Shown: in pieces, positions 1-64,000 of the stretch | How positions within the stretch are numbered: the first letter of the stretch is position 1 | How the letters are laid out: every line of letters starts with the position of its first letter | Source of the DNA: Haloferax sp. Atlit-12N | GTDB taxonomy: Archaea; Halobacteriota; Halobacteria; Halobacteriales; Haloferacaceae | DNA: 64,000 nt | Reading direction: 5' to 3' | Assembly: GCF_003383095.1 (NCBI RefSeq) | Contig: NZ_PSYW01000001.1 | Span: 868,001-932,000, forward strand | Translations under genes and position numbers: made by a program | The notes under the pieces: generated by a model | The model's database searches: none | Told to the model about the DNA's origin: nothing | The model's input: only the letters and a program-made list of their open reading frames with translations

Positions 1-242
1 TCGCCGAACTGGAACTGCGCAGCGTCGGCGAGGAACCGCCCGTACTGCACCCAGATGGGGTCGTTCAGGCCGAGACTCTCTTCGACCTGTCGGACGAACT
101 CCTCGCTGGCGCGCTCGCCCGCGATGGTGAGCGCCGGGTCGCCCGGCGAGAGGTGCAGGATGGAAAAGACGAGCGACGCCACTCCCACCAACACGGGGAC
201 GAGCAACAGCAGCCGCTTGAGTACGAATCGTGTGGAAATCAT
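1..242 (-). CDS. ABC transporter permease, DppB-type (partial, N-terminal end)
   Basis: Only the first ~80 codons are present; the gene runs off the left edge. The N-terminus has a basic residue followed by one long hydrophobic segment (roughly residues 8-30) and then the GDPALTIAG and 'LGLNDPIWVQYGRFL' stretches typical of the DppB/OppB first periplasmic-loop region of peptide-importer permeases. It starts with ATG at 242, about 20 nt after the stop of the upstream binding-protein gene, so the two are probably co-transcribed. It would form half of the membrane channel of the peptide importer encoded by the next two genes. A DppC partner would be expected further left, outside the window. Confidence 0.88.
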   Translation of the reverse strand, partial: MISTRFVLKRLLLLVPVLVGVASLVFSILHLSPGDPALTIAGERASEEFVRQVEESLGLNDPIWVQYGRFLADAAQFQFG

Positions 243-264
243 GAAAGTCGGAGCGGTCAGTGCC

Positions 265-1989
265 TCAGTTCAGGCTGACCAGGTTGAGGTACGGACCGCT
301 GATGGCAGCGATCTGGAACCCGCTGACGCGGTTGGAGACGCCGCGAAGCTCGTCCGCGTAGTCGAGGTAGACCCACGGGGCTTCGTCGTGTGCAATCTGG
401 TTCGCCTCGTTGTACAGCGACTCGCGCTCGGCCTCGTCGTAGGTGCTCTGGCCCTGCTCGACGAGGTCCATGTACTCGCGGTTCGCCCACGCCGAGCGGT
501 TACTGGTGTTGTAGCCTTCGGCGTCGAAGCTGACCCAGTCCTGTCCCTCCGTGAGTTCGCCTTCCTCTACCTGCGGGTGCAGGAGGACGTACATGAAGTT
601 GTCCGGGTCGGCGTTGTCGGTGTACCAGCCGAGGAAACACGCGTCGTGGCGGCCCTGGGCAGTGTATTCGAGGAACGGCCCGAACGACTGCTGGTTGATG
701 TCGACTTCGATGCCGACGTCGCCGAGGTTGGACGCGACGGTCTCGGCGGTCTGAATCGGCGACGGGTTGTAGCCGCGGGGGTTCTGGAACGTCGCCAGTT
801 CGAACGAGAAGCCGTCACCGTAGCCGGCCTCTTCGAGGAGGCGCTGGGCCTCCTCGGGGTCGTACGGGTACGGGTCGATGTCGTCGTTGTGACCGAGGAC
901 GTTCGGCGGGAGCGGCTGGCTCGCCTGCGTCGCGAAGCCCGAGTAAATCTCGTTGACGATGGCTTCGGTGTTGATAGCGTGGCTGACGGCCTGCCGGACG
1001 CGGCGGTCGCGGAACTCCTCGCGGCTCGCCATGTTGAACGCCATGTAGCCGATGTTGATACCCTCGGTTCGGACGAGGTTCGCGTTGCTAGCGTTTTCGA
1101 TCTGGACGGACGACTGCGCGCCGAGTCCGTCGATGATGTCGAGTTCGCCCGATGCGAGCGACTGGGCGCGCGTCGAGTTCTGTCCGATAGTGACGAAGAC
1201 GACCTCGTCCACGTTCGGCCCCTCGCCCCAGTACTCGGAGTTGGCTTCGAGGCGGATGAGCTCGTTCGCGTCGTCGAGGTTGCTCAGCTGGAACGGACCC
1301 GTGCCGACGGGGTTCGAACTGAGTTCCGTGCCGTATTCCTCGATGGCGGCGAGCGAGTGCACCGACGCCGCGAACATCGCCAGGTTACGCAGGAACGGCG
1401 CGTACGACTGGGTCAGCTGAATCGTCATCGAGTAGTCGCCGTCGACCTGAATCTCGTCGATCCACGAGCCGAGGGTGAACGGCCCGTACGCCGAGACGTA
1501 GTCGTCGCCGGCGTAGTACTCGTAGTCGCTGTCGACGAAGCGGCGATACGTCGCCACGAAGTCCTCCGCCGTGAACTCCTCGCCGTTGTGGAACATCACG
1601 CCCTCGCGGAGCGTGATGGAGGCCGACTGGCCCTCCAGGGAGTACTCGGTGGCGAGTCCCTGCGTCAGCGTCGACTGGCCCGGCTCGAAGTTGATGAGCG
1701 TGTCGTAGAGCTGTTCGGTCACCTTCGCGACCTCGCCGCTCGTGCTGTTCTGGAAGTCGAGCGTCGGCGAGTGACTGCCGCGACCGTAGCGGAGGGTCGA
1801 CGTCGACCCGTCGTCTTCGGTCTCCGTCTGGGTCTGGTCCGTCTCGCCGTCGCCGGTCGTCTCGCCGGAGTCGGTCGTGGTTTCCTCGCCACCGCCGCCG
1901 GAACAACCTGCGAGTCCGGCCGTCGCCGCAGCGGTCCCTGCAGCCGTCAGGAACCGACGACGCGAAAGTCCATTGCCATCTTGTGACAT
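265..1989 (-). CDS. Peptide ABC transporter substrate-binding lipoprotein (SBP_bac_5 / DppA family)
   Basis: A 574-residue extracytoplasmic binding protein that would capture peptides or similar ligands and deliver them to the permease. The N-terminus has a twin-arginine signal (SRRRFLTAAG, residues 9-18) and a lipobox LAGC with Cys29, so Tat export and lipid anchoring are expected. An acidic Gly/Glu/Thr/Asp-rich linker follows to about residue 55, as is usual for haloarchaeal lipoproteins. The rest fits the SBP_bac_5 fold, for example FHNGEEFTAEDF near the start of the domain and RRVRQAVSHAI in the middle. I chose ATG 1989 over an upstream in-frame ATG at 2085, because the signal peptide begins here and a TATA box lies at 2013-2023. 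The exact ligand cannot be told from sequence. Confidence 0.93.
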   Translation of the reverse strand: MSQDGNGLSRRRFLTAAGTAAATAGLAGCSGGGGEETTTDSGETTGDGETDQTQTETEDDGSTSTLRYGRGSHSPTLDFQNSTSGEVAKVTEQLYDTLINFEPGQSTLTQGLATEYSLEGQSASITLREGVMFHNGEEFTAEDFVATYRRFVDSDYEYYAGDDYVSAYGPFTLGSWIDEIQVDGDYSMTIQLTQSYAPFLRNLAMFAASVHSLAAIEEYGTELSSNPVGTGPFQLSNLDDANELIRLEANSEYWGEGPNVDEVVFVTIGQNSTRAQSLASGELDIIDGLGAQSSVQIENASNANLVRTEGINIGYMAFNMASREEFRDRRVRQAVSHAINTEAIVNEIYSGFATQASQPLPPNVLGHNDDIDPYPYDPEEAQRLLEEAGYGDGFSFELATFQNPRGYNPSPIQTAETVASNLGDVGIEVDINQQSFGPFLEYTAQGRHDACFLGWYTDNADPDNFMYVLLHPQVEEGELTEGQDWVSFDAEGYNTSNRSAWANREYMDLVEQGQSTYDEAERESLYNEANQIAHDEAPWVYLDYADELRGVSNRVSGFQIAAISGPYLNLVSLN

Positions 1990-2012
1990 ACGTGTACCTA
2001 TCAATGGCCCCC

Positions 2013-2023
2013 TATAAAAATAA
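2013..2023 (-). promoter_or_regulatory. TATA box of the binding-protein gene
   Basis: On the minus strand this reads TTATTTTTATA, 24-34 nt upstream of the ATG at 1989. That spacing fits a leaderless or near-leaderless haloarchaeal transcript. It implies the binding protein has its own promoter in addition to any read-through from the ATPase gene. Confidence 0.7.
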
Positions 2024-2070
2024 CGAAGCGATGAGAACAGGAACGAGAGACACCGCCGACCTGTTCCGGT

Positions 2071-2093
2071 AAAAATACGGGACAATCAAAAAA
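2071..2093 (-). terminator. T-tract terminator after the fused ATPase gene
   Basis: On the minus strand, just downstream of the ATPase stop at 2138, there is a run of six T and then one of five T (T6 at 2088-2093, T5 at 2071-2075). Archaeal intrinsic termination needs only U-rich tracts, so this is a plausible terminator. It would separate ATPase expression from the much more abundant binding-protein transcript. Confidence 0.5.
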
Positions 2094-2137
2094 CGTCGGA
2101 CCGGTGACGAGAGGCCGTATAGCCCCCGACACGCCGT

Positions 2138-4840
2138 CTATTCGTCTACGAGGTGACACGCCGCGGGGTGCGTCTGCTCGCCCAGTTTGGGGGCGTCGCG
2201 CTCGCAGACGCTCTCGAATCGCTCGCGGAGTATCTCGCTCGCTTCGTCCCAGTCGTCGGCGACGACGCGTTCGAGCGCGCGGTCGACGACGCCCCGGAGT
2301 TCGGGCGACAGCGTGTGCGACAGGTGCGACTCGCGGAGCTCGTCCACGACGGCGTTCGCGTCGGCGGTGCCGCCATCGGCGCTCACCGTGGCTTCGGCGC
2401 TCGGGTCGCCCGCGTCCAGCGCCGCGTCGCGGGCGGTCTCGACGTCCAGCGACTCGCGCTCGACGCGCTGGCGGAGGTCCATCACCTCGCGGTAGGCCGC
2501 CTGCTCGATGTCGAGGTCGTCCGGGGGGATGACCTGCGGACACCGCGTCCGGAAGTGACAGCCCGACGGCGGGTTGATGGGGCTCGGCACGTCGCCTTCG
2601 AGGATGATGCGGTCGTCGGTCTCGGCGGCCGGGTCGGGCTCCGGAATCGCCGACAGCAACGCCTGCGTGTAGGGGTGTCGCGGGTCGTCGAACAGTTCGT
2701 CCGTTTCGGCGACCTCGACGATTTCGCCGAGATACATCACGGCCACGCGGTCCGAAATGTGGCGAACCACGGAGAGGTCGTGGGCGATAAACAGGTACGT
2801 CAGCCCGAAGCGCTCCTGGAGGTCTTCGAGCAGGTTGAGAATCTGCGCCTGCACGGACACGTCGAGCGCCGAGACGGGTTCGTCGGCGACGATGAAGTCC
2901 GGGTCGACCGCGAGCGCCCGGGCGATGCCGACGCGCTGGCGCTGGCCGCCCGAGAGTTCGTGCGGGTAGCGGTCGTACTGGCCGACTTCGAGGCCGACCG
3001 CGTCGAGCAGTTGGTGGACCCGGCGACGCCGGCGCTCGCTGGTGGAGTCGCCCGGCGTGACGCGGACGGTGACGCCCGAGACGACATCGCCCTCGCGCTC
3101 GACTTCGACCTCGGCGCGGAGCCGCTCTTCGACGGCCACGTCGACCTCGCCGTCGGCGACCGTGACGGTCACGGTGGCGGTGGCGACGCCGTTCGAGGAG
3201 CCGACGATGGCGTCGATTTCGTCGCTCGCGGTGACCGAGACGCGCTCGGCGTCGATGCCGGTCACGGTGACGTCGGCCTCGCCGCGCACGTCTGGGTCGG
3301 ATTCGGGGAGGTCGTGGACGTCGAGCGGCTCGCGGATGGTCTGGCCGACGGTCATCCGCGGGTCGAGCGACGACAGCGGGTCCTGGAAAATCATCTGCAT
3401 GTCGCGGCGCATCGCGCGGAGTTCGTCGCTGTCGAGCCCCGAGAGGTCCGTCCCCGAGAAGACGACGCGCCCGCCGGTCGGCGGCGTCAGATGCAGGAGG
3501 CTCCGCCCGGCCGTGGACTTCCCACAGCCCGACTCGCCGACCAAGCCGAGCGTCTCGCCCTCGTAGACGGTGAAGTCGATGCCGTCGACCGCCTTCACGC
3601 TCCGGTCGTCCGCCCCGAGGAAGCGGTCGAGGATGCCGTCGGCCTGTTCGTAGTATTTCTGCATGCCGTCGACTTCGAGCAGCGGCGTGTCGGAGGGCTC
3701 GGTGCCCGTCGAGGCCTCGATGGCGTCCCCGCCGTACTCGTCGGTGTCGAAGTCGTCGAGGACGCACTTCGAGCGGTGGTCCACCTCGTCGCCGCCGTGT
3801 TGCTTGTACGGTATCTCGCCCGAGGAACACTCCGGCTGGGCCCACGGACACCGGGGCGCGAAATGGCACCCTGCGGGCATGTCGATGAGGTCCGGCACGT
3901 TGCCCTCGATGGGCGTCAGGCGCTCTTTTTCCTCGCTCGGGAGCGATTCGAGGAGCGTGTACGTGTAGGGGTGCGAGGGGTTGTGGAAGATTTCCTCGAC
4001 CGGCCCCTCCTCGACGATTTCGCCGGCGTACATGACCGCGACCCGGTCGCACGTCTCCGCGACGACGCCGAGGTCGTGGGTAATCATGAGCACCGACATG
4101 CCGAGGTCCTCTTGGAGGTCGTCGATGAGGTCGAGAATCTGCGCCTGAATGGTCACGTCGAGCGCGGTGGTCGGCTCGTCGGCGACGAGCACGCGCGGCT
4201 GGCAGGCGAGCGCGATGGCGATAAGGACGCGCTGGCGCATCCCGCCGGAGAACTCGTGGGGGTACTCGTCGACCCGCGCGCCGGGTTCGGGGATGCCGAC
4301 CGATTCGAGCACCTCGATGGTCCGCTCGACGATTTCGTCGTCGATGTCGCGGCTGATGCGGGGGAGCAGTTCGCGGACCGCGTTGAACCACGAGTCCTTG
4401 CGGCGGCCGCCGTACTGGTGGAGCCGAAGGCTCTCTGCGACCTGCTCGCCGACCGTCAGCGAGGGGTTCAGCGAGGTCATCGGGTCCTGGAAAATCATCC
4501 CGAGTTCGCGCCCGCGGACGGCCCGCAGCGCCTCCTCGGGGGCGTCGACGAGATTGACCACGTCGCCGTCGACGAAGGCGGGGTTGTTGTACTCCTCGCG
4601 GAACTCGTCTGCGAGCCGGGCGCTTTCGAGTTCGACCGACCCGGAGACGATTTCGCCGGGGTCGTCGACGAGTCCCATCGCCGACAACGCCGTCACACTC
4701 TTTCCGGACCCGGACTCACCGACCAGCCCGACCGTCTCGCCCTCGCCGACCGTGAGGTCGAGGCCGTCGACGGCCTTGACTTGACCCCGGCCGGTCGAGA
4801 ACTGGGTGCGGAGGTCCGAAAGAGAGAGTAGATTCCTCAT
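2138..4840 (-). CDS. Peptide ABC transporter ATP-binding protein, fused DppD-DppF
   Basis: A single 900-residue chain carries two complete ABC ATPase domains. The first has Walker [12 protein letters not shown] near residue 40, signature FSGGMRQRV and Walker [14 protein letters not shown]. The second has Walker [14 protein letters not shown] near residue 438, signature [15 protein letters not shown] near 630 and Walker [14 protein letters not shown]. Each is followed by an oligopeptide/HPY-type Cys motif ([18 protein letters not shown]). It would energise peptide import on the cytoplasmic face. Two insertions are odd: about 75-90 acidic, Val/Thr-rich residues between the Q-loop region and the signature of the second ATPase (about 515-600), and about 110 residues inside the C-terminal Cys motif region (about 765-880). 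The gene lies upstream of the binding-protein and permease genes on the same strand. Confidence 0.93.
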
Positions 4841-5007
4841 TGAATGGGAATGACCTGCATGGCGTGAAATACCTTTTCAATTTTTGCCAATTGATAGATG
4901 GCGGTCATAATGCTGACTCGCCTGCGGTCGCCCGCGTGACGCGCGAAAGCGGGCGACGGCGGCGGGAGAAGCCAAAGTTTAGGTAGCGGACTCCGACACC
5001 ATGCCGC

Positions 5008-5517
5008 ATGGAAGAACATCCGCTCTCGGACGAGTCGGGCACGTGGGAGACCGTGGTCGAAGAGTGCGAGGCGCTCGCTGACGACTATCGGGAGCGAGAC
5101 TGGACGGTCGTCGTCGCCCTGCCGGGTGACGTGGTTCCCGTCCCCGGGACGGGCGACGAAGTGGTCGAACACGTGGGCCTCGACGTGGTCGTCGGCGACG
5201 ACGTCTATCCCGACCTCGAAGCCGCCGTCGAGGGCGCGACGTTCGACGAGTACGAGGCGTTCCGCGCGGTCACCGGCGGCCTCGTCTACCTCGCGCTCGT
5301 CGTCCGCGCCACCGACGACGAAGTCGCCGTCTGCCTCCCGCTGTACTACCGCCTCGCGGAGTCCGAACGCATGTTCTCGCTCCTCGACGCCGGCGAGACG
5401 ATGCGGACGAAGGTCCACCCGCTGAACCCCGACAAGGGCGTCGAGTTCGTCCACGAGGACCCCGACCCGCTGCTCCCGCCGGACTGGGACGTCGACCTCT
5501 CTGACGAGTTCGCGTAA
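5008..5517 (+). CDS. Conserved haloarchaeal protein, unrecognised
   Basis: A 169-residue acidic cytoplasmic protein without signal peptide or membrane segment. The coding potential is strong (acidic, GC-rich third positions, ATG start) and it is transcribed divergently from the fused ABC ATPase. The middle contains hydrophobic strands such as VYLALVVRATDDEVAVCLPLYY, and the C-terminus is Pro/Asp-rich. It resembles small haloarchaeal DUF proteins, but I do not recognise a family with confidence and assign no function. Confidence 0.75.
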   Translation: MEEHPLSDESGTWETVVEECEALADDYRERDWTVVVALPGDVVPVPGTGDEVVEHVGLDVVVGDDVYPDLEAAVEGATFDEYEAFRAVTGGLVYLALVVRATDDEVAVCLPLYYRLAESERMFSLLDAGETMRTKVHPLNPDKGVEFVHEDPDPLLPPDWDVDLSDEFA

Positions 5518-5607
5518 TCGTCGCGTCGCCGACTACCGAACACCGCTGGATGCAGACTGAACTGAACTGTACCGAGTCTCGAACAGGACCCGACGCCGCC
5601 CCCACCG

Positions 5608-7305
5608 TCAGTCGTGTCCCGATGCGATGACGAACTCGAACCGCGCGCCACCCGCGTCGCTCTCGGTGACGAGCGTCTCCCATCCGTGTGCACTCGCAAC
5701 CTCAGCGACGATTGCCAGTCCTAACCCAGTTCCCTCTCGGTTTGTCGAGTACCCGTTCTCGAAGACCTGTTCTCGCTGTTCGACGGGTATCCCGCGGCCA
5801 GTATCGGCGACGTAAAAACCACGGTGGTCCGGGAGGTCGCCGACGGTAATCTGGACGCCCGTTCCCCCGTGTTCGACAGCATTGCGAAACACGTTCTCGA
5901 GGAGTTCCAGGAATCGGCTTCGGTCGACGTCGAGTCGTTGGTCGGTGTTCACGACGAGCGTCGAGTGTGCCGCATCGATACTGCTCCACGCGTCGAACGC
6001 GAGCGTCGCTAACTCGAACGACTCGGTCTCGTCAATCTCTCTGCCGGCCCGAGCGAGCAACAACAGTTCCTCGATAAGCGCCTCCATCCGGTCGTGGGCG
6101 CGAGCCACAGTCGCGAGCGAGTCAGTATCGCGGGCGTCTCGCTCGACGGCGAGCCACCCCTGTGCGACGTTGAGTGGGTTTCGGAGGTCGTGGCTGACGA
6201 CCGACGCAAACTGCTTTAACCGCTGATTCTGTGCCTCGATGTCGTGTTCCCGTCGTTTCCGGTCGGTGACGTCACGGAAGACGAAGAGGTGCCCAATCTG
6301 CTGTTCGGCGGCGTTTTCAATACTGGTCGGCGGCGCCCCACGCGGGAGGATTTGAGACACGTCGAGTTCGTAGTAGCGCAGTTGACCGTCGATGTCCGCG
6401 GCAATCTCGACCGGAGCCCTCGTCTCGTAGAGATCTGGCAGCGACAGGGCGGGATACGACGAAAAGACCGTCTCGACGGTCGACCCGATGGCATCGCAGG
6501 GGATGTCGAAGAGGAGCTTTGCTTGCCGATTGAAATCGACGACCCGAGCGTCCATATCGATTGCGAGGACCGCGTCGTTCATGTTCTCGAGCAGCGTCTC
6601 GCGGGCGATCGGAACGAAGTCGAGAAAGTCGGCCTCGAAGAGTGCCCAGAGGCTGAGTCCCGCGCCGACGGCGATACCGGTGACGCCGAAATCGAATCCG
6701 GGAATCGTGACGACGTCGAATAACTCTAGCAGCGCCGTTCCGACCGGCAGGACCCCGGCAAGAAAGAGGACGCGCGACTGGGTTTTGACGACCCGCCGTC
6801 GAGTCGCAGCCTGCCGGTACGCGAAGTGCAGGCCGACGACGACCAGGCCGAGCTTCCAGGCCGCATGAACGTACAGCAGCAGCCCCGGTGTCGGCTCGAG
6901 TAAGCCGAGCGCAGAGACGCTCGACTCGGCGCTGATGTACCACTGGTGGAGCGGGTTCGTCACGATACTTACCCACTCGAACAACACCAGTCCGAAGACG
7001 ACCGCTCGGACGCGAGTCGTCTTCCACCACGTGTGGCCCGTGTACTCGACGACGGCGTAGAACCACGCGACCGTTGCGAGCGCGGCGACGCCGTAGACGA
7101 CGAACTGCGCGGCCCACGTGATGTTCGGGGCCGCGACAAACGACGCCGTCGCGGTTGCGAACGCCCAGATAGCCGCAGTCACGCCCATCATGAAAAGCGG
7201 CGTTCCGGCGGGTCGGTCCCGGTACTGCCACGAAAGTCCCGCGACGACGAGACACAGACAGCCGATACATGCCTCTAGCAGAGAGGCGGTACTCGGCGAA
7301 ATCAT
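5608..7305 (-). CDS. Sensor histidine kinase (7TM N-terminus, PAS, HisKA, HATPase)
   Basis: A 565-residue membrane sensor kinase. Residues ~1-230 form seven hydrophobic segments of the HisKA_7TM type, with a PAS-like module after that (VLAIDMDARVVDFNRQAK). The phospho-acceptor box is FASVVSHDLRNPLN with the His near residue 370, the N-box is ENVFRNAVEHG, and the ATP lid motifs are DTGRGIPVEQ and GTGLGLAI. I placed the start at ATG 7305, because it directly precedes the first TM helix. Upstream in-frame codons read as non-coding DNA. No response regulator is adjacent, so this is an orphan kinase and the signal is unknown. Confidence 0.92.
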   Translation of the reverse strand: MISPSTASLLEACIGCLCLVVAGLSWQYRDRPAGTPLFMMGVTAAIWAFATATASFVAAPNITWAAQFVVYGVAALATVAWFYAVVEYTGHTWWKTTRVRAVVFGLVLFEWVSIVTNPLHQWYISAESSVSALGLLEPTPGLLLYVHAAWKLGLVVVGLHFAYRQAATRRRVVKTQSRVLFLAGVLPVGTALLELFDVVTIPGFDFGVTGIAVGAGLSLWALFEADFLDFVPIARETLLENMNDAVLAIDMDARVVDFNRQAKLLFDIPCDAIGSTVETVFSSYPALSLPDLYETRAPVEIAADIDGQLRYYELDVSQILPRGAPPTSIENAAEQQIGHLFVFRDVTDRKRREHDIEAQNQRLKQFASVVSHDLRNPLNVAQGWLAVERDARDTDSLATVARAHDRMEALIEELLLLARAGREIDETESFELATLAFDAWSSIDAAHSTLVVNTDQRLDVDRSRFLELLENVFRNAVEHGGTGVQITVGDLPDHRGFYVADTGRGIPVEQREQVFENGYSTNREGTGLGLAIVAEVASAHGWETLVTESDAGGARFEFVIASGHD

Positions 7306-7340
7306 CGTGAGAGACCCATTGCGGCGAACGTATCTGCAGC

Positions 7341-7362
7341 TTCGATTCGATTCGATTCGATT
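7341..7362. repeat. Short TTCGA tandem repeat
   Basis: Four perfect 5-bp TTCGA units lie between the kinase start and the oxidoreductase stop. They are intergenic, so any change in copy number would alter promoter spacing of the kinase gene rather than a reading frame. Confidence 0.6.
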
Positions 7363-7379
7363 ATCGGCGGCTTCCGTGC

Positions 7380-7400
7380 GACGCTCCCACAGGGAGCGTC
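7380..7400. terminator. Perfect 9-bp hairpin between the FAD oxidoreductase and the kinase
   Basis: GACGCTCCC at 7380-7388 is perfectly complemented by GGGAGCGTC at 7392-7400 with a 3-nt loop. It lies ~94 nt past the oxidoreductase stop and ~75 nt upstream of the kinase start, both on the minus strand. It could be a terminator hairpin or an operator. No T-run follows it, so the terminator reading is weak. Confidence 0.4.
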
Positions 7401-7493
7401 TCCGTCGTATCGTCAGGAAAGCGTACGTTCCCAATCGTCTTGAATTATCCGTTGCGTGATACCTGTCTCTCGCGCCGTTGGAATCGGTCGCCG

Positions 7494-8900
7494 TCAGGCC
7501 TGTGGCGCGATATTCTGATTCACCCGGAACAGGTTCTCCGGGTCGTACCGGCGTTTCAGTTCGACCAACCGGTCGTAGTTGTCTCCGAAGGCGGCGCGAA
7601 CGCGCTCGTTCTCCTCGCGACTGAGGAAGTTCACGTAGACGCCATCGGAGAGATGGGGGGCCATCGCCGCGAAGAACGCCCGCGTCCACGCGATGTGTTC
7701 GTCGTCCTCGGCAGCGTCCGCCCACCGCGTGAAGATGTTGAACGAGTAGCCCGCGTCACGGTGGGGGTACGCGGACGCGTCCGCGTCGAGGCGTGAAATC
7801 GCGCCCCCCAAGTGTTCGATGACGATGGACGTGTACGGCGATGTCACCGCGTTCGCGTACTCGATGAGCGTCTCGATGGCCTCGTCGGAGAGTCCGGCTT
7901 CGCCGACGAACTGAGACTTCCAGTAGTTCCGGTAGCCCGGCGGGTACACGTCGTCGAAGAGTCCCTGAAACGCCGTGTATCGGCGCGGCTCGACGAGGTC
8001 GACAAGCGGCTCTCGAAACTCCCGGAGCGGCCGAATCGCCCGTTCGCCGTCCTCGATGGGGCCCGCATAGCACAGGTAGGCGGTGACGATTCGCTCGCCA
8101 CGGATGTCCGCCGGGACGAACGACGCGGACGGCGCGGTCCTGACCGAGGCGTAACAGCAGAGTTCCTCGGGGGCCGAGGCCGTGAACTCCCGATGGAATC
8201 GCAAGAGGTCGCCGGCGGCTTCGAACGGATAGACCAGCACCCCCGCGAGGACCATCGGCCCGACCTCGTGAAGGGCGAACTCGAAGGCGGTCACGACCCC
8301 GAAGTTGCCGCCGCCACCACGGAGTCCCCAGAAGAGGTCCGCGTGTTCGTCGTCGCTCGCGTGACGGACCTCGCCGTCGGCCGTGACGACTTCGACCGCC
8401 CGGAGGTTATCGATGGCGAGTCCGTACGAACGGCTGAGCCATCCCCACCCGCCACCGAGGGTCAGCCCGGCGACCCCCGTGGTCGAGACGATGCCACTCG
8501 GCGTGGCGAGGCCGTGGGCCTGAGCCGCGCGGTCGAACTCCCCGACGGTGACGCCGGGTTCGACTCGGGCAGTCTTGGTCTCCACATCCACCTCGACCGC
8601 CGTCAGCAACGAGCAGTCGAGCAGCAGTCCGCCGTCACAGACGCCGTTCCCGGCGACATTGTGGCCGCCGCTCTGGACCGCAATTGCTAGGTCGCGCCGG
8701 CGAGCGAACTCGACGGCAACGACGACGTCGTTCGTGTTCACCGGCCGGACGACGACCGCGGGGTGCCGGTTGACCATCGCGTTCCAGACCGTGCGCGACT
8801 CTCGGTAGCCGCCGTCTGCTGGACCGAGTGCATCGCCGTGGAGACGAGCGTCGAGGTCGCGGATGGCGGCGGCGTCCACCGCTGGGTGAGGTCGGTCCAT
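7494..8900 (-). CDS. FAD-binding oxidoreductase, berberine-bridge (BBE) type
   Basis: A 468-residue PCMH/FAD_binding_4 oxidoreductase. The N-terminal FAD domain has AVQSGGHNVAGNGVCDGG with the His expected to bind FAD covalently (near residue 78), plus the nucleotide-binding LTLGGGWGWLSRSYGL and GLRGGGGNFGVVTAFEF. The C-terminus is a BBE domain ending in RRYDPENLFRVNQNI, the motif that closes the active site. The second FAD-linking Cys of plant berberine enzymes is absent from the Gly-rich loop, so single attachment through His is likely. The substrate is unknown; sugars or phenolic compounds are typical of the family. It is a single gene starting at ATG 8900. Confidence 0.93.
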   Translation of the reverse strand: MDRPHPAVDAAAIRDLDARLHGDALGPADGGYRESRTVWNAMVNRHPAVVVRPVNTNDVVVAVEFARRRDLAIAVQSGGHNVAGNGVCDGGLLLDCSLLTAVEVDVETKTARVEPGVTVGEFDRAAQAHGLATPSGIVSTTGVAGLTLGGGWGWLSRSYGLAIDNLRAVEVVTADGEVRHASDDEHADLFWGLRGGGGNFGVVTAFEFALHEVGPMVLAGVLVYPFEAAGDLLRFHREFTASAPEELCCYASVRTAPSASFVPADIRGERIVTAYLCYAGPIEDGERAIRPLREFREPLVDLVEPRRYTAFQGLFDDVYPPGYRNYWKSQFVGEAGLSDEAIETLIEYANAVTSPYTSIVIEHLGGAISRLDADASAYPHRDAGYSFNIFTRWADAAEDDEHIAWTRAFFAAMAPHLSDGVYVNFLSREENERVRAAFGDNYDRLVELKRRYDPENLFRVNQNIAPQA

Positions 8901-8959
8901 ACCGTGTGTTCAGACGTTGTCAGTCCGAATATGCGTTCCTCAGCAAAACAGGAGTTGGT

Positions 8960-9181
8960 TCAAGACGTGCTGACGAGTGGCGAGGTCCGCGTCGCCTGCT
9001 CGCCGTCAGCCTCGGTCAGTTCTGATTCGATGGCGCGTCTCTCTCGGAGGAGCGCGTTCAGTTCGGACGGGCTGAACGTGAGCGCCTCGCAGACGATACA
9101 CGCCTTGGGGGCCGTCGGCGACGCGGTCGCGTGGACGACACCACAGTGCTGGCACACGTGCAGGTAGTTTTTGTCACCCAT
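8960..9181 (-). CDS. Small CxxC zinc-finger protein
   Basis: A 73-residue protein with two Cys pairs, CQHC near residue 10 and CIVC near residue 30, spaced like a zinc ribbon. The second half is a charged helix (SELNALLRERRAIESEL). The start is ATG 9181, giving MGDKNYLHVCQHCGVV. An upstream extension to 9352 would run through repeat-like intergenic DNA and is rejected. Such haloarchaeal micro-zinc-finger proteins are usually cytoplasmic and poorly characterised. It lies 59 nt upstream of the FAD oxidoreductase on the same strand, so the two may be co-transcribed. Confidence 0.72.
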   Translation of the reverse strand: MGDKNYLHVCQHCGVVHATASPTAPKACIVCEALTFSPSELNALLRERRAIESELTEADGEQATRTSPLVSTS

Positions 9182-9330
9182 AACAGGTCTACAGACGCGC
9201 GCAACCCACGTGATGATGCTTCCTGCGGAAACGACAGCTAGTGTGTAGTGTTCACCTAGTGAGGACGAACCACCGACAGTTCGACGACGATGAGAACCAC
9301 GAACTCGGCTCTGTTGAAACGCTCTAAACC

Positions 9331-9373
9331 TGACAGAAACTGCGTGCAACACTCAGAGGGTGCATGCAGCATG
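9331..9373. repeat. Dispersed intergenic repeat, copy E (right half)
   Basis: This 43-bp segment matches the right half of the copy at 17961-18003 at about three quarters of positions, including the shared block CAGAGGGTG-ATGCAGCA. It lies in the intergenic DNA upstream of the small secreted-protein gene at 9477. Confidence 0.5.
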
Positions 9374-9476
9374 ATGTCCGAAGCCGAGGGAATTCCACGG
9401 TACACAGTTAACGGGGCCTCGGTCCGTGCCGGATACATACTAGTTAATAATCTCACACAGTGGTTGTAGTGGAGAG

Positions 9477-9827
9477 ATGAAGAGATACAGTCGGTTCGTC
9501 TTAACGATTATCGTAGTTTGTGTGGTACTCCTCGCCAGTACCGCTGCCCCGGTAAGCGCAACGCCACCCGGCACCACCGAAGCGGACGGTGAGACCAAGA
9601 CGGTCATCGCAACGCCCGGTCAATCAGGCGACCGGGGTAGTGAACGCTCGACGGACGTGACTGGAGAAATTATCCTCGGAGAAGATCGTGACATGGTCAT
9701 GCCGGAAGTCAGCGTGACGATCACGATCACCACGCAACTTCCAGGGACCGTCTCGGATAGCGCACGCAGCTCCATCGACATCAACACGCCCAAAGGAGAG
9801 ATCTCAGTCGTTAAAACGAAGAGATGA
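9477..9827 (+). CDS. Small secreted protein, unrecognised
   Basis: A 116-residue protein with a clear Sec signal peptide: basic MKRYSR, a hydrophobic core over residues 7-22, and a likely cleavage near APVSA (~residue 29). The mature part is Thr/Ser/Asp-rich, with a β-rich stretch VSVTITITTQLPG. No catalytic motif is visible. A possible TATA element (TTAATAAT) lies near 9443-9450. The flanks contain degenerate copies of the dispersed repeat, which suggests an accessory gene. I assign no function. Confidence 0.6.
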   Translation: MKRYSRFVLTIIVVCVVLLASTAAPVSATPPGTTEADGETKTVIATPGQSGDRGSERSTDVTGEIILGEDRDMVMPEVSVTITITTQLPGTVSDSARSSIDINTPKGEISVVKTKR

Positions 9828-9920
9828 TCTAAATTCGAGGATGACGCGGTCACAGTGTGCTCGGTTCTCGTGGCGGTGAACACCACGCTCATCACTGCGT
9901 GTTTCTCGATGGAAGATTCG

Positions 9921-9940
9921 CGCCTGTATTCAGCACGCAC
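9921..9940. repeat. Dispersed intergenic repeat, copy D (left half core)
   Basis: The core CGCCTGTATTCAGCAC matches the copies at 18839 and, with changes, 17921 and 13112. It sits in the ~230-bp gap before the HTH regulator gene. Confidence 0.5.
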
Positions 9941-10061
9941 ACCGAGTCCTAGTATCGACTGAGATTTTCACCAGAACCACGAACACCAACATTCGAAGGA
10001 GTTCACGACTGTACGCTCGACCAAAGAGAACAGCTATGGCCGAAGCGTGCCACTATGTACC

Positions 10062-10886
10062 ATGGGTGGAGCACTCGACGACATCAGGTATCTCGCTGAC
10101 TCGCAGCACCGCCCGGTAGTGATTCGGATGCTTGACGATAGCCGGTGCTCCAGAGCGGAGTTGCGGGAGGCGACCGGCGCTTCGTCGGCCACCATCGGGC
10201 GAATCGTACAGGCGTTCGAGGTTCGCGGCTGGCTCGTACGGGACGGCACCCACTACTCGCTGACAGCGCTCGGCAGGTTCGTCGCATCGTCGTTCTCGCG
10301 ATTCTATGGCGACATGGCGGTCGCACACGAACTGAACGAACTCCTCCCGTACGTGCCGCTCGACGAGATCGGTATCGGCGTCGAGCAACTGGCCGACGCG
10401 ACCGTCACCCGCGCAACACAGTACAATCCGTTCGCCGTGGTCTCTCGCGTCCGCGAACTCGAACGAGTTTCCGAGGACGCGCGCAGTCTCACCGACTTCT
10501 TTCCCGACCCGTGTATCGAGGGCAGACACAAATCCATCGTCCACGGCACGCAGACGTTCGAAGCGGTGTTCGCCCCGGTCGTCTTCGAGTCCGCGCTGGC
10601 CTCGGACTTCGCGGACGAGTTCGAGGCAATCGTCGCCTCGGACCGCACAGACATCTACGTGTACGAGGGAGCGATTTCACATCCCGTGATGGTCCACGAC
10701 GGGGTCGGGTGTCTCGTCGTGCGGAACGACGTCGATGTCTCGATTGGCATGATCGAATCGGACGACGACGTGTTCCTCGAGTGGGTGACCGACGTGTTCG
10801 AGAGCTATCGGGCCGACGCGACCCTGTTGACCGCTGAATACCTCACGGCACCGCTAGAAGACGTGCTCGCCCAGGTCTGCGGCTGA
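10062..10886 (+). CDS. Winged-helix transcriptional regulator (haloarchaeal HTH family)
   Basis: A 274-residue predicted DNA-binding protein. Residues ~15-75 form a winged helix: LADSQHRPVVIRML, SRAELREATGASSATIGRIVQAFEVRGWLVRDG and YSLTALGRFVA are the helices and wing of an ArsR/MarR-like fold. The C-terminal ~180 residues form the putative sensor domain common to haloarchaeal regulators of this type. I prefer ATG 10062 over the GTG at 10047, since ATG leads straight into the first helix. It may act on its own promoter or on neighbours. The ligand and targets are unknown. Confidence 0.85.
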   Translation: MGGALDDIRYLADSQHRPVVIRMLDDSRCSRAELREATGASSATIGRIVQAFEVRGWLVRDGTHYSLTALGRFVASSFSRFYGDMAVAHELNELLPYVPLDEIGIGVEQLADATVTRATQYNPFAVVSRVRELERVSEDARSLTDFFPDPCIEGRHKSIVHGTQTFEAVFAPVVFESALASDFADEFEAIVASDRTDIYVYEGAISHPVMVHDGVGCLVVRNDVDVSIGMIESDDDVFLEWVTDVFESYRADATLLTAEYLTAPLEDVLAQVCG

Positions 10887-11024
10887 GCGCACCGACCGCT
10901 CGCGACCAGCGGTCTCGATTGTCCCGCAGCGAAACGCGAGTCGCAGTCGAGGATTTCACCTAGTGAGTACCGCTCAGCAGGAATCATGACAACTGTTCGC
11001 ACCGAATAGACCGGTCGAAGCACC

Positions 11025-11336
11025 ATGGAAATCGTCTTCGCCACGTTCGAATCCGAACTCGACCACGACGCAATCGAGGAGACCATGCGCCAGCGGGCAC
11101 AAAAGTTCCGGGAGGTGCCCGGACTCGTACAGAAGTACTTCGTGCACGACCGAGAGAACGACCGGTACGGCGCGTGTTTCATCTTCGATTCGGCGCAGTC
11201 CCGCGACGCGTATTTCGAATCGGACCTCAGCGCCGGCGTCGGAGCGGCCTACGCGGTGACGGGCGAGCCAGCGGTCACGAAAGCCCACCTCCTGTTCCCA
11301 CTCCGCGAGGCCGACGGACTGCCAGACCCCGCGTGA
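11025..11336 (+). CDS. YdhR-like monooxygenase-fold protein
   Basis: A 103-residue protein with the ferredoxin-like (ABM/YdhR) pattern: an N-terminal strand IVFATFES, then a helix, then the conserved VPGLVQKYFVHDRENDRYGACFIFDS block and a C-terminal strand. YdhR relatives are small dimeric putative monooxygenases that need no prosthetic group. The substrate is unknown. It sits ~140 nt downstream of the HTH regulator on the same strand, so it may be in the same transcription unit or be its target. Confidence 0.8.
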   Translation: MEIVFATFESELDHDAIEETMRQRAQKFREVPGLVQKYFVHDRENDRYGACFIFDSAQSRDAYFESDLSAGVGAAYAVTGEPAVTKAHLLFPLREADGLPDPA

Positions 11337-11498
11337 CTCGACTACGAGAGGCGACTCAACACAGAACGTGGCGTTGCGAGTCCACCCCGCCCGCCGAACT
11401 CGAATCCACCGTGGCCGCCGTCGGTTCCAAGGGCTCTCGTGTACTCGCGAATCGGAGTTCTCGGTGCGCGTTGTCGCGTCGAAGCCGTCCGAATCGGC

Positions 11499-12719
11499 CT
11501 ACGGCTTCCACGTCGCTCGTGAACCCGGCGCGTCAGCGGTGTCAAGACAGCGGAGTGTCCGAGCCTGACCGTCGCCGCGCTGTGTTAGTGAAACCGAGGA
11601 GACGCCCAACAAGCGTTCGACCAGTCGGGACCGTTCCGTCACATCCGTGATCAGTCTGCGTTCGACACACCACTGCGGCCTGTCTAAGAGGCAGTCGTAA
11701 CAGACGACGTGATTCTCGGACACCCGATACTCCAGGTGCCCCCAGCGAAGGTCCCGCTCCACGAGTGTGTGTGCGACGATGCCCATCACGACCGCGCTCG
11801 CACCGACGACTGCCCACGTCGCCCCGGCGACGACGTACCCGAGGAAGGCCGCGATGGCTGCCGCAGCGAAGCGTCGAGGGTTCAGCATTCCAAGGACCCC
11901 ATCGAGAACCGCGCTAGCCCACACCGCACCGCGGTTCGTGTGGAACACATCGCTCGGGTCGCTCGCTGGGATGGTGAGTGGGTCCTGAACATCGTCGTCC
12001 GCGGTCTCGAACGCAGCCTCACTCGGATCACGCGGGTCGAATCGGTCGCGGGGCCCGACCACGCTGTACACGTCGAACCCGACGCGAGCGAGGTAGACGA
12101 ACACGAAGAGCACCCCCGTGTGCTCGGTCGCTGACGGGACGAGTGCGACACCCCAGACGACGAGTCCCGCGAGGACGACGACACCGAGAGTGGTTCGCGG
12201 GGTGAGGAGCGACTGGGGGACGAGTTCGCGGTAGTCGCGCGAGCGGAGATGGTCCGCGAGTGTCGTTCCCTCACGGACAAGCGTCGTCGCGCCCGCCACG
12301 AGGAGGCTCTCGACGAATATGCCACTCCCGAGGGTCGCGAACCAGAGTCCACCACCGCTGACGAGCGAGAGGCCGACGACCACCCGCCCGAGTCCGAACA
12401 CACGCGGAAACGACCGCGGATAGAGCGGTGGGAGTGACGCGTGGAGTTGGACACTTCCACGCTTTTCTCGGAGCGAGCGGAACGGCGACCGCCACCCCCA
12501 CCGCGAATCGACTGCTGCCCAGTCCGCTGCGGCACCGCGCTGGCCCGCGAAGGTTGCCTCCAGCAGTTGCCGGAGCGCTCCACCGGTCATCTCCACCCAG
12601 TAGACGACGAGGAGGGTGACGAGACGCCAGTCGAACAGGAGCATTCCGACGAGCGGAAGCGCGTTGGCCACCACCAGTCCGACCACCGTGCGTCGCCCCG
12701 TCCGGCGTCTATGCTCCAT
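11499..12719 (-). CDS. DUF6498-family membrane protein
   Basis: A 406-residue integral membrane protein. The first ~45 residues carry the DUF6498 pattern (VVANALPLVGMLLFDW, then LLVVYWVEM). Further TM segments lie around residues 110-170, 180-220 and 290-325. The C-terminal ~90 residues are soluble, with a Cys pair (VCYDC) and a strand-rich stretch that may be a PH-like or regulatory domain. No enzymatic motif is apparent. It is a single gene on the minus strand, and its 3' end faces the YdhR-like gene. Function unknown. Confidence 0.82.
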   Translation of the reverse strand: MEHRRRTGRRTVVGLVVANALPLVGMLLFDWRLVTLLVVYWVEMTGGALRQLLEATFAGQRGAAADWAAVDSRWGWRSPFRSLREKRGSVQLHASLPPLYPRSFPRVFGLGRVVVGLSLVSGGGLWFATLGSGIFVESLLVAGATTLVREGTTLADHLRSRDYRELVPQSLLTPRTTLGVVVLAGLVVWGVALVPSATEHTGVLFVFVYLARVGFDVYSVVGPRDRFDPRDPSEAAFETADDDVQDPLTIPASDPSDVFHTNRGAVWASAVLDGVLGMLNPRRFAAAAIAAFLGYVVAGATWAVVGASAVVMGIVAHTLVERDLRWGHLEYRVSENHVVCYDCLLDRPQWCVERRLITDVTERSRLVERLLGVSSVSLTQRGDGQARTLRCLDTADAPGSRATWKP

Positions 12720-12981
12720 CGTTCCCGAAAAATTGTCAGCGGTTGATTAATTCATTATGGGATATGTCTCGGGTCGTCGAACGGGCCACCCGTTCCGAGA
12801 TGGGTTATTCAAGCTGTTCGCAACGCACCGAAGTGAGTGCAGTTGAACGGTGTTCTGGACAACTGCAACCGCAGCGAAATACACGTTGTCGACTCAGTTG
12901 AAATGTATATATGTAAATTGACAGAAGGCGCGTGACATATACAGAGTGTGAATTTATCAATTGAGTGCCCTATTACTTGGT

Positions 12982-13104
12982 ATGCCCTCCCCATTTCCCA
13001 CATCACCCGGTGGACTTGGAATCGCTGCATCGGTCGTATTCTGGCTGTTAATCGGATTAGCGATAGTTCTCGTAGCGAGGATACTGATACAGAAGGTGCG
13101 ATAG
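12982..13104 (+). CDS. 40-residue single-TM microprotein
   Basis: A short ORF starting at ATG 12982 with stop TAG 13102-13104. It encodes a polar Pro/Ser N-terminus (MPSPFPTSPGG) and then one hydrophobic helix (about residues 13-35) with a basic tail ending in QKVR. The hydrophobic pattern and the basic C-terminal end look like a real membrane microprotein. The dispersed repeat begins directly after the stop codon. No function is assigned; it could also be chance coding in intergenic DNA. Confidence 0.5.
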   Translation: MPSPFPTSPGGLGIAASVVFWLLIGLAIVLVARILIQKVR

Positions 13105-13111
13105 ATACGCG

Positions 13112-13190
13112 CGCTCTATTCAGCACGGTCTCAACGAATTACCCAGAGGCTGTCAGAACCGGTGTGCTGAATAGAGAGGATGGATTGGGC
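13112..13190. repeat. Dispersed intergenic repeat, copy C, with perfect 13-bp inverted ends
   Basis: CTCTATTCAGCAC at 13114-13126 is perfectly complementary to GTGCTGAATAGAG at 13164-13176, with 37 nt between. The internal CTGTCAGAACCGGTGTG block matches the copy at 17961. It is the most complete inverted-repeat version of the family in the window. Confidence 0.65.
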
Positions 13191-13275
13191 AAGCCGTCGC
13201 TCTTTTTCGCACTGAATGAGAGTTAAACTGACCGACAACGCATGGTAACTCACGAGGTCGAACTTCGGGTGTGGG

Positions 13276-13284
13276 TTTATTTTT
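13276..13284 (+). promoter_or_regulatory. TATA box of the lipoprotein gene
   Basis: TTTATTTTT lies 22-30 nt upstream of the ATG at 13306, the spacing expected for a leaderless haloarchaeal transcript. Confidence 0.65.
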
Positions 13285-13305
13285 GCGCTCTAACGTAAAC
13301 ACAGT

Positions 13306-13824
13306 ATGAAGCGACGTGACTACCTTGCGACCATCGGCCTTGGTGTGGCAGGCCTTTTCGCCGGTTGCATAGGTAGCCAAGAGAACTCTCCCACGACGAC
13401 GACGACCGCAGGCGAGTACTACGGCCCGACGTCGGAGAACTCGACGAACGTTGACCTCCGCCTCCGAGATTTCACCGACGACGGAATCGCTGACGTCCGG
13501 AACAACGCTTCATCGCCCGCCTACAATCACCTCCTCGAGAACATCGATTCATACACTAGAGAAGCAGTCCACTACATGGGGACAGTCGGACAGGTGACGA
13601 AGTTGGACCGAGAAGATAACTACTACTTCTTGGTCGCTACCGGCGACTCGTGGCACAACCTTCTCTACGCATCTTGGGTCGGCGACACCGTTCATCGAGG
13701 GGACGAGATAACCCTCTGGGGACGCGTCCTCGGTACAGAGACCTATCAACCCGTACAGGGAAGCCAGCGAACGGTCCCCGCACTCGCAGTCGCCGACATC
13801 GACGTCGAGAGGTCCAACTCGTAG
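13306..13824 (+). CDS. Tat lipoprotein, OB-like domain, function unknown
   Basis: A 172-residue predicted lipoprotein. The N-terminus has the twin-arginine-like KRRDYLATIG and a lipobox FAGC with Cys at about residue 22. A Thr-rich linker follows, then a compact domain containing YMGTVGQVTK and GDEITLWGRVLG, which resembles the strands of an OB-fold (as in tRNA_anti-like or DUF4131-type domains). It would be anchored on the outer face of the membrane. There is no obvious partner. It carries its own TATA box. Confidence 0.8.
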   Translation: MKRRDYLATIGLGVAGLFAGCIGSQENSPTTTTTAGEYYGPTSENSTNVDLRLRDFTDDGIADVRNNASSPAYNHLLENIDSYTREAVHYMGTVGQVTKLDREDNYYFLVATGDSWHNLLYASWVGDTVHRGDEITLWGRVLGTETYQPVQGSQRTVPALAVADIDVERSNS

Positions 13825-13931
13825 CTTTCCACACTCATCGTCTCGGCTTGTCTTCACGCCCGACGCAGTTGAAATGGCAGGTTGGTAGGTAGACGTGTCA
13901 ATCACCGCGTTCCACCGACAGACGACGACTG

Positions 13932-13978
13932 ACGGGTGACCGACTTGCGCGCTGTGATCGGCACGAATAGCAACTGGC
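13932..13978. repeat. Dispersed intergenic repeat, copy F (degenerate)
   Basis: The segment starting GGGTGACCGACTTGCGC is nearly identical to the start of the copy at 18827 (TGTGACCGACTTGCGCCC) and then diverges. It lies between the lipoprotein and the MDR oxidoreductase genes, which converge. Confidence 0.45.
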
Positions 13979-14073
13979 ACCAATCGATACTCCTTCCTAT
14001 CCAGAGGCATGGAACACCGTTCTCGGGCCCCCACCGTCGTTTAGTCCGCCACGAGTGCCTACAGCGGGGGGGT

Positions 14074-15090
14074 TTACTCCACCGTGACGAGTACGCTCCC
14101 CACCTTGTGCCCGGTATCGACGTAGCGGTGCGCGTCGGCGATGTCGTCCAGTGCGTACGCTCGGTCGATCACCGGGCGGAACGCTCCTGATTCGACGAGT
14201 TCACGGAGTGTATGGAGGTGTTCGCGCTTCGTCTCCGCAGCCCCCAGCCCGGTGGCTGCGAAGCTCGCTCGCTTGTCACCGATCAGCCGAGTCGACAGCA
14301 TCTGCAGCAGGATTCGCGTCGAGAGGACGGTCGTGAGGTAGCGCCCACCGGGGGCGAGCGACTCCTTGCACGTCGAGTACGGTCGCTTGCCGACGGCGTC
14401 GAAGATGACGTCGTACGTCGTGTCGGTCGCCGCGAAGTCGGTGGTTTTGTAGTCGACCACCGTCTCGGCGCCGAGTGATCGCACCAGCTCGACGTTCGCG
14501 GTACTGCAGACGCCGGTGACCGTCGCGCCGAGCGCGCTCGCGATCTGCACGGCAGCCGTCCCGACGGAGCCGGACGCCCCGTTGACCAGGATGGACTCGC
14601 CCGCCTGCAGGTGCGCGTGGTCTTCGAGGAACGCCATCGCCGTCAGCCCACCGTCACAGACGGCCGCGGCCTCGCTGTAGGTGAGTTCCGACGGCATGAC
14701 GGCTACGGCCCCGTCTGCAGGGAGACACAGATACTCGGCGTGTGCGCCGCTCCCAGGAGCGGCGGTTCCGAACACGTCGTCGCCGGGAGCGAACTGCATG
14801 ACGTCCCGACCAACCGCCACGATCTGGCCAGCGAACACGTCACCCGGTACCGCTGTGGGCCGTCTGAGACCATTGAAGAACCGAATGAGGAACGGACGCC
14901 CTTCCCGAGCGGCCGAGTCCGGCGGGCCGACGACTGTGGCATGAATCCGAACGAGCACCTCGTCGTCCTCGGGTATCGGCGTTGGAACCTCCTCGACGCG
15001 GAGGATATCCGCCGACCCGTACGTCTTGGCCGCGACGGCCCGCATCTGCGTGCGACTCTTGACTGACTGTTCCTCGACACTCGGTGTCAT
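14074..15090 (-). CDS. Zinc-independent MDR oxidoreductase (quinone-reductase-like)
   Basis: A 338-residue NAD(P)-dependent medium-chain reductase. The N-terminal GroES-like domain (EVLVRIHATVVGPPD, PGDVFAGQIVAVGRDV) lacks the zinc ligands of classical alcohol dehydrogenases. The Rossmann domain has ILVNGASGSVGTAAVQIA. The C-terminus ends HKVGSVLVTV, the usual family ending. It likely reduces quinones or enones in the cytoplasm. The first ~15 residues are variable, and an internal ATG (MRAVAAKTYG) is an alternative start. The gene stands alone. Confidence 0.9.
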   Translation of the reverse strand: MTPSVEEQSVKSRTQMRAVAAKTYGSADILRVEEVPTPIPEDDEVLVRIHATVVGPPDSAAREGRPFLIRFFNGLRRPTAVPGDVFAGQIVAVGRDVMQFAPGDDVFGTAAPGSGAHAEYLCLPADGAVAVMPSELTYSEAAAVCDGGLTAMAFLEDHAHLQAGESILVNGASGSVGTAAVQIASALGATVTGVCSTANVELVRSLGAETVVDYKTTDFAATDTTYDVIFDAVGKRPYSTCKESLAPGGRYLTTVLSTRILLQMLSTRLIGDKRASFAATGLGAAETKREHLHTLRELVESGAFRPVIDRAYALDDIADAHRYVDTGHKVGSVLVTVE

Positions 15091-15233
15091 CGCGAGGGAG
15101 CATACGACGTCAGAGAGCGTAAAGTGAGAGTACGCTTGCCGAACAGTCGGATTCGTTCGGGAGGTGCCTGCTGGACACGGAGGGGGTATTCAGCCATCCG
15201 TCCGTGGCCGTCTCGCACACGCCGTCGGTCGAG

Positions 15234-15968
15234 TTACTCCTCACGAAGATACGCGGACGCCTCGCGGCGACCTGCGCGTAACAGGAGGATTCCGAGCGCG
15301 AGGAACCAGACAATCTGGGTGAGCCCAAAGATGCCCCCGCCGATCTCGCCGAATGCTGGAATCGCCGAGAGGATGCCTGCACTCCCAACCACGAGCCCGA
15401 AGTAATTCACCAGCCTGTGGAGTGCTCGCGTTCGAAGCGCGACTACGCTCACGAGAAGTGTCCAGAGGCCGCCGACGATCTCGTTGCCGCCGCCCAGCCC
15501 ATCGATAACCGGGCTGAGTGCCAGCCAGACCGTCGTCGCCTGCGTCGGGTCGGCACTGTAGAGGTCGACGACGACGCCCGTCGCGAGGGTGGCGACCATC
15601 CCGCTGGCGATGACGAGACCCGCCCAGATGAGCCCAAAGGCCGTCGTCGCTCGCATCAGCATCGGTGCATCGGCCGCGAGTCGCTCGTGGAGCGCCAGAA
15701 CGAGTGCCACCAGCACGATGCCGAAGACCACGTAGATGAGCAGGTACATCGCGGACAGACTCGTCTCGTTCGCGGCGAACAACTCGACCTGCTGGAGCGC
15801 CCCGCTAACGCTCGCGAAGTCAAGGATGACGAGGAAGTACGCGATTCCGGCCACGTAGATGGCCGCCTCAATCAGCGCGGCGAGGCCGCCGACTGTCAGA
15901 TAGTTCCAGCGGCCCGCCGTGGGCGACTGCTCGATTTCCTCTACTGCTTGACCGGTCGTTGCTGCCAT
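15234..15968 (-). CDS. DUF4386-family membrane protein (first copy)
   Basis: A 244-residue protein with about six TM helices, beginning after a short acidic N-terminus (ALIEAAIYVAGIAYFL). The long helices, central LSPVIDGLGGGNEIVGGLWTLLVSVVAL and FGLTQIVWFLALGILLL fit DUF4386. Function is unknown. A second, divergent DUF4386 gene lies at 16925-17749 on the opposite strand, with a cupin gene between them. Confidence 0.82.
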   Translation of the reverse strand: MAATTGQAVEEIEQSPTAGRWNYLTVGGLAALIEAAIYVAGIAYFLVILDFASVSGALQQVELFAANETSLSAMYLLIYVVFGIVLVALVLALHERLAADAPMLMRATTAFGLIWAGLVIASGMVATLATGVVVDLYSADPTQATTVWLALSPVIDGLGGGNEIVGGLWTLLVSVVALRTRALHRLVNYFGLVVGSAGILSAIPAFGEIGGGIFGLTQIVWFLALGILLLRAGRREASAYLREE

Positions 15969-16129
15969 ACGTTATCTGCCGTAGTGATATTACCGCCAGC
16001 GGAGATAGCCGTGTCGAGTACGACCCTCCCCACCAGCCAGACGCCCTCGAGGTAGTGCGGAGCCACCCGTCGTAATCGACCGTGGGTGAGCGCACGCGCC
16101 ACCGTCGGTGGCCCGTGATCGGGCGGGGG

Positions 16130-16708
16130 CTACGAGAGTGGACTCCGACCGAGCATCGTCGCGAGGCCAGCGAACACACGCAGGAGCGGTCGCTGAATCA
16201 CCCACGGGAGTCCTGCGAGACGCACGTCCGCTCGGTAGTGAGAGAGAACTGCCGCCACCGCGAACAGATCCGGTTGCCTCCCTGCGCCGGCCTCGTAGAG
16301 TGCCCGAATGGCGGCTTCGAACTCCCCGGGCGGACGGAGCGTCGTCCGGACGACAAGGTTATCAGCACCGTCGTTTCGGATGCTGTGGGGCGCTCCGGGG
16401 GCGATGGTCAGCGCTTCACCGGCGAGCAGGGTGTGTGGTTCACCGCGAACGATCACCTCGGCTCGACCCGACAGCACCTCCGAGTGTGCCTCCGCCCGTG
16501 GGTGGAGCCGTGCGGGCCCGCTGTCGGTTCCCGGCGGAAGAACGCCGTCCATCAGCAAATACGCGCCCTGTTCGTCGGCACCGTGTTCGAGGAACGTGAT
16601 GGACGCCCCTGTCGACGGGTCTTCGATCGTATTCGGGTAGCCAGCCGGGCCGGTTCTCGTGGAGCGCCCCGATCCCGTCAGCAGGTGCTCGTCCGACCGT
16701 GAGTCCAT
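16130..16708 (-). CDS. Cupin-domain protein
   Basis: A 192-residue protein with a cupin barrel over roughly residues 45-115: LHPRAEAHSEVLSGRAEVIVRG and the second motif PGAPHSIRNDG, with His residues expected to bind a metal. The C-terminal ~70 residues are less conserved and hydrophobic (LFAVAAVLSHYR, LLRVFAGLATML). I chose ATG 16708 because upstream in-frame sequence has no coding character. Small cupins of this type can be dioxygenases or small-molecule sensors; nothing here separates the options. Confidence 0.8.
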   Translation of the reverse strand: MDSRSDEHLLTGSGRSTRTGPAGYPNTIEDPSTGASITFLEHGADEQGAYLLMDGVLPPGTDSGPARLHPRAEAHSEVLSGRAEVIVRGEPHTLLAGEALTIAPGAPHSIRNDGADNLVVRTTLRPPGEFEAAIRALYEAGAGRQPDLFAVAAVLSHYRADVRLAGLPWVIQRPLLRVFAGLATMLGRSPLS

Positions 16709-16951
16709 TCCGTTCGGTACGACGTAGATGATGCTAAGCGTTCCGCCGGCTCCGGCCGACACCGGAACCCGGGGGCTGTCCCCCGCTCTCATCTGTTCGG
16801 TACGGCAACGGCCGGCCGGGCTGTATCGCACCACCGTCTTCGGTCCGAGGGGAGCCGTTCACACCGCTCGTGACGTGGGTTCGTTTCGGGTAGCGGACGT
16901 CTTCGGACGCGCTAGGGCACCGTTATGCTGGTGCGAGACCTCCAGAGACGA

Positions 16952-17749
16952 ATGGCTGGAGCAGCTGTTACCCCAGATCAGGAGCGGAGCGTCGAGTATC
17001 ATCGACCGTCCACAACCGAGACGTCCGTCGGGCGAGCGAGCGTGATCGCTGGACTCGCTCTCTTGCTGATGACTCCCCTCGCTGTGTTCGCTAATTTCGT
17101 GGTGTTGGACGGGCTCGTCACGCCGGGGGACGCGACTCGAACGGCGACCGCTATCTTGGGTGCCGAGGGCACGTTCCGACTCGGCATCGCGAGCCTCTTC
17201 GCAGTCGCCATACTCGATTTGACCGTCGCATGGGCGTTGTACACAGTATTCAAGCCGGTACACGCTGGCATCGCACTCCTCTCTGGGTGGCTCAGAGCCG
17301 TCTTCGCTGGCATCTTCGTCGTCGCGATCAGTCAGCTCATGAGTGTCCCGCAGATTCTGGGTGCGACCGGGACTGGGTTCACCACGGAGCAACAGTCCAC
17401 GCAAGCACTACTGAGCATCGAGGCGTTCTACAACATCTGGGACGGCGCACTGATTCTGGTCGGTCTCCATCTGGTGTTGGTCGGGTATCTGCTGTACAAG
17501 TCTGCGGCTGTCCAGTCGTACCCCTCGGGCTACGTGCCGAAGGTGTTAGGGATGCTCCTCGCTCTCGCTGGCATCGGCTACGTGGTGGATAGTTTCGGAC
17601 GGGTGCTGTTTGCTGGCTACACCTTCGAACTCGCTGTGTTCACGTTCGTGGGCGAGGTGTTACTGATCCTCTGGCTGCTCGTCTACGGCCGTCGAATCAG
17701 TTCGGCCGAAGACGGCGTGGACGAGGAGTCGGCGTCCGTGATGAGCTGA
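16952..17749 (+). CDS. DUF4386-family membrane protein (second copy)
   Basis: A protein of about 265 residues with six or seven TM helices. Typical DUF4386 blocks are ASVIAGLALLLMTPLAVFANF, FRLGIASLFAVAILDLTVAWALY, GWLRAVFAGIFVVAISQL and IWDGALILVGLHLVLVGYLLY. The start is uncertain: ATG 16952 or ATG 16925, nine codons earlier. It is transcribed divergently from the cupin gene. It is clearly related in type to the DUF4386 gene at 15234-15968, but too different to be a recent duplicate. Function unknown. Confidence 0.82.
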   Translation: MAGAAVTPDQERSVEYHRPSTTETSVGRASVIAGLALLLMTPLAVFANFVVLDGLVTPGDATRTATAILGAEGTFRLGIASLFAVAILDLTVAWALYTVFKPVHAGIALLSGWLRAVFAGIFVVAISQLMSVPQILGATGTGFTTEQQSTQALLSIEAFYNIWDGALILVGLHLVLVGYLLYKSAAVQSYPSGYVPKVLGMLLALAGIGYVVDSFGRVLFAGYTFELAVFTFVGEVLLILWLLVYGRRISSAEDGVDEESASVMS

Positions 17750-18122
17750 GACCGGAGCTGACCGCAGAAAGAGAGATACCAGGCCGTAACGCAGGAGTCT
17801 CGTTCACCGGGTTCGATCCGTTGAGGCGTACAGTACGAGAGAGGTCATTCGTCACAATCGACCGATGAATGCATCCATCACTATACGCTACTGATTCTGT
17901 CACCTCGACTGACTGACTCGCGCCCTCTGTTCAGCACCATCGTTATGAGTTACTAATCAACTGTCAGTACCGGCGTGACCGATACAGAGGGTGTATGCAG
18001 CAACCCTCTCGATTGGATTCTGGTAATTGGGTGGCAAACCACGAGTGCAATAGGTCGGCGTCCTCACTAGCGGGGTCAACCGAACCCCGTCTCGCTTTCT
18101 ACGATGAGCCCGACCACGGCGT
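17750..18122. other. Intergenic DNA with repeat copy A
   Basis: A 373-bp gap between the DUF4386 and NAD(P)-binding genes. No ORF with haloarchaeal coding character is visible. Its most notable content is the long repeat copy at 17911-18005. Confidence 0.6.
17911..18005. repeat. Dispersed intergenic repeat, copy A (fullest copy)
   Basis: A ~95-bp unit. The left part is GACTGACTCGCGCCCTCTG-TTCAGCACC. The right part carries CTGTCAGTACCGGCGTGACC and CAGAGGGTGTATGCAGCA. CCCTCTG near the left end pairs with CAGAGGG near the right end, so it has inverted-repeat character like copy C. Confidence 0.6.
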
Positions 18123-18758
18123 ATGAACATTGCAGTCTTCGGAGCAACGGGCCGAACCGGACGGCGAGTCGTCCGCCGATCACTCGACGATGGCCACCAC
18201 GTGACGGCGGTCGTGCGGACGCCTTCGAAACTCGACGTGAACCACGACCGACTCACCGTGGAGCAGGGCGACGTCACGAACTACGATTCCTTCGCCGACA
18301 CACTACAGGGTTCGGACGCGGTCGTCTCCACGATCGGCAAGGAGTCTGTTCTCGGCCGTGTCTCGTTGTACTCTGATGGCATCACGAACATCATTCAGGC
18401 GATGACCGAACACGACGTTTCACGGCTCATCGCCATCTCGTCTGGGGGCACGTATCCGGGCTGGGATTCGAACAACGCCGTCTTCTACGAGTTACTCATC
18501 AAACGCGTCCTGTTGCGACGGGTGTACGCGGATATGAAGCGTATGGAGGACATCGTCGTGGAGACCGACCTCGACTGGACGATTGTTCGACCGTCCGGGT
18601 TGAGCGACGACACGGGCTCCGGAAACTATCGGGCGACGGTCGGGTACAGTGACCCGGAGAGTAGTACGACGACGAGGGACGACTTGGCCGAATTCATCGT
18701 CGAGGAACTCGACTCCGGACAGTTCCTCCAGCAAGGAGTGGCAGTCGTGACCGTGTAA
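18123..18758 (+). CDS. NAD(P)-binding SDR-like reductase
   Basis: A 211-residue atypical short-chain reductase of the NAD(P)H-binding (NmrA/flavin-reductase-like) type. The N-terminal nucleotide motif is IAVFGATGRTGRRVV, and later IAISSGG and DLDWTIVRPSGL are typical of the family. There is no canonical YxxxK, as in many atypical SDRs, so it could be a redox sensor or a reductase. It starts at ATG 18123. The gene is flanked on both sides by copies of the dispersed repeat. Confidence 0.88.
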   Translation: MNIAVFGATGRTGRRVVRRSLDDGHHVTAVVRTPSKLDVNHDRLTVEQGDVTNYDSFADTLQGSDAVVSTIGKESVLGRVSLYSDGITNIIQAMTEHDVSRLIAISSGGTYPGWDSNNAVFYELLIKRVLLRRVYADMKRMEDIVVETDLDWTIVRPSGLSDDTGSGNYRATVGYSDPESSTTTRDDLAEFIVEELDSGQFLQQGVAVVTV

Positions 18759-18826
18759 TCGAGGGGGAAGTATCTCCTGTCCCGAAACTGGCCACTCCGT
18801 GCGTTCCATCGAAAACGAGCACGCCG

Positions 18827-18893
18827 TGTGACCGACTTGCGCCCTGTATTCAGCACACCTTCAGAAAACTATCAGCACCAGATGAATTCAACA
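18827..18893. repeat. Dispersed intergenic repeat, copy B
   Basis: The unit starts TGTGACCGACTTGCGCCC, then TGTATTCAGCACACC, then CTATCAGCACCAG. It matches copies A, C and D over the core and copy F over the first part. It lies just downstream of the NAD(P)-binding gene. Confidence 0.6.
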
Positions 18894-18993
18894 GAGCCAC
18901 GTTGTCTGGTTAGTCTCGGTTACCGAGGACTCCAGAGCGGCCACCCGTGAAACGACAAAACCCATCGAACTCGGTTTTCCAGAACCTTCGCGT

Positions 18994-19470
18994 CTATTCC
19001 TCGCGTTCCTCGTGCTCGTCGTCCTGCTCCTCGCTGACCGAAATCTCCGTCTCGCGTTCCCGGTCGGCCTCCCGCCGTAGCTCCTCGGCCCGGAGTTCGG
19101 CCCGCGTGTAGGCGTCGTACACCGCGTAGAGCCACACGGCGGGCGCGAGGAGGAAGCCGATGATGACCATCACCGAGACGGAGGCGACGATGAAGCCGAC
19201 CGCGAAGACGAGGCCGCGTTCGAGCTCGCGGTTGTACAGTTGTCCGAGGCCGGGAAAAATCGCCGACAGCACCGCCGCGACGAAGGGATTGCCGCCTTCG
19301 AACAGGTCGTCGAGCGCCGAATCGACCGACGACTTCGGCGGGTCGCGCTGGCGGACCCCGCATTCGGGGCAGATTTCGGCGCGCGCGTCGATGACCGCGC
19401 CGCAATCGCGGCAGAACGCCTCGTCCGGGCCGCGTTCGCGAATCGAGTCGTCCGTGGAGGGCGATGACAT
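18994..19470 (-). CDS. Zinc-ribbon protein with TM2-like membrane domain
   Basis: A 158-residue protein. Residues ~18-40 form a zinc ribbon with CRDC and CPEC pairs. Two hydrophobic helices follow (FVAAVLSAIFPGLGQLY, then VGFIVASVSVMVIIGFLLAPAVWLY), the layout of TM2-like proteins. The C-terminal tail is highly acidic and Glu-rich. I chose ATG 19470, as further upstream is non-coding. It is found in many haloarchaea as an uncharacterised membrane protein. Confidence 0.82.
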   Translation of the reverse strand: MSSPSTDDSIRERGPDEAFCRDCGAVIDARAEICPECGVRQRDPPKSSVDSALDDLFEGGNPFVAAVLSAIFPGLGQLYNRELERGLVFAVGFIVASVSVMVIIGFLLAPAVWLYAVYDAYTRAELRAEELRREADRERETEISVSEEQDDEHEEREE

Positions 19471-19575
19471 AGCGGCTATCTGTCGGCGGGGGACGTTAGT
19501 CCTGCGGCGGTCGGACAGCGGAAGAATTCGTGACCGTGACCACGCACGATGAGACACCCCACGCAGACGCCCCAC

Positions 19576-20061
19576 TCACACACAGTACAGAAACGGCTTC
19601 ATGAGCGCGACGCGGTCGCCGTCTTCGAGTCGCGTGTCGAAGCCGTCGAGGTTCTCGTTGAACACGCCGTTGACGAGGACGCGAGCGTAGGGGCGCGTCT
19701 GCTCCCCTTCCGGGTTCTTCCGCCACGTGCCCGGGGGTTGTTCCACTCGCGCCCACCCCCGCGTCGTCGCGTCCGCCTCGCGCTCCGCGATGACAAGGTC
19801 GCGCACGTCGTACGCCTCGAAGAACGCCTCAAGGAACGCTCGGAGCGTCTCGCCCGCGAAGGTGAACTCCATTCGATGAGTGCCCACGGCCGACCTGACG
19901 TGTCCGGTCAGGTTGACCTCGACCGTCGTCGCTGTCGTCTCCGGGGTCGCTGTCGGGTCTGCCGTCTCCGCCGTCTCCGAGGCCCCTTCTGTCGCGTCCT
20001 CTGTCGTTCCCGCCGCGTCCGTCTCTCTCCGCTCCGTCCGCTCGGCTGTCCGTGTCTCCAT
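19576..20061 (-). CDS. MoaD/ThiS-like β-grasp protein lacking a C-terminal diglycine
   Basis: A 161-residue protein. The first ~45 residues are Thr/Glu/Ala-rich and look disordered. The last ~110 form a ubiquitin-like β-grasp domain: VNLTGHVRSAVG, FTFAGETLRAFLEAFFEAY, YARVLVNGVFNEN and LEDGDRVALMKPFLYCV. MoaD, ThiS and the SAMP modifiers need a C-terminal Gly-Gly for adenylation. This one ends in Tyr-Cys-Val, so classic activation is unlikely. It may bind partners as a scaffold. The promoter region is shared with the divergent UbiA gene. Confidence 0.78.
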   Translation of the reverse strand: METRTAERTERRETDAAGTTEDATEGASETAETADPTATPETTATTVEVNLTGHVRSAVGTHRMEFTFAGETLRAFLEAFFEAYDVRDLVIAEREADATTRGWARVEQPPGTWRKNPEGEQTRPYARVLVNGVFNENLDGFDTRLEDGDRVALMKPFLYCV

Positions 20062-20193
20062 ACGTCCCGCTAGGCGCCGACGCCGAATGAGCGAGGCCCC
20101 GAACACGTTCGACCGCAGCCGGAAACCGGATAACCGGAACAAAATGTTGTCTGGCGCACAACTAATCCACTTGCGCCACGACACGAAGGTGCA

Positions 20194-21087
20194 ATGCGAA
20201 TCATTACACCTCGCCTGTACGGTGCGGTTGTCCACAGTTCAGTCTTCCTCGGCGCATCGACCATCGCCGAGGTGTTCGTCGCGTCCGTGCTCGCCGGAAT
20301 CACGCCGAACGCCGCTCTCGTCGTCGGCTTCCTCATCACCGTCGGCATCTACAACTTCGATAAGCTCGCGGACCTCGACGCCGACGCGGAAAACTACGCG
20401 GAGCGGACCGCCTTCGTGGCGTCCCACCAGCGGCTGTACACCGCCTTCTCAGCGCTCGCGGTCGTCGGCGCGCTCTGGCTCGCCGTCCGCCACGGCGGCG
20501 TCTACGGCCTCGGACTGACGCTGTTTCCGGGCGTCATCGCGGTGTTCTACAGCGCCCCGCTCGTCCCGCTCCCCTCCGTCGACCGGCTCAAAGACATCTT
20601 CCTCGTCAACACGGCGTCGGTCTCGCTCGCGTGGGCGGTCCTCGTCGGCTTCGTCCCGCTCGCGGTCGCCGCGACGGTGCCCGAGTACGCCGCCGGCGCG
20701 GCCGTCGCGGCGGGCTGGTTCTTCCTCCGGTCGGCCATCTCGGTCGAAGTCCACAACGTCCGCGACGTCACCGGCGACGCGCGAAACGGCGTCGAGACCC
20801 TGCCGACGGTCGTCGGCGTCCGCCGCACGCAACTGAGCCTCTACGGGCTAGAACTCGTCTCGCTCGGCCTCGTCTCGGGTGCGGCGTGGGTCGGCGTCAT
20901 CCCTGCGTGGGCTCCGGTCGCGCTCCTTCCTTCGGTCGCCTATTCGACGTGGATTACCTACGCGCTCACCGGGTCCTCCCGGTCGGTCGAGCGACTCTGT
21001 ACGCTCCGCGACGGCGAGGGCGTGCTGATGGCCGTCGGCGTCGCGGTCGTCGCTTCGGTTGTCGGAACCGGCGGGGCGCTCGCGTGA
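20194..21087 (+). CDS. UbiA-family prenyltransferase
   Basis: A 297-residue membrane protein with about eight TM helices. The first Asp-rich motif is YNFDKLADLDAD (variant of NDxxDxxxD) near residue 53, and the second is NVRDVTGDARNGVETLP near residue 190. Both are metal/prenyl-diphosphate binding sites of UbiA enzymes. It would transfer an isoprenoid chain to an acceptor such as a quinone ring or a lipid headgroup. The exact acceptor is not evident. It starts at ATG 20194 and overlaps nothing. Confidence 0.9.
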   Translation: MRIITPRLYGAVVHSSVFLGASTIAEVFVASVLAGITPNAALVVGFLITVGIYNFDKLADLDADAENYAERTAFVASHQRLYTAFSALAVVGALWLAVRHGGVYGLGLTLFPGVIAVFYSAPLVPLPSVDRLKDIFLVNTASVSLAWAVLVGFVPLAVAATVPEYAAGAAVAAGWFFLRSAISVEVHNVRDVTGDARNGVETLPTVVGVRRTQLSLYGLELVSLGLVSGAAWVGVIPAWAPVALLPSVAYSTWITYALTGSSRSVERLCTLRDGEGVLMAVGVAVVASVVGTGGALA

Positions 21088-21163
21088 CATAACGGAGTCG
21101 TGGCTCCCCGCACCGGTGTGTCACTATAACTACAACTATGTTTTTGTCACTCGCTGTGGAATT

Positions 21164-22960
21164 GTGACGGTAGTGTTTCTGAGCACCGAGGGAGGGGTTG
21201 TTGCACAGCAGGTGTTCGGGAGAACGCTTGGCATCCAACTCCTCACACAGCCGACCCCCCTCGTGTTTATTATCATCGGATTGATGGTGATTACAGGGGC
21301 GGTAAGTGGCTACGTCGCCCTATTCGCGTGGCGGCGGCGGGCGATGCCCGGGGCAACCGGACTCGCTGTGCTCGCACTTGCCAGCGGCTGGTGGTCGGTG
21401 GGCTACCTCTTCGAACTCCTCGTCGAAGACGTGACGCTCAAACTCACGCTCGCGAACCTCCAGTGGGTCGGCGTCCTCGCGGCCCCGCTCGCGTGGTTTC
21501 TCTTTTCGTTTTCCTACGCCGGTCGAGACCGCTACACCGCACCGGCGTCGCTCCTCGCGCTCTCTGTGCTCCCGCTAGCCGGCCTCGTCGCCGTCTGGAC
21601 CAACCCCGCACACCACTTGATGTGGAGTTCGGTCAGCGTCGTCCCCGCCATCGGTCGGACGATCACCGTCCTCCAGACCGAGTGGGGGCCGCTGTATTGG
21701 GTCGTGTTGGGGTACAGCTACCTGCTGTGGCTCGCCGGCGCGGTCGTCATCTTCAGGACGGCACTCGACATGCCGAACATCTACCGACTCCAAGCCACCG
21801 CACTCATCCTCGGGACGCTGATGCCCGTACTCGGAAACGTCGCCACTACGTTTCTCGAACTGTACGGCGCGGCAATCGACATGACCCCCGCGGCGTTCGC
21901 GTTCGCCGGCCTCGCGTGTACCGTCGCCGTCAGCCGGTACGAACTCCTCGAAGCCCGGCCGGTCCCCCGGTGGGTTGCCCGCGAACGCGTGGTCGAGACG
22001 ATGACCGACGCGGTCATCGTCACCGACACGAAGTGGCGCATCACCGACGCGAACCAGGCGGCCAAGCGAATCCTCGGCGACCCTGCCGCGGAACTCAAAG
22101 GCAACCCCGTCAGCGACGTTATCGAGGAGTTCTCGCCCGACGAGCGGGACACGGACCACCTCACCGTCAGGCTCGGGTCGGGACACCGGTACTTCGAACT
22201 CCGGACGAACGCCTTTACCGACCACCACGGCCGCGATATCGGCCACGCGCTCGTCTTCCGCGACGTGACCGACCGCCGACTGAACCTCCAGCAACTCGAG
22301 GTGATGAACCGCGTCCTTCGACACAACCTCCGGACCGAGGCGAACCTCCTCGAAGGCTACGCGAACCTCGTCTTGGACGACATCGACGCCGGCGAACTCG
22401 ACGACGCGCGGGGCCACGCCCAAACCCTCCACGACCACGCGTCGACGCTCGTCAACATCAGCCAGAAGGCGCGCAAACTCGGCGCGACCCGTGGGGGCGA
22501 CGGCGACGGCAACGGCGACATCCGTCTCCTCCCCGCAGCCGTCCAGATACGGGCCGCCGCGGACGCCATCCGAACCGAGTTCGCCCACGCGAACGTCCGA
22601 GTCCACGACCTTCCCGACCACGACTTCGTCTGTGCCCCCACGCTCGAACCCATCGTCCGCGAACTCGTCGAAAACAGCGTCCAACACGACCCAGCAGCGA
22701 CGCCGGTCGTCACGGTGACGACGACCCACGAGGGCGACGAACTCGCGATTCGAATCGAGGACAACGGCCCCGGTATCAGGTCGAGCGAACTCGCCGCTAT
22801 CAACGCCCACGGCGAGACGCAACTCCGACACGCGAGCGGCCTCGGTCTCTGGCTGGTCAAGTGGGGTGTCGACCAACTCGGCGGGACGGTCACGTTCGAC
22901 GCCCACGACGAGGGCGGGACCGAAGTGGTGCTTCGGATTCCGGCATTGCAGGAGGAGTAG
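21164..22960 (+). CDS. Sensor histidine kinase (7TM N-terminus, PAS, HisKA, HATPase)
   Basis: About 598 residues. Residues ~20-235 form seven TM segments of the HisKA_7TM type. A PAS module follows (AVIVTDTKWRITDANQAAKR). The phospho-acceptor region is VLRHNLRTEANLLEGY with the His near residue 386, and the kinase core has ELVENSVQHD, EDNGPGI and GLGLWLVKWGV. The start is uncertain: GTG 21164 gives a plausible short lead into the first helix, and later GTG codons (for example at 21209) are possible. Like the kinase at 5608 it has no adjacent response regulator. Confidence 0.88.
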   Translation: MTVVFLSTEGGVVAQQVFGRTLGIQLLTQPTPLVFIIIGLMVITGAVSGYVALFAWRRRAMPGATGLAVLALASGWWSVGYLFELLVEDVTLKLTLANLQWVGVLAAPLAWFLFSFSYAGRDRYTAPASLLALSVLPLAGLVAVWTNPAHHLMWSSVSVVPAIGRTITVLQTEWGPLYWVVLGYSYLLWLAGAVVIFRTALDMPNIYRLQATALILGTLMPVLGNVATTFLELYGAAIDMTPAAFAFAGLACTVAVSRYELLEARPVPRWVARERVVETMTDAVIVTDTKWRITDANQAAKRILGDPAAELKGNPVSDVIEEFSPDERDTDHLTVRLGSGHRYFELRTNAFTDHHGRDIGHALVFRDVTDRRLNLQQLEVMNRVLRHNLRTEANLLEGYANLVLDDIDAGELDDARGHAQTLHDHASTLVNISQKARKLGATRGGDGDGNGDIRLLPAAVQIRAAADAIRTEFAHANVRVHDLPDHDFVCAPTLEPIVRELVENSVQHDPAATPVVTVTTTHEGDELAIRIEDNGPGIRSSELAAINAHGETQLRHASGLGLWLVKWGVDQLGGTVTFDAHDEGGTEVVLRIPALQEE

Positions 22961-23149
22961 GGAGGGGGTTCAGAGAACTGCGACCGAATCCTTTCGGTTC
23001 CATTTTTGATAACCACGTACCCAAACATTGTTCAATATCGTAACTAGTAACGTGATGGGTGACTTGCTCATCCCGGAGTATAGAGCCGTTTAACGGTGTG
23101 TTTGGCGGTTTCGTTTCGGTTTTTCATCAGCAACCTGCTGCAGTAAATT

Positions 23150-23157
23150 CTTAAATA
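23150..23157 (+). promoter_or_regulatory. TATA box of the pilus operon
   Basis: CTTAAATA lies 25-32 nt upstream of the ATG at 23182, as expected for a leaderless haloarchaeal promoter. It would drive the seven overlapping genes that follow. Confidence 0.65.
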
Positions 23158-23181
23158 TGAATACTCGGCAAACCACGGTGT

Positions 23182-25536
23182 ATGCCTACCCAAGGCGATA
23201 ACAACGGGTCGGAGCAGCCCACTCCCACCCTCGAATTCGGTGCCGCCTCGGCTCCCGCGGCGGCGGGCGCGGTCCCAGCGCCCGTTCCCCCTGACGACCC
23301 GAAGGCGTGGTACGCGCCGACCGTCCGGTCGCAGTACGAGGTCGCCTCCGACACCGTCGTCACTATCAGCGACGCCGACCACGGCTTCGACTACGCGGTC
23401 CGAGAGCCGACGCTCGGCGCGCGTGAAGTCGATGCGTTGGCGACCGTCCGCGACCACTTCTCGACCGTCGTCCGCCGGCGGCCGCTCACCCGCGAGGGCG
23501 CTGCCGCTCGCGCGGAGACCGGCCTCTCGCCGAAGTACCGCCGCATCTTCGACCGCCTGCTCGACCTGACGCCGACCGCCCGCAGACGCGTCGAACACCA
23601 CGCGCTGTCCGAGCTGCGGCTCCTCGGCGAAGTCACGCCGCTGGCGCTCGACGAGCGCATCGAGGTCGTCGACGCCGGCCGCGGCGATGGCTCCGAGCGG
23701 CTGGTCGTCCACACCGAGGACTTCGCGCCGGCGACAACGACGTTCGACTCCGACGTGACGTTCGCCGACCGCATCGCCGCCGAGCGGGTCGACCACTACA
23801 CTGTCCCCTTCGCAGGCTACGACGTGGACGTGGTGGTCTACCGCGACCGACTCCTCGGCGACGACCACTTCGCCACGAAGTACGCCGTCCTCGAACCTGA
23901 CCTCGTCCCCGGCGACGCCGAACTCATCGAGGAGTGCAAGGAGCGAATCTGGGAAGCGAACGTCGACGACGTGGTCGCCGACCGCATCGACTTCGTTCGT
24001 GACCGCGCCCGCGAGTTCCTCTCGCGGCGGCTCACCGCCCGCAACACCCGCGCATGGGTCGACGCGACGCGATTCCGCGTCCGTGCGGCGCTCTCGGAGT
24101 ACGGTCTCGCGCTCCCGCCGGTCGACCGCCGATTCGCCGAGGACCGCCTCGACGACCTCGTCTACTACGTCCTCCGCGACTACGTCGGCGAGGGCGTCCT
24201 CACCGTTCCCATCCGCGACCCGAACCTCGAAGACGTAGAGGCCAACCGCGTCGGCGAACGGGTCAAAGTCATTCCGCGGGCGGACGTGACCGGCCACGGC
24301 GGCCTGCGGGTGCCGACGAACCTCGTCTTCGAAGACGAGACCGAGTTCACGAACGTCGTCACTCAACTCGCCGCCGCCGACGGCGTGGAACTGAACGCCT
24401 CGAACCCGAGCGCGAAGGTGAACCTCCGACCCGGCGCGGTCGGTGGCGACCCCGCGTCGGCCGACACCGACGAGACGATTCGCTGCGCCGTCGCCCTCCC
24501 CGTCATCTCCGAGGGTGGCCCGCACGTCTCGATTCGGAAACAGACCGGCGACGTGCTCACGCCGGTCGACCTCGTCGAAAGCGGCTCGGTCTCGACCGAA
24601 CTCGTCACCCTGCTGTGGCTCTGTTACGAGCACCATCGCGTCGTGCTCTTTTCCGGGTCGACCGGGGTCGGAAAAACGACGTTGATGAACGCGTGCATGC
24701 CGTTCGTCCCCTATGACCACCGACCAATCAGCATCGACGAGGGCTCCCGCGAGGTCCACCTCCCCCACGAGACGGGCGTCTCGCTGACGACGCGCGACCA
24801 CGAGTCCGAGTTCAAGCGCGTCTCGATGGCCGACCTGATGACCGAGGCGAACTACCTCAACCCCGACGTGGAGGTCATCGCCGAAATCAACACGCCCGAG
24901 TCGTTCGCCACGTTCGCCGAGACGCTCAACACCGGCCACGGCGTCATCGGCACGACTCACGCCGCCGACATCGAGACGCTCGTCAACCGTGTCATCGAAC
25001 AGGGTCTCCCGCCGTACCTCCTCCGCGAACTCGACCTCGTCGTCTTCCCGCACAAGGTCGACGGCGAGCGGTACGTCTCCGAGGTGGTCGAACTCGTCCC
25101 CGAGTCGGAGTACGACGAGACGTGGGGTCGCCGCGGCGTCGTCGAGAAAGACGGGCGGACGCTCCACTGGAACACGGTCGGCCGGCGGACGCCCGACGGC
25201 TCGTTCGACCTCTCGTACGAGCACCCGCAGTTGGGCGACGACCGCCGACGCGCCGGCATCCGATTGTTCCACCGCATCGCCGAGGCCACAGACCGCGACG
25301 TGGAGGCCGTCGAGCGCGAGTTCCACCGGAAGCACCGCTACGTCGAGTACCTCGTCCGCGAGCAGGTGACTGACGTGGACCGGTTGTTCGGCTTCCTCTC
25401 GGACCTCCGAACCGACGAAGCCGCGACGGTCGAGCGCGTCCGCCGGCGGATGGCCGAGCGGACCGCCGACGGCGGAGCCAACGCCGACGACACGCGGGAC
25501 GTCGACTCCGACGCTGACGGCGAGGCCGACCCGTGA
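23182..25536 (+). CDS. pilB: Type IV pilus assembly ATPase, PilB/GspE family
   Basis: A 784-residue motor ATPase that would power extrusion of pilin subunits. The P-loop is LFSGSTGVGKTTLMNA near residue 491, the Walker B region VEVIAEINTPESF is near 563, and the conserved His box motif IGTTHAADIETLVNR follows. The N-terminal ~400 residues are the long archaeal-specific region seen in haloarchaeal PilB. The C-terminus is Asp/Ala-rich and disordered. It is translationally coupled to the next gene: a GTG start at 25533 overlaps its TGA stop. Confidence 0.93.
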   Translation: MPTQGDNNGSEQPTPTLEFGAASAPAAAGAVPAPVPPDDPKAWYAPTVRSQYEVASDTVVTISDADHGFDYAVREPTLGAREVDALATVRDHFSTVVRRRPLTREGAAARAETGLSPKYRRIFDRLLDLTPTARRRVEHHALSELRLLGEVTPLALDERIEVVDAGRGDGSERLVVHTEDFAPATTTFDSDVTFADRIAAERVDHYTVPFAGYDVDVVVYRDRLLGDDHFATKYAVLEPDLVPGDAELIEECKERIWEANVDDVVADRIDFVRDRAREFLSRRLTARNTRAWVDATRFRVRAALSEYGLALPPVDRRFAEDRLDDLVYYVLRDYVGEGVLTVPIRDPNLEDVEANRVGERVKVIPRADVTGHGGLRVPTNLVFEDETEFTNVVTQLAAADGVELNASNPSAKVNLRPGAVGGDPASADTDETIRCAVALPVISEGGPHVSIRKQTGDVLTPVDLVESGSVSTELVTLLWLCYEHHRVVLFSGSTGVGKTTLMNACMPFVPYDHRPISIDEGSREVHLPHETGVSLTTRDHESEFKRVSMADLMTEANYLNPDVEVIAEINTPESFATFAETLNTGHGVIGTTHAADIETLVNRVIEQGLPPYLLRELDLVVFPHKVDGERYVSEVVELVPESEYDETWGRRGVVEKDGRTLHWNTVGRRTPDGSFDLSYEHPQLGDDRRRAGIRLFHRIAEATDRDVEAVEREFHRKHRYVEYLVREQVTDVDRLFGFLSDLRTDEAATVERVRRRMAERTADGGANADDTRDVDSDADGEADP

Positions 25537-27452
25537 CCGGTTTCGACGCCGGACTCGAAGAGCGGCGGGTCAGCCGCGTCCGCTCGCTTTCGGTCCTCGA
25601 CAGGGCGCTGTACGCGCTGTTCGCCCGGCACGTCGACGCCGCCCGGCACGACCGGGACCGCCGCCGCTACCGCGGCACCGACATGCGGATGAGCTTCGAC
25701 CTCTACCTCGCTCGCGCCTACGGCCTCGCGTGGGCGGTCGGACTGTTCGTCGCGTTCCCGACGATGCTCGTCTTCCTCGCGGTTCCCGACTCGGCGATAG
25801 ATGCCGCACTCTCCGTCCTCCGCGCGGTGCTCCCGTTTTTCGAACACGTCCCGATACCCGTCGTTCCCCGACTCCCCGTAGCCGGGGTATTCGCGCTCGG
25901 GGCGGCAGTAGCGACGCGACGCGTCGTTCTCGCCGTCGCCGGGCGGTACCTCGGCTGGCGAGCGACCGCCCGCCGGGAGAACATCGAGCGAACCCTGCCC
26001 GGCGCGGTCCGCTACCTGCACGTCCTCTCGTCGGGGAGCGACGGCCCCCGCGAAATGCTCCGGCGCGTCGCCGAGACCGACGCCTACGGCGAGACGGCCG
26101 TCGCCTTCCGTGGCGTCCTCAACACCGCCTCGCTGACCGGCAACGTGAACGAGGGCCTGCGTCGCGTCGCCCGCGACACGCCCTCCGAAGGGATGCTCGC
26201 GCCGTTCCTCCTGAAGTTCCGCGAGCACGCCGGACAGGGCGACGACGCGCTCCGGAACTACCTGCGGATGGAGAGCCGGATGCTCGGCCACCGGCAGGAC
26301 CGCGCCCGCGAGCGCGCCGAGGGCTTCCTCGAACTGCTCGCCGAACTGTTCATCGTCCTCCTCGTCCTGCCGTCGCTGCTCGTCATCGTCCTCACGGTGA
26401 TGAGCGTCATCGCGCCCGGCCTCTCCGCGCCGGTCGTCACGCCGCTCGGGCAGACGACCACGCGCGGTATCGTCGTCTACGCGAGCGCCGCGTTCATCCT
26501 CGGCGTCGGTCTCGGCGCGAGCGTGCTCGTCGCCGGACTCCGGCCGCCGGACCAATCGGTCGAGTACGGCCGGCCGACCGGTGCGTTCCGCGTCCTCGAC
26601 TCGGCGCTGTCGAACCCGGCCAGCGCGGCCGTCGTCTTCGTCTTTCCGGGGCTTGTCGTGGCCGGCATCGCGGCCCTCGCCGGCGCTGACGCCGTCGGCG
26701 TCGCGCTCGTCGGCTACGTCGCCTACGCGGCCCCGGTCGGACTCGTCGGCGTCCGCCGCGCCCGCCTCGACGACGCGAAGGACCGCGAGTTGAAGGACTT
26801 CGTCCACGCCGTCTCGGGGCACGTCAGCCTCGGTCGACCCTTCGGGGACGCGGTCGAGCGCGTCGGCCGCGACGTGGACCTCGGGCCGCTCGATTCGGAC
26901 GTGGCCGACTTGGCGCTCAACCTCCGGTTCACCGCGCCGAGCTCCGGCACCGACGTGAACCTCCGAACGGCCGCGTTGGCGCGGTTCGTCGACCGCGTCG
27001 GGACGCCGATGGCCGAACAGACCATCGGCCTCGTCGTCGGCGCGCTCGACGGCGGCAGCGACACGGGGACCGTCTTCGACACGCTCCAGACCGAAATCGG
27101 CCGCCTCTACCACGAAAAGCGCGCGCTCCGGTCGGGACTGCTCGTCTACGTCGCGGTCGGCTGGACGACCGCGCTCCTCGTCATCGGCATCACCGTCGCC
27201 GTCAACGTCCACGTCTTCGACGGCTTCGCCCAGCTCTCGACGCTCTCGACCGGCGGGTCGTTCGCCATCAACGCCGGCGCGGTGGACCTCGAACGCGACC
27301 GCTACCGGATGTACGTCGTCACGCAGGCGACGATGCTCGCGTCAGGGTGGTTCTCCGGGACGGCCAGCCGCGGGCGCTACGAGGCGTTGCTCCACTCCGG
27401 CGCGCTCGTCATCGCGTGTTATCTCGTCTACGCCGGGGTGGGACTGATATGA
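25533..27452 (+). CDS. pilC: Pilus assembly membrane platform protein, PilC (two T2SSF domains)
   Basis: A 639-residue integral membrane protein with two GspF/TadC domains. The first contains RREMLRRVAETDAYGE-type sequence and FLLKFREHAGQGDDALRNYL, with TM helices near residues 55-130 and 270-335. The second contains FVHAVSGHVSLGRPFGDAVERVG, followed by further helices at the C-terminus. It is the membrane platform on which PilB acts. It starts with GTG overlapping the pilB stop, and its own stop overlaps the next ATG. Confidence 0.92.
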   Translation: MTGFDAGLEERRVSRVRSLSVLDRALYALFARHVDAARHDRDRRRYRGTDMRMSFDLYLARAYGLAWAVGLFVAFPTMLVFLAVPDSAIDAALSVLRAVLPFFEHVPIPVVPRLPVAGVFALGAAVATRRVVLAVAGRYLGWRATARRENIERTLPGAVRYLHVLSSGSDGPREMLRRVAETDAYGETAVAFRGVLNTASLTGNVNEGLRRVARDTPSEGMLAPFLLKFREHAGQGDDALRNYLRMESRMLGHRQDRARERAEGFLELLAELFIVLLVLPSLLVIVLTVMSVIAPGLSAPVVTPLGQTTTRGIVVYASAAFILGVGLGASVLVAGLRPPDQSVEYGRPTGAFRVLDSALSNPASAAVVFVFPGLVVAGIAALAGADAVGVALVGYVAYAAPVGLVGVRRARLDDAKDRELKDFVHAVSGHVSLGRPFGDAVERVGRDVDLGPLDSDVADLALNLRFTAPSSGTDVNLRTAALARFVDRVGTPMAEQTIGLVVGALDGGSDTGTVFDTLQTEIGRLYHEKRALRSGLLVYVAVGWTTALLVIGITVAVNVHVFDGFAQLSTLSTGGSFAINAGAVDLERDRYRMYVVTQATMLASGWFSGTASRGRYEALLHSGALVIACYLVYAGVGLI

Positions 27453-28162
27453 CCGCGACCCGCGGCCAAGCGAACGTGGTCGGCGTCGCGCTCCTGCTCG
27501 GCATCGGCGTGGTCGCCATCGGCCTCCTGACCGCCAGCGTCGGCGGGCTCGTGGACGCCCAAATCGCCACCGCGGACGCCGACGCCGCCGCGGACGGGCT
27601 GTCGTCGCTCCGAGACGGCGTCGTCGCCGGCGCAAACGACAGCTACCCGGTTCGCGTCACGGACGGCGACCTCTCGCGGGTGAACAGGACAGTCCGAGTC
27701 ATCCCCGAGACGGGGACCAACAGAACCTACGACGCCGACGGCTACGTCGCCGACCTCGGCGGCCAACGCGTGGCGTTCGTCGGCGGCGCGGTCGTCCGCG
27801 GAACCGGCGACGCGGCCTCGCTGGTCACGCCCGTCCCGCTGTCGTTCGCCGGCGACGCAGCATTTCTCACGGTGCCCGTTCTGACTGCCGAGGCCACAGA
27901 CGGCGGCGGTCTCGGCGGAGGTGCGGCGCTCCGAACGCGAACGACGCGAGCCGTGTCCGACCTGCCGAGCGACGAGTACACCGTCGCCGTCGAGACAGCG
28001 ACCCCGGACGCGTGGGAACGCGCGTTCGAGGGCCGCGGGTTCGAGACGAGCCGAGCCGACTTCGACGGCGACGGCACCGAGAGCGTCGTCGCCGTCGTCT
28101 CCGGCGACCGGACGCTCACCGTCGCTCGATACGACCTTGCCGTGGTGGTCGACCGTGGCTGA
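27449..28162 (+). CDS. Pilin-like protein 1 (DUF7289-like)
   Basis: A 237-residue protein. The N-terminus TATRGQANVVGVALLLGIG is a class III (prepilin-type) signal: basic residue, Gly-Gln, then a hydrophobic helix. This is the kind cleaved by archaeal prepilin peptidase. The remainder is an extracellular β-rich domain. It is the first of five small genes downstream of pilB-pilC. I recall this order from haloarchaeal DUF7289-type families, but have not checked it. It could be a minor pilin or a tip protein. Confidence 0.8.
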   Translation: MTATRGQANVVGVALLLGIGVVAIGLLTASVGGLVDAQIATADADAAADGLSSLRDGVVAGANDSYPVRVTDGDLSRVNRTVRVIPETGTNRTYDADGYVADLGGQRVAFVGGAVVRGTGDAASLVTPVPLSFAGDAAFLTVPVLTAEATDGGGLGGGAALRTRTTRAVSDLPSDEYTVAVETATPDAWERAFEGRGFETSRADFDGDGTESVVAVVSGDRTLTVARYDLAVVVDRG

Positions 28163-28715
28163 CGCGCCCCGCCGGTCGACCCCGTCACCGACCGAGCTTG
28201 CCCGCCGCACCGCCGACCGTGCCGTGGTCCCCGTCGTCGGGAAAGCGCTCGAAGCCGCCATCGCCGTGCTGTTCATCGGGCTCTTGACCACTGTGCTGTT
28301 CGGCGGCGTCGTCCCCGACCACCGCGCCGCGGTCGGTCACGAACTCACCGACCGAACGCTCGCGACGGCGACTGAACAGGTCGAATCGAACGCCGTCGTC
28401 CCCGAGTCGGCGGTCCGCGGGTCCAGACGGGCCGACGTGGACCTCCCCCGCGCGATTCGCGGGAGTGCCTATCGGGTCGCGTACGTCCCGAACGCTACGT
28501 TCGGGGGCGACTCGAACGCGACCGCCCCGGCACTGGTCCTCGACCACCCGAACGACGCGTTCGACCGGCAGGTTCCAGTCACGCTTCCCGAATCGGTGAC
28601 CGTCTCGGGCGCGTGGGACAGCGGAAACGACTGCGTCGTCCGCGTCGTCGTCGAGGACGACGGCGCGACGCTGGAACTCGCGAACGAACCCGTGTCGGGA
28701 GGTACCGATGGGTGA
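28155..28715 (+). CDS. Pilin-like protein 2 (DUF7266-like)
   Basis: A 186-residue protein starting with GTG at 28155, overlapping the previous gene by 8 bp. A hydrophobic helix (AAIAVLFIGLLTTVLFGGV) begins near residue 34, preceded by DRAVVPVVGKALE. This resembles the D-R-A-V-x-P-V-x-G prepilin motif of haloarchaeal pilins, although the helix lacks Gln at the start. The body is extracellular and Asp/Val-rich with potential N-glycosylation sites (NAT). Probably part of the pilus. Confidence 0.72.
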   Translation: MADAPRRSTPSPTELARRTADRAVVPVVGKALEAAIAVLFIGLLTTVLFGGVVPDHRAAVGHELTDRTLATATEQVESNAVVPESAVRGSRRADVDLPRAIRGSAYRVAYVPNATFGGDSNATAPALVLDHPNDAFDRQVPVTLPESVTVSGAWDSGNDCVVRVVVEDDGATLELANEPVSGGTDG

Positions 28716-29415
28716 CCGTAACCGGCCCACAGCGCGCGCCCAGACGACGCTCGCCGGACTTGCGGTGGCGCTCGTACTCGTGACCGCGGTCACGGTCGGG
28801 GCCGTCGTCGCCGCCGACCGGGCCCTCGCGGACGCGGCCGGCGAGTCGCTCGAACAGCACCGCGCCGAGCGCGCCGCCGACGCGCTGGTCACGGAATCCC
28901 CGTTGGTCTCGTCCGACGATGGGAGCGCGGCCGGGGCAATCGACATGGCGCTCGCGAACGACACGAACGCCACCGAACTCGCCGCCGCCGTTCCGTCTCT
29001 CCGTGGCGTCGCGTTCCGCGTCCGGGTCGATGACCGGACGATAGCCGAGCGGGGCGACCTGTCGGGCGGCCACACGGTCAGCCGTGGTGCGCTCGCCGTC
29101 AGTCGACGGACCGTCGGTGGGACCATTGATCTCTCGGAGGAGACCACCACGACGCTCGACGGGCGGACGAACCGCGTCCGACTCGAGGTGAATCCCGGGT
29201 CGAACACGACGGTTCAGACGGTTCGGGTCGGCGACAGGGTCGTCCTCCACCGACCAACCGGAATCGAGGGGGAACGCGTCGTCGAGGTGTCGTCTCGCGC
29301 GAGCCCAGTGATTCGAGTCGAAACCGCCGAGTCTGACTCGTCCGGGAGCGTCGACGCGTCGGCAACCGCGTTTGATTCGACGGTCGTGCGAATCGAGGTG
29401 ACCGTCGATGCGTGA
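28708..29415 (+). CDS. Pilin-like protein 3 (DUF7263-like)
   Basis: A 235-residue protein, overlapping the preceding gene by 8 bp. The N-terminus PTARAQTTLAGLAVALVLV is again a prepilin-type signal (Arg-Ala-Gln, then a hydrophobic helix). The body is extracellular and rich in Asp, Thr and Asn with several N-glycosylation sequons (NDT, NAT, NTT). It belongs to the same pilin-like string. No enzymatic motif was found. Confidence 0.75.
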   Translation: MGDRNRPTARAQTTLAGLAVALVLVTAVTVGAVVAADRALADAAGESLEQHRAERAADALVTESPLVSSDDGSAAGAIDMALANDTNATELAAAVPSLRGVAFRVRVDDRTIAERGDLSGGHTVSRGALAVSRRTVGGTIDLSEETTTTLDGRTNRVRLEVNPGSNTTVQTVRVGDRVVLHRPTGIEGERVVEVSSRASPVIRVETAESDSSGSVDASATAFDSTVVRIEVTVDA

Positions 29416-29881
29416 GCCTCACGGCGAGCGTTCGCGGCGGTTGAGCCGTCGCCGTACAGACGACGCCTCCGACCGGACGGGAGACCGAGCACAGCTCTCG
29501 CTGACAGTTGTCGAGGCGGCCATCGCGACCCTACTCGTCCTCGCCGTCGCAGCGGGGTTCGCACTCGTGCCACCCACGCCGGCTTCCGAGTCGGACTCGC
29601 TGGAGCGACAGGCGACGGACGCCGCGTCGCTGGTGGCGTCCGTGCCGGCGGGCGCGACGGGAACACTCCTCGGATCGGCCTGCGCTTCGTCGGGCGACTT
29701 CGACACCCGAGCGGCGCGGCTTCACGAGGTCGCTTCGGCGGGGCTCCCGAACGGGGCGTTCGTCTCGCTCCGAACCGACGTCGGTTCGGTCGGTCGGCCG
29801 CCGCCGGAGACCGCACGAGTCGGGAGTGCGACCGCCACGGTCCCGCGCTGTACCGCGATGGTAGAGGTGTGGTACCCGTGA
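29408..29881 (+). CDS. Pilin-like protein 4 (DUF7262-like)
   Basis: A 157-residue protein overlapping the previous gene by 8 bp. The first ~27 residues are charged. The helix begins RAQLSLTVVEAAIATLLVLAV, the same Arg-Ala-Gln prepilin pattern, with a Glu near position 5 of the helix as in classical pilins. The rest is a small extracellular domain with two Cys residues that could form a disulfide. Its stop overlaps the next GTG. Confidence 0.75.
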   Translation: MREPHGERSRRLSRRRTDDASDRTGDRAQLSLTVVEAAIATLLVLAVAAGFALVPPTPASESDSLERQATDAASLVASVPAGATGTLLGSACASSGDFDTRAARLHEVASAGLPNGAFVSLRTDVGSVGRPPPETARVGSATATVPRCTAMVEVWYP

Positions 29882-30429
29882 GTCGGTCCGCCGCCGACCC
29901 GGACGGCTGGGTCGGCACACCGAACGACGACCGAGGGCAACTGGTGCTCGTCTCCGGTGCGGTCGTCGCCGTAGCCCTGCTCGCGCTCCTCGTCGTCCAC
30001 GCGCAACTCGGCTTCGCCGGCGTGGTCGAAACCACCGAGCCACCGCCGCTGGACGACGTCGTTGAGACGACCGATAGCGGAGTCGAAATGGCGGCCGCCG
30101 GCGTCGCGGGCCGGTACGACTGGGCGGCGAGAGACGCTGCAGTCGAGGATTTCCGCTCGCGACTCGACCCCGCGCTGGCGAGCGTCGAGCGCGCGCACGC
30201 CGGCGGGGGCGGCGTCGCGCTGAGGACGAACGACTCCGCGGCCGCCGGGTGGGCGCTCAGGAACTGTCCCGACGGCCCGTACCGGGAGTTCGGTCCCTGC
30301 GTCGTCGACGACGGCGTCGTCGTTCAAGAGCGCGCGGGAGAGACGGCCGTCGTCGCCGTCCTCGTCGACGTTCGAATCGCGACGCCGCGCTCGCGGACGG
30401 CCCTGACGGTCGCCGTGCGCCCAAACTGA
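29878..30429 (+). CDS. Pilin-like protein 5 (DUF7261-like)
   Basis: A 183-residue protein starting with GTG at 29878, coupled to the previous TGA. The signal DDRGQLVLVSGAVVAVALLAL again has Arg-Gly-Gln before the hydrophobic helix. The body ends with a strand-rich region (AVVAVLVDVRIATPRSR). A Cys pair lies around residues 129-138. It is the last gene of the operon and faces the methyltransferase gene, which runs the opposite way. Confidence 0.75.
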   Translation: MSRSAADPDGWVGTPNDDRGQLVLVSGAVVAVALLALLVVHAQLGFAGVVETTEPPPLDDVVETTDSGVEMAAAGVAGRYDWAARDAAVEDFRSRLDPALASVERAHAGGGGVALRTNDSAAAGWALRNCPDGPYREFGPCVVDDGVVVQERAGETAVVAVLVDVRIATPRSRTALTVAVRPN

Positions 30430-30447
30430 AAGCGGTCGAAAAGGCAG

Positions 30448-31092
30448 TTACGCGCTCGGTACGTAGCCGAGGACTTCGTAGGTGTGTTCGGCGTCGTCTT
30501 CCGATTTGTGCTCGGTGTAGCGCGCCTCGTGGACCCGGTCCAATCGGGCGGCGAGGAGCGTCTTGTAGGCGTCCAGAATCGGCACCTCGGTGAGCGGCGC
30601 TTCCGGCCCCTCGTCTTGGCCGACGATGTTCGCCATACAGAGCACGCCGTCGGGGGAAAGCAGGCCCGCGACCACGTCGAGAAAACGGTGGAACTCTGGG
30701 ACGCTCATCGTGTCCCCGAGATAGTAGATGGTCTCGCTCCAGACGATGGCGTCGAACTGCTCATCGAGGGAGTCGAGATACGCGCTCGCCTCGCCGGCGG
30801 AAAACGTCGCCCGGTCGCTATCGGTCCGCTCCCGAGCGCGCTCGACGGCGGCCTCGGAGATGTCGATGCCGTGGAGTTCCGCGTCGGGGAAGCGTTCTAA
30901 GAGGAGTTCCGAGTGCACGCCCTCGGCGCAGCCAATCTCCAGAATCGACTCCGGCGAGCCGACGTGGCTCTCGATGACGCGGTTCTGGCGGCGGTACTTG
31001 CGCTGCTCGTACGTCGAAGAACCGAAATCCCACGGGTCCGGCTCGTCGAACTCGTCGTCGAAGTAGTCGGCGTTCCAGCCGTCGTTCGGCAC
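30448..31092 (-). CDS. SAM-dependent methyltransferase (class I, NodS-like)
   Basis: A 214-residue methyltransferase. Motif I is SILEIGCAEGVHSELL near residue 50, motif II is LHGIDISEAAVERA and motif III-like QFDAIVWSETIYYLG. It would bind S-adenosylmethionine; the methyl acceptor is unknown. The start is GTG 31092, one nucleotide after the TAA of the RHH-SIS gene. Co-translation is therefore likely, and the two may act in one pathway. The C-terminal half is less conserved and Asp/Glu-rich. Confidence 0.88.
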   Translation of the reverse strand: MPNDGWNADYFDDEFDEPDPWDFGSSTYEQRKYRRQNRVIESHVGSPESILEIGCAEGVHSELLLERFPDAELHGIDISEAAVERARERTDSDRATFSAGEASAYLDSLDEQFDAIVWSETIYYLGDTMSVPEFHRFLDVVAGLLSPDGVLCMANIVGQDEGPEAPLTEVPILDAYKTLLAARLDRVHEARYTEHKSEDDAEHTYEVLGYVPSA

Positions 31093-31093
31093 G

Positions 31094-32446
31094 TTAGTTC
31101 ACCTCCTCATCGGTGCTCTCGGCCGGATTGTAAATGCTCTGGATGACCCGGGACTGGAGTGCCGGGTCCTGGAGCCAGAGTTTACACAGCACCCCGTACG
31201 CGAACAGCTGAATCGCCGCGAAGAGGATGAGGTCCCGCGCCTCCGGTTCGACGGCGTAGGCGTCGAGTCGGACGAGGCCGTTCCGACCGTACAGCGAGCG
31301 CTCGCGGACGGCCTGCTCTGCGGGTCCACCGTTCAGCGTGAACGCGATGAGCGGGACCTTCTGGTCGAAGTCCGCGGACTGGAGGACGTTCCAGACGGAG
31401 GTTTCGTCGCCGAACAGCACGTCGTTCCACTCGCGGTACGTCGCGGAGCCCTGTTGCGGAATCGCCGTCACGAGGTAGCTCGAACCGCCGTGGAGGACGT
31501 TGACCAGTCGGTGGACGATGTTCTGGAGGTGCGTCGACTCGGCGTGGACGTGGAGGAACTCCGTGAGCTTGAGTTGCGCCTCGTTGCCGAGGCCGCGCTG
31601 TGATCCGAGCGTCCCGAATATCGGGTCGCTCTGGAGGTCGTTGTGCCGCTGGAGTTCTTCGATGGCCGCGAGAATATCGCTTTGGCCGGAGAGGCCGGCG
31701 GCGTCGTCGCCCTGTTTGAACTGGCCGTCGACGAACTCGTCGAGCGCGCGAAACCGCGCCTGAAACCGCTGGATGTCGACGTAGTCGTCGAGGAAGACGA
31801 CCTGCAGGACGGCGAGCTGGGCAACGAGACTTTTGGTCGCGTAGATGTCGATTCGCTCTTCGACGCTCGGAAGCGGGACGACGTGGTCGGCGCGCTCCGC
31901 GAGCGGGCTGTCCGGGTCGGTCACGGCGACGACGGTCGCCTGCTGGTTCGAACAGAGGTCGAGTATAGAATCAGTCTTCCCGCTCCGCGAGATGGCGAGG
32001 ATAGTGTCGTCGGCCGACGAGTGCATCTGGATGGCTTCGACGCCGCTGCGGACCTGCGACCGGATGCCGCGGTCGCGGAGACGGTCGGCGAGCCAGTAGC
32101 CGACCGACGTCGAGGACCCCTGCCCGGCGATGGTGACGACGCCGTCGGCGTCGAACACCGGCCGCCGAACCTCCTGTCGGAAGGCGTCGTCGGCGATCGT
32201 CTCCCAGACCTGTGCCTCGATGGCCTCGTACACGCCCGTCCGCTCGCCCGTGTCGCGCGCAATCGAACGGAGGTCGTCTTCGAACAGCTTCGGGATGTTG
32301 ACCGACGCGCTGTCGTCGGTGAGGTTCGCCTTGATGACCGACCGCACGTATTCGGACGTTTTCTTGTTCTTCTGCTGGGCGATCTCGTCCACCTGTTGCT
32401 TGACCCGCTTCGAGACGCGGGCCTGGAGTATCTCGTCTTTCGTCAT
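31094..32446 (-). CDS. RHH-like DNA-binding protein with two SIS domains
   Basis: A 450-residue protein. The first ~55 residues (TKDEILQARVSKRVKQQVDE, then KKTSEYVRSVIKANL) look like a ribbon-helix-helix or coiled DNA-binding module. Two SIS sugar-isomerase domains follow: VVTIAGQGSSTSVGYWL, ILAISRSGKTDSILDL and VVAVTDPDSPLAERADHVV for the first, and a more divergent second domain with SSYLVTAIPQQGSA. SIS regulators usually sense phosphosugars, so this may be a sugar-responsive regulator. I chose ATG 32446 because the upstream in-frame codons look non-coding. It is adjacent to and co-directional with the methyltransferase gene. Confidence 0.82.
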   Translation of the reverse strand: MTKDEILQARVSKRVKQQVDEIAQQKNKKTSEYVRSVIKANLTDDSASVNIPKLFEDDLRSIARDTGERTGVYEAIEAQVWETIADDAFRQEVRRPVFDADGVVTIAGQGSSTSVGYWLADRLRDRGIRSQVRSGVEAIQMHSSADDTILAISRSGKTDSILDLCSNQQATVVAVTDPDSPLAERADHVVPLPSVEERIDIYATKSLVAQLAVLQVVFLDDYVDIQRFQARFRALDEFVDGQFKQGDDAAGLSGQSDILAAIEELQRHNDLQSDPIFGTLGSQRGLGNEAQLKLTEFLHVHAESTHLQNIVHRLVNVLHGGSSYLVTAIPQQGSATYREWNDVLFGDETSVWNVLQSADFDQKVPLIAFTLNGGPAEQAVRERSLYGRNGLVRLDAYAVEPEARDLILFAAIQLFAYGVLCKLWLQDPALQSRVIQSIYNPAESTDEEVN

Positions 32447-32671
32447 GACCGCCGGTATGTCAAACGGTGAGATAGTTCTTGTCATCGTGTATGTCATACG
32501 ATTTTGCACTACTGTATACGCATATAAACTGTATACGCAGGGTACAAAATAGCGCCAATTATGTCACACGCAAGATATTTGTTTACAGTCATACAATCAA
32601 ATTGTGTGACGAGAAGACAAAATCAAGACTGTCACGAGAGCCCCCACAAGACCAACACACAACATATTACG

Positions 32672-33547
32672 ATGACCAACGACTCAACCCATCCCAGCAA
32701 ATCGACGGAATCGAATTCGAACACTCTGAAATCAGACATGAGTTCACGGCGCGGGCACGGGTGTCCCTCCCCCGCGTCCGAAGAGACGGAGCGGCGGCCA
32801 TCCGTGACGACGGTGGTCGTCCGCGCCACCCTCGCGGCGCTCGTCGTGCTTTCGCTGTTCGCGGTCGCCGTCCCAGTCGTCACGGCCGACACCGGCCCGG
32901 CGGCACTGTCCGGTCCCCCGACCGCTTCGGTGAGCGCGGACGAGGCGCTCGACGCCCGTGAGGCGGCGAAGGACAGACTCGCGGAGCTCCGCCGCCTCGA
33001 CGACCGACCGATGGTCTCGGTCGAGGCGAGCACGCTCCAGACGGTCCAGAACCGCATCGAGACGGGGAACCTGAGCTACACGCGAGCGAACTACGACACC
33101 GCGGCCGACCACTGGTCGGTCGCGGAGAAGCAGGCGACCGCGGCCCTCGCCCGCGCCTACGCCGACGGGACCGCGCGGAACCTCAACGCGACGGTCGGCT
33201 TCATCGAAAAGCGCGAAGCGAAGGGCTACGCGACGGCCGACACCGCCGAGTTCACGGAGCGCGCCGCCGAGTTGCGCGCCCAGACCCCGGAGACGCTCTC
33301 GGACCACCGGAAGCGCTACCGGGCGGCGCGACAGCTGAACAGCGACGTCGAGTCGTCGCTTCCCTCGATGGGCGCGGTCCGACTGGCGAACCTGCTGTCG
33401 CCGACGTGGTTCGCGGGCGGAGTTGTCGTCGCTCTCGGCGCGGTGACGACCGTCATCGGCTTCGCCCTCGGCCGTCGCGGACAGTCCGAACCGGAGACGA
33501 AACGCAAAAAAGGCGACCGCGAGGTCGAGGGGTCCGGCCTCAGATAA
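32672..33547 (+). CDS. Two-TM membrane protein with helical ectodomain
   Basis: A 291-residue protein. The first TM or signal helix (TLAALVVLSLFAVAVPVVTAD) is near residues 52-73. The external region (~75-235) is mostly helical, Ala/Arg/Glu-rich and includes DEALDAREAAKDRLAEL-type repeats. A C-terminal TM (FAGGVVVALGAVTTVIGFAL) is followed by a basic tail (RRGQSEPETKRKKGDRE). ATG 32672 is the first start with coding character. It is divergent from the SIS gene and heads the three-gene string with the JAMM protein. Function unknown. Confidence 0.75.
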   Translation: MTNDSTHPSKSTESNSNTLKSDMSSRRGHGCPSPASEETERRPSVTTVVVRATLAALVVLSLFAVAVPVVTADTGPAALSGPPTASVSADEALDAREAAKDRLAELRRLDDRPMVSVEASTLQTVQNRIETGNLSYTRANYDTAADHWSVAEKQATAALARAYADGTARNLNATVGFIEKREAKGYATADTAEFTERAAELRAQTPETLSDHRKRYRAARQLNSDVESSLPSMGAVRLANLLSPTWFAGGVVVALGAVTTVIGFALGRRGQSEPETKRKKGDREVEGSGLR

Positions 33548-33565
33548 CTACTCACGGAGCCACAC

Positions 33566-34717
33566 ATGAACATATCCAAATACGTACGCAGCGCGGTTCC
33601 GTGGAGCGGCACCGACGAGTCGAACGACGACGCGGTCATCACCGACGGTGCGGGCGGCGGCGCGGTCGAGGCGAACGCGGCGGCGGACCGACCGAGCGCC
33701 GACAGCGACGACCACGACGAGAACAGCGTGGGCGTGTTCTTCCCGCCGAACACGCTCGCGGACGTGGTGCGGCGCGAGTGGATTTCCCGCGCCGAGGAGA
33801 TGCTCGGAACGTCGATTCCGACGCGGTTCGTCCAGGACGTCCGACTCGGGCGCAATCCGCTTCGCATCGAGGACGTCACGCCGATGCTCGCCCCGGAAGT
33901 CGAGCGCGAACTGCTCAGGCTGTCGTACGACGCGGACCACGCGCTGGTCCCGTCGTCGCTCGGGACCGGCTTTCCGGCCTACAAGTTCGTCGACGTCGGC
34001 CTCGTCTTCGAGGAGACGGTCGACGTGGTCGTTCCCTCGCACAAGACCGCGGACGGACTGTACAAGAACCCGCAGAACGCGCTGTTGGCCGGCCTCGGCG
34101 TCGCGGTCATGGACGCGCCGGCGATACTCATCGACCACCGGTCGCAGGCGGTCGGGATGGACGACGTGCCGCCGGAACTGGCGAAGTTCCTCGCGGCGAC
34201 GACCCACACCGACGTGGCGAACCGGTCGTTCGGCTACTGGAGCGCCGCGATGACGACGGTCCCCATCGGCGGCCGCGCCGAGATGGACCTCAACCCCGCG
34301 ATTCAGCGGGCGGCCAACAGCCTCACGCCGTGGCTGTCGGCCGAGCAGTGGGCCCCGTGGGCGATTGAAAACGGGGACATCGAGCCCGATGCGACCGTGC
34401 CGACGCTGGCCGAACCGGACCTGATGGTCGTTTTGCCCCACGGCGTCACCCTCGGCCAGCACCACAACCTCCGGACGATTCACGCGGACGTGTCCAACGC
34501 CCACGTCGTCGGCTTCTGGCCGCTCGACGCGGGGTGGATACACACTCACGTCCGCCGGGCCGGCGCGGCGTACGTCGACGCGGAAATCCACGACGAATCG
34601 TCGCCGCTCCGGCAGGTGTGGGAGTCGCACACGGCGAAGTTCGGCGTGAGCGACCCCGTCGACCGATGGGAGCGCTTCTTTGCCGACCACATCGAGCCGG
34701 CGCTCCCGGAGCAGTAA
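33566..34717 (+). CDS. Unrecognised 383-residue cytoplasmic protein
   Basis: It begins 18 nt after the previous gene. Residues ~15-55 are acidic and Gly/Ala-rich, probably disordered. The rest looks folded: FFPPNTLADVVRREWISR, SSLGTGFPAYKFVDVGLVF and LMVVLPHGVTLGQHHNLR, with conserved-looking Trp and His residues near the C-terminus (FWPLDAGWIHTHVRRAG). It has no signal or TM. I do not recognise a family. Its fixed place between a TM protein and a JAMM protein suggests a shared complex or pathway. Confidence 0.7.
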   Translation: MNISKYVRSAVPWSGTDESNDDAVITDGAGGGAVEANAAADRPSADSDDHDENSVGVFFPPNTLADVVRREWISRAEEMLGTSIPTRFVQDVRLGRNPLRIEDVTPMLAPEVERELLRLSYDADHALVPSSLGTGFPAYKFVDVGLVFEETVDVVVPSHKTADGLYKNPQNALLAGLGVAVMDAPAILIDHRSQAVGMDDVPPELAKFLAATTHTDVANRSFGYWSAAMTTVPIGGRAEMDLNPAIQRAANSLTPWLSAEQWAPWAIENGDIEPDATVPTLAEPDLMVVLPHGVTLGQHHNLRTIHADVSNAHVVGFWPLDAGWIHTHVRRAGAAYVDAEIHDESSPLRQVWESHTAKFGVSDPVDRWERFFADHIEPALPEQ

Positions 34718-34763
34718 GCCGTACCGCCCGCAGACGACCCACGAACGCGCGTTTTCACCGACC

Positions 34764-37415
34764 ATGACAGACGATATTCAACTCGTAGAACTGAGCGCAG
34801 TCGTCGAACCCGCCGCCGACGACCACGAGCGAGCCGACGAATCGAGCGACAACGACTCCAGCACCAGCCGACGCCGCTGCCTCCTTTGGGTCGCACTCGG
34901 CGTGACGGCCGCCGTGCTCCTCGGACTGGGCGTGGTCGCGGTCGTCGCTCCGGAATCGGTCGAGGCGGCCATCGCTCCGAACCTCGGTCTCTTCGGGCTG
35001 GTGCCCGCATTCCGCCCGCGCCTGCGGGCGCTCCGACGGGCCGTTCGGAGGGTGGTCCCGTTTAGGGCGACCCGAGACGAACCACCGGACCGCCAGCCCG
35101 AGGGCGCGCCTTCGCTCGATGGGGCGGACGACGCGGACGACGCGAACGCCGAGACGAACCCGGACGGCTCGGACCTCTCGGACGCGGACGACGCGAGCGA
35201 CACGAACGACCCGCCGTCGATTTCAGTGAGCCGCCTATCCGACGAGCGAGACGTGTCCGTCATCGTCGACCACCTCATGCGTGCGTCGGACTCGCGGCCG
35301 CTCCCGGACGCGTTCGGCGTCGTCTCGCCCATCAAGCGCCCGCTGGCGTCGACGCTCGAAGGCATCCCGCAGGAACTCGGCGTTCATTGTCGGGACGTGA
35401 GTCCCGTTCTCGTCGGGACCGCGAACAACGAGACGACCGTCGAGCGACTCGGCCGGACGTACGAGCTACTGCTCGTGGTCACCCCGGACCACGAGGCCGT
35501 CCTCTCGGACGTGCTCCGGTACCTCCCGGCGCTGATTCGGACTGACGGGATTTCCGGCGTCGGTTCCGTCCGCACCGTGACGCTCCCGGCGTCGGACCGA
35601 CCCGGGACCGAACGCGAGAGCCAAGGGACCCTGAAGGCGCTCCGCGGACACAAGGGCGAGCCACGGCACCCGATGGCCCGGACCGAACCCGACTTCATCG
35701 CCGCGTCGGCACCCTCCGAGTGGACCGGCCCCGTCCGGTCAGTGCTGTCCGACTACGCGCCGGTCATCGAGGTCGTCGAGTGGGACCGCCCCGCGATTCA
35801 CGTCGCGGGGTTCGTGTTCGCGTCGGCGGTCGACCTCCCCGACCACGTGACCGCGTCGTCCGACGACTCTCCGGGGAGCCCTCCGTCCGGTGACGCATCG
35901 ACTGACGACGCCGACGGACGACCGACCGGGAGAGGCGGTTCGACACCGACGAGAAGTTCGGCCCCCGCTGACGAGTCGACGCCCACCACCCCGCCCGAGT
36001 CGTCGGGTGAGGACCCTCCGCAGTCGCCCGGTGCGGACGACGGGGCGACGCCCTACGACGAGACGACCCCACAGACCACACCGGACGGCGGCCGCGCGTC
36101 GGGCGGGTCCACCCGGCCCCGTTCGTCGCAGTCGTCGCCGCCAACTGGAGGGGATGCGCCCGACGAGGAGGCACCGCAGGCTGGTGCGGAATCAGATGAC
36201 TCGACGACCGGCCCGACGCCCGACCAAGACGGACCGACCCGGACGAATCGGGGAGCCGATTCGACCCCGGAAAAAGACGAGTCGAGTCCGGGCGCTGGTA
36301 GTTCGGGTGCCGGTTCCACCGACGACCAGCCCGACGCGGAGGGTGAGAGCGACGCTCGTGGAGCCGAAGCCGACGGCGGCGACGGTGCGGGCGGTGCTGA
36401 CGACGCTCCCGGCGCGGGAGACGACGCGCCGCCGAACGGAAACGCGGCGTCGGACGATTCGAATGCGCCGGCGAGTACGCGCCCGGAGCCTTCGGGGAAG
36501 TCGACTCAGCCGCCTTCCGAGTCGGACGAATCGCCTCCCGCGTCGAACTCCGCGGAAGCGACGCCCGAGAGCCGGCCGGCCGCCCCTGAGCGCGGACCGA
36601 ATCGCTCCTCGTCGGACGGAGCGCCGAGCGGCCGAGTGCCGTCCGATGACGAGGCGTCGCGGACCGCACCGGAGTCCGAGACGGCGCTCCCGGCGGAGTT
36701 TCCGGTCCCGGCGGGGACGACTTCGGGCGACGAAGCCGACAGTTCGCCGAGCGGTGACGGTTCGAAATCGCCCTCGTCGGAGCCGTCGGCGACGCGGCCC
36801 GAGGGGTCGTCAGCGTCGCCGGCGGCGACCCCGGAGACACCCGCGGACGATGTCGACGCCGGTGCGGGAATCGTCCCGTTCGGTGACGCGCCCGCGTCGA
36901 GCGACCCCTCGGTCGTCGACGTGACCGAACACGTGCTGAACGAACTGACGTTTCAGGCCACGGCGACGCCGGGCCGAGAGGTCTACTCGACGGTGTACGC
37001 GGACGAGCAGGGGCTGATTAGACACCACCACGCCATCGACCATCCGGACTTCCTCCGGAGTCGCACGGACTCCATCTCGTTTACCTCGGAGTTCTTCTCG
37101 CACCTCCGGCGACTGGCCAGCCTCCACAAGGACATCGACCACCGCCTGGCCGGCGGCGCACACTCCCACCCGGTGAGCGGGCAACCGCTCCAGAGCGGCG
37201 CGGACAAGCGGTTCGTTCGGAAAGTCTGGCGGAACACCCGCAACACCTCGTTCATTGTCGGCGTGACCGAAGGCGAGGGACCGGAGGAGTGGACCATCAC
37301 GGACGACGGGCGCGAGGTCCGCCGCCAGTCCAACGACCACCTCGTGCGAATCCGCGCGTTCTCGGGACGGAACGAGCCGAAGCGGATTCGACTCCATCAG
37401 AACATGGGTCAGTAG
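34764..37415 (+). CDS. Membrane-anchored JAMM-domain protein with a very long disordered linker
   Basis: An 883-residue protein starting at ATG 34764. A TM helix lies near residues 38-60 (LLWVALGVTAAVLLGLGVV), and a second hydrophobic patch follows before a basic segment. Residues ~155-355 look folded and β/α-rich. Residues ~360-705 are extremely Ser/Pro/Thr/Asp/Glu/Gly-rich and disordered. The last ~165 residues carry a JAMM/MPN metalloprotease motif: Glu739 in GREVYSTVY, then HSHP (His800, His802) and Ser811 to Asp814 (SGAD). JAMM enzymes remove ubiquitin-like modifiers or process peptides. Substrate unknown; this is a domain-level inference. Confidence 0.82.
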   Translation: MTDDIQLVELSAVVEPAADDHERADESSDNDSSTSRRRCLLWVALGVTAAVLLGLGVVAVVAPESVEAAIAPNLGLFGLVPAFRPRLRALRRAVRRVVPFRATRDEPPDRQPEGAPSLDGADDADDANAETNPDGSDLSDADDASDTNDPPSISVSRLSDERDVSVIVDHLMRASDSRPLPDAFGVVSPIKRPLASTLEGIPQELGVHCRDVSPVLVGTANNETTVERLGRTYELLLVVTPDHEAVLSDVLRYLPALIRTDGISGVGSVRTVTLPASDRPGTERESQGTLKALRGHKGEPRHPMARTEPDFIAASAPSEWTGPVRSVLSDYAPVIEVVEWDRPAIHVAGFVFASAVDLPDHVTASSDDSPGSPPSGDASTDDADGRPTGRGGSTPTRSSAPADESTPTTPPESSGEDPPQSPGADDGATPYDETTPQTTPDGGRASGGSTRPRSSQSSPPTGGDAPDEEAPQAGAESDDSTTGPTPDQDGPTRTNRGADSTPEKDESSPGAGSSGAGSTDDQPDAEGESDARGAEADGGDGAGGADDAPGAGDDAPPNGNAASDDSNAPASTRPEPSGKSTQPPSESDESPPASNSAEATPESRPAAPERGPNRSSSDGAPSGRVPSDDEASRTAPESETALPAEFPVPAGTTSGDEADSSPSGDGSKSPSSEPSATRPEGSSASPAATPETPADDVDAGAGIVPFGDAPASSDPSVVDVTEHVLNELTFQATATPGREVYSTVYADEQGLIRHHHAIDHPDFLRSRTDSISFTSEFFSHLRRLASLHKDIDHRLAGGAHSHPVSGQPLQSGADKRFVRKVWRNTRNTSFIVGVTEGEGPEEWTITDDGREVRRQSNDHLVRIRAFSGRNEPKRIRLHQNMGQ

Positions 37416-37833
37416 TCGCTTGCCGAGGGGCAAGAGAAAAAATATACTAATTTTGATGTTTTTATCAAATCATATTATATCGGAGATTTTTTAGCCGGCA
37501 CAGGCAAACCCCCCATCTGACGACAAGAAACCGTCTTTGTAACCGTTGCATCGGGAGAAATAGGCCAAATTGTACGAATATCCACTCTGCACTCGCAACA
37601 CTAATTCGAAAATAGATTGTACCAAGAATATCGGCGTGATAGACACTACAGAGTAGATATTGGTGCGTATCTGACAGCGTAACCAAACAGGACCGCCATC
37701 GTAGATACCCAAAAGTATCGGATACCAATACATCAAATAGTTCTGTGAGTTTTGGGTTGTGAACACGGTCGGCGCTGTGTGGCCGAGCGTGCGCCGACCG
37801 GACGCACCGCTGACCTGTTCAACCCGAACTCGC
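37416..37833. other. AT-rich intergenic DNA
   Basis: A 418-bp gap after the JAMM gene. About 37436-37770 is much richer in A and T than the genes around it. Minus-strand ORFs of 87-91 codons fall here (Tyr-, Leu- and Cys-rich, unlike haloarchaeal proteins) and look non-coding. It may be a remnant of acquired DNA or a regulatory spacer. No repeat, terminal inverted repeat or transposase fragment was identified. Confidence 0.55.
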
Positions 37834-38481
37834 TCAGTACGACAGCGTCCACTCGCGGTCGATGAGCCAGTCGTCCAACTTCCCGAGCGGATCCTCGTCG
37901 ACGTGCGTGCCGTGGCTCACGAGGACCCGTTCGATGTCGTAGTCGAACAGTTTAATGAGGTTCCGCTCGGCCTCCTCGTGGCTCAGGTCGTTGAACTGCG
38001 CCGCGGGCGGGACGAAGAATCCCGGTGGGAGGCCGCGGCGGTCCGAGCCCTCCAGTACGTCGCCGGCGATGAAGACGCCCTCGTCTTCCAAGAGGAGGCC
38101 GCTGTTCGCGACCGTGTGACCGGGGACCTGCACGATTCGAATCCCGCCGTCGAGTATCTCGTTGTGGCGGAAGTGCCGGTCGGCCTCGACGTCGAGCGCG
38201 TCGTAGAACCCCTTCGCCCCGCCGGGGACGAGAAGTTCGGGGTCGAACGCGTCCAACACCGCGGGCGTTCCGCCGAAGTGACCCTCGTCGCCGTGGGTGA
38301 TGATGAGACGGTCGACGCCGCCGAACTCCGAGTCCAGCACGGATACCAGCTCGTCGCCGTCGTCGGGGAACGCCGCGTCGACCAGCGTGGTCGTGCCAGT
38401 CGGCCGGTCTTCGAGGACGAACACGCGGACGTGGTCGAACTGTATCGTGTACACGCCGTCTGCGACTGCTGTTACTGTCAT
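37834..38481 (-). CDS. MBL-fold metallo-hydrolase (copy 1)
   Basis: A 215-residue metallo-β-lactamase-fold hydrolase. The metal-binding motif is ITHGDEGHFGG (HxDxxH) near residue 62, with later His residues at VPGHTVANSG and at VLVSHGTH near the C-terminus, as in glyoxalase-II-like enzymes. The likely role is thioester or ester hydrolysis; the substrate is unknown. A very similar 215-residue paralogue lies at 41781-42428 on the other strand, with the tct transporter genes between. Confidence 0.88.
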   Translation of the reverse strand: MTVTAVADGVYTIQFDHVRVFVLEDRPTGTTTLVDAAFPDDGDELVSVLDSEFGGVDRLIITHGDEGHFGGTPAVLDAFDPELLVPGGAKGFYDALDVEADRHFRHNEILDGGIRIVQVPGHTVANSGLLLEDEGVFIAGDVLEGSDRRGLPPGFFVPPAAQFNDLSHEEAERNLIKLFDYDIERVLVSHGTHVDEDPLGKLDDWLIDREWTLSY

Positions 38482-38605
38482 GAGCAGTCGAGGCTACGGC
38501 GAGTCGCGGTAAAAAGGGGGTCGCGCGTTCTCAGGGACGGATAACGGGTGCCCCGAAACGGTACTGCGCGACGGCCGCCCGGTGGGTGACGTCGCCGGTA
38601 GACGG

Positions 38606-39037
38606 CTATTCCTCGGCGGCGAGCGTCGAGACGACCGGACACGACGCGTTCAGGAGAATGGACTGGGCGACGCTCCCGAACAGCATCTTCCCGGTGCGCG
38701 AGCGCCGTCGCGGACTCACCACGATGTAGCTCGCGTCCTGTTCGTCGGCGTACTCGGTGACTTCCTCGGCCGGGTTGCCGACGAGGCCCACCGTCTCGTA
38801 CGGGACGGACAGTTCCGGCACGGCGTCTTCGGCCATCTCGGCGGCGGCCGACCGAATCTCCGCCATGTCCTTCGGCTCCTCGGCCTGTGCGCTCGTCAGC
38901 CCGAGGTCGACGAACTCCGAGCGAGTCAACGCGTGGACGACGTGGACCGGTTCGTCGAACGCCGCCGCCAGCGATGCGGCTTCCGCGACAACGTGTGATG
39001 AGCGACCTGACCGGTCGACTGCTGCAACAACGACCAT
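38606..39037 (-). CDS. Universal stress protein (UspA family)
   Basis: A 143-residue single-domain Usp: MVVVAAVDRSGRSSHVVAEA begins the first strand and helix. The ATP-type motif near the C-terminus is GSVAQSILLNASCPVV (G-x2-G/S-x9-G-S/T pattern in part). The start is ATG 39037, fitting a TATA box at 39058-39067. It probably binds a nucleotide and acts in stress adaptation. It is single, on the minus strand, upstream of the MBL gene. Confidence 0.88.
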   Translation of the reverse strand: MVVVAAVDRSGRSSHVVAEAASLAAAFDEPVHVVHALTRSEFVDLGLTSAQAEEPKDMAEIRSAAAEMAEDAVPELSVPYETVGLVGNPAEEVTEYADEQDASYIVVSPRRRSRTGKMLFGSVAQSILLNASCPVVSTLAAEE

Positions 39038-39491
39038 ACCAGCGTGTACCACGGAGAGATATAATATCGTTTCGCCGAATCTCGTTCGGAGCAACCGCGT
39101 CGACGCGGCTCGCGGTCCCGACGGTCGTCCTCCGCCCACGGGTTCGCCCGGCGAGCAGTATCTGAGTTCAACGATGTCGTAATACGGGTCGGAATCGGCG
39201 AGTTTCGTTACAGTTGTACTGCTGTAATTCCGATGCCAGACGGGAGAAAAATACCCCTGTATTTCAACATCCTCAAAACTGAGGGCGAGTCGAGCGGTAC
39301 GCTCCGCTCTCGACGAAGGTACGACAGAGAGATGCGGAAGCGAGCGGGCCGAAACCCTGCCAGCCGCGGCAGGGGCTCAGCGAGGCGACGGGAGCGCAGC
39401 GCGGTTCGTGGACAGTCGGCGACGCGAGACGGCGCTCGACGGAACGCGCGTGCCGCGAGAAAAGAAAATCGGACGAGGTCTGAACGCGGTG
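39038..39491. other. Intergenic region with terminator-like hairpins after tctA
   Basis: A 454-bp gap between the stop of tctA and the universal stress gene. Two inverted repeats lie in it: 39355-39374 (CCCTGCC / GGCAGGG, perfect 7-bp stem) and 39289-39314 (GTCGAGCGG paired with CCGCTCTCGAC, a stem with a 2-nt bulge). A run of five A at 39247-39251 gives a U-run on the minus transcript. They may terminate the tctBA transcript. No ORF here has coding character. Confidence 0.45.
39058..39067 (-). promoter_or_regulatory. TATA box of the universal stress gene
   Basis: On the minus strand this reads GATATTATAT, 21-30 nt upstream of the ATG at 39037, consistent with a leaderless transcript. Confidence 0.6.
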
Positions 39492-40973
39492 CTACGCGCG
39501 AATCGAGCGGACGGCGGGCAGCGCAATCGCGCCCAGGCCGAGCAGGATGATGACGAGGGCGATGGGGCTCGTGAGGAAGATAGTCGGCGAGCCGCCCGAG
39601 AGGACGAGCGACCGGCGGAGGTTCTCCTCCGCGATGGGGGCGAGGATGAGCCCGAGAACCATGGGTGCCAGCGGGTACCCCCGGAGCCGCATCACGTAGC
39701 CCAACACGCCCGCGCCGAGCATGATCCACGCGTCGAAGACGTTACCGCGGAGGGCGATGGCTCCGATGACACACAGCACGAGGATGACGGGCCAGATGTG
39801 GGACTTCGGGATGTTGATGAGGCGCGCCCAGTAGTTCGCGCCGAGCATGCCGAAGATGAGGATGAACACGTAGATGAGGAGGAACCCGACGAAGATGGTG
39901 TACAGCAACACCGGCTCTTCTTGGTACAGGCCCGGCCCGGGGTTCACGTCGTGGACCAACAGCGCGCCGATGAGGATAGCGGAGACGGAGTCGCCCGGGA
40001 TACCGAGCGTCAGCGTCGGAATCAATGCGCCGCCGGTACTCGCGTTGTTCCCGGATTCGGCGGCCGCGACGCCGCGGATGTTCCCCTCACCGAACGATGG
40101 GACGCTGTCTTTGAGCCAGCGGGTGGCCTCGTTGTACGTGATGAACGCGGCGATGTCGCCGCCAGCGCCGGGAATCGCGCCGATGAACGACCCGAGAACG
40201 CCCGAACCGACGCTGACCGGTGCGATGGACCGCAGGTCAGAAAGCGAGGGGAACACGCCGGATATCTCCTGGTCGACGCGGTCGTTCCCGCTGTTGATGC
40301 CCTGAGAGTACTTGCGAAGCCCCTCGGCGATGCCGAAGAGGCCGATCATGACGGCGATGAACTCGACGCCCGTGAGCAGTTCGGGGATGTCGAACGTAAA
40401 GCGGTGGAAGCCGGTCACGGGGTCGATACCGACCGTCGCGACGAGCATCCCGAGCAGGCCCGAGACCATCCCCTTCGTGAGCGAGTCGCCGCTCACGCTG
40501 GCGATGATTGTCAACCCGAAGAAGGCGAGTGCGAAGAACTCCGGCGACCGGAACCGGAGGGCGGCGTCGGCGATGACCGGCGAGAAGAACATCAGCGCGA
40601 GGACGCTGATGATGCCGCCGACGAACGACGCGATGGTGCTCACGCGAATCGCGCGACCGGCCTCGCCCTTCTGGGAGAGCGGGTGGCCGTCGAAGATGGT
40701 CGCCGCCGCCGACGGGGTGCCCGGCGTGCGGATGAGAATCGCCGGAATCGACCCGGCGTAGACCGCGCCACCGTAGATACCTAACAGGAGAATCATCCCC
40801 TGACTCGGCTCCATCGTGAAGGTGAACGACAGCAGGACCGCGATGGTCATCGTCGCGGTCATCCCCGGAATCGACCCCATGAGGATGCCGAGGAAGATAC
40901 CCCCGACCATCAGCAGGAGGACGAACGGGTCGGCGAGGTTGACGAGCGCCTGGGAGATGTACTCGACGACCAT
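39492..40973 (-). CDS. tctA: Tripartite tricarboxylate transporter, large membrane subunit TctA
   Basis: A 493-residue integral membrane protein with about 12 TM helices. The family blocks are GSIPGMTATMTIAVLLSF near the N-terminus, GGAVYAGSIPAILIRTPGTP and GAIPGAGGDIAAFITYNEA with SFGEGNIRGVAAAESGNNA. TctA forms the permease of TTT importers, working with TctB and the binding protein TctC. Typical substrates are citrate or other di- and tricarboxylates; the actual substrate here is unknown. Its ATG at 40973 overlaps the tctB stop (TGATG). Confidence 0.93.
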   Translation of the reverse strand: MVVEYISQALVNLADPFVLLLMVGGIFLGILMGSIPGMTATMTIAVLLSFTFTMEPSQGMILLLGIYGGAVYAGSIPAILIRTPGTPSAAATIFDGHPLSQKGEAGRAIRVSTIASFVGGIISVLALMFFSPVIADAALRFRSPEFFALAFFGLTIIASVSGDSLTKGMVSGLLGMLVATVGIDPVTGFHRFTFDIPELLTGVEFIAVMIGLFGIAEGLRKYSQGINSGNDRVDQEISGVFPSLSDLRSIAPVSVGSGVLGSFIGAIPGAGGDIAAFITYNEATRWLKDSVPSFGEGNIRGVAAAESGNNASTGGALIPTLTLGIPGDSVSAILIGALLVHDVNPGPGLYQEEPVLLYTIFVGFLLIYVFILIFGMLGANYWARLINIPKSHIWPVILVLCVIGAIALRGNVFDAWIMLGAGVLGYVMRLRGYPLAPMVLGLILAPIAEENLRRSLVLSGGSPTIFLTSPIALVIILLGLGAIALPAVRSIRA

Positions 40974-41488
40974 CAGAAGGTCACCACCAGCGGGAGCTGT
41001 GGCAGCAGCCGCGACACCGGGATGACGCCCTCAGGCAGGCGCACGAGGAAAATCCGGCCGAAGATGTAGAACAGCGCGACGGGGAACCCAATCGACAGCG
41101 CCGCGACGAGCAACTTCGAGCGGATGTCCGAGTAGTAGAGGACGACCGGCATGAACAGCATGGTCGACACGAGGAACCCTAAAAGCGGCATCAGCAGGAC
41201 GTATCCGACGAGGAACGCCGTGACGACGGCCGCGGGTCTGAAGTCGAACTCCGAGATTTCGAGTTCCGTCTCGGACCCCGTCAGCACGTCGATACCGGCG
41301 AAGAAGATGATGCCGAGCGACACCGCAATCGGGAAGAACGACGGCCCGACGCCGTCACCCGAGGGGAACTGGCTCGCGAAGAAGATGACGACGGCCGAAA
41401 ACAGGATGAAGAAGACTGACAGCGGACTTGAACGAACACTCTCCAAGCCGATTCTATCAAGCACGGCCCCGACTTTCTGAATTACCAT
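40973..41488 (-). CDS. tctB: Tripartite tricarboxylate transporter, small membrane subunit TctB
   Basis: A 171-residue protein with four TM helices, including LSVFFILFSAVVIFFASQFP, FFPIAVSLGIIFFAGIDVL and LLGFLVSTMLFMPVVLYYSD. It is the poorly conserved small subunit that pairs with TctA. I chose ATG 41488 because upstream codons look non-coding and a TATTA-rich promoter lies at about 41525-41535. It is translationally coupled to tctA. The tctC binding-protein gene lies elsewhere, at 43965. Confidence 0.85.
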   Translation of the reverse strand: MVIQKVGAVLDRIGLESVRSSPLSVFFILFSAVVIFFASQFPSGDGVGPSFFPIAVSLGIIFFAGIDVLTGSETELEISEFDFRPAAVVTAFLVGYVLLMPLLGFLVSTMLFMPVVLYYSDIRSKLLVAALSIGFPVALFYIFGRIFLVRLPEGVIPVSRLLPQLPLVVTF

Positions 41489-41506
41489 TATTTCTTCTGC
41501 CTCGTG

Positions 41507-41517
41507 GTATGATACCA
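41507..41517. promoter_or_regulatory. 11-bp palindrome in the tctB leader
   Basis: GGTATGATACC is a perfect palindrome (5-bp arms and a central G). It lies between the likely TATA element (about 41525-41535) and the tctB ATG, a position where a repressor would block transcription. TTGGTATCA on the minus strand is also seen upstream of the aroD gene at 48128, as ATTTGGTATCAAG near 48110-48122. Confidence 0.4.
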
Positions 41518-41780
41518 AGCAATCGTATGTAATAAACATATTGGTATTTACGCGCCCGTTCGGGGCTGAAAGTCACGATTTCGACACGAAGCGAAATACG
41601 ACCGAGACTATCGTCCACCGGCGCCCGCAGCGAGCCGTCGAGAGTGGGCGACCGCACAACGGACCGCGATTCGGTCGCCGGTCGATGGGGTCGGCGATGC
41701 GACATGTCCGCGGACGACAACGCCGGGGTTCGCGGCCATCGATAGAATTAACCAGCGTTGCGAACTACCGTTCCACCGGA

Positions 41781-42428
41781 ATGAGTGTTAGCAACGTCAC
41801 CGAGGGTATCGACCAGATTCAGTTCGAACACGTCCGGGTGCTCGTGTTGAAGGACGCGCCGGCGGGCAAGACGACGCTCGTGGACACCGGCTTCGACGAG
41901 GACGGCGACGAACTCGTCGAGATTCTGGAGCGGGAGTACGGCGGCGTCGACCGCGTCATCATCACCCACGGCGACCACGGCCACCACGGCGGCCTCCCGT
42001 CGGTGATGGAAGCGTTCGACCCCGAACTCCTCGCGTCGGCCAACGAGTCGAAGCTCCACGAGGCCATCGACTACGAACCGGACGTGGCGTTCACCGACGG
42101 CGACGTGCTCGACGGGAACATCCGCGTCATCGAGGTACCGGGCCACACGAAGGCGACTTCGGCGCTCCTGCTCGAAGACCGCGGGATTCTCATCTCCGGG
42201 GACGCCCTCGACGGGGCCGACCGCGCGGGCCTCCCGGCCGGCTACCTCCTCCCACCGCCGGCGCTGTTCAACGACGACCACAAGGCCGCAGAGATCAACC
42301 TCTACGACCTGCTCCAGTACGACTTCGAGACGCTGCTCGTCTTCCACGGCTCGCACGTCTTCGAGGACCCCAAGGGCAAACTCGACGACTTCCTCGTCGA
42401 GCGCGAGTGGGACCCCCGGCCGGAGTGA
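41781..42428 (+). CDS. MBL-fold metallo-hydrolase (copy 2)
   Basis: A 215-residue metallo-β-lactamase-fold enzyme and close paralogue of the one at 37834-38481. The shared blocks include FEHVRVLVLKD, ITHGDHGHHGG (HxDxxH) near residue 62, IEVPGHTKATSALLLED and LLVFHGSHVFEDPKGKLDDFL. The HxDxxH motif is intact. It starts at ATG 41781. The pair brackets the tct transporter genes and both face inward toward them. It may hydrolyse esters or thioesters produced by this pathway. Confidence 0.88.
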   Translation: MSVSNVTEGIDQIQFEHVRVLVLKDAPAGKTTLVDTGFDEDGDELVEILEREYGGVDRVIITHGDHGHHGGLPSVMEAFDPELLASANESKLHEAIDYEPDVAFTDGDVLDGNIRVIEVPGHTKATSALLLEDRGILISGDALDGADRAGLPAGYLLPPPALFNDDHKAAEINLYDLLQYDFETLLVFHGSHVFEDPKGKLDDFLVEREWDPRPE

Positions 42429-42673
42429 CCCCGACGCTGACCCGTCGTACCGAGCGACGCCGACGGCGTCATAGTCCTCGATAGCCCACTCCGCGGCATG
42501 CTTTTCCGACCGTCGACCCCGAGCGGCCGCGCCGTAAACGGCGTCCGACCGAGACACGAACGAGTGACGTGACAGACGAGCGAGGCGGTGAGCGACCTGC
42601 GTCTGAGAAAAACCGCGGTCGAGAGATGAATCGCTGAGGAGAGTCGGCTGCGAACGAGACGGAACTGGTCGCG

Positions 42674-43717
42674 TCAGTCTCGAAGGACCGAAACGTCGAA
42701 CACCGGCTTGCAGGTCTCGCCGGCGAGGAACGCCTCGAAGGCGTCTTCGGACTCGGTGAGCTGGAAGCGGTCGTCGAGGAACGTGGCGTGGTCGACGTCG
42801 CCCGTGCCGATGAGACGGAACGCCCGCTCGAAGTCCTCGAAGGTCGCACCGTAGGTACACTGGAGGTCGATTTCGGCGCGGACGAGCGGCGTGAACTCCA
42901 TCGTGGTCTCGCCGGTCTGGCCGACGAGAACGATTTGGCCGCCCTTGCGGACCTGCTCGACGGCCATCGGTAGTCCCGACGGGTGGCCGGTCGTGTCGAA
43001 GACCACGTCGAAGCCGACGCCGCCGGTCAGCTCGCGCTGGATGCCGGTCAGGTCGTCTTCCTCGATGTTGAGTGCGGGGTAGCCGAGTTTCTCCGCGAGC
43101 GGCAGTCGGTAGTTCGTGTCCCGACCGACGCCCGCGACGACGACCTCCGCGCCCTGCGAGGCGGCCACCTGCGCGCAGAGCAATCCGATGGGCCCGGGGC
43201 CGGCGACGAGCACGCGGTCGCCCGCTTCGACGCGGGAGTTCCGGAGAACCGCGCGCGTGCAAATCGCCGTCGGTTCGACGAGCGCCGCGTGCTTCGGGTC
43301 GACGTTCGACGGTACCGACTGGAGCGCCGACTCCGGGACGGCGATGTAGCCGGCGTACGCGCCGTCGTGGTCGATACCGGTCAGTTCCGCGTCCTGGCAG
43401 ATGCTCTCCTCGCCGATTTGGCACTGGAAGCACTCGCCGCAGCCGCGAATCGGTCGTTCGACCACGCGCTCACCGACGGAAAATCGGGTGGCGTCGTCGC
43501 CGCGTTCGACCACGCGGCCGGTGTACTCGTGGCCGATGATGGTCGGCATGTTCATCCGCTCGAAGGCGGATTTGAACTTGTAGATTCCCGCGTCGCTCCC
43601 GCAGAGCCCGGCGTAGTCGATTTCGATGAGGACCTCGTTCGACGCCGGCTCGGGTGTCTCGACGTCGACGAGTTCCATAGCTCCGGGCTCTCGGCTCGTT
43701 TTGGCTAACCCGCGCAT
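42674..43717 (-). CDS. Zinc-dependent alcohol dehydrogenase (MDR family)
   Basis: A 347-residue medium-chain dehydrogenase. The catalytic zinc site is suggested by AGLCGSDAGIYKF and IIGHEYTGRVVE (Cys, His, Glu). The structural zinc lobe has four Cys in GCGECFQCQIGEESIC. The Rossmann domain starts at VLVAGPGPIGLLCAQVAA. It resembles the sorbitol/threonine dehydrogenase branch, so a polyol or sugar-acid substrate is likely. It starts at ATG 43717. The divergent tctC promoter region is immediately upstream. Confidence 0.9.
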   Translation of the reverse strand: MRGLAKTSREPGAMELVDVETPEPASNEVLIEIDYAGLCGSDAGIYKFKSAFERMNMPTIIGHEYTGRVVERGDDATRFSVGERVVERPIRGCGECFQCQIGEESICQDAELTGIDHDGAYAGYIAVPESALQSVPSNVDPKHAALVEPTAICTRAVLRNSRVEAGDRVLVAGPGPIGLLCAQVAASQGAEVVVAGVGRDTNYRLPLAEKLGYPALNIEEDDLTGIQRELTGGVGFDVVFDTTGHPSGLPMAVEQVRKGGQIVLVGQTGETTMEFTPLVRAEIDLQCTYGATFEDFERAFRLIGTGDVDHATFLDDRFQLTESEDAFEAFLAGETCKPVFDVSVLRD

Positions 43718-43936
43718 ATATCTCCTTGAATACCGCCGGGGTATAAATCTACGCTCTTGGGGGAGAAGCTTGCGGGCGGCGACCAGTCGCGCTCGCGCGC
43801 GAATCTGTTCGTCCGACCCGACGTTCCACAGTTGATTCGACCGAGACGGCGAACGACCCTCGCGGCCGCGCGGAACGAGCGACCACGCCGAACCCGCGGC
43901 CTTCGCGCCATATTCGGAGGGACCACAATGCTTATT

Positions 43937-43955
43937 GTATGGATTGTTCAAACAT
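43937..43955. promoter_or_regulatory. Candidate IclR-type operator near the tctC promoter
   Basis: The segment GGATTGTTCAAACATTCGG includes TGTTCAAACA, which resembles the half-site TGTTGAAAC repeated at 46007 and 47889. It lies 10-28 nt before the tctC ATG at 43965. It is weaker than the other copies. Confidence 0.3.
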
Positions 43956-43964
43956 TCGGGTACA

Positions 43965-44975
43965 ATGGGAGACGATACCATTAGCAATCGGAGTGGACGC
44001 AGCGCGCTGAACAGACGGAACTTTATCAAGGCCGCCGGCGTCGGCGGAGTGGCGCTCTCTGCCGGCTGTCTCGGCAGTCTCTCCGGCGAACAGGAGTGGC
44101 CCTCTCGGCCGGTCGAAGTCATCTCCCCGTGGTCGGCCGGGGGCGGGGCCGACCGAACCAGTCGCGCGGTCGCCGACGCGGCCGAGAACCACACCGATGT
44201 CTCGTGGAACGTCAGCAACCAGACCGGCGGCTCCGGCTCGGTCGGGATGAACGCGGCGGCCAACGCCGAACCCGACGGCCACACCATCGGCTGTACGGCC
44301 CCGGAAATCGCGCTGTTCGAACACCTCGGTATCGCCGACCTCAGCCCCGACGACATCACGCCCATCATGCAGTACACCGAGTTCCCCGCGGCGCTCGTCG
44401 TCAGCGAGGACGCTGAGTTCTCCACGCTCGAAGAGTGGATTACCTACGGGCAGGACAACACCCTGCAGATGGCGAACTCCGGCTTCGGCTCGTCGTGGCA
44501 CATGGCGGCCGCCGGCATCGCCAGCGAGGCCGGCGTCAACGTCGAACACATCTCCTACGAGGGTGCCGCGCCGGCCATGACGGCCGTCGTGAACGGCGAG
44601 GTCGACTGTACCGCGGTCGGCGCGGCCGAGGTCGCCCCGCAGGTCCAAGACGGCGGCCTGACCGCCCTCGGCGTGGCGTTCGACCAGCAGGTCGAGGCGC
44701 TCCCGAACACGCCGACGCTCCAAGATCAGGGCCTCGACATCTCCATCGGCTCGTGGCTCGCGCACTTCGCGCCCGCCGGCATCGACGACGAACTGAAGCA
44801 ACAGCTCGCCGACGTGTACAGCGCCGTCTACGAGGACGACTCGTTCGTGGAGTTCATGGAGAACAACAACTTCATCCGCGTCGAACGCGGCCCCGACGAG
44901 CTCCAGGACTTCCTCGACCAGCAGTACGAGTTCTACGGCAACCTCGTCGACGAACTCGGCATCGAAGAGCAGTAA
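43965..44975 (+). CDS. tctC: Tripartite tricarboxylate transporter binding protein TctC (Bug family)
   Basis: A 336-residue solute-binding protein. The Tat signal is RSALNRRNFIKAAG (near residue 18), and a lipobox-like LSAGC follows. The mature Bug-family domain has WPSRPVEVISPWSAGGGADRTSR, GSVGMNAAANAEPDGHTIGC and NSGFGSSWHMAAAGIASEAG. It captures a carboxylate outside the membrane and delivers it to TctAB. It is transcribed away from tctBA, with a zinc dehydrogenase gene on the other strand between them. ATG 43965 is preferred, since it gives a short basic N-terminus before the Arg pair. Confidence 0.93.
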   Translation: MGDDTISNRSGRSALNRRNFIKAAGVGGVALSAGCLGSLSGEQEWPSRPVEVISPWSAGGGADRTSRAVADAAENHTDVSWNVSNQTGGSGSVGMNAAANAEPDGHTIGCTAPEIALFEHLGIADLSPDDITPIMQYTEFPAALVVSEDAEFSTLEEWITYGQDNTLQMANSGFGSSWHMAAAGIASEAGVNVEHISYEGAAPAMTAVVNGEVDCTAVGAAEVAPQVQDGGLTALGVAFDQQVEALPNTPTLQDQGLDISIGSWLAHFAPAGIDDELKQQLADVYSAVYEDDSFVEFMENNNFIRVERGPDELQDFLDQQYEFYGNLVDELGIEEQ

Positions 44976-45155
44976 GCCGCACTCGAATCCCGACTCCCCC
45001 GCGACTGAGGCACCCTACTCGACACGTACCTGCGCCCTTCTCCCTTTCGTTGGTTCCCGTGCCACCGCGAGCGCCAGTAGTTTCGACTCGGAGCGCGGAC
45101 CGCAAGCGTTCGACCGACCGATAGTTTAACGTGAATCGTCCGCATCGGGTCGGGT

Positions 45156-45845
45156 ATGCACACGATAGAGCCCGACGTAGAGCGACCGGACCACGAACTC
45201 GTCGAGGCGTTCGAGGAGATTCCGAGCACCATCGTCTCCGACGTGACCGGCAACATCGGACTGACCATGGACGCCGGCCTCCGTCCCGCCTACGACGGCG
45301 TCGAGATGGCCGGGACCGCGGTCACGGTGAAGGCCGCGCCCGGCGACAACCTCATCATCCACAAGGCAATCACGATGACCGAGCCCGGCGACGTGCTCAT
45401 CATCGACTGCGACGGCTACACCGACACGGGCCACGTCGGCGAACTGATGTGTACCTCCTGTCAGGCGAACGGCCTCGCCGGACTGGTCATCGACGGCGCG
45501 TACCGCGACAGTCGGGAAATCGCCGAGATGGAGTTCCCGGTGTACGGCCGCGGCGTCAACCCGCAGGGGCCGCTCAAGCAGGACCCCGGCTCCATCAACG
45601 TCACCGTCTCCGTCGGCGGCGTCAGCGTCGACCCCGGCGACATCGTCATCGGCGACGACGACGGCCTGGCGGTCATCCCCCGCGAGGGAGCCGAGGAGGT
45701 CCTCGAACGCGCCCACGAGAAGCTCAGCGCCGAGGACTCCGTCCGCGAGGAAGTACTGGACGGCGAGTACCTCTACGAACTCAACGGCTACGACGAACTG
45801 TTCGAGAACCTGACCATCGTCGGTCCCGAAGACTCGATTCAGTAA
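45156..45845 (+). CDS. RraA-family aldolase (HMG/CHA aldolase type)
   Basis: A 229-residue RraA-like protein: PSTIVSDVTGNIGLTMDAGLRP, GDVLIIDCDGYTDTGHVGELM, GLAGLVIDGAYRDSREIAEM and GDIVIGDDDGLAVIPRE are the conserved blocks. Enzymes of this family cleave 4-hydroxy-4-methyl-2-oxoglutarate or 4-carboxy-4-hydroxy-2-oxoadipate into pyruvate and pyruvate or oxaloacetate, steps in aromatic acid breakdown. It follows tctC by 180 nt, so uptake and cleavage of a carboxylate may be linked. The exact substrate is not certain; some members are decarboxylases or regulators. Confidence 0.88.
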   Translation: MHTIEPDVERPDHELVEAFEEIPSTIVSDVTGNIGLTMDAGLRPAYDGVEMAGTAVTVKAAPGDNLIIHKAITMTEPGDVLIIDCDGYTDTGHVGELMCTSCQANGLAGLVIDGAYRDSREIAEMEFPVYGRGVNPQGPLKQDPGSINVTVSVGGVSVDPGDIVIGDDDGLAVIPREGAEEVLERAHEKLSAEDSVREEVLDGEYLYELNGYDELFENLTIVGPEDSIQ

Positions 45846-46006
45846 CGTCACCGAAGACGCGGCGGACAGCGACCGCGACTGACCCGCGAAGTCCGCATAT
45901 CGACTGGCATGCCACCCGGCGACCCGCGTTTTTTGCGAGCATCCGACCCGTGGCGAGCGACGCCTCGACCCGTGACGCGGGTAGCCGAGGCGTTTGCCAC
46001 CTCGAA

Positions 46007-46024
46007 ATCCAACATCGTTGAAAC
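46007..46024. promoter_or_regulatory. Candidate IclR-type operator, copy 1
   Basis: The imperfect palindrome ATCCAACATCGTTGAAAC lies between the RraA and IclR genes, just upstream of a TATTA element at 46035. The core ACATCGTTGAAACGAAT is shared with copy 2 at 47889 and, loosely, with copy 3 at 48010. The position suggests autoregulation by the adjacent IclR protein. Confidence 0.5.
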
Positions 46025-46065
46025 GAATCGGTGCTATTAGGCACGCGGTGGCCCATTGTCGAATC

Positions 46066-46839
46066 ATGACGAACTCCACCGGGTCGGGCTCGCGGCGGAT
46101 ACAGAGCGTCGAACAGGCGTTCGACATCATTCGGTACCTCCGCGAAGTCGACGGCGCGACGCTGTCGGAGACCGCCGAGGACATGGAGATGCCGGTCAGC
46201 ACGGCGCACATCCACTTGGCGACGCTCGTGGACACCGACTACGTCGTCAAGGTCGGAAGTGAGTACCGCTGTAGCCTCCGGTTCCTCGAGATGGGCGGGT
46301 CGATGCGCGACGGGATGGCGCTGTACCGGGTCGCCAAGCCGGAACTCGACGAACTGAAAGAACAGACCGGCGAGCACACCAACGTGACGGTCGAGCAAAA
46401 CGGGTTCGCCGTCCAACTCTACAAGGCCCAGAGCCCGGAGTCCATCGACGACGACGCGCCGCTCGGCGACCACCTCTACCTCCACTCGACGGCGACGGGG
46501 AAGGCGATGCTCGCGGAGCACTCGCGGGACGAGGTCGACCGAATCATCGACCGCCGCGGCCTCCCGGCGCTGACCGACGACACCATCACCGACCGCGAGG
46601 CGCTCCACGAGGACCTCGAAGTGGTTCGCGACCGTGGCTACTCCATCAACCGCGGCGAACATTACCCCGGCGTCTGCGCCGTCGGGACCGCAATCACGTC
46701 GGAGCCGGACGACGCCGTCGGCGCGATAAGCATCAGCGGCCCGATGAGCCGCATCGAGCCGGGGCGCATCGAGGAGGAACTCGGCCCAGCGCTCCTGAAC
46801 AAGAAGAACATCATCGAGCTGAAAATCAAGCAGTACTGA
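46066..46839 (+). CDS. IclR-family transcriptional regulator
   Basis: A 257-residue regulator. The N-terminal winged helix is RRIQSVEQAFDIIRYLRE, with TLSETAEDMEMPVSTAHIHLATL for the recognition region. The C-terminal ligand domain has LHSTATGKAMLAEHSRDEV, GYSINRGEHYPGVCAVGTAI and GAISISGPMSRIE, typical of IclR. It would sense a small metabolite of this pathway. It starts at ATG 46066. A palindromic motif before its promoter recurs at the SDR and aroD promoters nearby, so these may be its regulon. Confidence 0.93.
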   Translation: MTNSTGSGSRRIQSVEQAFDIIRYLREVDGATLSETAEDMEMPVSTAHIHLATLVDTDYVVKVGSEYRCSLRFLEMGGSMRDGMALYRVAKPELDELKEQTGEHTNVTVEQNGFAVQLYKAQSPESIDDDAPLGDHLYLHSTATGKAMLAEHSRDEVDRIIDRRGLPALTDDTITDREALHEDLEVVRDRGYSINRGEHYPGVCAVGTAITSEPDDAVGAISISGPMSRIEPGRIEEELGPALLNKKNIIELKIKQY

Positions 46840-46899
46840 GCGGGCGGTCTCGCCGCCGCCGGATGTGGCCGTCGCTCCCGGTGACGGTCTGCCGTCGTC

Positions 46900-47796
46900 T
46901 CACTCGGGCGGGCTGTCCCACTCGGAGCCGTCGTCGGCCGGTTCGTAGTCGAGGACCGCCTTCGCGTGGTCGATGTCGAACCAGCGGGCCTTGTTGCCGC
47001 TCACCGCGTAGAACGTGTCGTAGGTGACCGACTCGTCTTCGAGACAGCATTCGAGCAGGTGCGCGAAGTCCCGCTGGGAGGTCCACGTCGCCTTGAGTCG
47101 CTTGACCATCTCCTCGTACTCGGTGCTCCCGCGCTCCCACGACCCGGTCTGGGACTGGTCCCACACCTCGCCCTCCTCGACTTTGTGCTCGTCACCGCGG
47201 TCGACGCCGCGCTCCGCGTCGCCGTAGGGGTGGTCGTAGCGCTCGGTCCGCACGCTGGAGATGCGAATCGAGTAGACCTGGTTCGGCGCGCCGTCGCGGC
47301 GGGCGTGCGTCCGGCAGATGTGCTCGCCGAACACCTTCGAGGCACCGTAGTAGCCGTCGGGCTTCGGGAGCGTCTCGTGGGTGAGCCGAAGCGGGTCGTA
47401 CTTGCTGGGATAGTCCTCCTCGTAGAGGTCGGGCGCGAGGTCCTCCTCGTACAGCCCAACCACGCGCTGGGAGGAGGCGTAGATGAGCTTCTCGACGCCG
47501 GCGTCCTCCATCGCCTTGAGGACGTTGTACGTGCCCATGATGTTCGGCTCGACGATGTCCTCGAAGGCCGCGCCCGCGTCGGACTGCGCGGCGAGGTGGA
47601 TAACGGCGTCCTGCCCGTCGAACGCCGGGCGAATCGCCTCGTAATCCGCGATATCTGCGACGAACGTCTCGTACTCCGGGTGTTCGGTCCGGTCGAGATA
47701 CGTAAACTCGTACTCGTCTCGGTCCGCAAGGTGGTTGAGAATCGCTTCGCCCGCCTCACCGAACGGACCCGTGACTAGGACTTGCTGCGTAACCAT
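46900..47796 (-). CDS. Extended SDR dehydrogenase (Azf / uronate-dehydrogenase-like)
   Basis: A 298-residue NAD(P)-dependent SDR. The nucleotide motif is QVLVTGPFGEAGEAIL (a variant of TGxxGxxG), and the active site has ASSQRVVG and the YxxxK of YYGASKVFGE. Later blocks QRDFAHLLECCLED and FYAVSGNKARWFDIDHAKAVL recall the haloarchaeal glucose-6-phosphate dehydrogenase Azf and uronate dehydrogenases. I base that on memory only. It would oxidise a sugar or sugar acid. It is divergent from the aroD gene at 48128, and a leaderless TATA lies at 47825-47830. Confidence 0.85.
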   Translation of the reverse strand: MVTQQVLVTGPFGEAGEAILNHLADRDEYEFTYLDRTEHPEYETFVADIADYEAIRPAFDGQDAVIHLAAQSDAGAAFEDIVEPNIMGTYNVLKAMEDAGVEKLIYASSQRVVGLYEEDLAPDLYEEDYPSKYDPLRLTHETLPKPDGYYGASKVFGEHICRTHARRDGAPNQVYSIRISSVRTERYDHPYGDAERGVDRGDEHKVEEGEVWDQSQTGSWERGSTEYEEMVKRLKATWTSQRDFAHLLECCLEDESVTYDTFYAVSGNKARWFDIDHAKAVLDYEPADDGSEWDSPPE

Positions 47797-47824
47797 CGTT
47801 ACTGAGAGATACGGAACTCCTCGG

Positions 47825-47830
47825 TTTAAA
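47825..47830 (-). promoter_or_regulatory. TATA box of the SDR gene
   Basis: TTTAAA lies 29-34 nt upstream of the ATG at 47796 on the minus strand. The IclR-like operator copy 2 lies ~60 nt further upstream, a distance suited to activation. Confidence 0.55.
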
Positions 47831-47888
47831 TCTTGGTGGCGGCGGTAAGTTCAGCCCAGCCGAACGAGCGACGCGCTGACCGCACATA

Positions 47889-47905
47889 TTTCGACATTGT
47901 TGAAA
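47889..47905. promoter_or_regulatory. Candidate IclR-type operator, copy 2
   Basis: TTTCGACATTGTTGAAA is a near-perfect palindrome (8-bp arms around a T, one mismatch). It continues ACGAAT as in copy 1. It sits in the divergent region between the SDR and the aroD gene at 48128, so one site may control both. Confidence 0.55.
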
Positions 47906-48009
47906 CGAATTTGGGCTGTAAGACCATGATAATTACAGAATTAAGCTTGTAATCTATCGCGGACAAACAGCGTTGTCCCCCGAGATTTCGCGGCTCTCAC
48001 GTCCTTACA

Positions 48010-48024
48010 ACATTATAGAAACGG
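48010..48024. promoter_or_regulatory. Candidate IclR-type operator, copy 3 (weak)
   Basis: ACATTATAGAAACGG matches ACATTGTTGAAACGA at 11 of 15 positions and lies ~75 nt upstream of the aroD TATA box. Confidence 0.35.
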
Positions 48025-48095
48025 CGGTGTCAGCGACTGTGGTTGGGGTTTCACGGCGATGACAGGAGCCGTCGCGACGCGCCCGCCGAGGGAAC

Positions 48096-48106
48096 TATTT
48101 TTATAC
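48096..48106 (+). promoter_or_regulatory. TATA box of the first aroD gene
   Basis: TATTTTTATAC lies 22-32 nt upstream of the ATG at 48128, so the transcript is probably leaderless. Confidence 0.65.
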
Positions 48107-48127
48107 GAGTATTTGGTATCAAGCCAC

Positions 48128-48796
48128 ATGGGTGCGGACGCATACTCGTTGGCCGGAGTGACCGAGACGCTGACCGAAGCGACGGCCGCGGAAGGCATCG
48201 CGGACTTCGTTGAGTTCCGGATGGACGGGGCGGACCGCCCGCTCGACGCGCTCGACGAGTACGACGGGACGGTCCCGCTCATCGTCTCGAACCGGCCGGA
48301 GTGGGCCGGCGGCACCGCCGGTGAGTCCGAGCGACTGGAGACGCTCGCGACCGCCGCCGCGTTCGACGCCGTCGAGATGGTCGACGTGGAACTTCGGACG
48401 ATTCGCGAGTGCGAGTGGCTTCGGGACGAACTGCACGGACACGACGTCGAACTGATAGTCTCTCACTACGACGGCCACAAGACTCCTCAGAAGTCAGAAC
48501 TGAACCAAATTATATCAGAATGTAATGAATACGGTGATGTGGCGAAAGTCGTCGTGTTCGCCGAGGAGAAAACGGACTCGCTCTCGCTGTTGCAGTCGTT
48601 CAACGCCGCCTCCGAGGGGGGAGTGCGAGTCACCGGATACGCATTGGGTGATATCGGCCGACACACTCGCGTTATCGGCGTCTTTTACGGTGCGTCCATC
48701 GCCTACGCGCCCGTTGTCAGTAACGAGCGCGGCCCGAACGACATCGACCTCAGAAAGCTATCGAACCTTCTCGATTGGGTCGCTTCCGCGCGCTGA
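48128..48796 (+). CDS. Type I 3-dehydroquinate dehydratase-like protein, catalytic His replaced
   Basis: A 222-residue AroD-fold protein. ADFVEFRMDGAD and EMVDVELRTI match the β-strands carrying the substrate-binding Glu and Arg residues. The Schiff-base Lys is kept as Lys140 in GDVAKVVVF. The usual catalytic His sits in an HDF motif. Here the equivalent position is Tyr114 (SHYDG), while the paralogue at 49314 has His114 at the same residue number. Enzymatic dehydration may therefore be lost or altered. Codon use dips to AT-rich over ~48500-48545. It may be a diverged paralogue or a regulator of quinate-type metabolism. Confidence 0.82.
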   Translation: MGADAYSLAGVTETLTEATAAEGIADFVEFRMDGADRPLDALDEYDGTVPLIVSNRPEWAGGTAGESERLETLATAAAFDAVEMVDVELRTIRECEWLRDELHGHDVELIVSHYDGHKTPQKSELNQIISECNEYGDVAKVVVFAEEKTDSLSLLQSFNAASEGGVRVTGYALGDIGRHTRVIGVFYGASIAYAPVVSNERGPNDIDLRKLSNLLDWVASAR

Positions 48797-49236
48797 GGCC
48801 GTACTCTCGGTGTCGAACATGTGGACACGGACACGCACTGAAATTACCGGCCTGCCCGGAAAACAGTCCGCGACATCCGGGACTGCAGAGGGCGAGCGCT
48901 TCGAAGGTGCCGGACCAGAATATGCAGATAATGACAGAATTAACGTATACAAAATTTTCTTATATGTATTCAGTATGACTCGCGCTCTCGACCGCGCGTA
49001 GTCCAGCTATCACTGGCGCTGCGCAACTGAGCGGGCAGTCCCGAGCGCAGGCACGCCCTCGTACCTAGCACCGACGACTGTCTCCGCGGTCCCGACTCGG
49101 GACAACAGCGAATAGCCGACGATGAGCGACGAACACCGAAGATGTCTCGAAGGCATTCAAAACCGCGCCGACAGAGCGTCGGCTCACGCCGATTATTCTG
49201 GATGAACATTCCAGAGAATCCGCCGAAAACGGCGTC

Positions 49237-49261
49237 TCTCACCGCCTACGAGGAGGTGAGA
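49237..49261. promoter_or_regulatory. Inverted repeat upstream of the second aroD promoter
   Basis: TCTCACC and GGTGAGA are perfectly complementary with an 11-nt spacer. They lie 23-47 nt upstream of the TATA box (49284), an operator-like position. Confidence 0.4.
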
Positions 49262-49283
49262 ACTCTTGCGCCGACAGCTAACA

Positions 49284-49290
49284 TTTATAC
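49284..49290 (+). promoter_or_regulatory. TATA box of the second aroD gene
   Basis: TTTATAC lies 24-30 nt upstream of the ATG at 49314. Confidence 0.65.
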
Positions 49291-49313
49291 GCGGCGGAGT
49301 GATAGGCGTTCAC

Positions 49314-50057
49314 ATGAAACTTGACGAGTCTGCGCTGGCGGCGACAACAAACGACCTCACACGAGAGGTAGACGCACGAGGGGTGGCAGACCTCATCGAA
49401 TTCCGAATGGACAAGGCGGACGACCCGCTCGAACAACTCGCCGCGTACGACGGCGAACTCCCGATAATTGCGACCAATCGCGCTCGCTGGTTCGGGGGAA
49501 AGGCAAGCGACACCGGACGACTGGACGACCTGTTTTCCGCATCTCGGTACGACGCTGTGGAGTTCGTGGACATCGAACTCGAGACCGTACGCGCCAAGGA
49601 GTGGCTGGCTCACGAGTTCCGCGAGAACGACGTCCAACTCATCATCTCGCACCACGACTTCGACGAGACGCCCGACCGCGAGGTCCTCGACGCCATCATC
49701 GAACAGTGCGCGGAGTTCGGCGACATCGCGAAGGTGGCAGTCTTCCCCCAGAACCAAGGTGACACGCTCACCCTCCTCGAGGCCGTCAACGACGCGACTA
49801 ACCGCGGCATCGACGTTGCCGGTATCTCCATGGGCGAAATCGGGAGCCACACGCGGGTCATCGGCCATCTCTACGGGTCGAAGCTCGGCTACGCGCCCCT
49901 GCTCGCGGACGACAACGACTACGCGCCGGGGCAGATTCCGCTCGAAAAGCTCGCCTCGCTCATCGAACTCACGAAAAACGAGCGCGTCGACGGGCAGGTC
50001 ATCGACACGCTCCGGAACGAAGTGTCGGTGCCGAAGGAACTGACGCTCTCGGACTGA
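49314..50057 (+). CDS. aroD: Type I 3-dehydroquinate dehydratase
   Basis: A 247-residue enzyme that converts 3-dehydroquinate to 3-dehydroshikimate through a Lys Schiff base. ADLIEFRMDKAD, EFVDIELETV, SHHDFDETP with catalytic His114, Lys140 in GDIAKVAVF, and GISMGEIGSHTRVIG with the substrate-binding Arg are all present. It aligns with the gene at 48128 without gaps through residue 140. It starts at ATG 49314 with a leaderless TATA box. It could serve aromatic amino acid biosynthesis or quinate breakdown; the catabolic surroundings support either. Confidence 0.9.
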   Translation: MKLDESALAATTNDLTREVDARGVADLIEFRMDKADDPLEQLAAYDGELPIIATNRARWFGGKASDTGRLDDLFSASRYDAVEFVDIELETVRAKEWLAHEFRENDVQLIISHHDFDETPDREVLDAIIEQCAEFGDIAKVAVFPQNQGDTLTLLEAVNDATNRGIDVAGISMGEIGSHTRVIGHLYGSKLGYAPLLADDNDYAPGQIPLEKLASLIELTKNERVDGQVIDTLRNEVSVPKELTLSD

Positions 50058-50133
50058 CGCCGGAAAAACTGGCGACTGTCCGCCGTCAACAGACTCGTTT
50101 CATCTCTTTTCGCCGCGGACTCGTCGCCCGGCG

Positions 50134-51084
50134 TCAGTCGGCAAGTCGTTCGACATCCGTCAGCACCGCGCTCGCCGTCTCGGGACCGCCGGCCCCTTGG
50201 CCGGTAATACCCAGTCGACCGCAGTAGTCGGCTTCGATCTGAACGGCGTTTTCGGTCCCTGACGGGGCGACAGCCCCGTTTTCAGGTACCAGTCGCGGGC
50301 CGACGCGGACCGCGCCGTCCACGACTTCGACGATGAGTCGAATCGTCTGGCCGTCTTCCTGTGCCAAGTTGAGCATGCTCCCCGAGAGCTCCTGAATCCC
50401 CTCGACGTCGGCGTCATCGAGCGTGAACTCCGTCTCACCGTCGGAGAGGACGTTGGCGACGATGACACCCTTGAGTGCCGTGTCCGTGCCGTCGACATCG
50501 AAGGTAGGGTCGGCCTCGGCGACGCCGAGGTCCTGTGCCTCCGCGAGGACATGCTCGTAGTCGAGGCCCTCGGCGGCCATCCGCGAGAGGACGAAGTTGG
50601 CCGTCCCGTTCAACACACCGTAGACCGCCGACACCCGCGACGGGCCCACGTCCTCGATGGTCGAGAGGATAGGAAGTGCACCGCCGACGGTCGCGCCGAA
50701 GCGGACCGTCCCCTCGCTCTCGGCTTCGAGCGCCCGCACGTCTGCGTAGCGCTCGGCGACCGGACCCTTGTTCGCGAGCACGACGTGGCGGTCGTCGGCC
50801 AGCGCGCGCTCGACGTGCGAAAAGCCGGGTTCGGCGTTGCCAAGCGTCGTCGGCGTCGCCTCCACCAACACGTCGTAGTCGGCGTCGAACACCGCCCCGG
50901 GGTCCGCCTCGCCGACCACGCCGTCTTCCTGCTTCTTCGCGAGCACCGCGTCGGCGTCGAGGCCGTCGGCGTCGACGGCGGCGCTCTCGGAGTCCGCGAA
51001 CGCGGTCACGGTGTGGCCGTGTTCCGCGGCGAGTTCGACGACGGCACTCCCGACCGCACCGGCGCCGAGAACACACAGTCTCAC
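50134..51084 (-). CDS. hom: Homoserine dehydrogenase
   Basis: A 316-residue enzyme that reduces aspartate semialdehyde to homoserine, en route to threonine and methionine. The N-terminal Rossmann motif is LCVLGAGAVGSAVVELA, and VVLANKGPVAERYADV carries the catalytic Lys. The conserved GTANFVLSRM and AEDLGVAEADPTFDVDG-type sequence complete the family pattern. The C-terminal ACT regulatory domain of bacterial homologues is absent. Instead, an ACT protein is encoded by the overlapping gene at 51081, which may regulate this enzyme. Confidence 0.93.
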   Translation of the reverse strand: MRLCVLGAGAVGSAVVELAAEHGHTVTAFADSESAAVDADGLDADAVLAKKQEDGVVGEADPGAVFDADYDVLVEATPTTLGNAEPGFSHVERALADDRHVVLANKGPVAERYADVRALEAESEGTVRFGATVGGALPILSTIEDVGPSRVSAVYGVLNGTANFVLSRMAAEGLDYEHVLAEAQDLGVAEADPTFDVDGTDTALKGVIVANVLSDGETEFTLDDADVEGIQELSGSMLNLAQEDGQTIRLIVEVVDGAVRVGPRLVPENGAVAPSGTENAVQIEADYCGRLGITGQGAGGPETASAVLTDVERLAD

Positions 51085-51614
51085 GCGCGACCCCCCACGG
51101 TCAGCGGCTCGACGAACTGCAGGTCTTTCTCGTCGGCGATTTCACGCATCGCGGCGAGGACTTCTTCAGTCGCCCCCGACGCGGCCGCCAACTGGAAGCG
51201 GGCGCTGGAGACGTTGATGGAGCCGGCGGGCGCGGACAGCGAGATGTCGGTGACGGTCGCGTTCCGCGTCGCCTCGATCTGCGTCAGCGTGTCGGAGAGG
51301 TCCGTCTCGATGAGGTGTCCCGAGAGGATGATGGTGAGGCGCTCGCTGTAGCGCTCGGTTCCGGCCTGAATGACGTTGATGCCGGCGTCGCTCAGCCCCT
51401 CGACGATGTTGTCGAAGCGGTCGGGAGTCGCCTCAATATCGACCTCCACCGGGATGTAACCGCGCGGGGTGACGTTACCGCGCTCGTGGAAAATCGAGAG
51501 GAGATTCCCCCCATGTTCGGCGATGGGCTGGAGCGAGCGCAGGAGTTCGCCGGGTTCGTCGACGAGTTCGAGACGGAGCGTGTACGCTTGGACGTCGTTG
51601 TGCACCTCACTCAT
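51081..51614 (-). CDS. ACT-domain amino-acid-binding protein
   Basis: A 177-residue protein. An N-terminal ACT domain (YTLRLELVDEPGELLRSLQPIAEHGGNL) is followed by GYIPVEVDIEATPDRFDNIVEGLSDAGINV, then a second ACT-like half. ACT domains bind amino acids allosterically. The stop overlaps the hom start by 4 bp (ATGA), so it is coupled to hom and probably confers feedback control by threonine or a similar effector. It begins at ATG 51614. Confidence 0.88.
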   Translation of the reverse strand: MSEVHNDVQAYTLRLELVDEPGELLRSLQPIAEHGGNLLSIFHERGNVTPRGYIPVEVDIEATPDRFDNIVEGLSDAGINVIQAGTERYSERLTIILSGHLIETDLSDTLTQIEATRNATVTDISLSAPAGSINVSSARFQLAAASGATEEVLAAMREIADEKDLQFVEPLTVGGRA

Positions 51615-52186
51615 CCGTACAACACCGTACCAACGTGTCGTTCATTGTCGGGAGTCGAGCGAGCACACCCATATACGTATTGCGTTCGAACGGCTCGGAC
51701 ACTGACCGCGGACGCGGCCGTCGTCCCGCCTGCTGTGAGAGAGTCATCGCTGAGGGTTCGCCGTACGCGCGTCGACCCGAAATGTGCTCAGGTTCGCTAC
51801 AAAGATTACCGCGCCGAAGCGGCGATTGGGACCGAAGAGAAAGTTAGATATTACACAATACTCTCTGACAGAGGACCACTGGTCACGAACTAGCCCCAGG
51901 CCAGAATTCGATGAAAATCAGATATACATGGGATACCAGCCCAATCACAATACATATAGTATTATTTCAAACTATACCTGTGTCATATATTCTGCCCGAT
52001 CATCATACATGATCTACACAATATTGCTTGTGTATTATATGAACATATCTAATCGCCCGAACTACACGGTTCTAACAAACAATAGTTAACAGACCACACA
52101 GCGTAGATATAGCTGTATCCGCCGCGGTCGGCGAGCGAACGCGCGGCCGTCCGCGGACGGGTGCGGCGGAGAGGAGAGAACACAGA
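51615..52186. other. AT-rich intergenic region
   Basis: A 572-bp gap between the divergent ACT gene and the ester-cyclase gene. About 51845-52090 is markedly AT-rich. It contains a short inverted repeat (GATCAT at 51998 and ATGATC at 52009). A 101-codon ORF (51784-52089) has Tyr/Ile-rich composition unlike haloarchaeal proteins and is not annotated. Confidence 0.5.
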
Positions 52187-52633
52187 ATGGCATCAGCAAG
52201 CACACCGACACCGACGCCGACGGGGAACGAGCGAATCGCTCGACGCTTCCCGGAGGAAGTCGCGGGCGAGGGGAACATCGGCCTCATCGACGAGATTTGT
52301 GCCGAGGACGTCCTCGACCACAGCCCGCTCGGAGAGGTCCGCGGACGCGACGAACTCAAAGCGCAGATTTCGGGCATTCGAGACTCGTTCAGCGACTTCT
52401 CGGCGACGGTCGAAGACGCGATTACGGAGGGTGACACGGTCGCGATGCGCGTCACGCTCCGCGGGACGCACGACGGCACGTTCATGGGCATCGAACCGAC
52501 CGGGAAGACCGTCGAGGTCGGCAACATGGTGTTCACCCGCATCGAAGACGACATGATAGCCGAGCGGTGGGTCCAACCGGACATGCTCGGCATGCTCACG
52601 CAACTCGGTGCGGTGGAACTACCTGAGGCGTAA
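52187..52633 (+). CDS. SnoaL-like ester cyclase / NTF2-fold protein
   Basis: A 148-residue NTF2-fold protein. The motif IDEICAEDVLDHSPLGEVRG, then RDSFSDFSATVEDAITEGDTVAMRVTLRGTHDG, fits polyketide-cyclase (SnoaL) families. In archaea such proteins are usually assigned only as 'ester cyclase'. Whether it is an enzyme is unknown. It is a single gene whose 3' end faces the gene at 52869. Confidence 0.83.
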   Translation: MASASTPTPTPTGNERIARRFPEEVAGEGNIGLIDEICAEDVLDHSPLGEVRGRDELKAQISGIRDSFSDFSATVEDAITEGDTVAMRVTLRGTHDGTFMGIEPTGKTVEVGNMVFTRIEDDMIAERWVQPDMLGMLTQLGAVELPEA

Positions 52634-52763
52634 CTAACGAGAACGATACTTTTTGCGCGACGGACGCGCCGCTCGGCAACTGAGAAGGAAGCACGGGCGA
52701 CCGGGCACCCGCCCGCACTCCACGGACACTGGGGAAAAACCTCCCCTGTATACGCAACCCAAG

Positions 52764-52781
52764 TGCAGGTATCTACCTGCA
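52764..52781. terminator. 18-bp palindrome between convergent genes
   Basis: TGCAGGTA at 52764-52771 and TACCTGCA at 52774-52781 are perfectly complementary with a 2-nt loop. It lies between the 3' ends of two converging genes (52633 and 52869). A bidirectional terminator is plausible; a protein-binding palindrome is possible too. Confidence 0.45.
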
Positions 52782-52868
52782 GTAGACGCTACAACGTCAT
52801 CTGTTAAAACATTTTTCAAGTGTCATATGCGACGTGTGGACACAGTCCACCCGGCGGCGGCTGACGAG

Positions 52869-53600
52869 TCACCCGTCGAACTTCGAGAGTCGGCGGCGCT
52901 CCTGTGCGAGGATTCGCGCCCAGTAGTCGAACAGGACGCTGTCGATGTCGTACACGTCGGCGATGCGTCGGACCCACTCGTCGTCCGAAAACAGCAGTCG
53001 CTGGAACGTCCGGACGTCGGGGTCGAGTTCGGTCCGCCGGCCGGTGTAGTAGGCGACGGTCTGCTCGCGGGTCCGCTCGACCAACAGCGGGGGGACGAAG
53101 ATGCCCGACTCCCGGGCGACGTAGGTGAACCACTCCAGATGGAGAATCGCGTCGGCGAGGACGAACCGCTCGGCGAAGCCGTCGACGTACGCCGTCGCCG
53201 GTCGCCCGTCGACGTACACGTCTTCCGGGCGGGAGAACCGCGGCACCGACAGGTGCGGGAGGTCGTCGGCGTAGCGCTCGGCGACCCGCCGAAGTCGGAC
53301 GTCCACGTAGGCGCAGGGCCCCGCGAGGCCGAGTTCGTACCACAGCGGCATCCACTGACAGAACGGGTCGCAGAACACCGCGTCGGCCAGCAGGTCGGCG
53401 GCGACCGAACGGGCGAGGTCCGGGGGCAGGTCGGTCCGTCCCGCGCGCATGGCGTCTGTCGCGCGGACCACCCGCGACTCGAAGTCGCCGACGCGGAGGC
53501 CCATGCCCGCGGCTACGTCGTGAACGTACTCGGCACCGATTCGGTACCAGTCTGCGAAGTCGGCCGGTCGACGGAGTCGAAGGAGGCGCAGAACAGTCAC
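52869..53600 (-). CDS. Conserved haloarchaeal protein, unrecognised
   Basis: A 243-residue soluble protein, rich in Arg and aromatic residues (DWYRIGAEYVHDVAAGMGLRV, VLADAILHLEWFTYVARESG, WVRRIADVYDIDSVLFDYWARI). The acidic, GC-rich codon pattern is that of a real gene. It starts with GTG 53600. No motif was recognised. I propose no function. Confidence 0.7.
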   Translation of the reverse strand: MTVLRLLRLRRPADFADWYRIGAEYVHDVAAGMGLRVGDFESRVVRATDAMRAGRTDLPPDLARSVAADLLADAVFCDPFCQWMPLWYELGLAGPCAYVDVRLRRVAERYADDLPHLSVPRFSRPEDVYVDGRPATAYVDGFAERFVLADAILHLEWFTYVARESGIFVPPLLVERTREQTVAYYTGRRTELDPDVRTFQRLLFSDDEWVRRIADVYDIDSVLFDYWARILAQERRRLSKFDG

Positions 53601-53707
53601 AGGAGAACTACGGGTGACGGCGGTTTGGCTCTATCCCCGTTGCGAACGGAAGACGGCGCGGTCGACGGGCGATTCCCGCGGCGGCGACGGCGACGCGAGG
53701 GCGGCAC

Positions 53708-54163
53708 CTACCGGCGGTCGAACGAGAGCGCGAGCGGCGTCGCGTTGCTCAGGTTGTCGCTGACCGGACAGCGCGATTCGACCGCGGAGAGCCACGCGCC
53801 GATGGTCTCGGCGTCGGCGTCGACGTCGGCGGTGACCGCGACGCGAACCTCCTCGTAGCCGGCGCGGGCGTCGTCGCCCTTGCCCATGAACTTCGCGGGG
53901 TTCAGATCGCCCTCGATGGAGATCTCGAGGTCCCGTACGTCGAGGTCCATCTCGCGGGCGACCACGTGGGCCGTGACGTTCAGACAGCCGGCGAGCGCGC
54001 CGAGGAGGTACTCGACGGGGTTCGGACCGGCGTTCGCTCCACCGAGCGATTCGGGCTCGTCGACGACGAACTCGAAGCCACGGGTGGAGACGCGGGTCTC
54101 GGTGGGCGATGCGGCTTCCGCGGCGACGGCGAAGGTCAGGGTCTGGGATTTCTCGGCGGACAT
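53708..54163 (-). CDS. OsmC-family protein
   Basis: A 151-residue OsmC/Ohr-like protein. The conserved GPNPVEYLLGALAGCLNVTAH has the resolving or active Cys, and RCPVSDNLSNATPL has the second Cys typical of this family. These enzymes reduce organic or acyl peroxides. ATG 54163 is preferred over an upstream ATG at 54196. It lies near the MinD-like operon but is separated from it. Confidence 0.9.
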   Translation of the reverse strand: MSAEKSQTLTFAVAAEAASPTETRVSTRGFEFVVDEPESLGGANAGPNPVEYLLGALAGCLNVTAHVVAREMDLDVRDLEISIEGDLNPAKFMGKGDDARAGYEEVRVAVTADVDADAETIGAWLSAVESRCPVSDNLSNATPLALSFDRR

Positions 54164-54227
54164 GCCTAAAGAGAGACGCGCCGGGACGATAGCCACAGAA
54201 GACGGTTCTCAGCCCTCGGGAAGCGTG

Positions 54228-54812
54228 TTAGCGGCTGTCTGTCCCGGGTTCTATCGCGGCCGAATCGCCCGCATCGTCCGCCAGCACGTCGTCGAGTCCC
54301 CACTCCGACGCCCTCGCGCGGGCCTCCTCGCGGGCCTCGGACCGAATCTCCTCGATTGCGTCGGCGTCGGCGAGGAACGCTTCGACTGCGCTCTGGTCGC
54401 GGCCCTCTTCGCGACGGGCGGCGGGGGCGGCGTCGACGGTCTGTTCGGCCAACCGCTCGTCGCCGGCGAGGACGCGGGCCGGCTCGCCCGGCGGGATACG
54501 GAACGCCTCGACCTCGTGGGCGTCCGCGAGGGCCGCGGCGTCGACGGCGTGGACCGCGGCGCGGGTCGGACCGGTGACCGCGAATCCCTCCAACCCGTCG
54601 CGGCCGCCGACCTCGCGCTCCGTGTCGTAGGCGAGGACGGGGATCCCGTCTTCGAACGTGACGACGCCGCGGGTGGTCTCGCCGAGGAGGAGCGCGTCCT
54701 GCGGCTCGAAGACGACGTAGCCGGTCAGTTCCTCATCGAGTACCGCCCGAAGGACCGCCGCGGCGTCGTCGACGACGCGCGACCGGCGGAGTTCGCCCCG
54801 TGGGATTCTCAT
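54228..54812 (-). CDS. Partner of the MinD-like ATPase, unrecognised
   Basis: A 194-residue acidic protein whose start overlaps the MinD-like gene stop by 4 bp. The first half looks folded (RRSRVVDDAAAVLRAVLDEELTGYVVFE, TRGVVTFEDGIPVLAYD). The second is charged and Ala/Glu-rich, partly helical. No known motif was seen. Coupling to a MinD-type ATPase hints at a role in positioning or a shared complex. That is inference only. Confidence 0.7.
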   Translation of the reverse strand: MRIPRGELRRSRVVDDAAAVLRAVLDEELTGYVVFEPQDALLLGETTRGVVTFEDGIPVLAYDTEREVGGRDGLEGFAVTGPTRAAVHAVDAAALADAHEVEAFRIPPGEPARVLAGDERLAEQTVDAAPAARREEGRDQSAVEAFLADADAIEEIRSEAREEARARASEWGLDDVLADDAGDSAAIEPGTDSR

Positions 54813-55582
54813 ATCCGCTCGGGGACGACGGCGCTTTTGAACCGCTCCGCCACGTCGCGGCCGTCGCCGTCGCGCACGTCGAGTCGGGCGGCCGCCTCGC
54901 GGAAGGCGTCGGCGGCCGGGTCGTCGGGGGCGTGCGCGAGGAGGGGTTTGCCCTCGCGGCGGGCCGCCCGGACCGCGTCGCTCTCGGGGACTGAAGCGAG
55001 CGTCTGCCCGCCGAAGTAGCGGCCGGCCTGCTCGGCGATTCGGTCGACGTTCTCGTCGGGTTGCACGCGGTTGAACACCACGCCCGCCGTGTCGGTGCCG
55101 TACGAGTGGGCGTACTCCTGGACTTTCAGCCCGTCGGACAGCGACGGCACGGTGGGCTGGAGGACGACGACGATGCGGTCCGCGAGGACGACCGGAAGCA
55201 CCGCGCTCTTCGAGCCGAGCGCGGCGGGCGAATCGAGGAGGAGCACGTCCGTGTCGGCGGCGAGTTCGGCAACCACGTCGCGGAGGCGACCAGGGTCTGC
55301 AGCCTCGAACGCCGCGAGACTCGTCCCGCAGGGGACGACCGACATGCCGAACCGCTCGTACACCGCGTCGGACACGGCAGCGTCGCGCTCGTCGACGAGT
55401 AAGTCGTGGAGCGTCACGTCGGCGTCGTCCAACCCGGCGTGGAACAGCAGGTTCGCCATGCCCGTGTCCGCGTCGATGACGGTCACGTCGTAGTCCTCGG
55501 CGAGCGCCATCCCCAGCGCGAGCGTACTCGTCGTCTTCCCCGTGCCGCCCTTCCCGCTGGCGACGGCGAACGCCTCGACCAT
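54809..55582 (-). CDS. MinD/ParA-family P-loop ATPase
   Basis: A 257-residue ATPase. The deviant Walker A is ASGKGGTGKTTSTLALG, switch I and II include DADTGMANLL and LLLDSPAALG, and the later VLQPTVPSLSDGLKV is typical of MinD/ParA proteins. I chose ATG 55582, directly before the P-loop; earlier in-frame sequence looks non-coding. It probably positions a structure in the cell, or segregates cargo, with the protein encoded downstream. Archaeal MinD paralogues serve motility or chemotaxis, so its exact role is open. Confidence 0.9.
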   Translation of the reverse strand: MVEAFAVASGKGGTGKTTSTLALGMALAEDYDVTVIDADTGMANLLFHAGLDDADVTLHDLLVDERDAAVSDAVYERFGMSVVPCGTSLAAFEAADPGRLRDVVAELAADTDVLLLDSPAALGSKSAVLPVVLADRIVVVLQPTVPSLSDGLKVQEYAHSYGTDTAGVVFNRVQPDENVDRIAEQAGRYFGGQTLASVPESDAVRAARREGKPLLAHAPDDPAADAFREAAARLDVRDGDGRDVAERFKSAVVPERI

Positions 55583-55691
55583 GCCCCCACGTGCCCGGTG
55601 ATTTCGCATAAGTGTTCGGAACGGCTGTGGACGCGCGCCGACGAATGTCGTGTCAAACAGTAACAAGCATTAATAGTGAGGGCATCATGGT

Positions 55692-55814
55692 GTGAAACGA
55701 CCACTGATGTTCCGAATTGTCATCCAATCGTTCGCTTTCGCAGTCGATGGCTCGACGTTCGCGGTGTACGCGACCCTCCTCACCATCGCGTTCATCGTCT
55801 ATCTGAATCGGTGA
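55692..55814 (+). CDS. 40-residue single-TM microprotein
   Basis: A short ORF with a GTG start at 55692 and TGA stop 55812-55814, or a 35-residue version from ATG 55707. It encodes a basic N-terminus (KRPLMFR), then a hydrophobic helix (AVYATLLTIAFIVYL) and an NR tail. It lies between the divergent MinD-like gene and the convergent cobD paralogue. The helix and basic residues suggest a real membrane peptide, but no homology was checked. Confidence 0.5.
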   Translation: MKRPLMFRIVIQSFAFAVDGSTFAVYATLLTIAFIVYLNR

Positions 55815-55934
55815 CTCGGCGCGGTTCGGGACGCGATGGTGAGCGCGTTTCGCGGCTCCGGCGGGGAGAAAGTGGGCCCGAGACCCACTGGCGGCCGCTT
55901 CGATGCGTCGAAAGCGAGACGCGACCGTGGCGGC

Positions 55935-56948
55935 TCAGTCCGCTTCGGCGAGCGCGTCGAGCAGGCGGTCGTTCTCGTCCGGGCGGCGGACGTTGATTCT
56001 GACGTGCGAGTCGAGCCGCTGGTAGTCGCGAGCGTCGCGGACGGCGAAGCCGCGGCGTCGGGTCTCGTGGAGGACGCGGTCGACGTCGTCGGCGCGGAAC
56101 AAGACGAGCGTACTATCGGCCGGGTGCGGGTCGTAGCCGAGTCGGTCCAGCCCCGCGATTATCCGCGGGCGCTCCCGTTCGACCCGGTCGCGCGTCGCTT
56201 CGAGGAAGTCGTCCTGTTTGAGACAGAACGTCGCGACTTCTACCGCGGGGGCCGACAGCACCCACGTACAGCGCGCTCGCGAGAGCCGGTCGCCGAGGTC
56301 GCCCGTCGCGGCCGCGAAGCCCGCGCGGAGCGAGGGGACGCCGAAGACGTTCGTCACCGAGTGGAGGGCGATGACGCCGTCGAGGCCGGCCGTGCTCGGG
56401 AGGCGCGTGAAGCCGAGGTACGACTCGTCGACGATGACGGGCGTGTCAGCCCGGCGGCAGTCGTCGATGAACGCCCGAAGCTCGTCTCGCGGGTAGGCCG
56501 TCCCGAGCGGGTTCGCTGGGTAGCTGAGAATCACCGCCGCATGCTCGGCGGGGTCGACGGTTTCGAGCAGGCGGTCGTGGGGAACGTGGACCGGCTCGCC
56601 GCCTTGGAGCCGGATCTCGCGGGCGTACTCGCCACAGCAGGGGGCCGGGAGCGCCACGCTGTCGCCCGGCGAGACGGTTACCCCGACGGCGAGCCGCATC
56701 GCCTCGATGACGCCTGCGGCGGGGACGACATCCTCGGGGTGACAACCCACGAACTCCGCGGCGGCGACGCGGAACCGCGAGTAGTCGTCCAACGAGTACC
56801 GCTGTGACGTGGAAAGCGCCGATTCGTAGACGCCGGCGATTCCGGGCGGGCGTTCCGGGTTCGAGCCGGTGCTGAAATCGACGAGGGAGTGGTCGGCGGT
56901 CCCGCCGTGGGTCACGTGGTCGACGTCGGAAACGGAACCGGGGTCCAT
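55935..56948 (-). CDS. CobD-like aminotransferase-fold paralogue with PLP lysine replaced by Asn
   Basis: A 337-residue protein of the aspartate-aminotransferase (fold I) CobD family. The substrate and cofactor loops look kept: SYPANPLGTAYPRDEL, VDESYLGF and a C-terminal VRINVRRPDEND. But the Schiff-base lysine that anchors PLP is Asn200 in SVTNVFGVPSLRAGF; the paralogue at 57775 has Lys199 in SLTKMFGLPG. It probably cannot carry out normal threonine-phosphate decarboxylation. It lies downstream of the cobalamin operon on the same strand. A scaffold or regulatory role is possible. Confidence 0.82.
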   Translation of the reverse strand: MDPGSVSDVDHVTHGGTADHSLVDFSTGSNPERPPGIAGVYESALSTSQRYSLDDYSRFRVAAAEFVGCHPEDVVPAAGVIEAMRLAVGVTVSPGDSVALPAPCCGEYAREIRLQGGEPVHVPHDRLLETVDPAEHAAVILSYPANPLGTAYPRDELRAFIDDCRRADTPVIVDESYLGFTRLPSTAGLDGVIALHSVTNVFGVPSLRAGFAAATGDLGDRLSRARCTWVLSAPAVEVATFCLKQDDFLEATRDRVERERPRIIAGLDRLGYDPHPADSTLVLFRADDVDRVLHETRRRGFAVRDARDYQRLDSHVRINVRRPDENDRLLDALAEAD

Positions 56949-57047
56949 ACCAACGTGCTAGCCACCAACCATAATCAAGGCTTCTGCGGGGACCATTTAT
57001 CTACCACCGTTGATTTCTCGGCCAAGAAGGCGTTTCGCCGGCGGTTC

Positions 57048-57782
57048 TCAAATCGAAGAGACGGTCGCGCGGTCGTCGGCGACGACGCCGTAGCTCGCCT
57101 CGTCGACGCCCCGCGGAATCGGGTCGGCGTCGTACCGCGAATCGATGCTCGCGAGCACCGCGTCGCGGACGCAGACCCGCGCCGCGTTGCCGACTTCGGT
57201 CGCGCTCCCCGAGAACGTCACCGAGTCGCCGGTGGGGTCGCACGCGGCGACGACCGCGTCGGTCGTCGTCCCCGGCGCGCCGCAACGCGCGAGGAGCGTC
57301 GCCGCCTTCGCCTCGACGGCCACGGCGACGAGGTTCGCAAGCGCACCCGGCTCCAGCGACCGGGTCGTCCCGACGAAAACGTTGACCGTGCCGACCGAGC
57401 CGTCTCGCTCGGCGTCGCCGACGACTGCCGCGTCAGACGTGTCTGACTCGTCGCACTTCCCCATCGACTCGCCGTCTATCGGGAGCTCCGCCGGGTTCGA
57501 CACGCCCGCGGTGGCGACCACCTCGACCGGGCCGAACCGGGCGCGTCGGGCGTGTTCCTGCCCCACGCCCGTCAGGAGTGTCGGCCCGCGCTCATCGAAC
57601 TCGGCCGCCGAGAGCCGCCGCTCGACGTACGCGTCGAGGTCCGTCTCGGGCCAGCCCTCGGGGACGGTGACGTTGAACGCGGCATCGGCCTGCGACTCGC
57701 CGCCGGCGTAGCCCGTCGAGAGCCAGCGCGTGTCCGGACGAATCAGCCGACAGACGCCGTCGCGGCGCGTCGCCTCAAACAT
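57048..57782 (-). CDS. cbiZ: Adenosylcobinamide amidohydrolase CbiZ
   Basis: A 244-residue CbiZ enzyme, which removes the nucleotide-loop side chain of salvaged cobinamide to give cobyric acid. The family blocks include LLTGVGQEHARRARFGPVEVVATAGVSNPAE and GTVNVFVGTTRSLEPGALANLVAVAVEAKAATLL, then CGAPGTTTDAVVAACDPTG. It overlaps the 3' end of cobD (57775) by 8 bp, so the two are translationally coupled. CbiZ with CobY and CobS fits a cobamide-salvaging archaeon. Confidence 0.92.
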   Translation of the reverse strand: MFEATRRDGVCRLIRPDTRWLSTGYAGGESQADAAFNVTVPEGWPETDLDAYVERRLSAAEFDERGPTLLTGVGQEHARRARFGPVEVVATAGVSNPAELPIDGESMGKCDESDTSDAAVVGDAERDGSVGTVNVFVGTTRSLEPGALANLVAVAVEAKAATLLARCGAPGTTTDAVVAACDPTGDSVTFSGSATEVGNAARVCVRDAVLASIDSRYDADPIPRGVDEASYGVVADDRATVSSI

Positions 57783-58797
57783 CGGTGGCGACGGCGGCGA
57801 GCGCCCGGAGCAGTTCGTCGTTCTCGTCGGGGCGTTTCACCGCGACGCGGACGTGCGAGTCGAGCGTCGGAAACGTCGTCGCGTCCCGGATGGCGACCCC
57901 GTGGTCGCGGGCGGTCTCGACCACCGCGTCCACGTCGCGGTCGCCGACGTCGAGGAGGAAAAACGGCGCGTCCGACGGGTACACGTCGAAGGCCTCGGAC
58001 AGCGTCTCGCGGAGTCGCTCGCGCTCGTCCGCGACGCGCTCTCGCGTGCGCGAGACGAACTCGGCGTCGTCCATGCAGTACGTGCCGACGGCGGCCGCGG
58101 GCGTGGAGAGCGACCACGCCCGCCGGGCCACGGCGAGTCGGTCGCCGAGGTCGCCGGTGGCGACGGCGAAGCCGGCGCGGATGCCCGGCAGGCCGAACAT
58201 CTTCGTCAGCGAGCGAGCGACGACGACGCCGGATTCGCCCGCGAGGCTCGGTTCGTCGGTGAAATCGAGGAACGCCTCGTCGACGACGAGGACCGTGTCG
58301 ACCTCGCGGCAGCGCGCCGCGAACGCCCGGAGGTCGTCGGCGGGCGCGAGTTCGCCCGTCGGGTTGTTCGGCGTGCAGACGACTGCGACCGCGTGGTCCG
58401 CGGGGTCGGCATCGAGTATCGCGTCGTGGGCGACGGGAACCGGCTCCGCGCCCTGCAGGCGAATTTCACGGTCGTACTCTCCAAAACTTGGTTGAGGGAC
58501 GAGCGCGGTGTCGCCGGGTGAGAGCGTCACCTCGAACGCGAGTCGCAGGGCTTCGAGACCGCCCGCGGTCGGCACGACCGCTGCAGGGACACAGCCGACG
58601 TAGTCGCCGGCGGCTCCCCGGAAGTCAGCGTAGTCGTCGTCGGGGTAGCGGGTCGAGGCGTCGAACGCCTCGCGGTACACCGCCTCGACGCCGTCGGGAC
58701 GCTCGGGGTTCGTGTTCGCGCTGAAGTCGAGGACGGTCGGGTCGGTCGTCCCGCCGTGAGGGACGCGGCTCCCCGTCCGGACGGATTCAGGGTCCAT
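57775..58797 (-). CDS. cobD: L-threonine-O-3-phosphate decarboxylase CobD
   Basis: A 340-residue PLP enzyme that makes (R)-1-amino-2-propanol O-2-phosphate for the cobalamin linker. The substrate-binding DFSANTNPERPDG, PNNPTGELAPADDL, VDEAFLDF and the PLP Lys199 in SLTKMFGLPGIRAGF are all intact, and VAVKRPDENDELL is near the C-terminus. It is in the order cbiB-cobS-cobY-cobT-cobD-cbiZ. The start ATG 58797 overlaps the cobT stop. Confidence 0.92.
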   Translation of the reverse strand: MDPESVRTGSRVPHGGTTDPTVLDFSANTNPERPDGVEAVYREAFDASTRYPDDDYADFRGAAGDYVGCVPAAVVPTAGGLEALRLAFEVTLSPGDTALVPQPSFGEYDREIRLQGAEPVPVAHDAILDADPADHAVAVVCTPNNPTGELAPADDLRAFAARCREVDTVLVVDEAFLDFTDEPSLAGESGVVVARSLTKMFGLPGIRAGFAVATGDLGDRLAVARRAWSLSTPAAAVGTYCMDDAEFVSRTRERVADERERLRETLSEAFDVYPSDAPFFLLDVGDRDVDAVVETARDHGVAIRDATTFPTLDSHVRVAVKRPDENDELLRALAAVATDV

Positions 58798-59839
58798 CGT
58801 CGATGTCGGCGTCAGCCTCGGTGTCGGCCCCGGCAGCGTCGGCCGTCGCGGTCCCGGTCTCGACCGCGTCGGGGTCCAACGTCGAGAGCACGTCGAGCGT
58901 GGCCGCCTCCACGTCGTCGAGGACACCCATTCGGTCGGCGAGCATGAGCGCGCCGCCCATACCCGCACCCTCCTTGGCCTCGCCCGCGTCGTAGCGGTCC
59001 AGCGGGTGCGTCTCGAAGCCGGGGTCAGTGACCGTCAGGTCCACGTCGAGCGCGTCTGCGGCGTCGGCCAGTTCGGGCACGTCGTCGGCGAGATACGAGG
59101 TGGTGGCGAGCGTCAGGTCGCCGTTCGCGCCGGCGTGGCGGGCGAGCGCGGCGGCCGCGAGCAGTTGGGTTCCGCCGCCGAGCGTCACGTCGATGCCGTT
59201 TTCGAGCGCGCCGACGGTGAGTCCGGCCACGACCGGAAGCACCGGGTCGCCGAGATAACGGGCGGCGCGCCGGGGCTTGTGGGCCGCGAAGCCGGGTTCG
59301 ACGTCGCTGGCTTCGAACGCCTCGGCGACGACCTCCTCTTTCAGGCTCGTCGGGTTGTCCGGCAGCGACGACGAGACGGGGAACTCCTCGCCGAGCGCGC
59401 GGAACACCGCGAGCGCCGTGGTCGTCCCGCCGGGGACGGTCTCGCCGATGACGAGTTCGTCCTCGGGGAGCGCGAGGCCCATCCGCCGGGCCGCCTCGAA
59501 CGCACCGGGGGCGGTCGGGACCGGTTCGCTCTCGCGGATGTCGCGGCCGGGTCGCGCGCCCACGTCGATGGTCGGCGCGGCGCTCGGCTTCGCGAGGCCG
59601 GCGTCCACGGTGAGCACGTCGAAGCCGGTGAGTTGCTTGACGGCGCGGGTGACGGCCGCAGGCGTCGGACAGCCCGTCGGACTGACCGGCGTCACCGGCG
59701 AGCGGACGGGCTCGCCGTACTCGATGATTTCGGCGTCGGCGCTCGGCGTGTGACCGACGAGCGAGGGGTCCGCGCCGGCGGCGCTGATGCCGGGAATCTT
59801 CGCCGTCTCGGTCGTGCCGGCGACGAGGACTACTCGCAT
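58787..59839 (-). CDS. cobT: Nicotinate-nucleotide-dimethylbenzimidazole phosphoribosyltransferase family protein CobT
   Basis: A 350-residue protein of the TIGR00303-type archaeal CobT family. Blocks are RVVLVAGTTETAKIPGIS, SPTGCPTPAAVTRAVKQL, DELVIGETVPGGTTTALAV and VTLGGGTQLLAAAALARHAGANG. It would activate the lower-ligand base for attachment to cobalamin. It is in the operon after cobY, and its stop overlaps the cobD start. The long Thr/Asp/Ala-rich C-terminus after about residue 330 is likely disordered. Confidence 0.9.
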   Translation of the reverse strand: MRVVLVAGTTETAKIPGISAAGADPSLVGHTPSADAEIIEYGEPVRSPVTPVSPTGCPTPAAVTRAVKQLTGFDVLTVDAGLAKPSAAPTIDVGARPGRDIRESEPVPTAPGAFEAARRMGLALPEDELVIGETVPGGTTTALAVFRALGEEFPVSSSLPDNPTSLKEEVVAEAFEASDVEPGFAAHKPRRAARYLGDPVLPVVAGLTVGALENGIDVTLGGGTQLLAAAALARHAGANGDLTLATTSYLADDVPELADAADALDVDLTVTDPGFETHPLDRYDAGEAKEGAGMGGALMLADRMGVLDDVEAATLDVLSTLDPDAVETGTATADAAGADTEADADIDDGP

Positions 59840-60444
59840 CGGTCCTCCGCGAGCGCGATGTCTGTCGGGCGGTTCACGTTGAGTGCGAGTCTGGAGTCGG
59901 TGGAGAGGTACATAGTCGGGTGAGTGTCGGTGTCGGTGTCGGTGTCAGTATGGGTTCCCGCCTCAGCGTCCGCGGGACCGACGACGCCCAGTCCGGTCGG
60001 GCAGACGGCGGTCCCCTCGTGGTCGAAGACGAGCGCGTCGTCGACGCTGGCTCCGAGGTCCCACTTCAGTTCGACGGGGACGCACGCGGTGGCGGCCCCG
60101 CCGTCTGCGGCCGAAACGACCGCATCGACGTGTTCGGGAGCCACGAGCGGCAGGTCGGCGACGACGGTGACGACCGGCCGGGAGACGCGGTCAAGCGCGA
60201 ATCCGAGGTCGGAGACGTAGCCGTCGCCGGGAGCCTCGATGGGGTCGAGGCCGAGGTCGGCGGCGCGGTCGCGGGTGTTCGGCGTGTGCGGCGAGGTGAC
60301 CGCGCGGACGCGCTCGACGCTCGAATCGCGGAGCGCCGCGGCGACTCGGTCGAGCATGGGCCGCCCGCAGATGTCCACGAGCGGCTTTTCGACCGGCGCG
60401 TCGAGGCGGGTGCCGCGGCCGCCGCACATCACGAGAGCGTCCAC
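59830..60444 (-). CDS. cobY: Adenosylcobinamide-phosphate guanylyltransferase CobY
   Basis: A 204-residue NTP transferase, the archaeal replacement for CobU. The signature MCGGRGTRLDAPVEKPLVDI and the metal-binding VVADLPLVAPEHV match the NTP-transferase fold. GTG 60444 (VDALVMCGG) is preferred over ATG 60429, since it overlaps the cobS stop as the other operon genes overlap. A run of Thr-Asp repeats near the C-terminus comes from a 6-bp GTGTCG-type repeat at 59924-59949, so repeat-length variation would stay in frame. Confidence 0.9.
   Translation of the reverse strand: MDALVMCGGRGTRLDAPVEKPLVDICGRPMLDRVAAALRDSSVERVRAVTSPHTPNTRDRAADLGLDPIEAPGDGYVSDLGFALDRVSRPVVTVVADLPLVAPEHVDAVVSAADGGAATACVPVELKWDLGASVDDALVFDHEGTAVCPTGLGVVGPADAEAGTHTDTDTDTDTHPTMYLSTDSRLALNVNRPTDIALAEDRCE
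59924..59949. repeat. Hexanucleotide microsatellite inside cobY
   Basis: About four tandem copies of a 6-bp unit (GTGTCG) encode a His-Thr/Asp-Thr run (HTDTDTDTDTH) in CobY. Because the unit is a multiple of 3, expansions or losses would change the linker length without a frameshift. Confidence 0.6.
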
Positions 60445-61193
60445 GTCACCACCCCCACGTGGACGGCCGCGGCGCGGGCCAGTTCGTTCGTCGCGCCCAG
60501 CAGGTCGCCCGAGACGCCGCCGAGTCGGGCCCGACCCCACGAGCGGACGAGGAGCGCGACGACCGGCCCGCAGCAGAGCGCGGCGACGACCGCGGGGCCG
60601 CCCGTGACCGGCGCGAGCGCGACGACCGGGAGACAGGCCACGGCGACGGCGAGGAGCCCCGACGGGCTGTTCTCGCCGACGAGCGCCGAGCCGAGTCCCT
60701 CGTGGGCGGGCGCGCCGAGACAGACCAACGTCGCCATGCCGGCTTTCGCGCCGACCTCGGCGGCGAGCGCGATTGCGACGGCGGCCGTGAGGCCGACGCG
60801 ACCACCCGCGCCCGCGAGGCCGAACGCGCCGAGCGCGAGGACGACGAACGTCAGCCCGAACGCGAGCAGGCCGCCGACGCCGGTCTGTGAGTCCTTCAGG
60901 ACCGACAGCCGCCGGTCGGCATCGCCGTGAACGACCGCGGCGTCGCCGAGGTCCGCGAGGCCGTCGGCGTGGGTGACGCCCGTCACGAGATACAGCGTCA
61001 CGAGGTACAGCGCGGCCGCGGTCGGAATCGGCAGGGGGAGTAACAGCGGGAGCGCGGCCAGCGCGCCGACGACGTAGCCGACGAGCGGGAACGTCACGGG
61101 CGCGCGCCTGAAAGCGTCCCAGTTCGACTCGTCGCCGCCGACGGGGAGGCGGGTGAGGAAGCCGAGCGCGCCGCGGAGGGCGGTCAGAACCAC
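60429..61193 (-). CDS. cobS: Cobalamin synthase CobS
   Basis: A 254-residue integral membrane enzyme that joins adenosylcobinamide-GDP to the lower ligand nucleotide. The family block is VTHADGLADLGDAAVVHGDADRRLSVLKDSQTG, with metal-binding Asp residues, followed by about six TM segments. It starts at ATG 61193, which overlaps the cbiB stop. CobS completes the cobalamin nucleotide loop together with CobT and CobY. Confidence 0.92.
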   Translation of the reverse strand: MVLTALRGALGFLTRLPVGGDESNWDAFRRAPVTFPLVGYVVGALAALPLLLPLPIPTAAALYLVTLYLVTGVTHADGLADLGDAAVVHGDADRRLSVLKDSQTGVGGLLAFGLTFVVLALGAFGLAGAGGRVGLTAAVAIALAAEVGAKAGMATLVCLGAPAHEGLGSALVGENSPSGLLAVAVACLPVVALAPVTGGPAVVAALCCGPVVALLVRSWGRARLGGVSGDLLGATNELARAAAVHVGVVTWTLS

Positions 61194-62086
61194 GCGACCA
61201 CCCCCGCGACGGCGAACGCGGCGAGGCCCGCCCGCGAGACGAGTCGGACGCCCCGCGCGGCGGTCGCCGCGTCGGGAGCCTCGGGACCGCCGTCGAGCAG
61301 GTAGTGACCGGGCTTTTCCAGTCGCGTCTCAAGGAGGACCGCGAGCGTCGCCATCGGCCATCCCGAGTTGGGCGACGACGGCCGCCGTGCCAACTCGCCG
61401 GCCCGCGTCACCGTGGCCGGCGCGCCGGCGACGACGGCCAGTAAGACGGCCGAGACGCGCGCCGGGAGCCACATCACCGCGTCGTCGAGGCGGGCCGGCA
61501 CGCGACCGACCGGCTTGTGTCGGTAGCCGAGCATCGAGTCGAGCGTGTTGACGCCTTTGACCCATGCGGCCGCGCCGACCGCGAACGGGAGCGAGACGGG
61601 CGCGAGGAGCGTAAACGCGAGCAACGGGGCGACGAGGCCGTCGGCGAGATTCTCCGCGGCGCTCTCGACGGCGGCGCTCCGGATGTCGGCCGCCGAGAGC
61701 GACGACGGGTCGCGCCCGGCCAGCGCCCGGAGTTCGTACCGGGCGGCGTCGAGGTCGGATTCGTCCGCGGTCGCCGAGACGACCGTCTCGGCCGCATCGA
61801 GGAGCATCCGAAGGCTCGTGGTCGAAAACAGCGCGAGCGCGGCGACGGCCGCGCCGAGCCACGGCGAAACGAGCGTCGCAGCCCACGTCGCACCCGCGGC
61901 GACGCCCGCGGCGAACGCCGGGAGCGCGACGGCCGCGAGCGCGCCGACGAGCGTCGGACGGGCCCACTCGCGGTCGACGGGGGAGACGAGTCGTCCGAAC
62001 AGCGCGACCGGGTGGATGCGCGCCGGGGGTTCGGCGAAGCCCCGGTCGAGCGCCGCGGCGGCGACGACGGCGGCCGCGGCGGTCAC
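61184..62086 (-). CDS. cbiB: Adenosylcobinamide-phosphate synthase CbiB
   Basis: A 300-residue membrane enzyme that attaches the aminopropanol linker to cobyric acid. Blocks are PARIHPVALFGRLVSPVDREW, ESAAENLADGLVAPLLAFTLL and LDSMLGYRHKPVGRVPARLDD, plus a C-terminal block rich in Pro, Gly and Trp (SGWPMATLAVLLETRLEKPG). GTG 62086 is the chosen start, coupled to the HAD gene by a 4-bp overlap. The first TM begins almost at the start. Confidence 0.9.
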   Translation of the reverse strand: MTAAAAVVAAAALDRGFAEPPARIHPVALFGRLVSPVDREWARPTLVGALAAVALPAFAAGVAAGATWAATLVSPWLGAAVAALALFSTTSLRMLLDAAETVVSATADESDLDAARYELRALAGRDPSSLSAADIRSAAVESAAENLADGLVAPLLAFTLLAPVSLPFAVGAAAWVKGVNTLDSMLGYRHKPVGRVPARLDDAVMWLPARVSAVLLAVVAGAPATVTRAGELARRPSSPNSGWPMATLAVLLETRLEKPGHYLLDGGPEAPDAATAARGVRLVSRAGLAAFAVAGVVAWF

Positions 62087-62718
62087 GGACACGGGTCCTC
62101 CCCGGCGCGCAGTCTCGCCGCGACCGATTCGAGCGTCGTCTCCCGCAGGTTCACGAATCGGCCGCCGACCGCCTCGATGCCGCCATCGGAGTCCGGGTCG
62201 TCGCCGACGTGGACCAGTTCGGCCGCATCGACGCCGAGGCCGCGGGCCGCCGCCTCGAAGGCCTGTTGGTGGGGTTTCCGCCACCCGCAGGCGACGCTCG
62301 TCGTGATGTCGTCGAAGCCGCGCCGGTCGAGGTCCGACCGGATGAGCGTCCGCGCGACGAGTTCGGGAACGGAACAGTTCGAGAGGAGGCCGACCGGGCC
62401 GGCCTCGCGGGCAGCAGCGACCGCTTCGACCGCGCCGGGACGAGTGGTCACCTCGGGGTCGAACGCCGTGATGACCGCGCGGCGGGCGGCGTTGTCCGGG
62501 GAGGCGACGCCCCGAGAGCGAAGCGCCGCGGCGACGTGGGCCGGAAGCGGGACTTCCGCGCCCTCGGGCGCGTCGATGTGGACCTCGCGGTAGGCGTCAT
62601 CCCAGTCGTCGGGGACGGCGACGCCGTACTCGCGGAGCGCGTCTGCGACCGCCGCACCGGGGTCTGACGGGTACTCGGCGTCGACGAGCGTGCCGAAGAG
62701 GTCGAACGTGACTGCCAC
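62083..62718 (-). CDS. HAD-family hydrolase
   Basis: A 211-residue HAD phosphatase or dehalogenase-like enzyme. Motif I is VTFDLFGTLVD, motif II LLSNCSVPEL (Ser), motif III CGWRKPHQQAF (Lys) and motif IV HVGDDPDSD. It heads the cobalamin operon; CbiB is coupled to its stop. Whether it takes part in cobalamin synthesis is unknown; an unlinked detoxification role is also possible. GTG 62718 is preferred because upstream in-frame codons read as intergenic DNA. Confidence 0.85.
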   Translation of the reverse strand: MAVTFDLFGTLVDAEYPSDPGAAVADALREYGVAVPDDWDDAYREVHIDAPEGAEVPLPAHVAAALRSRGVASPDNAARRAVITAFDPEVTTRPGAVEAVAAAREAGPVGLLSNCSVPELVARTLIRSDLDRRGFDDITTSVACGWRKPHQQAFEAAARGLGVDAAELVHVGDDPDSDGGIEAVGGRFVNLRETTLESVAARLRAGEDPCP

Positions 62719-62802
62719 TAGAATTTCATTGGCGAAACTGTACTTGAATATAGCGAAGCGGGGGATTCGGCTGTGGTGACCCATCGAGTCTCTCGCTGGC
62801 CG

Positions 62803-63516
62803 TCAGCGACGGACCTCGGGGCCGTCGCCCCAGACGTACCGCCCCCAGCGTTCGAGGACGTACCATCCCCCCGCGAGGAGCGCAATCCCACTCCCGAGCA
62901 GGTACCCCACGTCGTGGAGGTTAGTGCCCACGCCCGCGTATCGGGTTGACAGCGGGGGTTGGGTCACGTGGTAGTACCGCCCGTCGTGTTCGATGAGAAC
63001 GGCGGTCAGGCGTTCGTGTGTCGTGAGTTCCCCCGTTCGAACGAGTTCGCGTAATCGAGGGGTGGCGGCGGAAACCGCGAGTTCGTCGTAGAACGCGTGT
63101 AGTGTGACTCGCTCGGCGGTGACCCGTACTGTCCCGTCTTCCTCATATTCGTGGAGGCGGTAGACCTCACTCACGTCTGAGATGGTACCGCCAGTCCCGA
63201 CGACGGCATACCGGTGGTCGACGAGCGACCCGGGGAACGCCGCTTTCGTTCGGGACCCGTTTGCCGCCTCACGGAGTGCCGTCCGTTCCGGTCGGTCACC
63301 GGGTCCGTCGCTGGCGATGAACACCGCCGACGGCCCCGCCGGGTCGACCGTGGTGTCGTCCACGACTACCGCTGCGGCACCCTCCGGAGAGGCGGACAGT
63401 TCTCTCACCTCGTAGGTGTACGTCCTGTCGGGAGTCGTCGCATCGAGCGCAGCAGACCCGCCGATGATCGCGACTCCAACAGCGACTGCGAGGAGGAGCA
63501 TCTTGCGGGAGGGCAC
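62803..63516 (-). CDS. Membrane protein with signal anchor and C-terminal TM, unrecognised
   Basis: A 237-residue protein. The N-terminus has a hydrophobic segment (LLLAVAVGVAIIGGSAALDA), a mostly extracellular β-rich middle (TYTYEVRELSASPEGAAAVVVDDTT, STRYAGVGTNLHDVG) and a C-terminal helix (LLGSGIALLAGGWYVLERWGRY). Residues DHRYAVVGTGG suggest a β-sandwich. I do not recognise a family. It lies just upstream of the HAD gene on the same strand. Confidence 0.75.
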   Translation of the reverse strand: MPSRKMLLLAVAVGVAIIGGSAALDATTPDRTYTYEVRELSASPEGAAAVVVDDTTVDPAGPSAVFIASDGPGDRPERTALREAANGSRTKAAFPGSLVDHRYAVVGTGGTISDVSEVYRLHEYEEDGTVRVTAERVTLHAFYDELAVSAATPRLRELVRTGELTTHERLTAVLIEHDGRYYHVTQPPLSTRYAGVGTNLHDVGYLLGSGIALLAGGWYVLERWGRYVWGDGPEVRR

Positions 63517-63716
63517 TACTGGGTCCGAACGTGTTGGCGGATAAGTATCTTCTGCGGGAGGGCGTCAGAGACGCCCGCCGCTGTCGAACTGCAGGTGCAG
63601 ACGAACGATATCGCCGGGTGAGGAGTTCAACGGCACCGCCGACTTCAGTTCCGGGTGGTGGTGTACTCCAGTCGTCCAACCACGCCACGCATAGTTACGG
63701 AGGGTCAAGGAGAAAG

Positions 63717-63736
63717 CCCCGCCCTTTAGGGCGGGG
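63717..63736. mobile_element. Left-end hairpin of an IS200/IS605-family element
   Basis: The perfect palindrome CCCCGCCC-TTTA-GGGCGGGG (8-bp stem, 4-nt loop) is the kind of subterminal hairpin that haloarchaeal tnpB elements carry. It precedes the tnpB start by ~44 nt. The element boundary on this side is probably within ~63700-63720. Confidence 0.75.
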
Positions 63737-63779
63737 ATGAATCCATACCTTCAAGTAATATTCTCGACATAGGTTACGT

Positions 63780-64000
63780 ATGGCGAAACAGGTTGTCACC
63801 CGCACCTATACTGCTTCCATCAGGAACCAGCAACAGGTGTCTGACGACCTCGATTCGCTCGGGTTCTCAGCCTCGAAACTCTGGAACGTCGGACGGTGGG
63901 TTTGCGACCGAGTGTGGACAGAAATAGGTCACATTCCCGGTCACAACGAACTCACCTCGTACCTGAAGTCGCACGAACGCTACGATGACCTGCATTCTCA
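63780..64000 (+). CDS. tnpB: RNA-guided endonuclease TnpB / OrfB, partial (5' part)
   Basis: Only the first ~73 codons are present; the gene runs off the right edge. The N-terminus (AKQVVTRTYTASIRNQQQVSDD, then GFSASKLWNVGRWVCDRVW) matches the conserved start of IS605-type OrfB/TnpB proteins of haloarchaea. Complete proteins have RuvC-like motifs and a zinc finger, which fall outside the window. The right end, where a guide RNA (ωRNA) would be encoded, is also outside. No tnpA is visible. Confidence 0.85.
   Translation, partial: MAKQVVTRTYTASIRNQQQVSDDLDSLGFSASKLWNVGRWVCDRVWTEIGHIPGHNELTSYLKSHERYDDLHS

Follow-up and report, generated by a model that had tools for sequence, protein, structure and literature searches.

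A CobD paralogue of Haloferax without the Schiff-base lysine, probably a pseudoenzyme kept under selection

The cobamide cluster of Haloferax sp. Atlit-12N carries two genes for CobD, the PLP-dependent threonine-phosphate decarboxylase, and the downstream copy has lost the lysine that forms the Schiff base with the cofactor. Why is such a copy kept beside an intact one, and what could its product still do? In the curated annotation of H. volcanii of 2021, the corresponding genes appear as cobD1 (HVO_0591) and cobD2 (HVO_0593), the latter given as isofunctional with cobD1, to which it is 51% identical, and as having no characterised homologue (PMC8305020). By gene order and homology, HVO_0593 is the same gene as cobD2 of Atlit-12N. 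The paralogy was thus already noticed in that work, whose relevant section and table make no mention of the lysine loss. A literature search found no other papers mentioning cobD2 or HVO_0593, nor any data on PLP binding, activity or deletion of HVO_0593.

The lysine site and its gene neighbourhood

All positions given here are those of the window, that is, the whole stretch of 64,000 nucleotides that was analysed. Within it, cobD2 (55935-56948, minus strand) is an intact open reading frame of 337 residues. Codon reading and alignment place an asparagine, Asn200, at the Schiff-base position (codon AAC, 56349-56351, minus strand), which pairs with Lys199 of the neighbouring cobD1 (SLTKMFGLPG; codon 58201-58203), and this in turn with Lys216 of Salmonella CobD (1LC5). 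The same codon and the same pair of residues had been pointed out in the first-pass annotation, whose further remark that the paralogue is not truncated agrees with the full reading frame and with an intact predicted fold. Against the equivalog model TIGR01140 (cut-off 290.55), cobD1 scores above the cut-off with 296.6 and cobD2 below it with 214 bits; the PLP lysine expected of a CobD is Asn200 in 15 of 15 orthologues. A single lysine, K244, is left in the whole protein of Atlit-12N. The CobD2 proteins of H. sulfurifontis, H. denitrificans and H. massiliensis have no lysine at all, and the remaining ones of the 15-genome orthologue set share no conserved lysine column. In at least three species, therefore, the protein has no lysine that could form an internal aldimine, and a relocated catalytic lysine was ruled out by these lysine-free orthologues.

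On the minus strand, the order from 62784 to 57048 is HAD phosphatase, cbiB, cobS, cobY, cobT-like, cobD and cbiZ, followed by cobD2 and the homologues of minD2 and HVO_0596. The genes upstream of cobD1 (58787-62784, minus strand; assignments as in PMC8305020) form the rest of the cobamide side-chain and salvage cluster. Next come the lysine-containing cobD1 (57775-58797, minus strand, ATG start; HVO_0591 in the H. volcanii annotation) and, between both cobD copies, cbiZ for the adenosylcobinamide amidohydrolase (57048-57782, minus strand; Pfam CbiZ). The next long gene downstream of cobD2 is the minD2 homologue (HVO_0595; 54809-55582, minus strand), with its partner gene, the HVO_0596 homologue (54228-54812, minus strand), behind it; both were assigned by homology. 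The place of cobD2 beside cobD1-cbiZ is fixed in Haloferax.

Upstream comparison revealed a conserved promoter-like block of cobD2 (56956-56978, minus strand) with the TATA-like TTGATTAT. This motif, TTGA(T/A)TAT, is conserved in Haloferax and ends about 22 nt before the ATG, a spacing that suggests a leaderless transcript of its own. Such a promoter-like element means that co-expression with the cob genes is not required. Further upstream lies the element CGGTGGTANNTAAATGG (56993-57009, minus strand), largely conserved in the genus. At up to two mismatches, neither a second copy of this element (CGGTGGTA) nor a regulator motif common to cobD2 and other genes was found in this genome.

Distribution, selection and ancestry

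Both cobD1 and cobD2 were present in all 15 Haloferax genomes searched, 12 of these loci being matched under species names, including H. gibbonsii, H. larsenii and H. mucosum. The asparagine occurs in every cobD2, through AAC in 13 genomes and AAT in two, and the lysine in each cobD1 copy read; identity of the other 14 cobD2 copies to the one of Atlit-12N ranges from 74 to 97%. Lysine in close homologues, set beforehand by the first-pass annotation as the mark of a sequencing error or recent mutation, is therefore absent, and the asparagine codon itself varies synonymously. As to whether the asparagine is fixed across Haloferacales, the expectation holds for the genus and stops there: the exact motif is absent from the 155 non-Haloferax genomes among the 170 Haloferacaceae genomes searched, and nearly all of those carry a single CobD, with lysine in almost every genus (about 60 Lys-CobDs, a subset of those in the sampled genomes, were read directly) and with threonine in one case (G036, below). 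Fixation at the level of the order was thus ruled out. Since every Haloferax genome carries a lysine-containing cobD1 next to cobD2, with a frameshift in one assembly, the decarboxylation step can do without cobD2. That assembly is H. massiliensis (G010, locus L092), where cobD1 is frameshifted after about residue 226, by sequencing error or true loss, and cobD2 is intact. One genome (G153) holds a tandem pair of CobD copies with lysine in both (L093, 2905-5018).

The selection analysis asked for in the first-pass annotation gave a median pairwise dN/dS (NG86) of 0.16 over 105 pairs of cobD2 and of 0.18 over 91 pairs of cobD1, that is, purifying selection as strong as that on the active enzyme. 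The most conserved stretch of cobD2 in the 15-genome alignment, residues 178-210 (56319-56417, minus strand), holds the former lysine loop in a new form. In its best 30-residue segments, starting at residues 178-181, 27 of 30 columns are invariant (permutation p 0.0006 for the maximum), compared with 22 of 30 in the same stretch of cobD1. Synonymous variation persists within these segments. No part of CobD2 is thus more strictly maintained than the loop that once held the lysine. With its catalytic residue lost, and its fold and purifying selection retained, cobD2 has the features of a pseudoenzyme; the proposal of a pseudoenzyme under selection, or of a new function, had been made before and is supported by these data.

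Other lysine-less relatives were found among haloarchaea. CobD-like proteins of G348 (SLTNIFGFPG) and G176 (SLSNLFG) have asparagine and that of G036 (SLGTTFG) threonine at the site, the last two proteins being without any lysine. Second CobD copies have threonine in G172 and alanine in G447 and G474, the latter two 65% identical to each other. The non-lysine codon scans covered asparagine and other codons beginning with A only; their pattern lacked the TCG serine codon of Haloferax, so that Haloferax itself was missed by them and seen by other comparisons, and one match (G364) with no CobD reading frame tied to it was left out of the count. The genomic settings of these genes differ. The gene of G348 (L102/L142) lies apart from any cob cluster, close to RHH-zinc-ribbon and ftsZ-like genes, and is the only CobD-like match of a 99% complete genome; three relatives of its genus have a Lys-CobD. 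In G036, of the Haloferacaceae, the sole CobD-like gene (L111, 5045-6067) adjoins a HAD phosphatase, the rest of the cob cluster not being nearby. The alanine-containing genes of G447 and G474, two species of another family, adjoin minD2 and HVO_0596 homologues (L114, 5091-7613; L140, 3833-6139) and are also close to RHH-zinc-ribbon and ftsZ-like genes. A CobD-like protein of G472 (L131) retains the lysine, but its SAN motif is lost (GTT) and DES stands in place of DEA; it may be an intermediate.

In the phylogenetic tree, Haloferax CobD2 forms a clade (support 100/100) with a stem of 0.76 changes per site and a shallow crown, placed in a large group with most Lys-CobDs; the G348, G172, G447 and G474 cases fall outside. 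Well-supported branches force at least two independent lysine losses, the best tree has four, and a single change occurs in 0% of bootstraps. Three alternatives were not rejected by AU tests: a common origin of every lysine-less copy (p 0.35), a clade that joins Haloferax CobD2 to the alanine pair and G348, and the grouping of Haloferax CobD2 with Haloferax CobD1 (p 0.46). A single origin of all lysine-less copies is not favoured, and the exact loss history is uncertain because of long branches. It is conceivable, if rather doubtful, that removal of the Schiff-base lysine was a repeated haloarchaeal route (Haloferax, the two-species alanine clade, single asparagine or threonine lineages) to a non-catalytic protein of the cobamide side chain, which beside minD2 and its partner gene in two lineages might couple cobamide precursor status to another process. 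In this regard, minD2 is also found next to cob clusters of the ordinary kind (G257, G190), so that its closeness to the lysine-less genes may be positional inheritance.

A remodelled pocket in a conserved fold

The loss of the lysine is real, as first described, but it is not the single substitution that it seemed: the pocket has been remodelled. Likewise, the statement that other cofactor-loop residues are kept holds in part, since CobD2 retains 79 and alters 32 of the 111 columns that reach at least 95% conservation in a set of 20 Lys-CobDs, and the altered ones are in excess in pocket motifs (17 of 39 versus 15 of 72 elsewhere; Fisher p 0.016, with motif limits chosen by us). In cobD1 numbering, the changes comprise R195 to H, L197 to V, L203 to V, G205 to S, F105 to C, N28 to G, N144 to A or S, and T147 to L, V or M. 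At the level of motifs, SAN becomes S(T/L)G, PSF becomes PC(C/S), PNNPTG mostly becomes P(A/S)NPxG, and RSLTKxFGLPG becomes HSVTNxFGVPS in 14 of the 15 proteins; the HGG motif is mostly retained. Residues that are invariant and new in CobD2 (C104, G28, N200, S206, C227), together with the near-invariant H196 and C105, lie mostly in the old pocket motifs.

Roles of these residues in binding PLP and substrate were assigned from what we take to be common to the CobD and HisC families. By alignment, Cys-Cys replaces Ser-Phe at residues 104-105 (56634-56639, minus strand), the Phe lost at 105 being presumably the aromatic that stacks on PLP, and Gly28 (56865-56867, minus strand) replaces the Asn of SAN that aligns with Asn32 of Salmonella CobD. 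Retained in cobD2 numbering are D174, S197, T199, R208, R304 and R317, of which Asp174 and Arg208 are expected to hold the ring and the phosphate of the cofactor. For the substrate, we took as a lead the Salmonella CobD residues H8, G9, N32, N157, R323 and R337, the two arginines being presumably those that bind the carboxylate. At the aligned positions, CobD2 retains the arginine pair and the glycine, has His in 14 of 15 proteins and the N157 equivalent in 12 of 15, and has lost N32; in three species, Asp or His stands at N146. Tyr51, which by analogy with HisC we expect to reach the active site of the other subunit, is Asp in three species, which makes it less likely that CobD2 completes the active site of CobD1 in a heterodimer. 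The single-chain AlphaFold model of CobD2 (pLDDT 91.8) has as its closest solved fold Salmonella CobD itself (1LKC, TM 0.86).

What CobD2 may do

Could CobD2 still be an enzyme? A new activity with lysine-independent chemistry, either PMP-dependent or in a Cys/His/Asn pocket without PLP, would make sense of the new invariant and near-invariant pocket residues and of the retained Asp174 and Arg208. The ColD/E1 PMP-dependent sugar dehydratases have a PLP fold with the lysine replaced by His, and are still active on sugar-nucleotide substrates. To our knowledge, however, the known PMP enzymes have His, not Asn, at this position, whereas all 15 CobD2 proteins have Asn and the expected stacking Phe has given way to Cys, so we consider a new enzyme unlikely. 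Far less credit is due to an isofunctional second CobD, perhaps acting through another lysine, to which the 52% identity with CobD1 and the 'yes' of the curated table, entered without a characterised homologue (PMC8305020), would point: the impossibility of an internal aldimine in at least three species makes that assignment very unlikely, and the absence of any conserved lysine elsewhere and the score below the TIGR01140 cut-off nearly exclude it. Decay, recent mutation or sequencing error would account for the loss of a catalytic residue, and is refuted by the asparagine in 15 of 15 genomes through two codons, the intact reading frames, the dN/dS of 0.16 and the conserved promoter-like block.

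The reading that we prefer, with a probability of about 0.72, is that cobD2 is a selected pseudoenzyme with a non-catalytic role. On this view, cobD2 goes back to a cobD duplication that probably took place on the Haloferax stem. In a burst of change it would have lost the Schiff-base lysine, with the PLP and phosphate portion of its pocket rebuilt, and selection appears to have constrained it ever since as strictly as the active enzyme. Judged from its sequence, CobD2, being without an internal aldimine with PLP, should have no L-threonine-O-3-phosphate decarboxylase activity in the known way. The retained fold, the two aligned carboxylate-binding arginines and the rebuilt conserved loop imply that it most likely works by binding, and we infer both a carboxylated ligand and a binding partner. 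Neighbourhood and analogy make a partner or regulator in cobamide side-chain synthesis or aminopropanol-phosphate supply the most likely role: CobD2 may sense L-threonine phosphate or aminopropanol phosphate and, without catalysis of its own, assist or regulate either CobD1 or the step that follows (CbiB/CbiZ). A point against this reading is the promoter-like element of cobD2 itself, which would allow expression apart from the cob genes.

Two specific forms of this pseudoenzyme reading stand about equal, and each is tentative. CobD2 may be a heterodimer subunit on which CobD1 relies for its activity or its allosteric control. In favour are a shared fold, whose active sites in this family lie at the dimer interface, and the co-occurrence of both genes throughout the genus, with precedents in LCB1/SPTLC1 as partner of LCB2 and in the trypanosomatid prozyme (PMC3794620, PMC3663545); CobD1 nevertheless occurs without CobD2 in nearly all other Haloferacaceae, and Tyr51 is not conserved. 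Just as possibly, it may be a stand-alone protein that binds or senses a cobamide precursor or another carboxylated metabolite, which would suit the invariant arginines aligned with R323 and R337, the highly conserved rebuilt loop and the promoter-like block of its own, but not so well the loss of the N32 equivalent and the Asp or His at N146 in three species.

The result would correct the curated assignment of cobD2 as a further decarboxylase, in an archaeon that serves as a model and is easy to manipulate genetically. It also offers a clean conversion of enzyme to pseudoenzyme, with the paralogues side by side in 15 genomes and with natural lysine-free versions. CobD2 may moreover help to explain the control of aminopropanol-phosphate supply. 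In haloarchaea, the step of the L-threonine kinase is a gap still to be filled (PMC8305020), to which cobD2, being restricted to Haloferax, cannot be the general answer.

Among known systems, Salmonella CobD (1LKC/1LC5; TIGR01140) shares with CobD2 its fold and gene neighbourhood, the HGG motif, the Asp and Arg of the cofactor site, and the arginines aligned with R323 and R337; it differs in the Lys-to-Asn change, in the altered SAN, PSF, PNNPTG and lysine loop, and in the score below the TIGR01140 cut-off. A CobD-like fold without Lys at the aligned site is also found in the solved structure 3FKD of Porphyromonas gingivalis, named L-threonine-O-3-phosphate decarboxylase, which unlike CobD2 is bacterial, has His (FSHAYGIPG) instead of Asn, and keeps PNNPDG. 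The TSB-like pseudoenzyme of eudicots is likewise a PLP-enzyme paralogue that does not catalyse and is retained for a non-catalytic function, but in another enzyme and pathway, inactivated at two other residues, and with a proven allosteric activation of TSA (PMC12727527). In LCB1/SPTLC1 of serine palmitoyltransferase, a paralogue without the PLP lysine is kept beside an active one, as is CobD2; that pair is a known heterodimer (PMC3794620), whereas the partner of CobD2 is putative.
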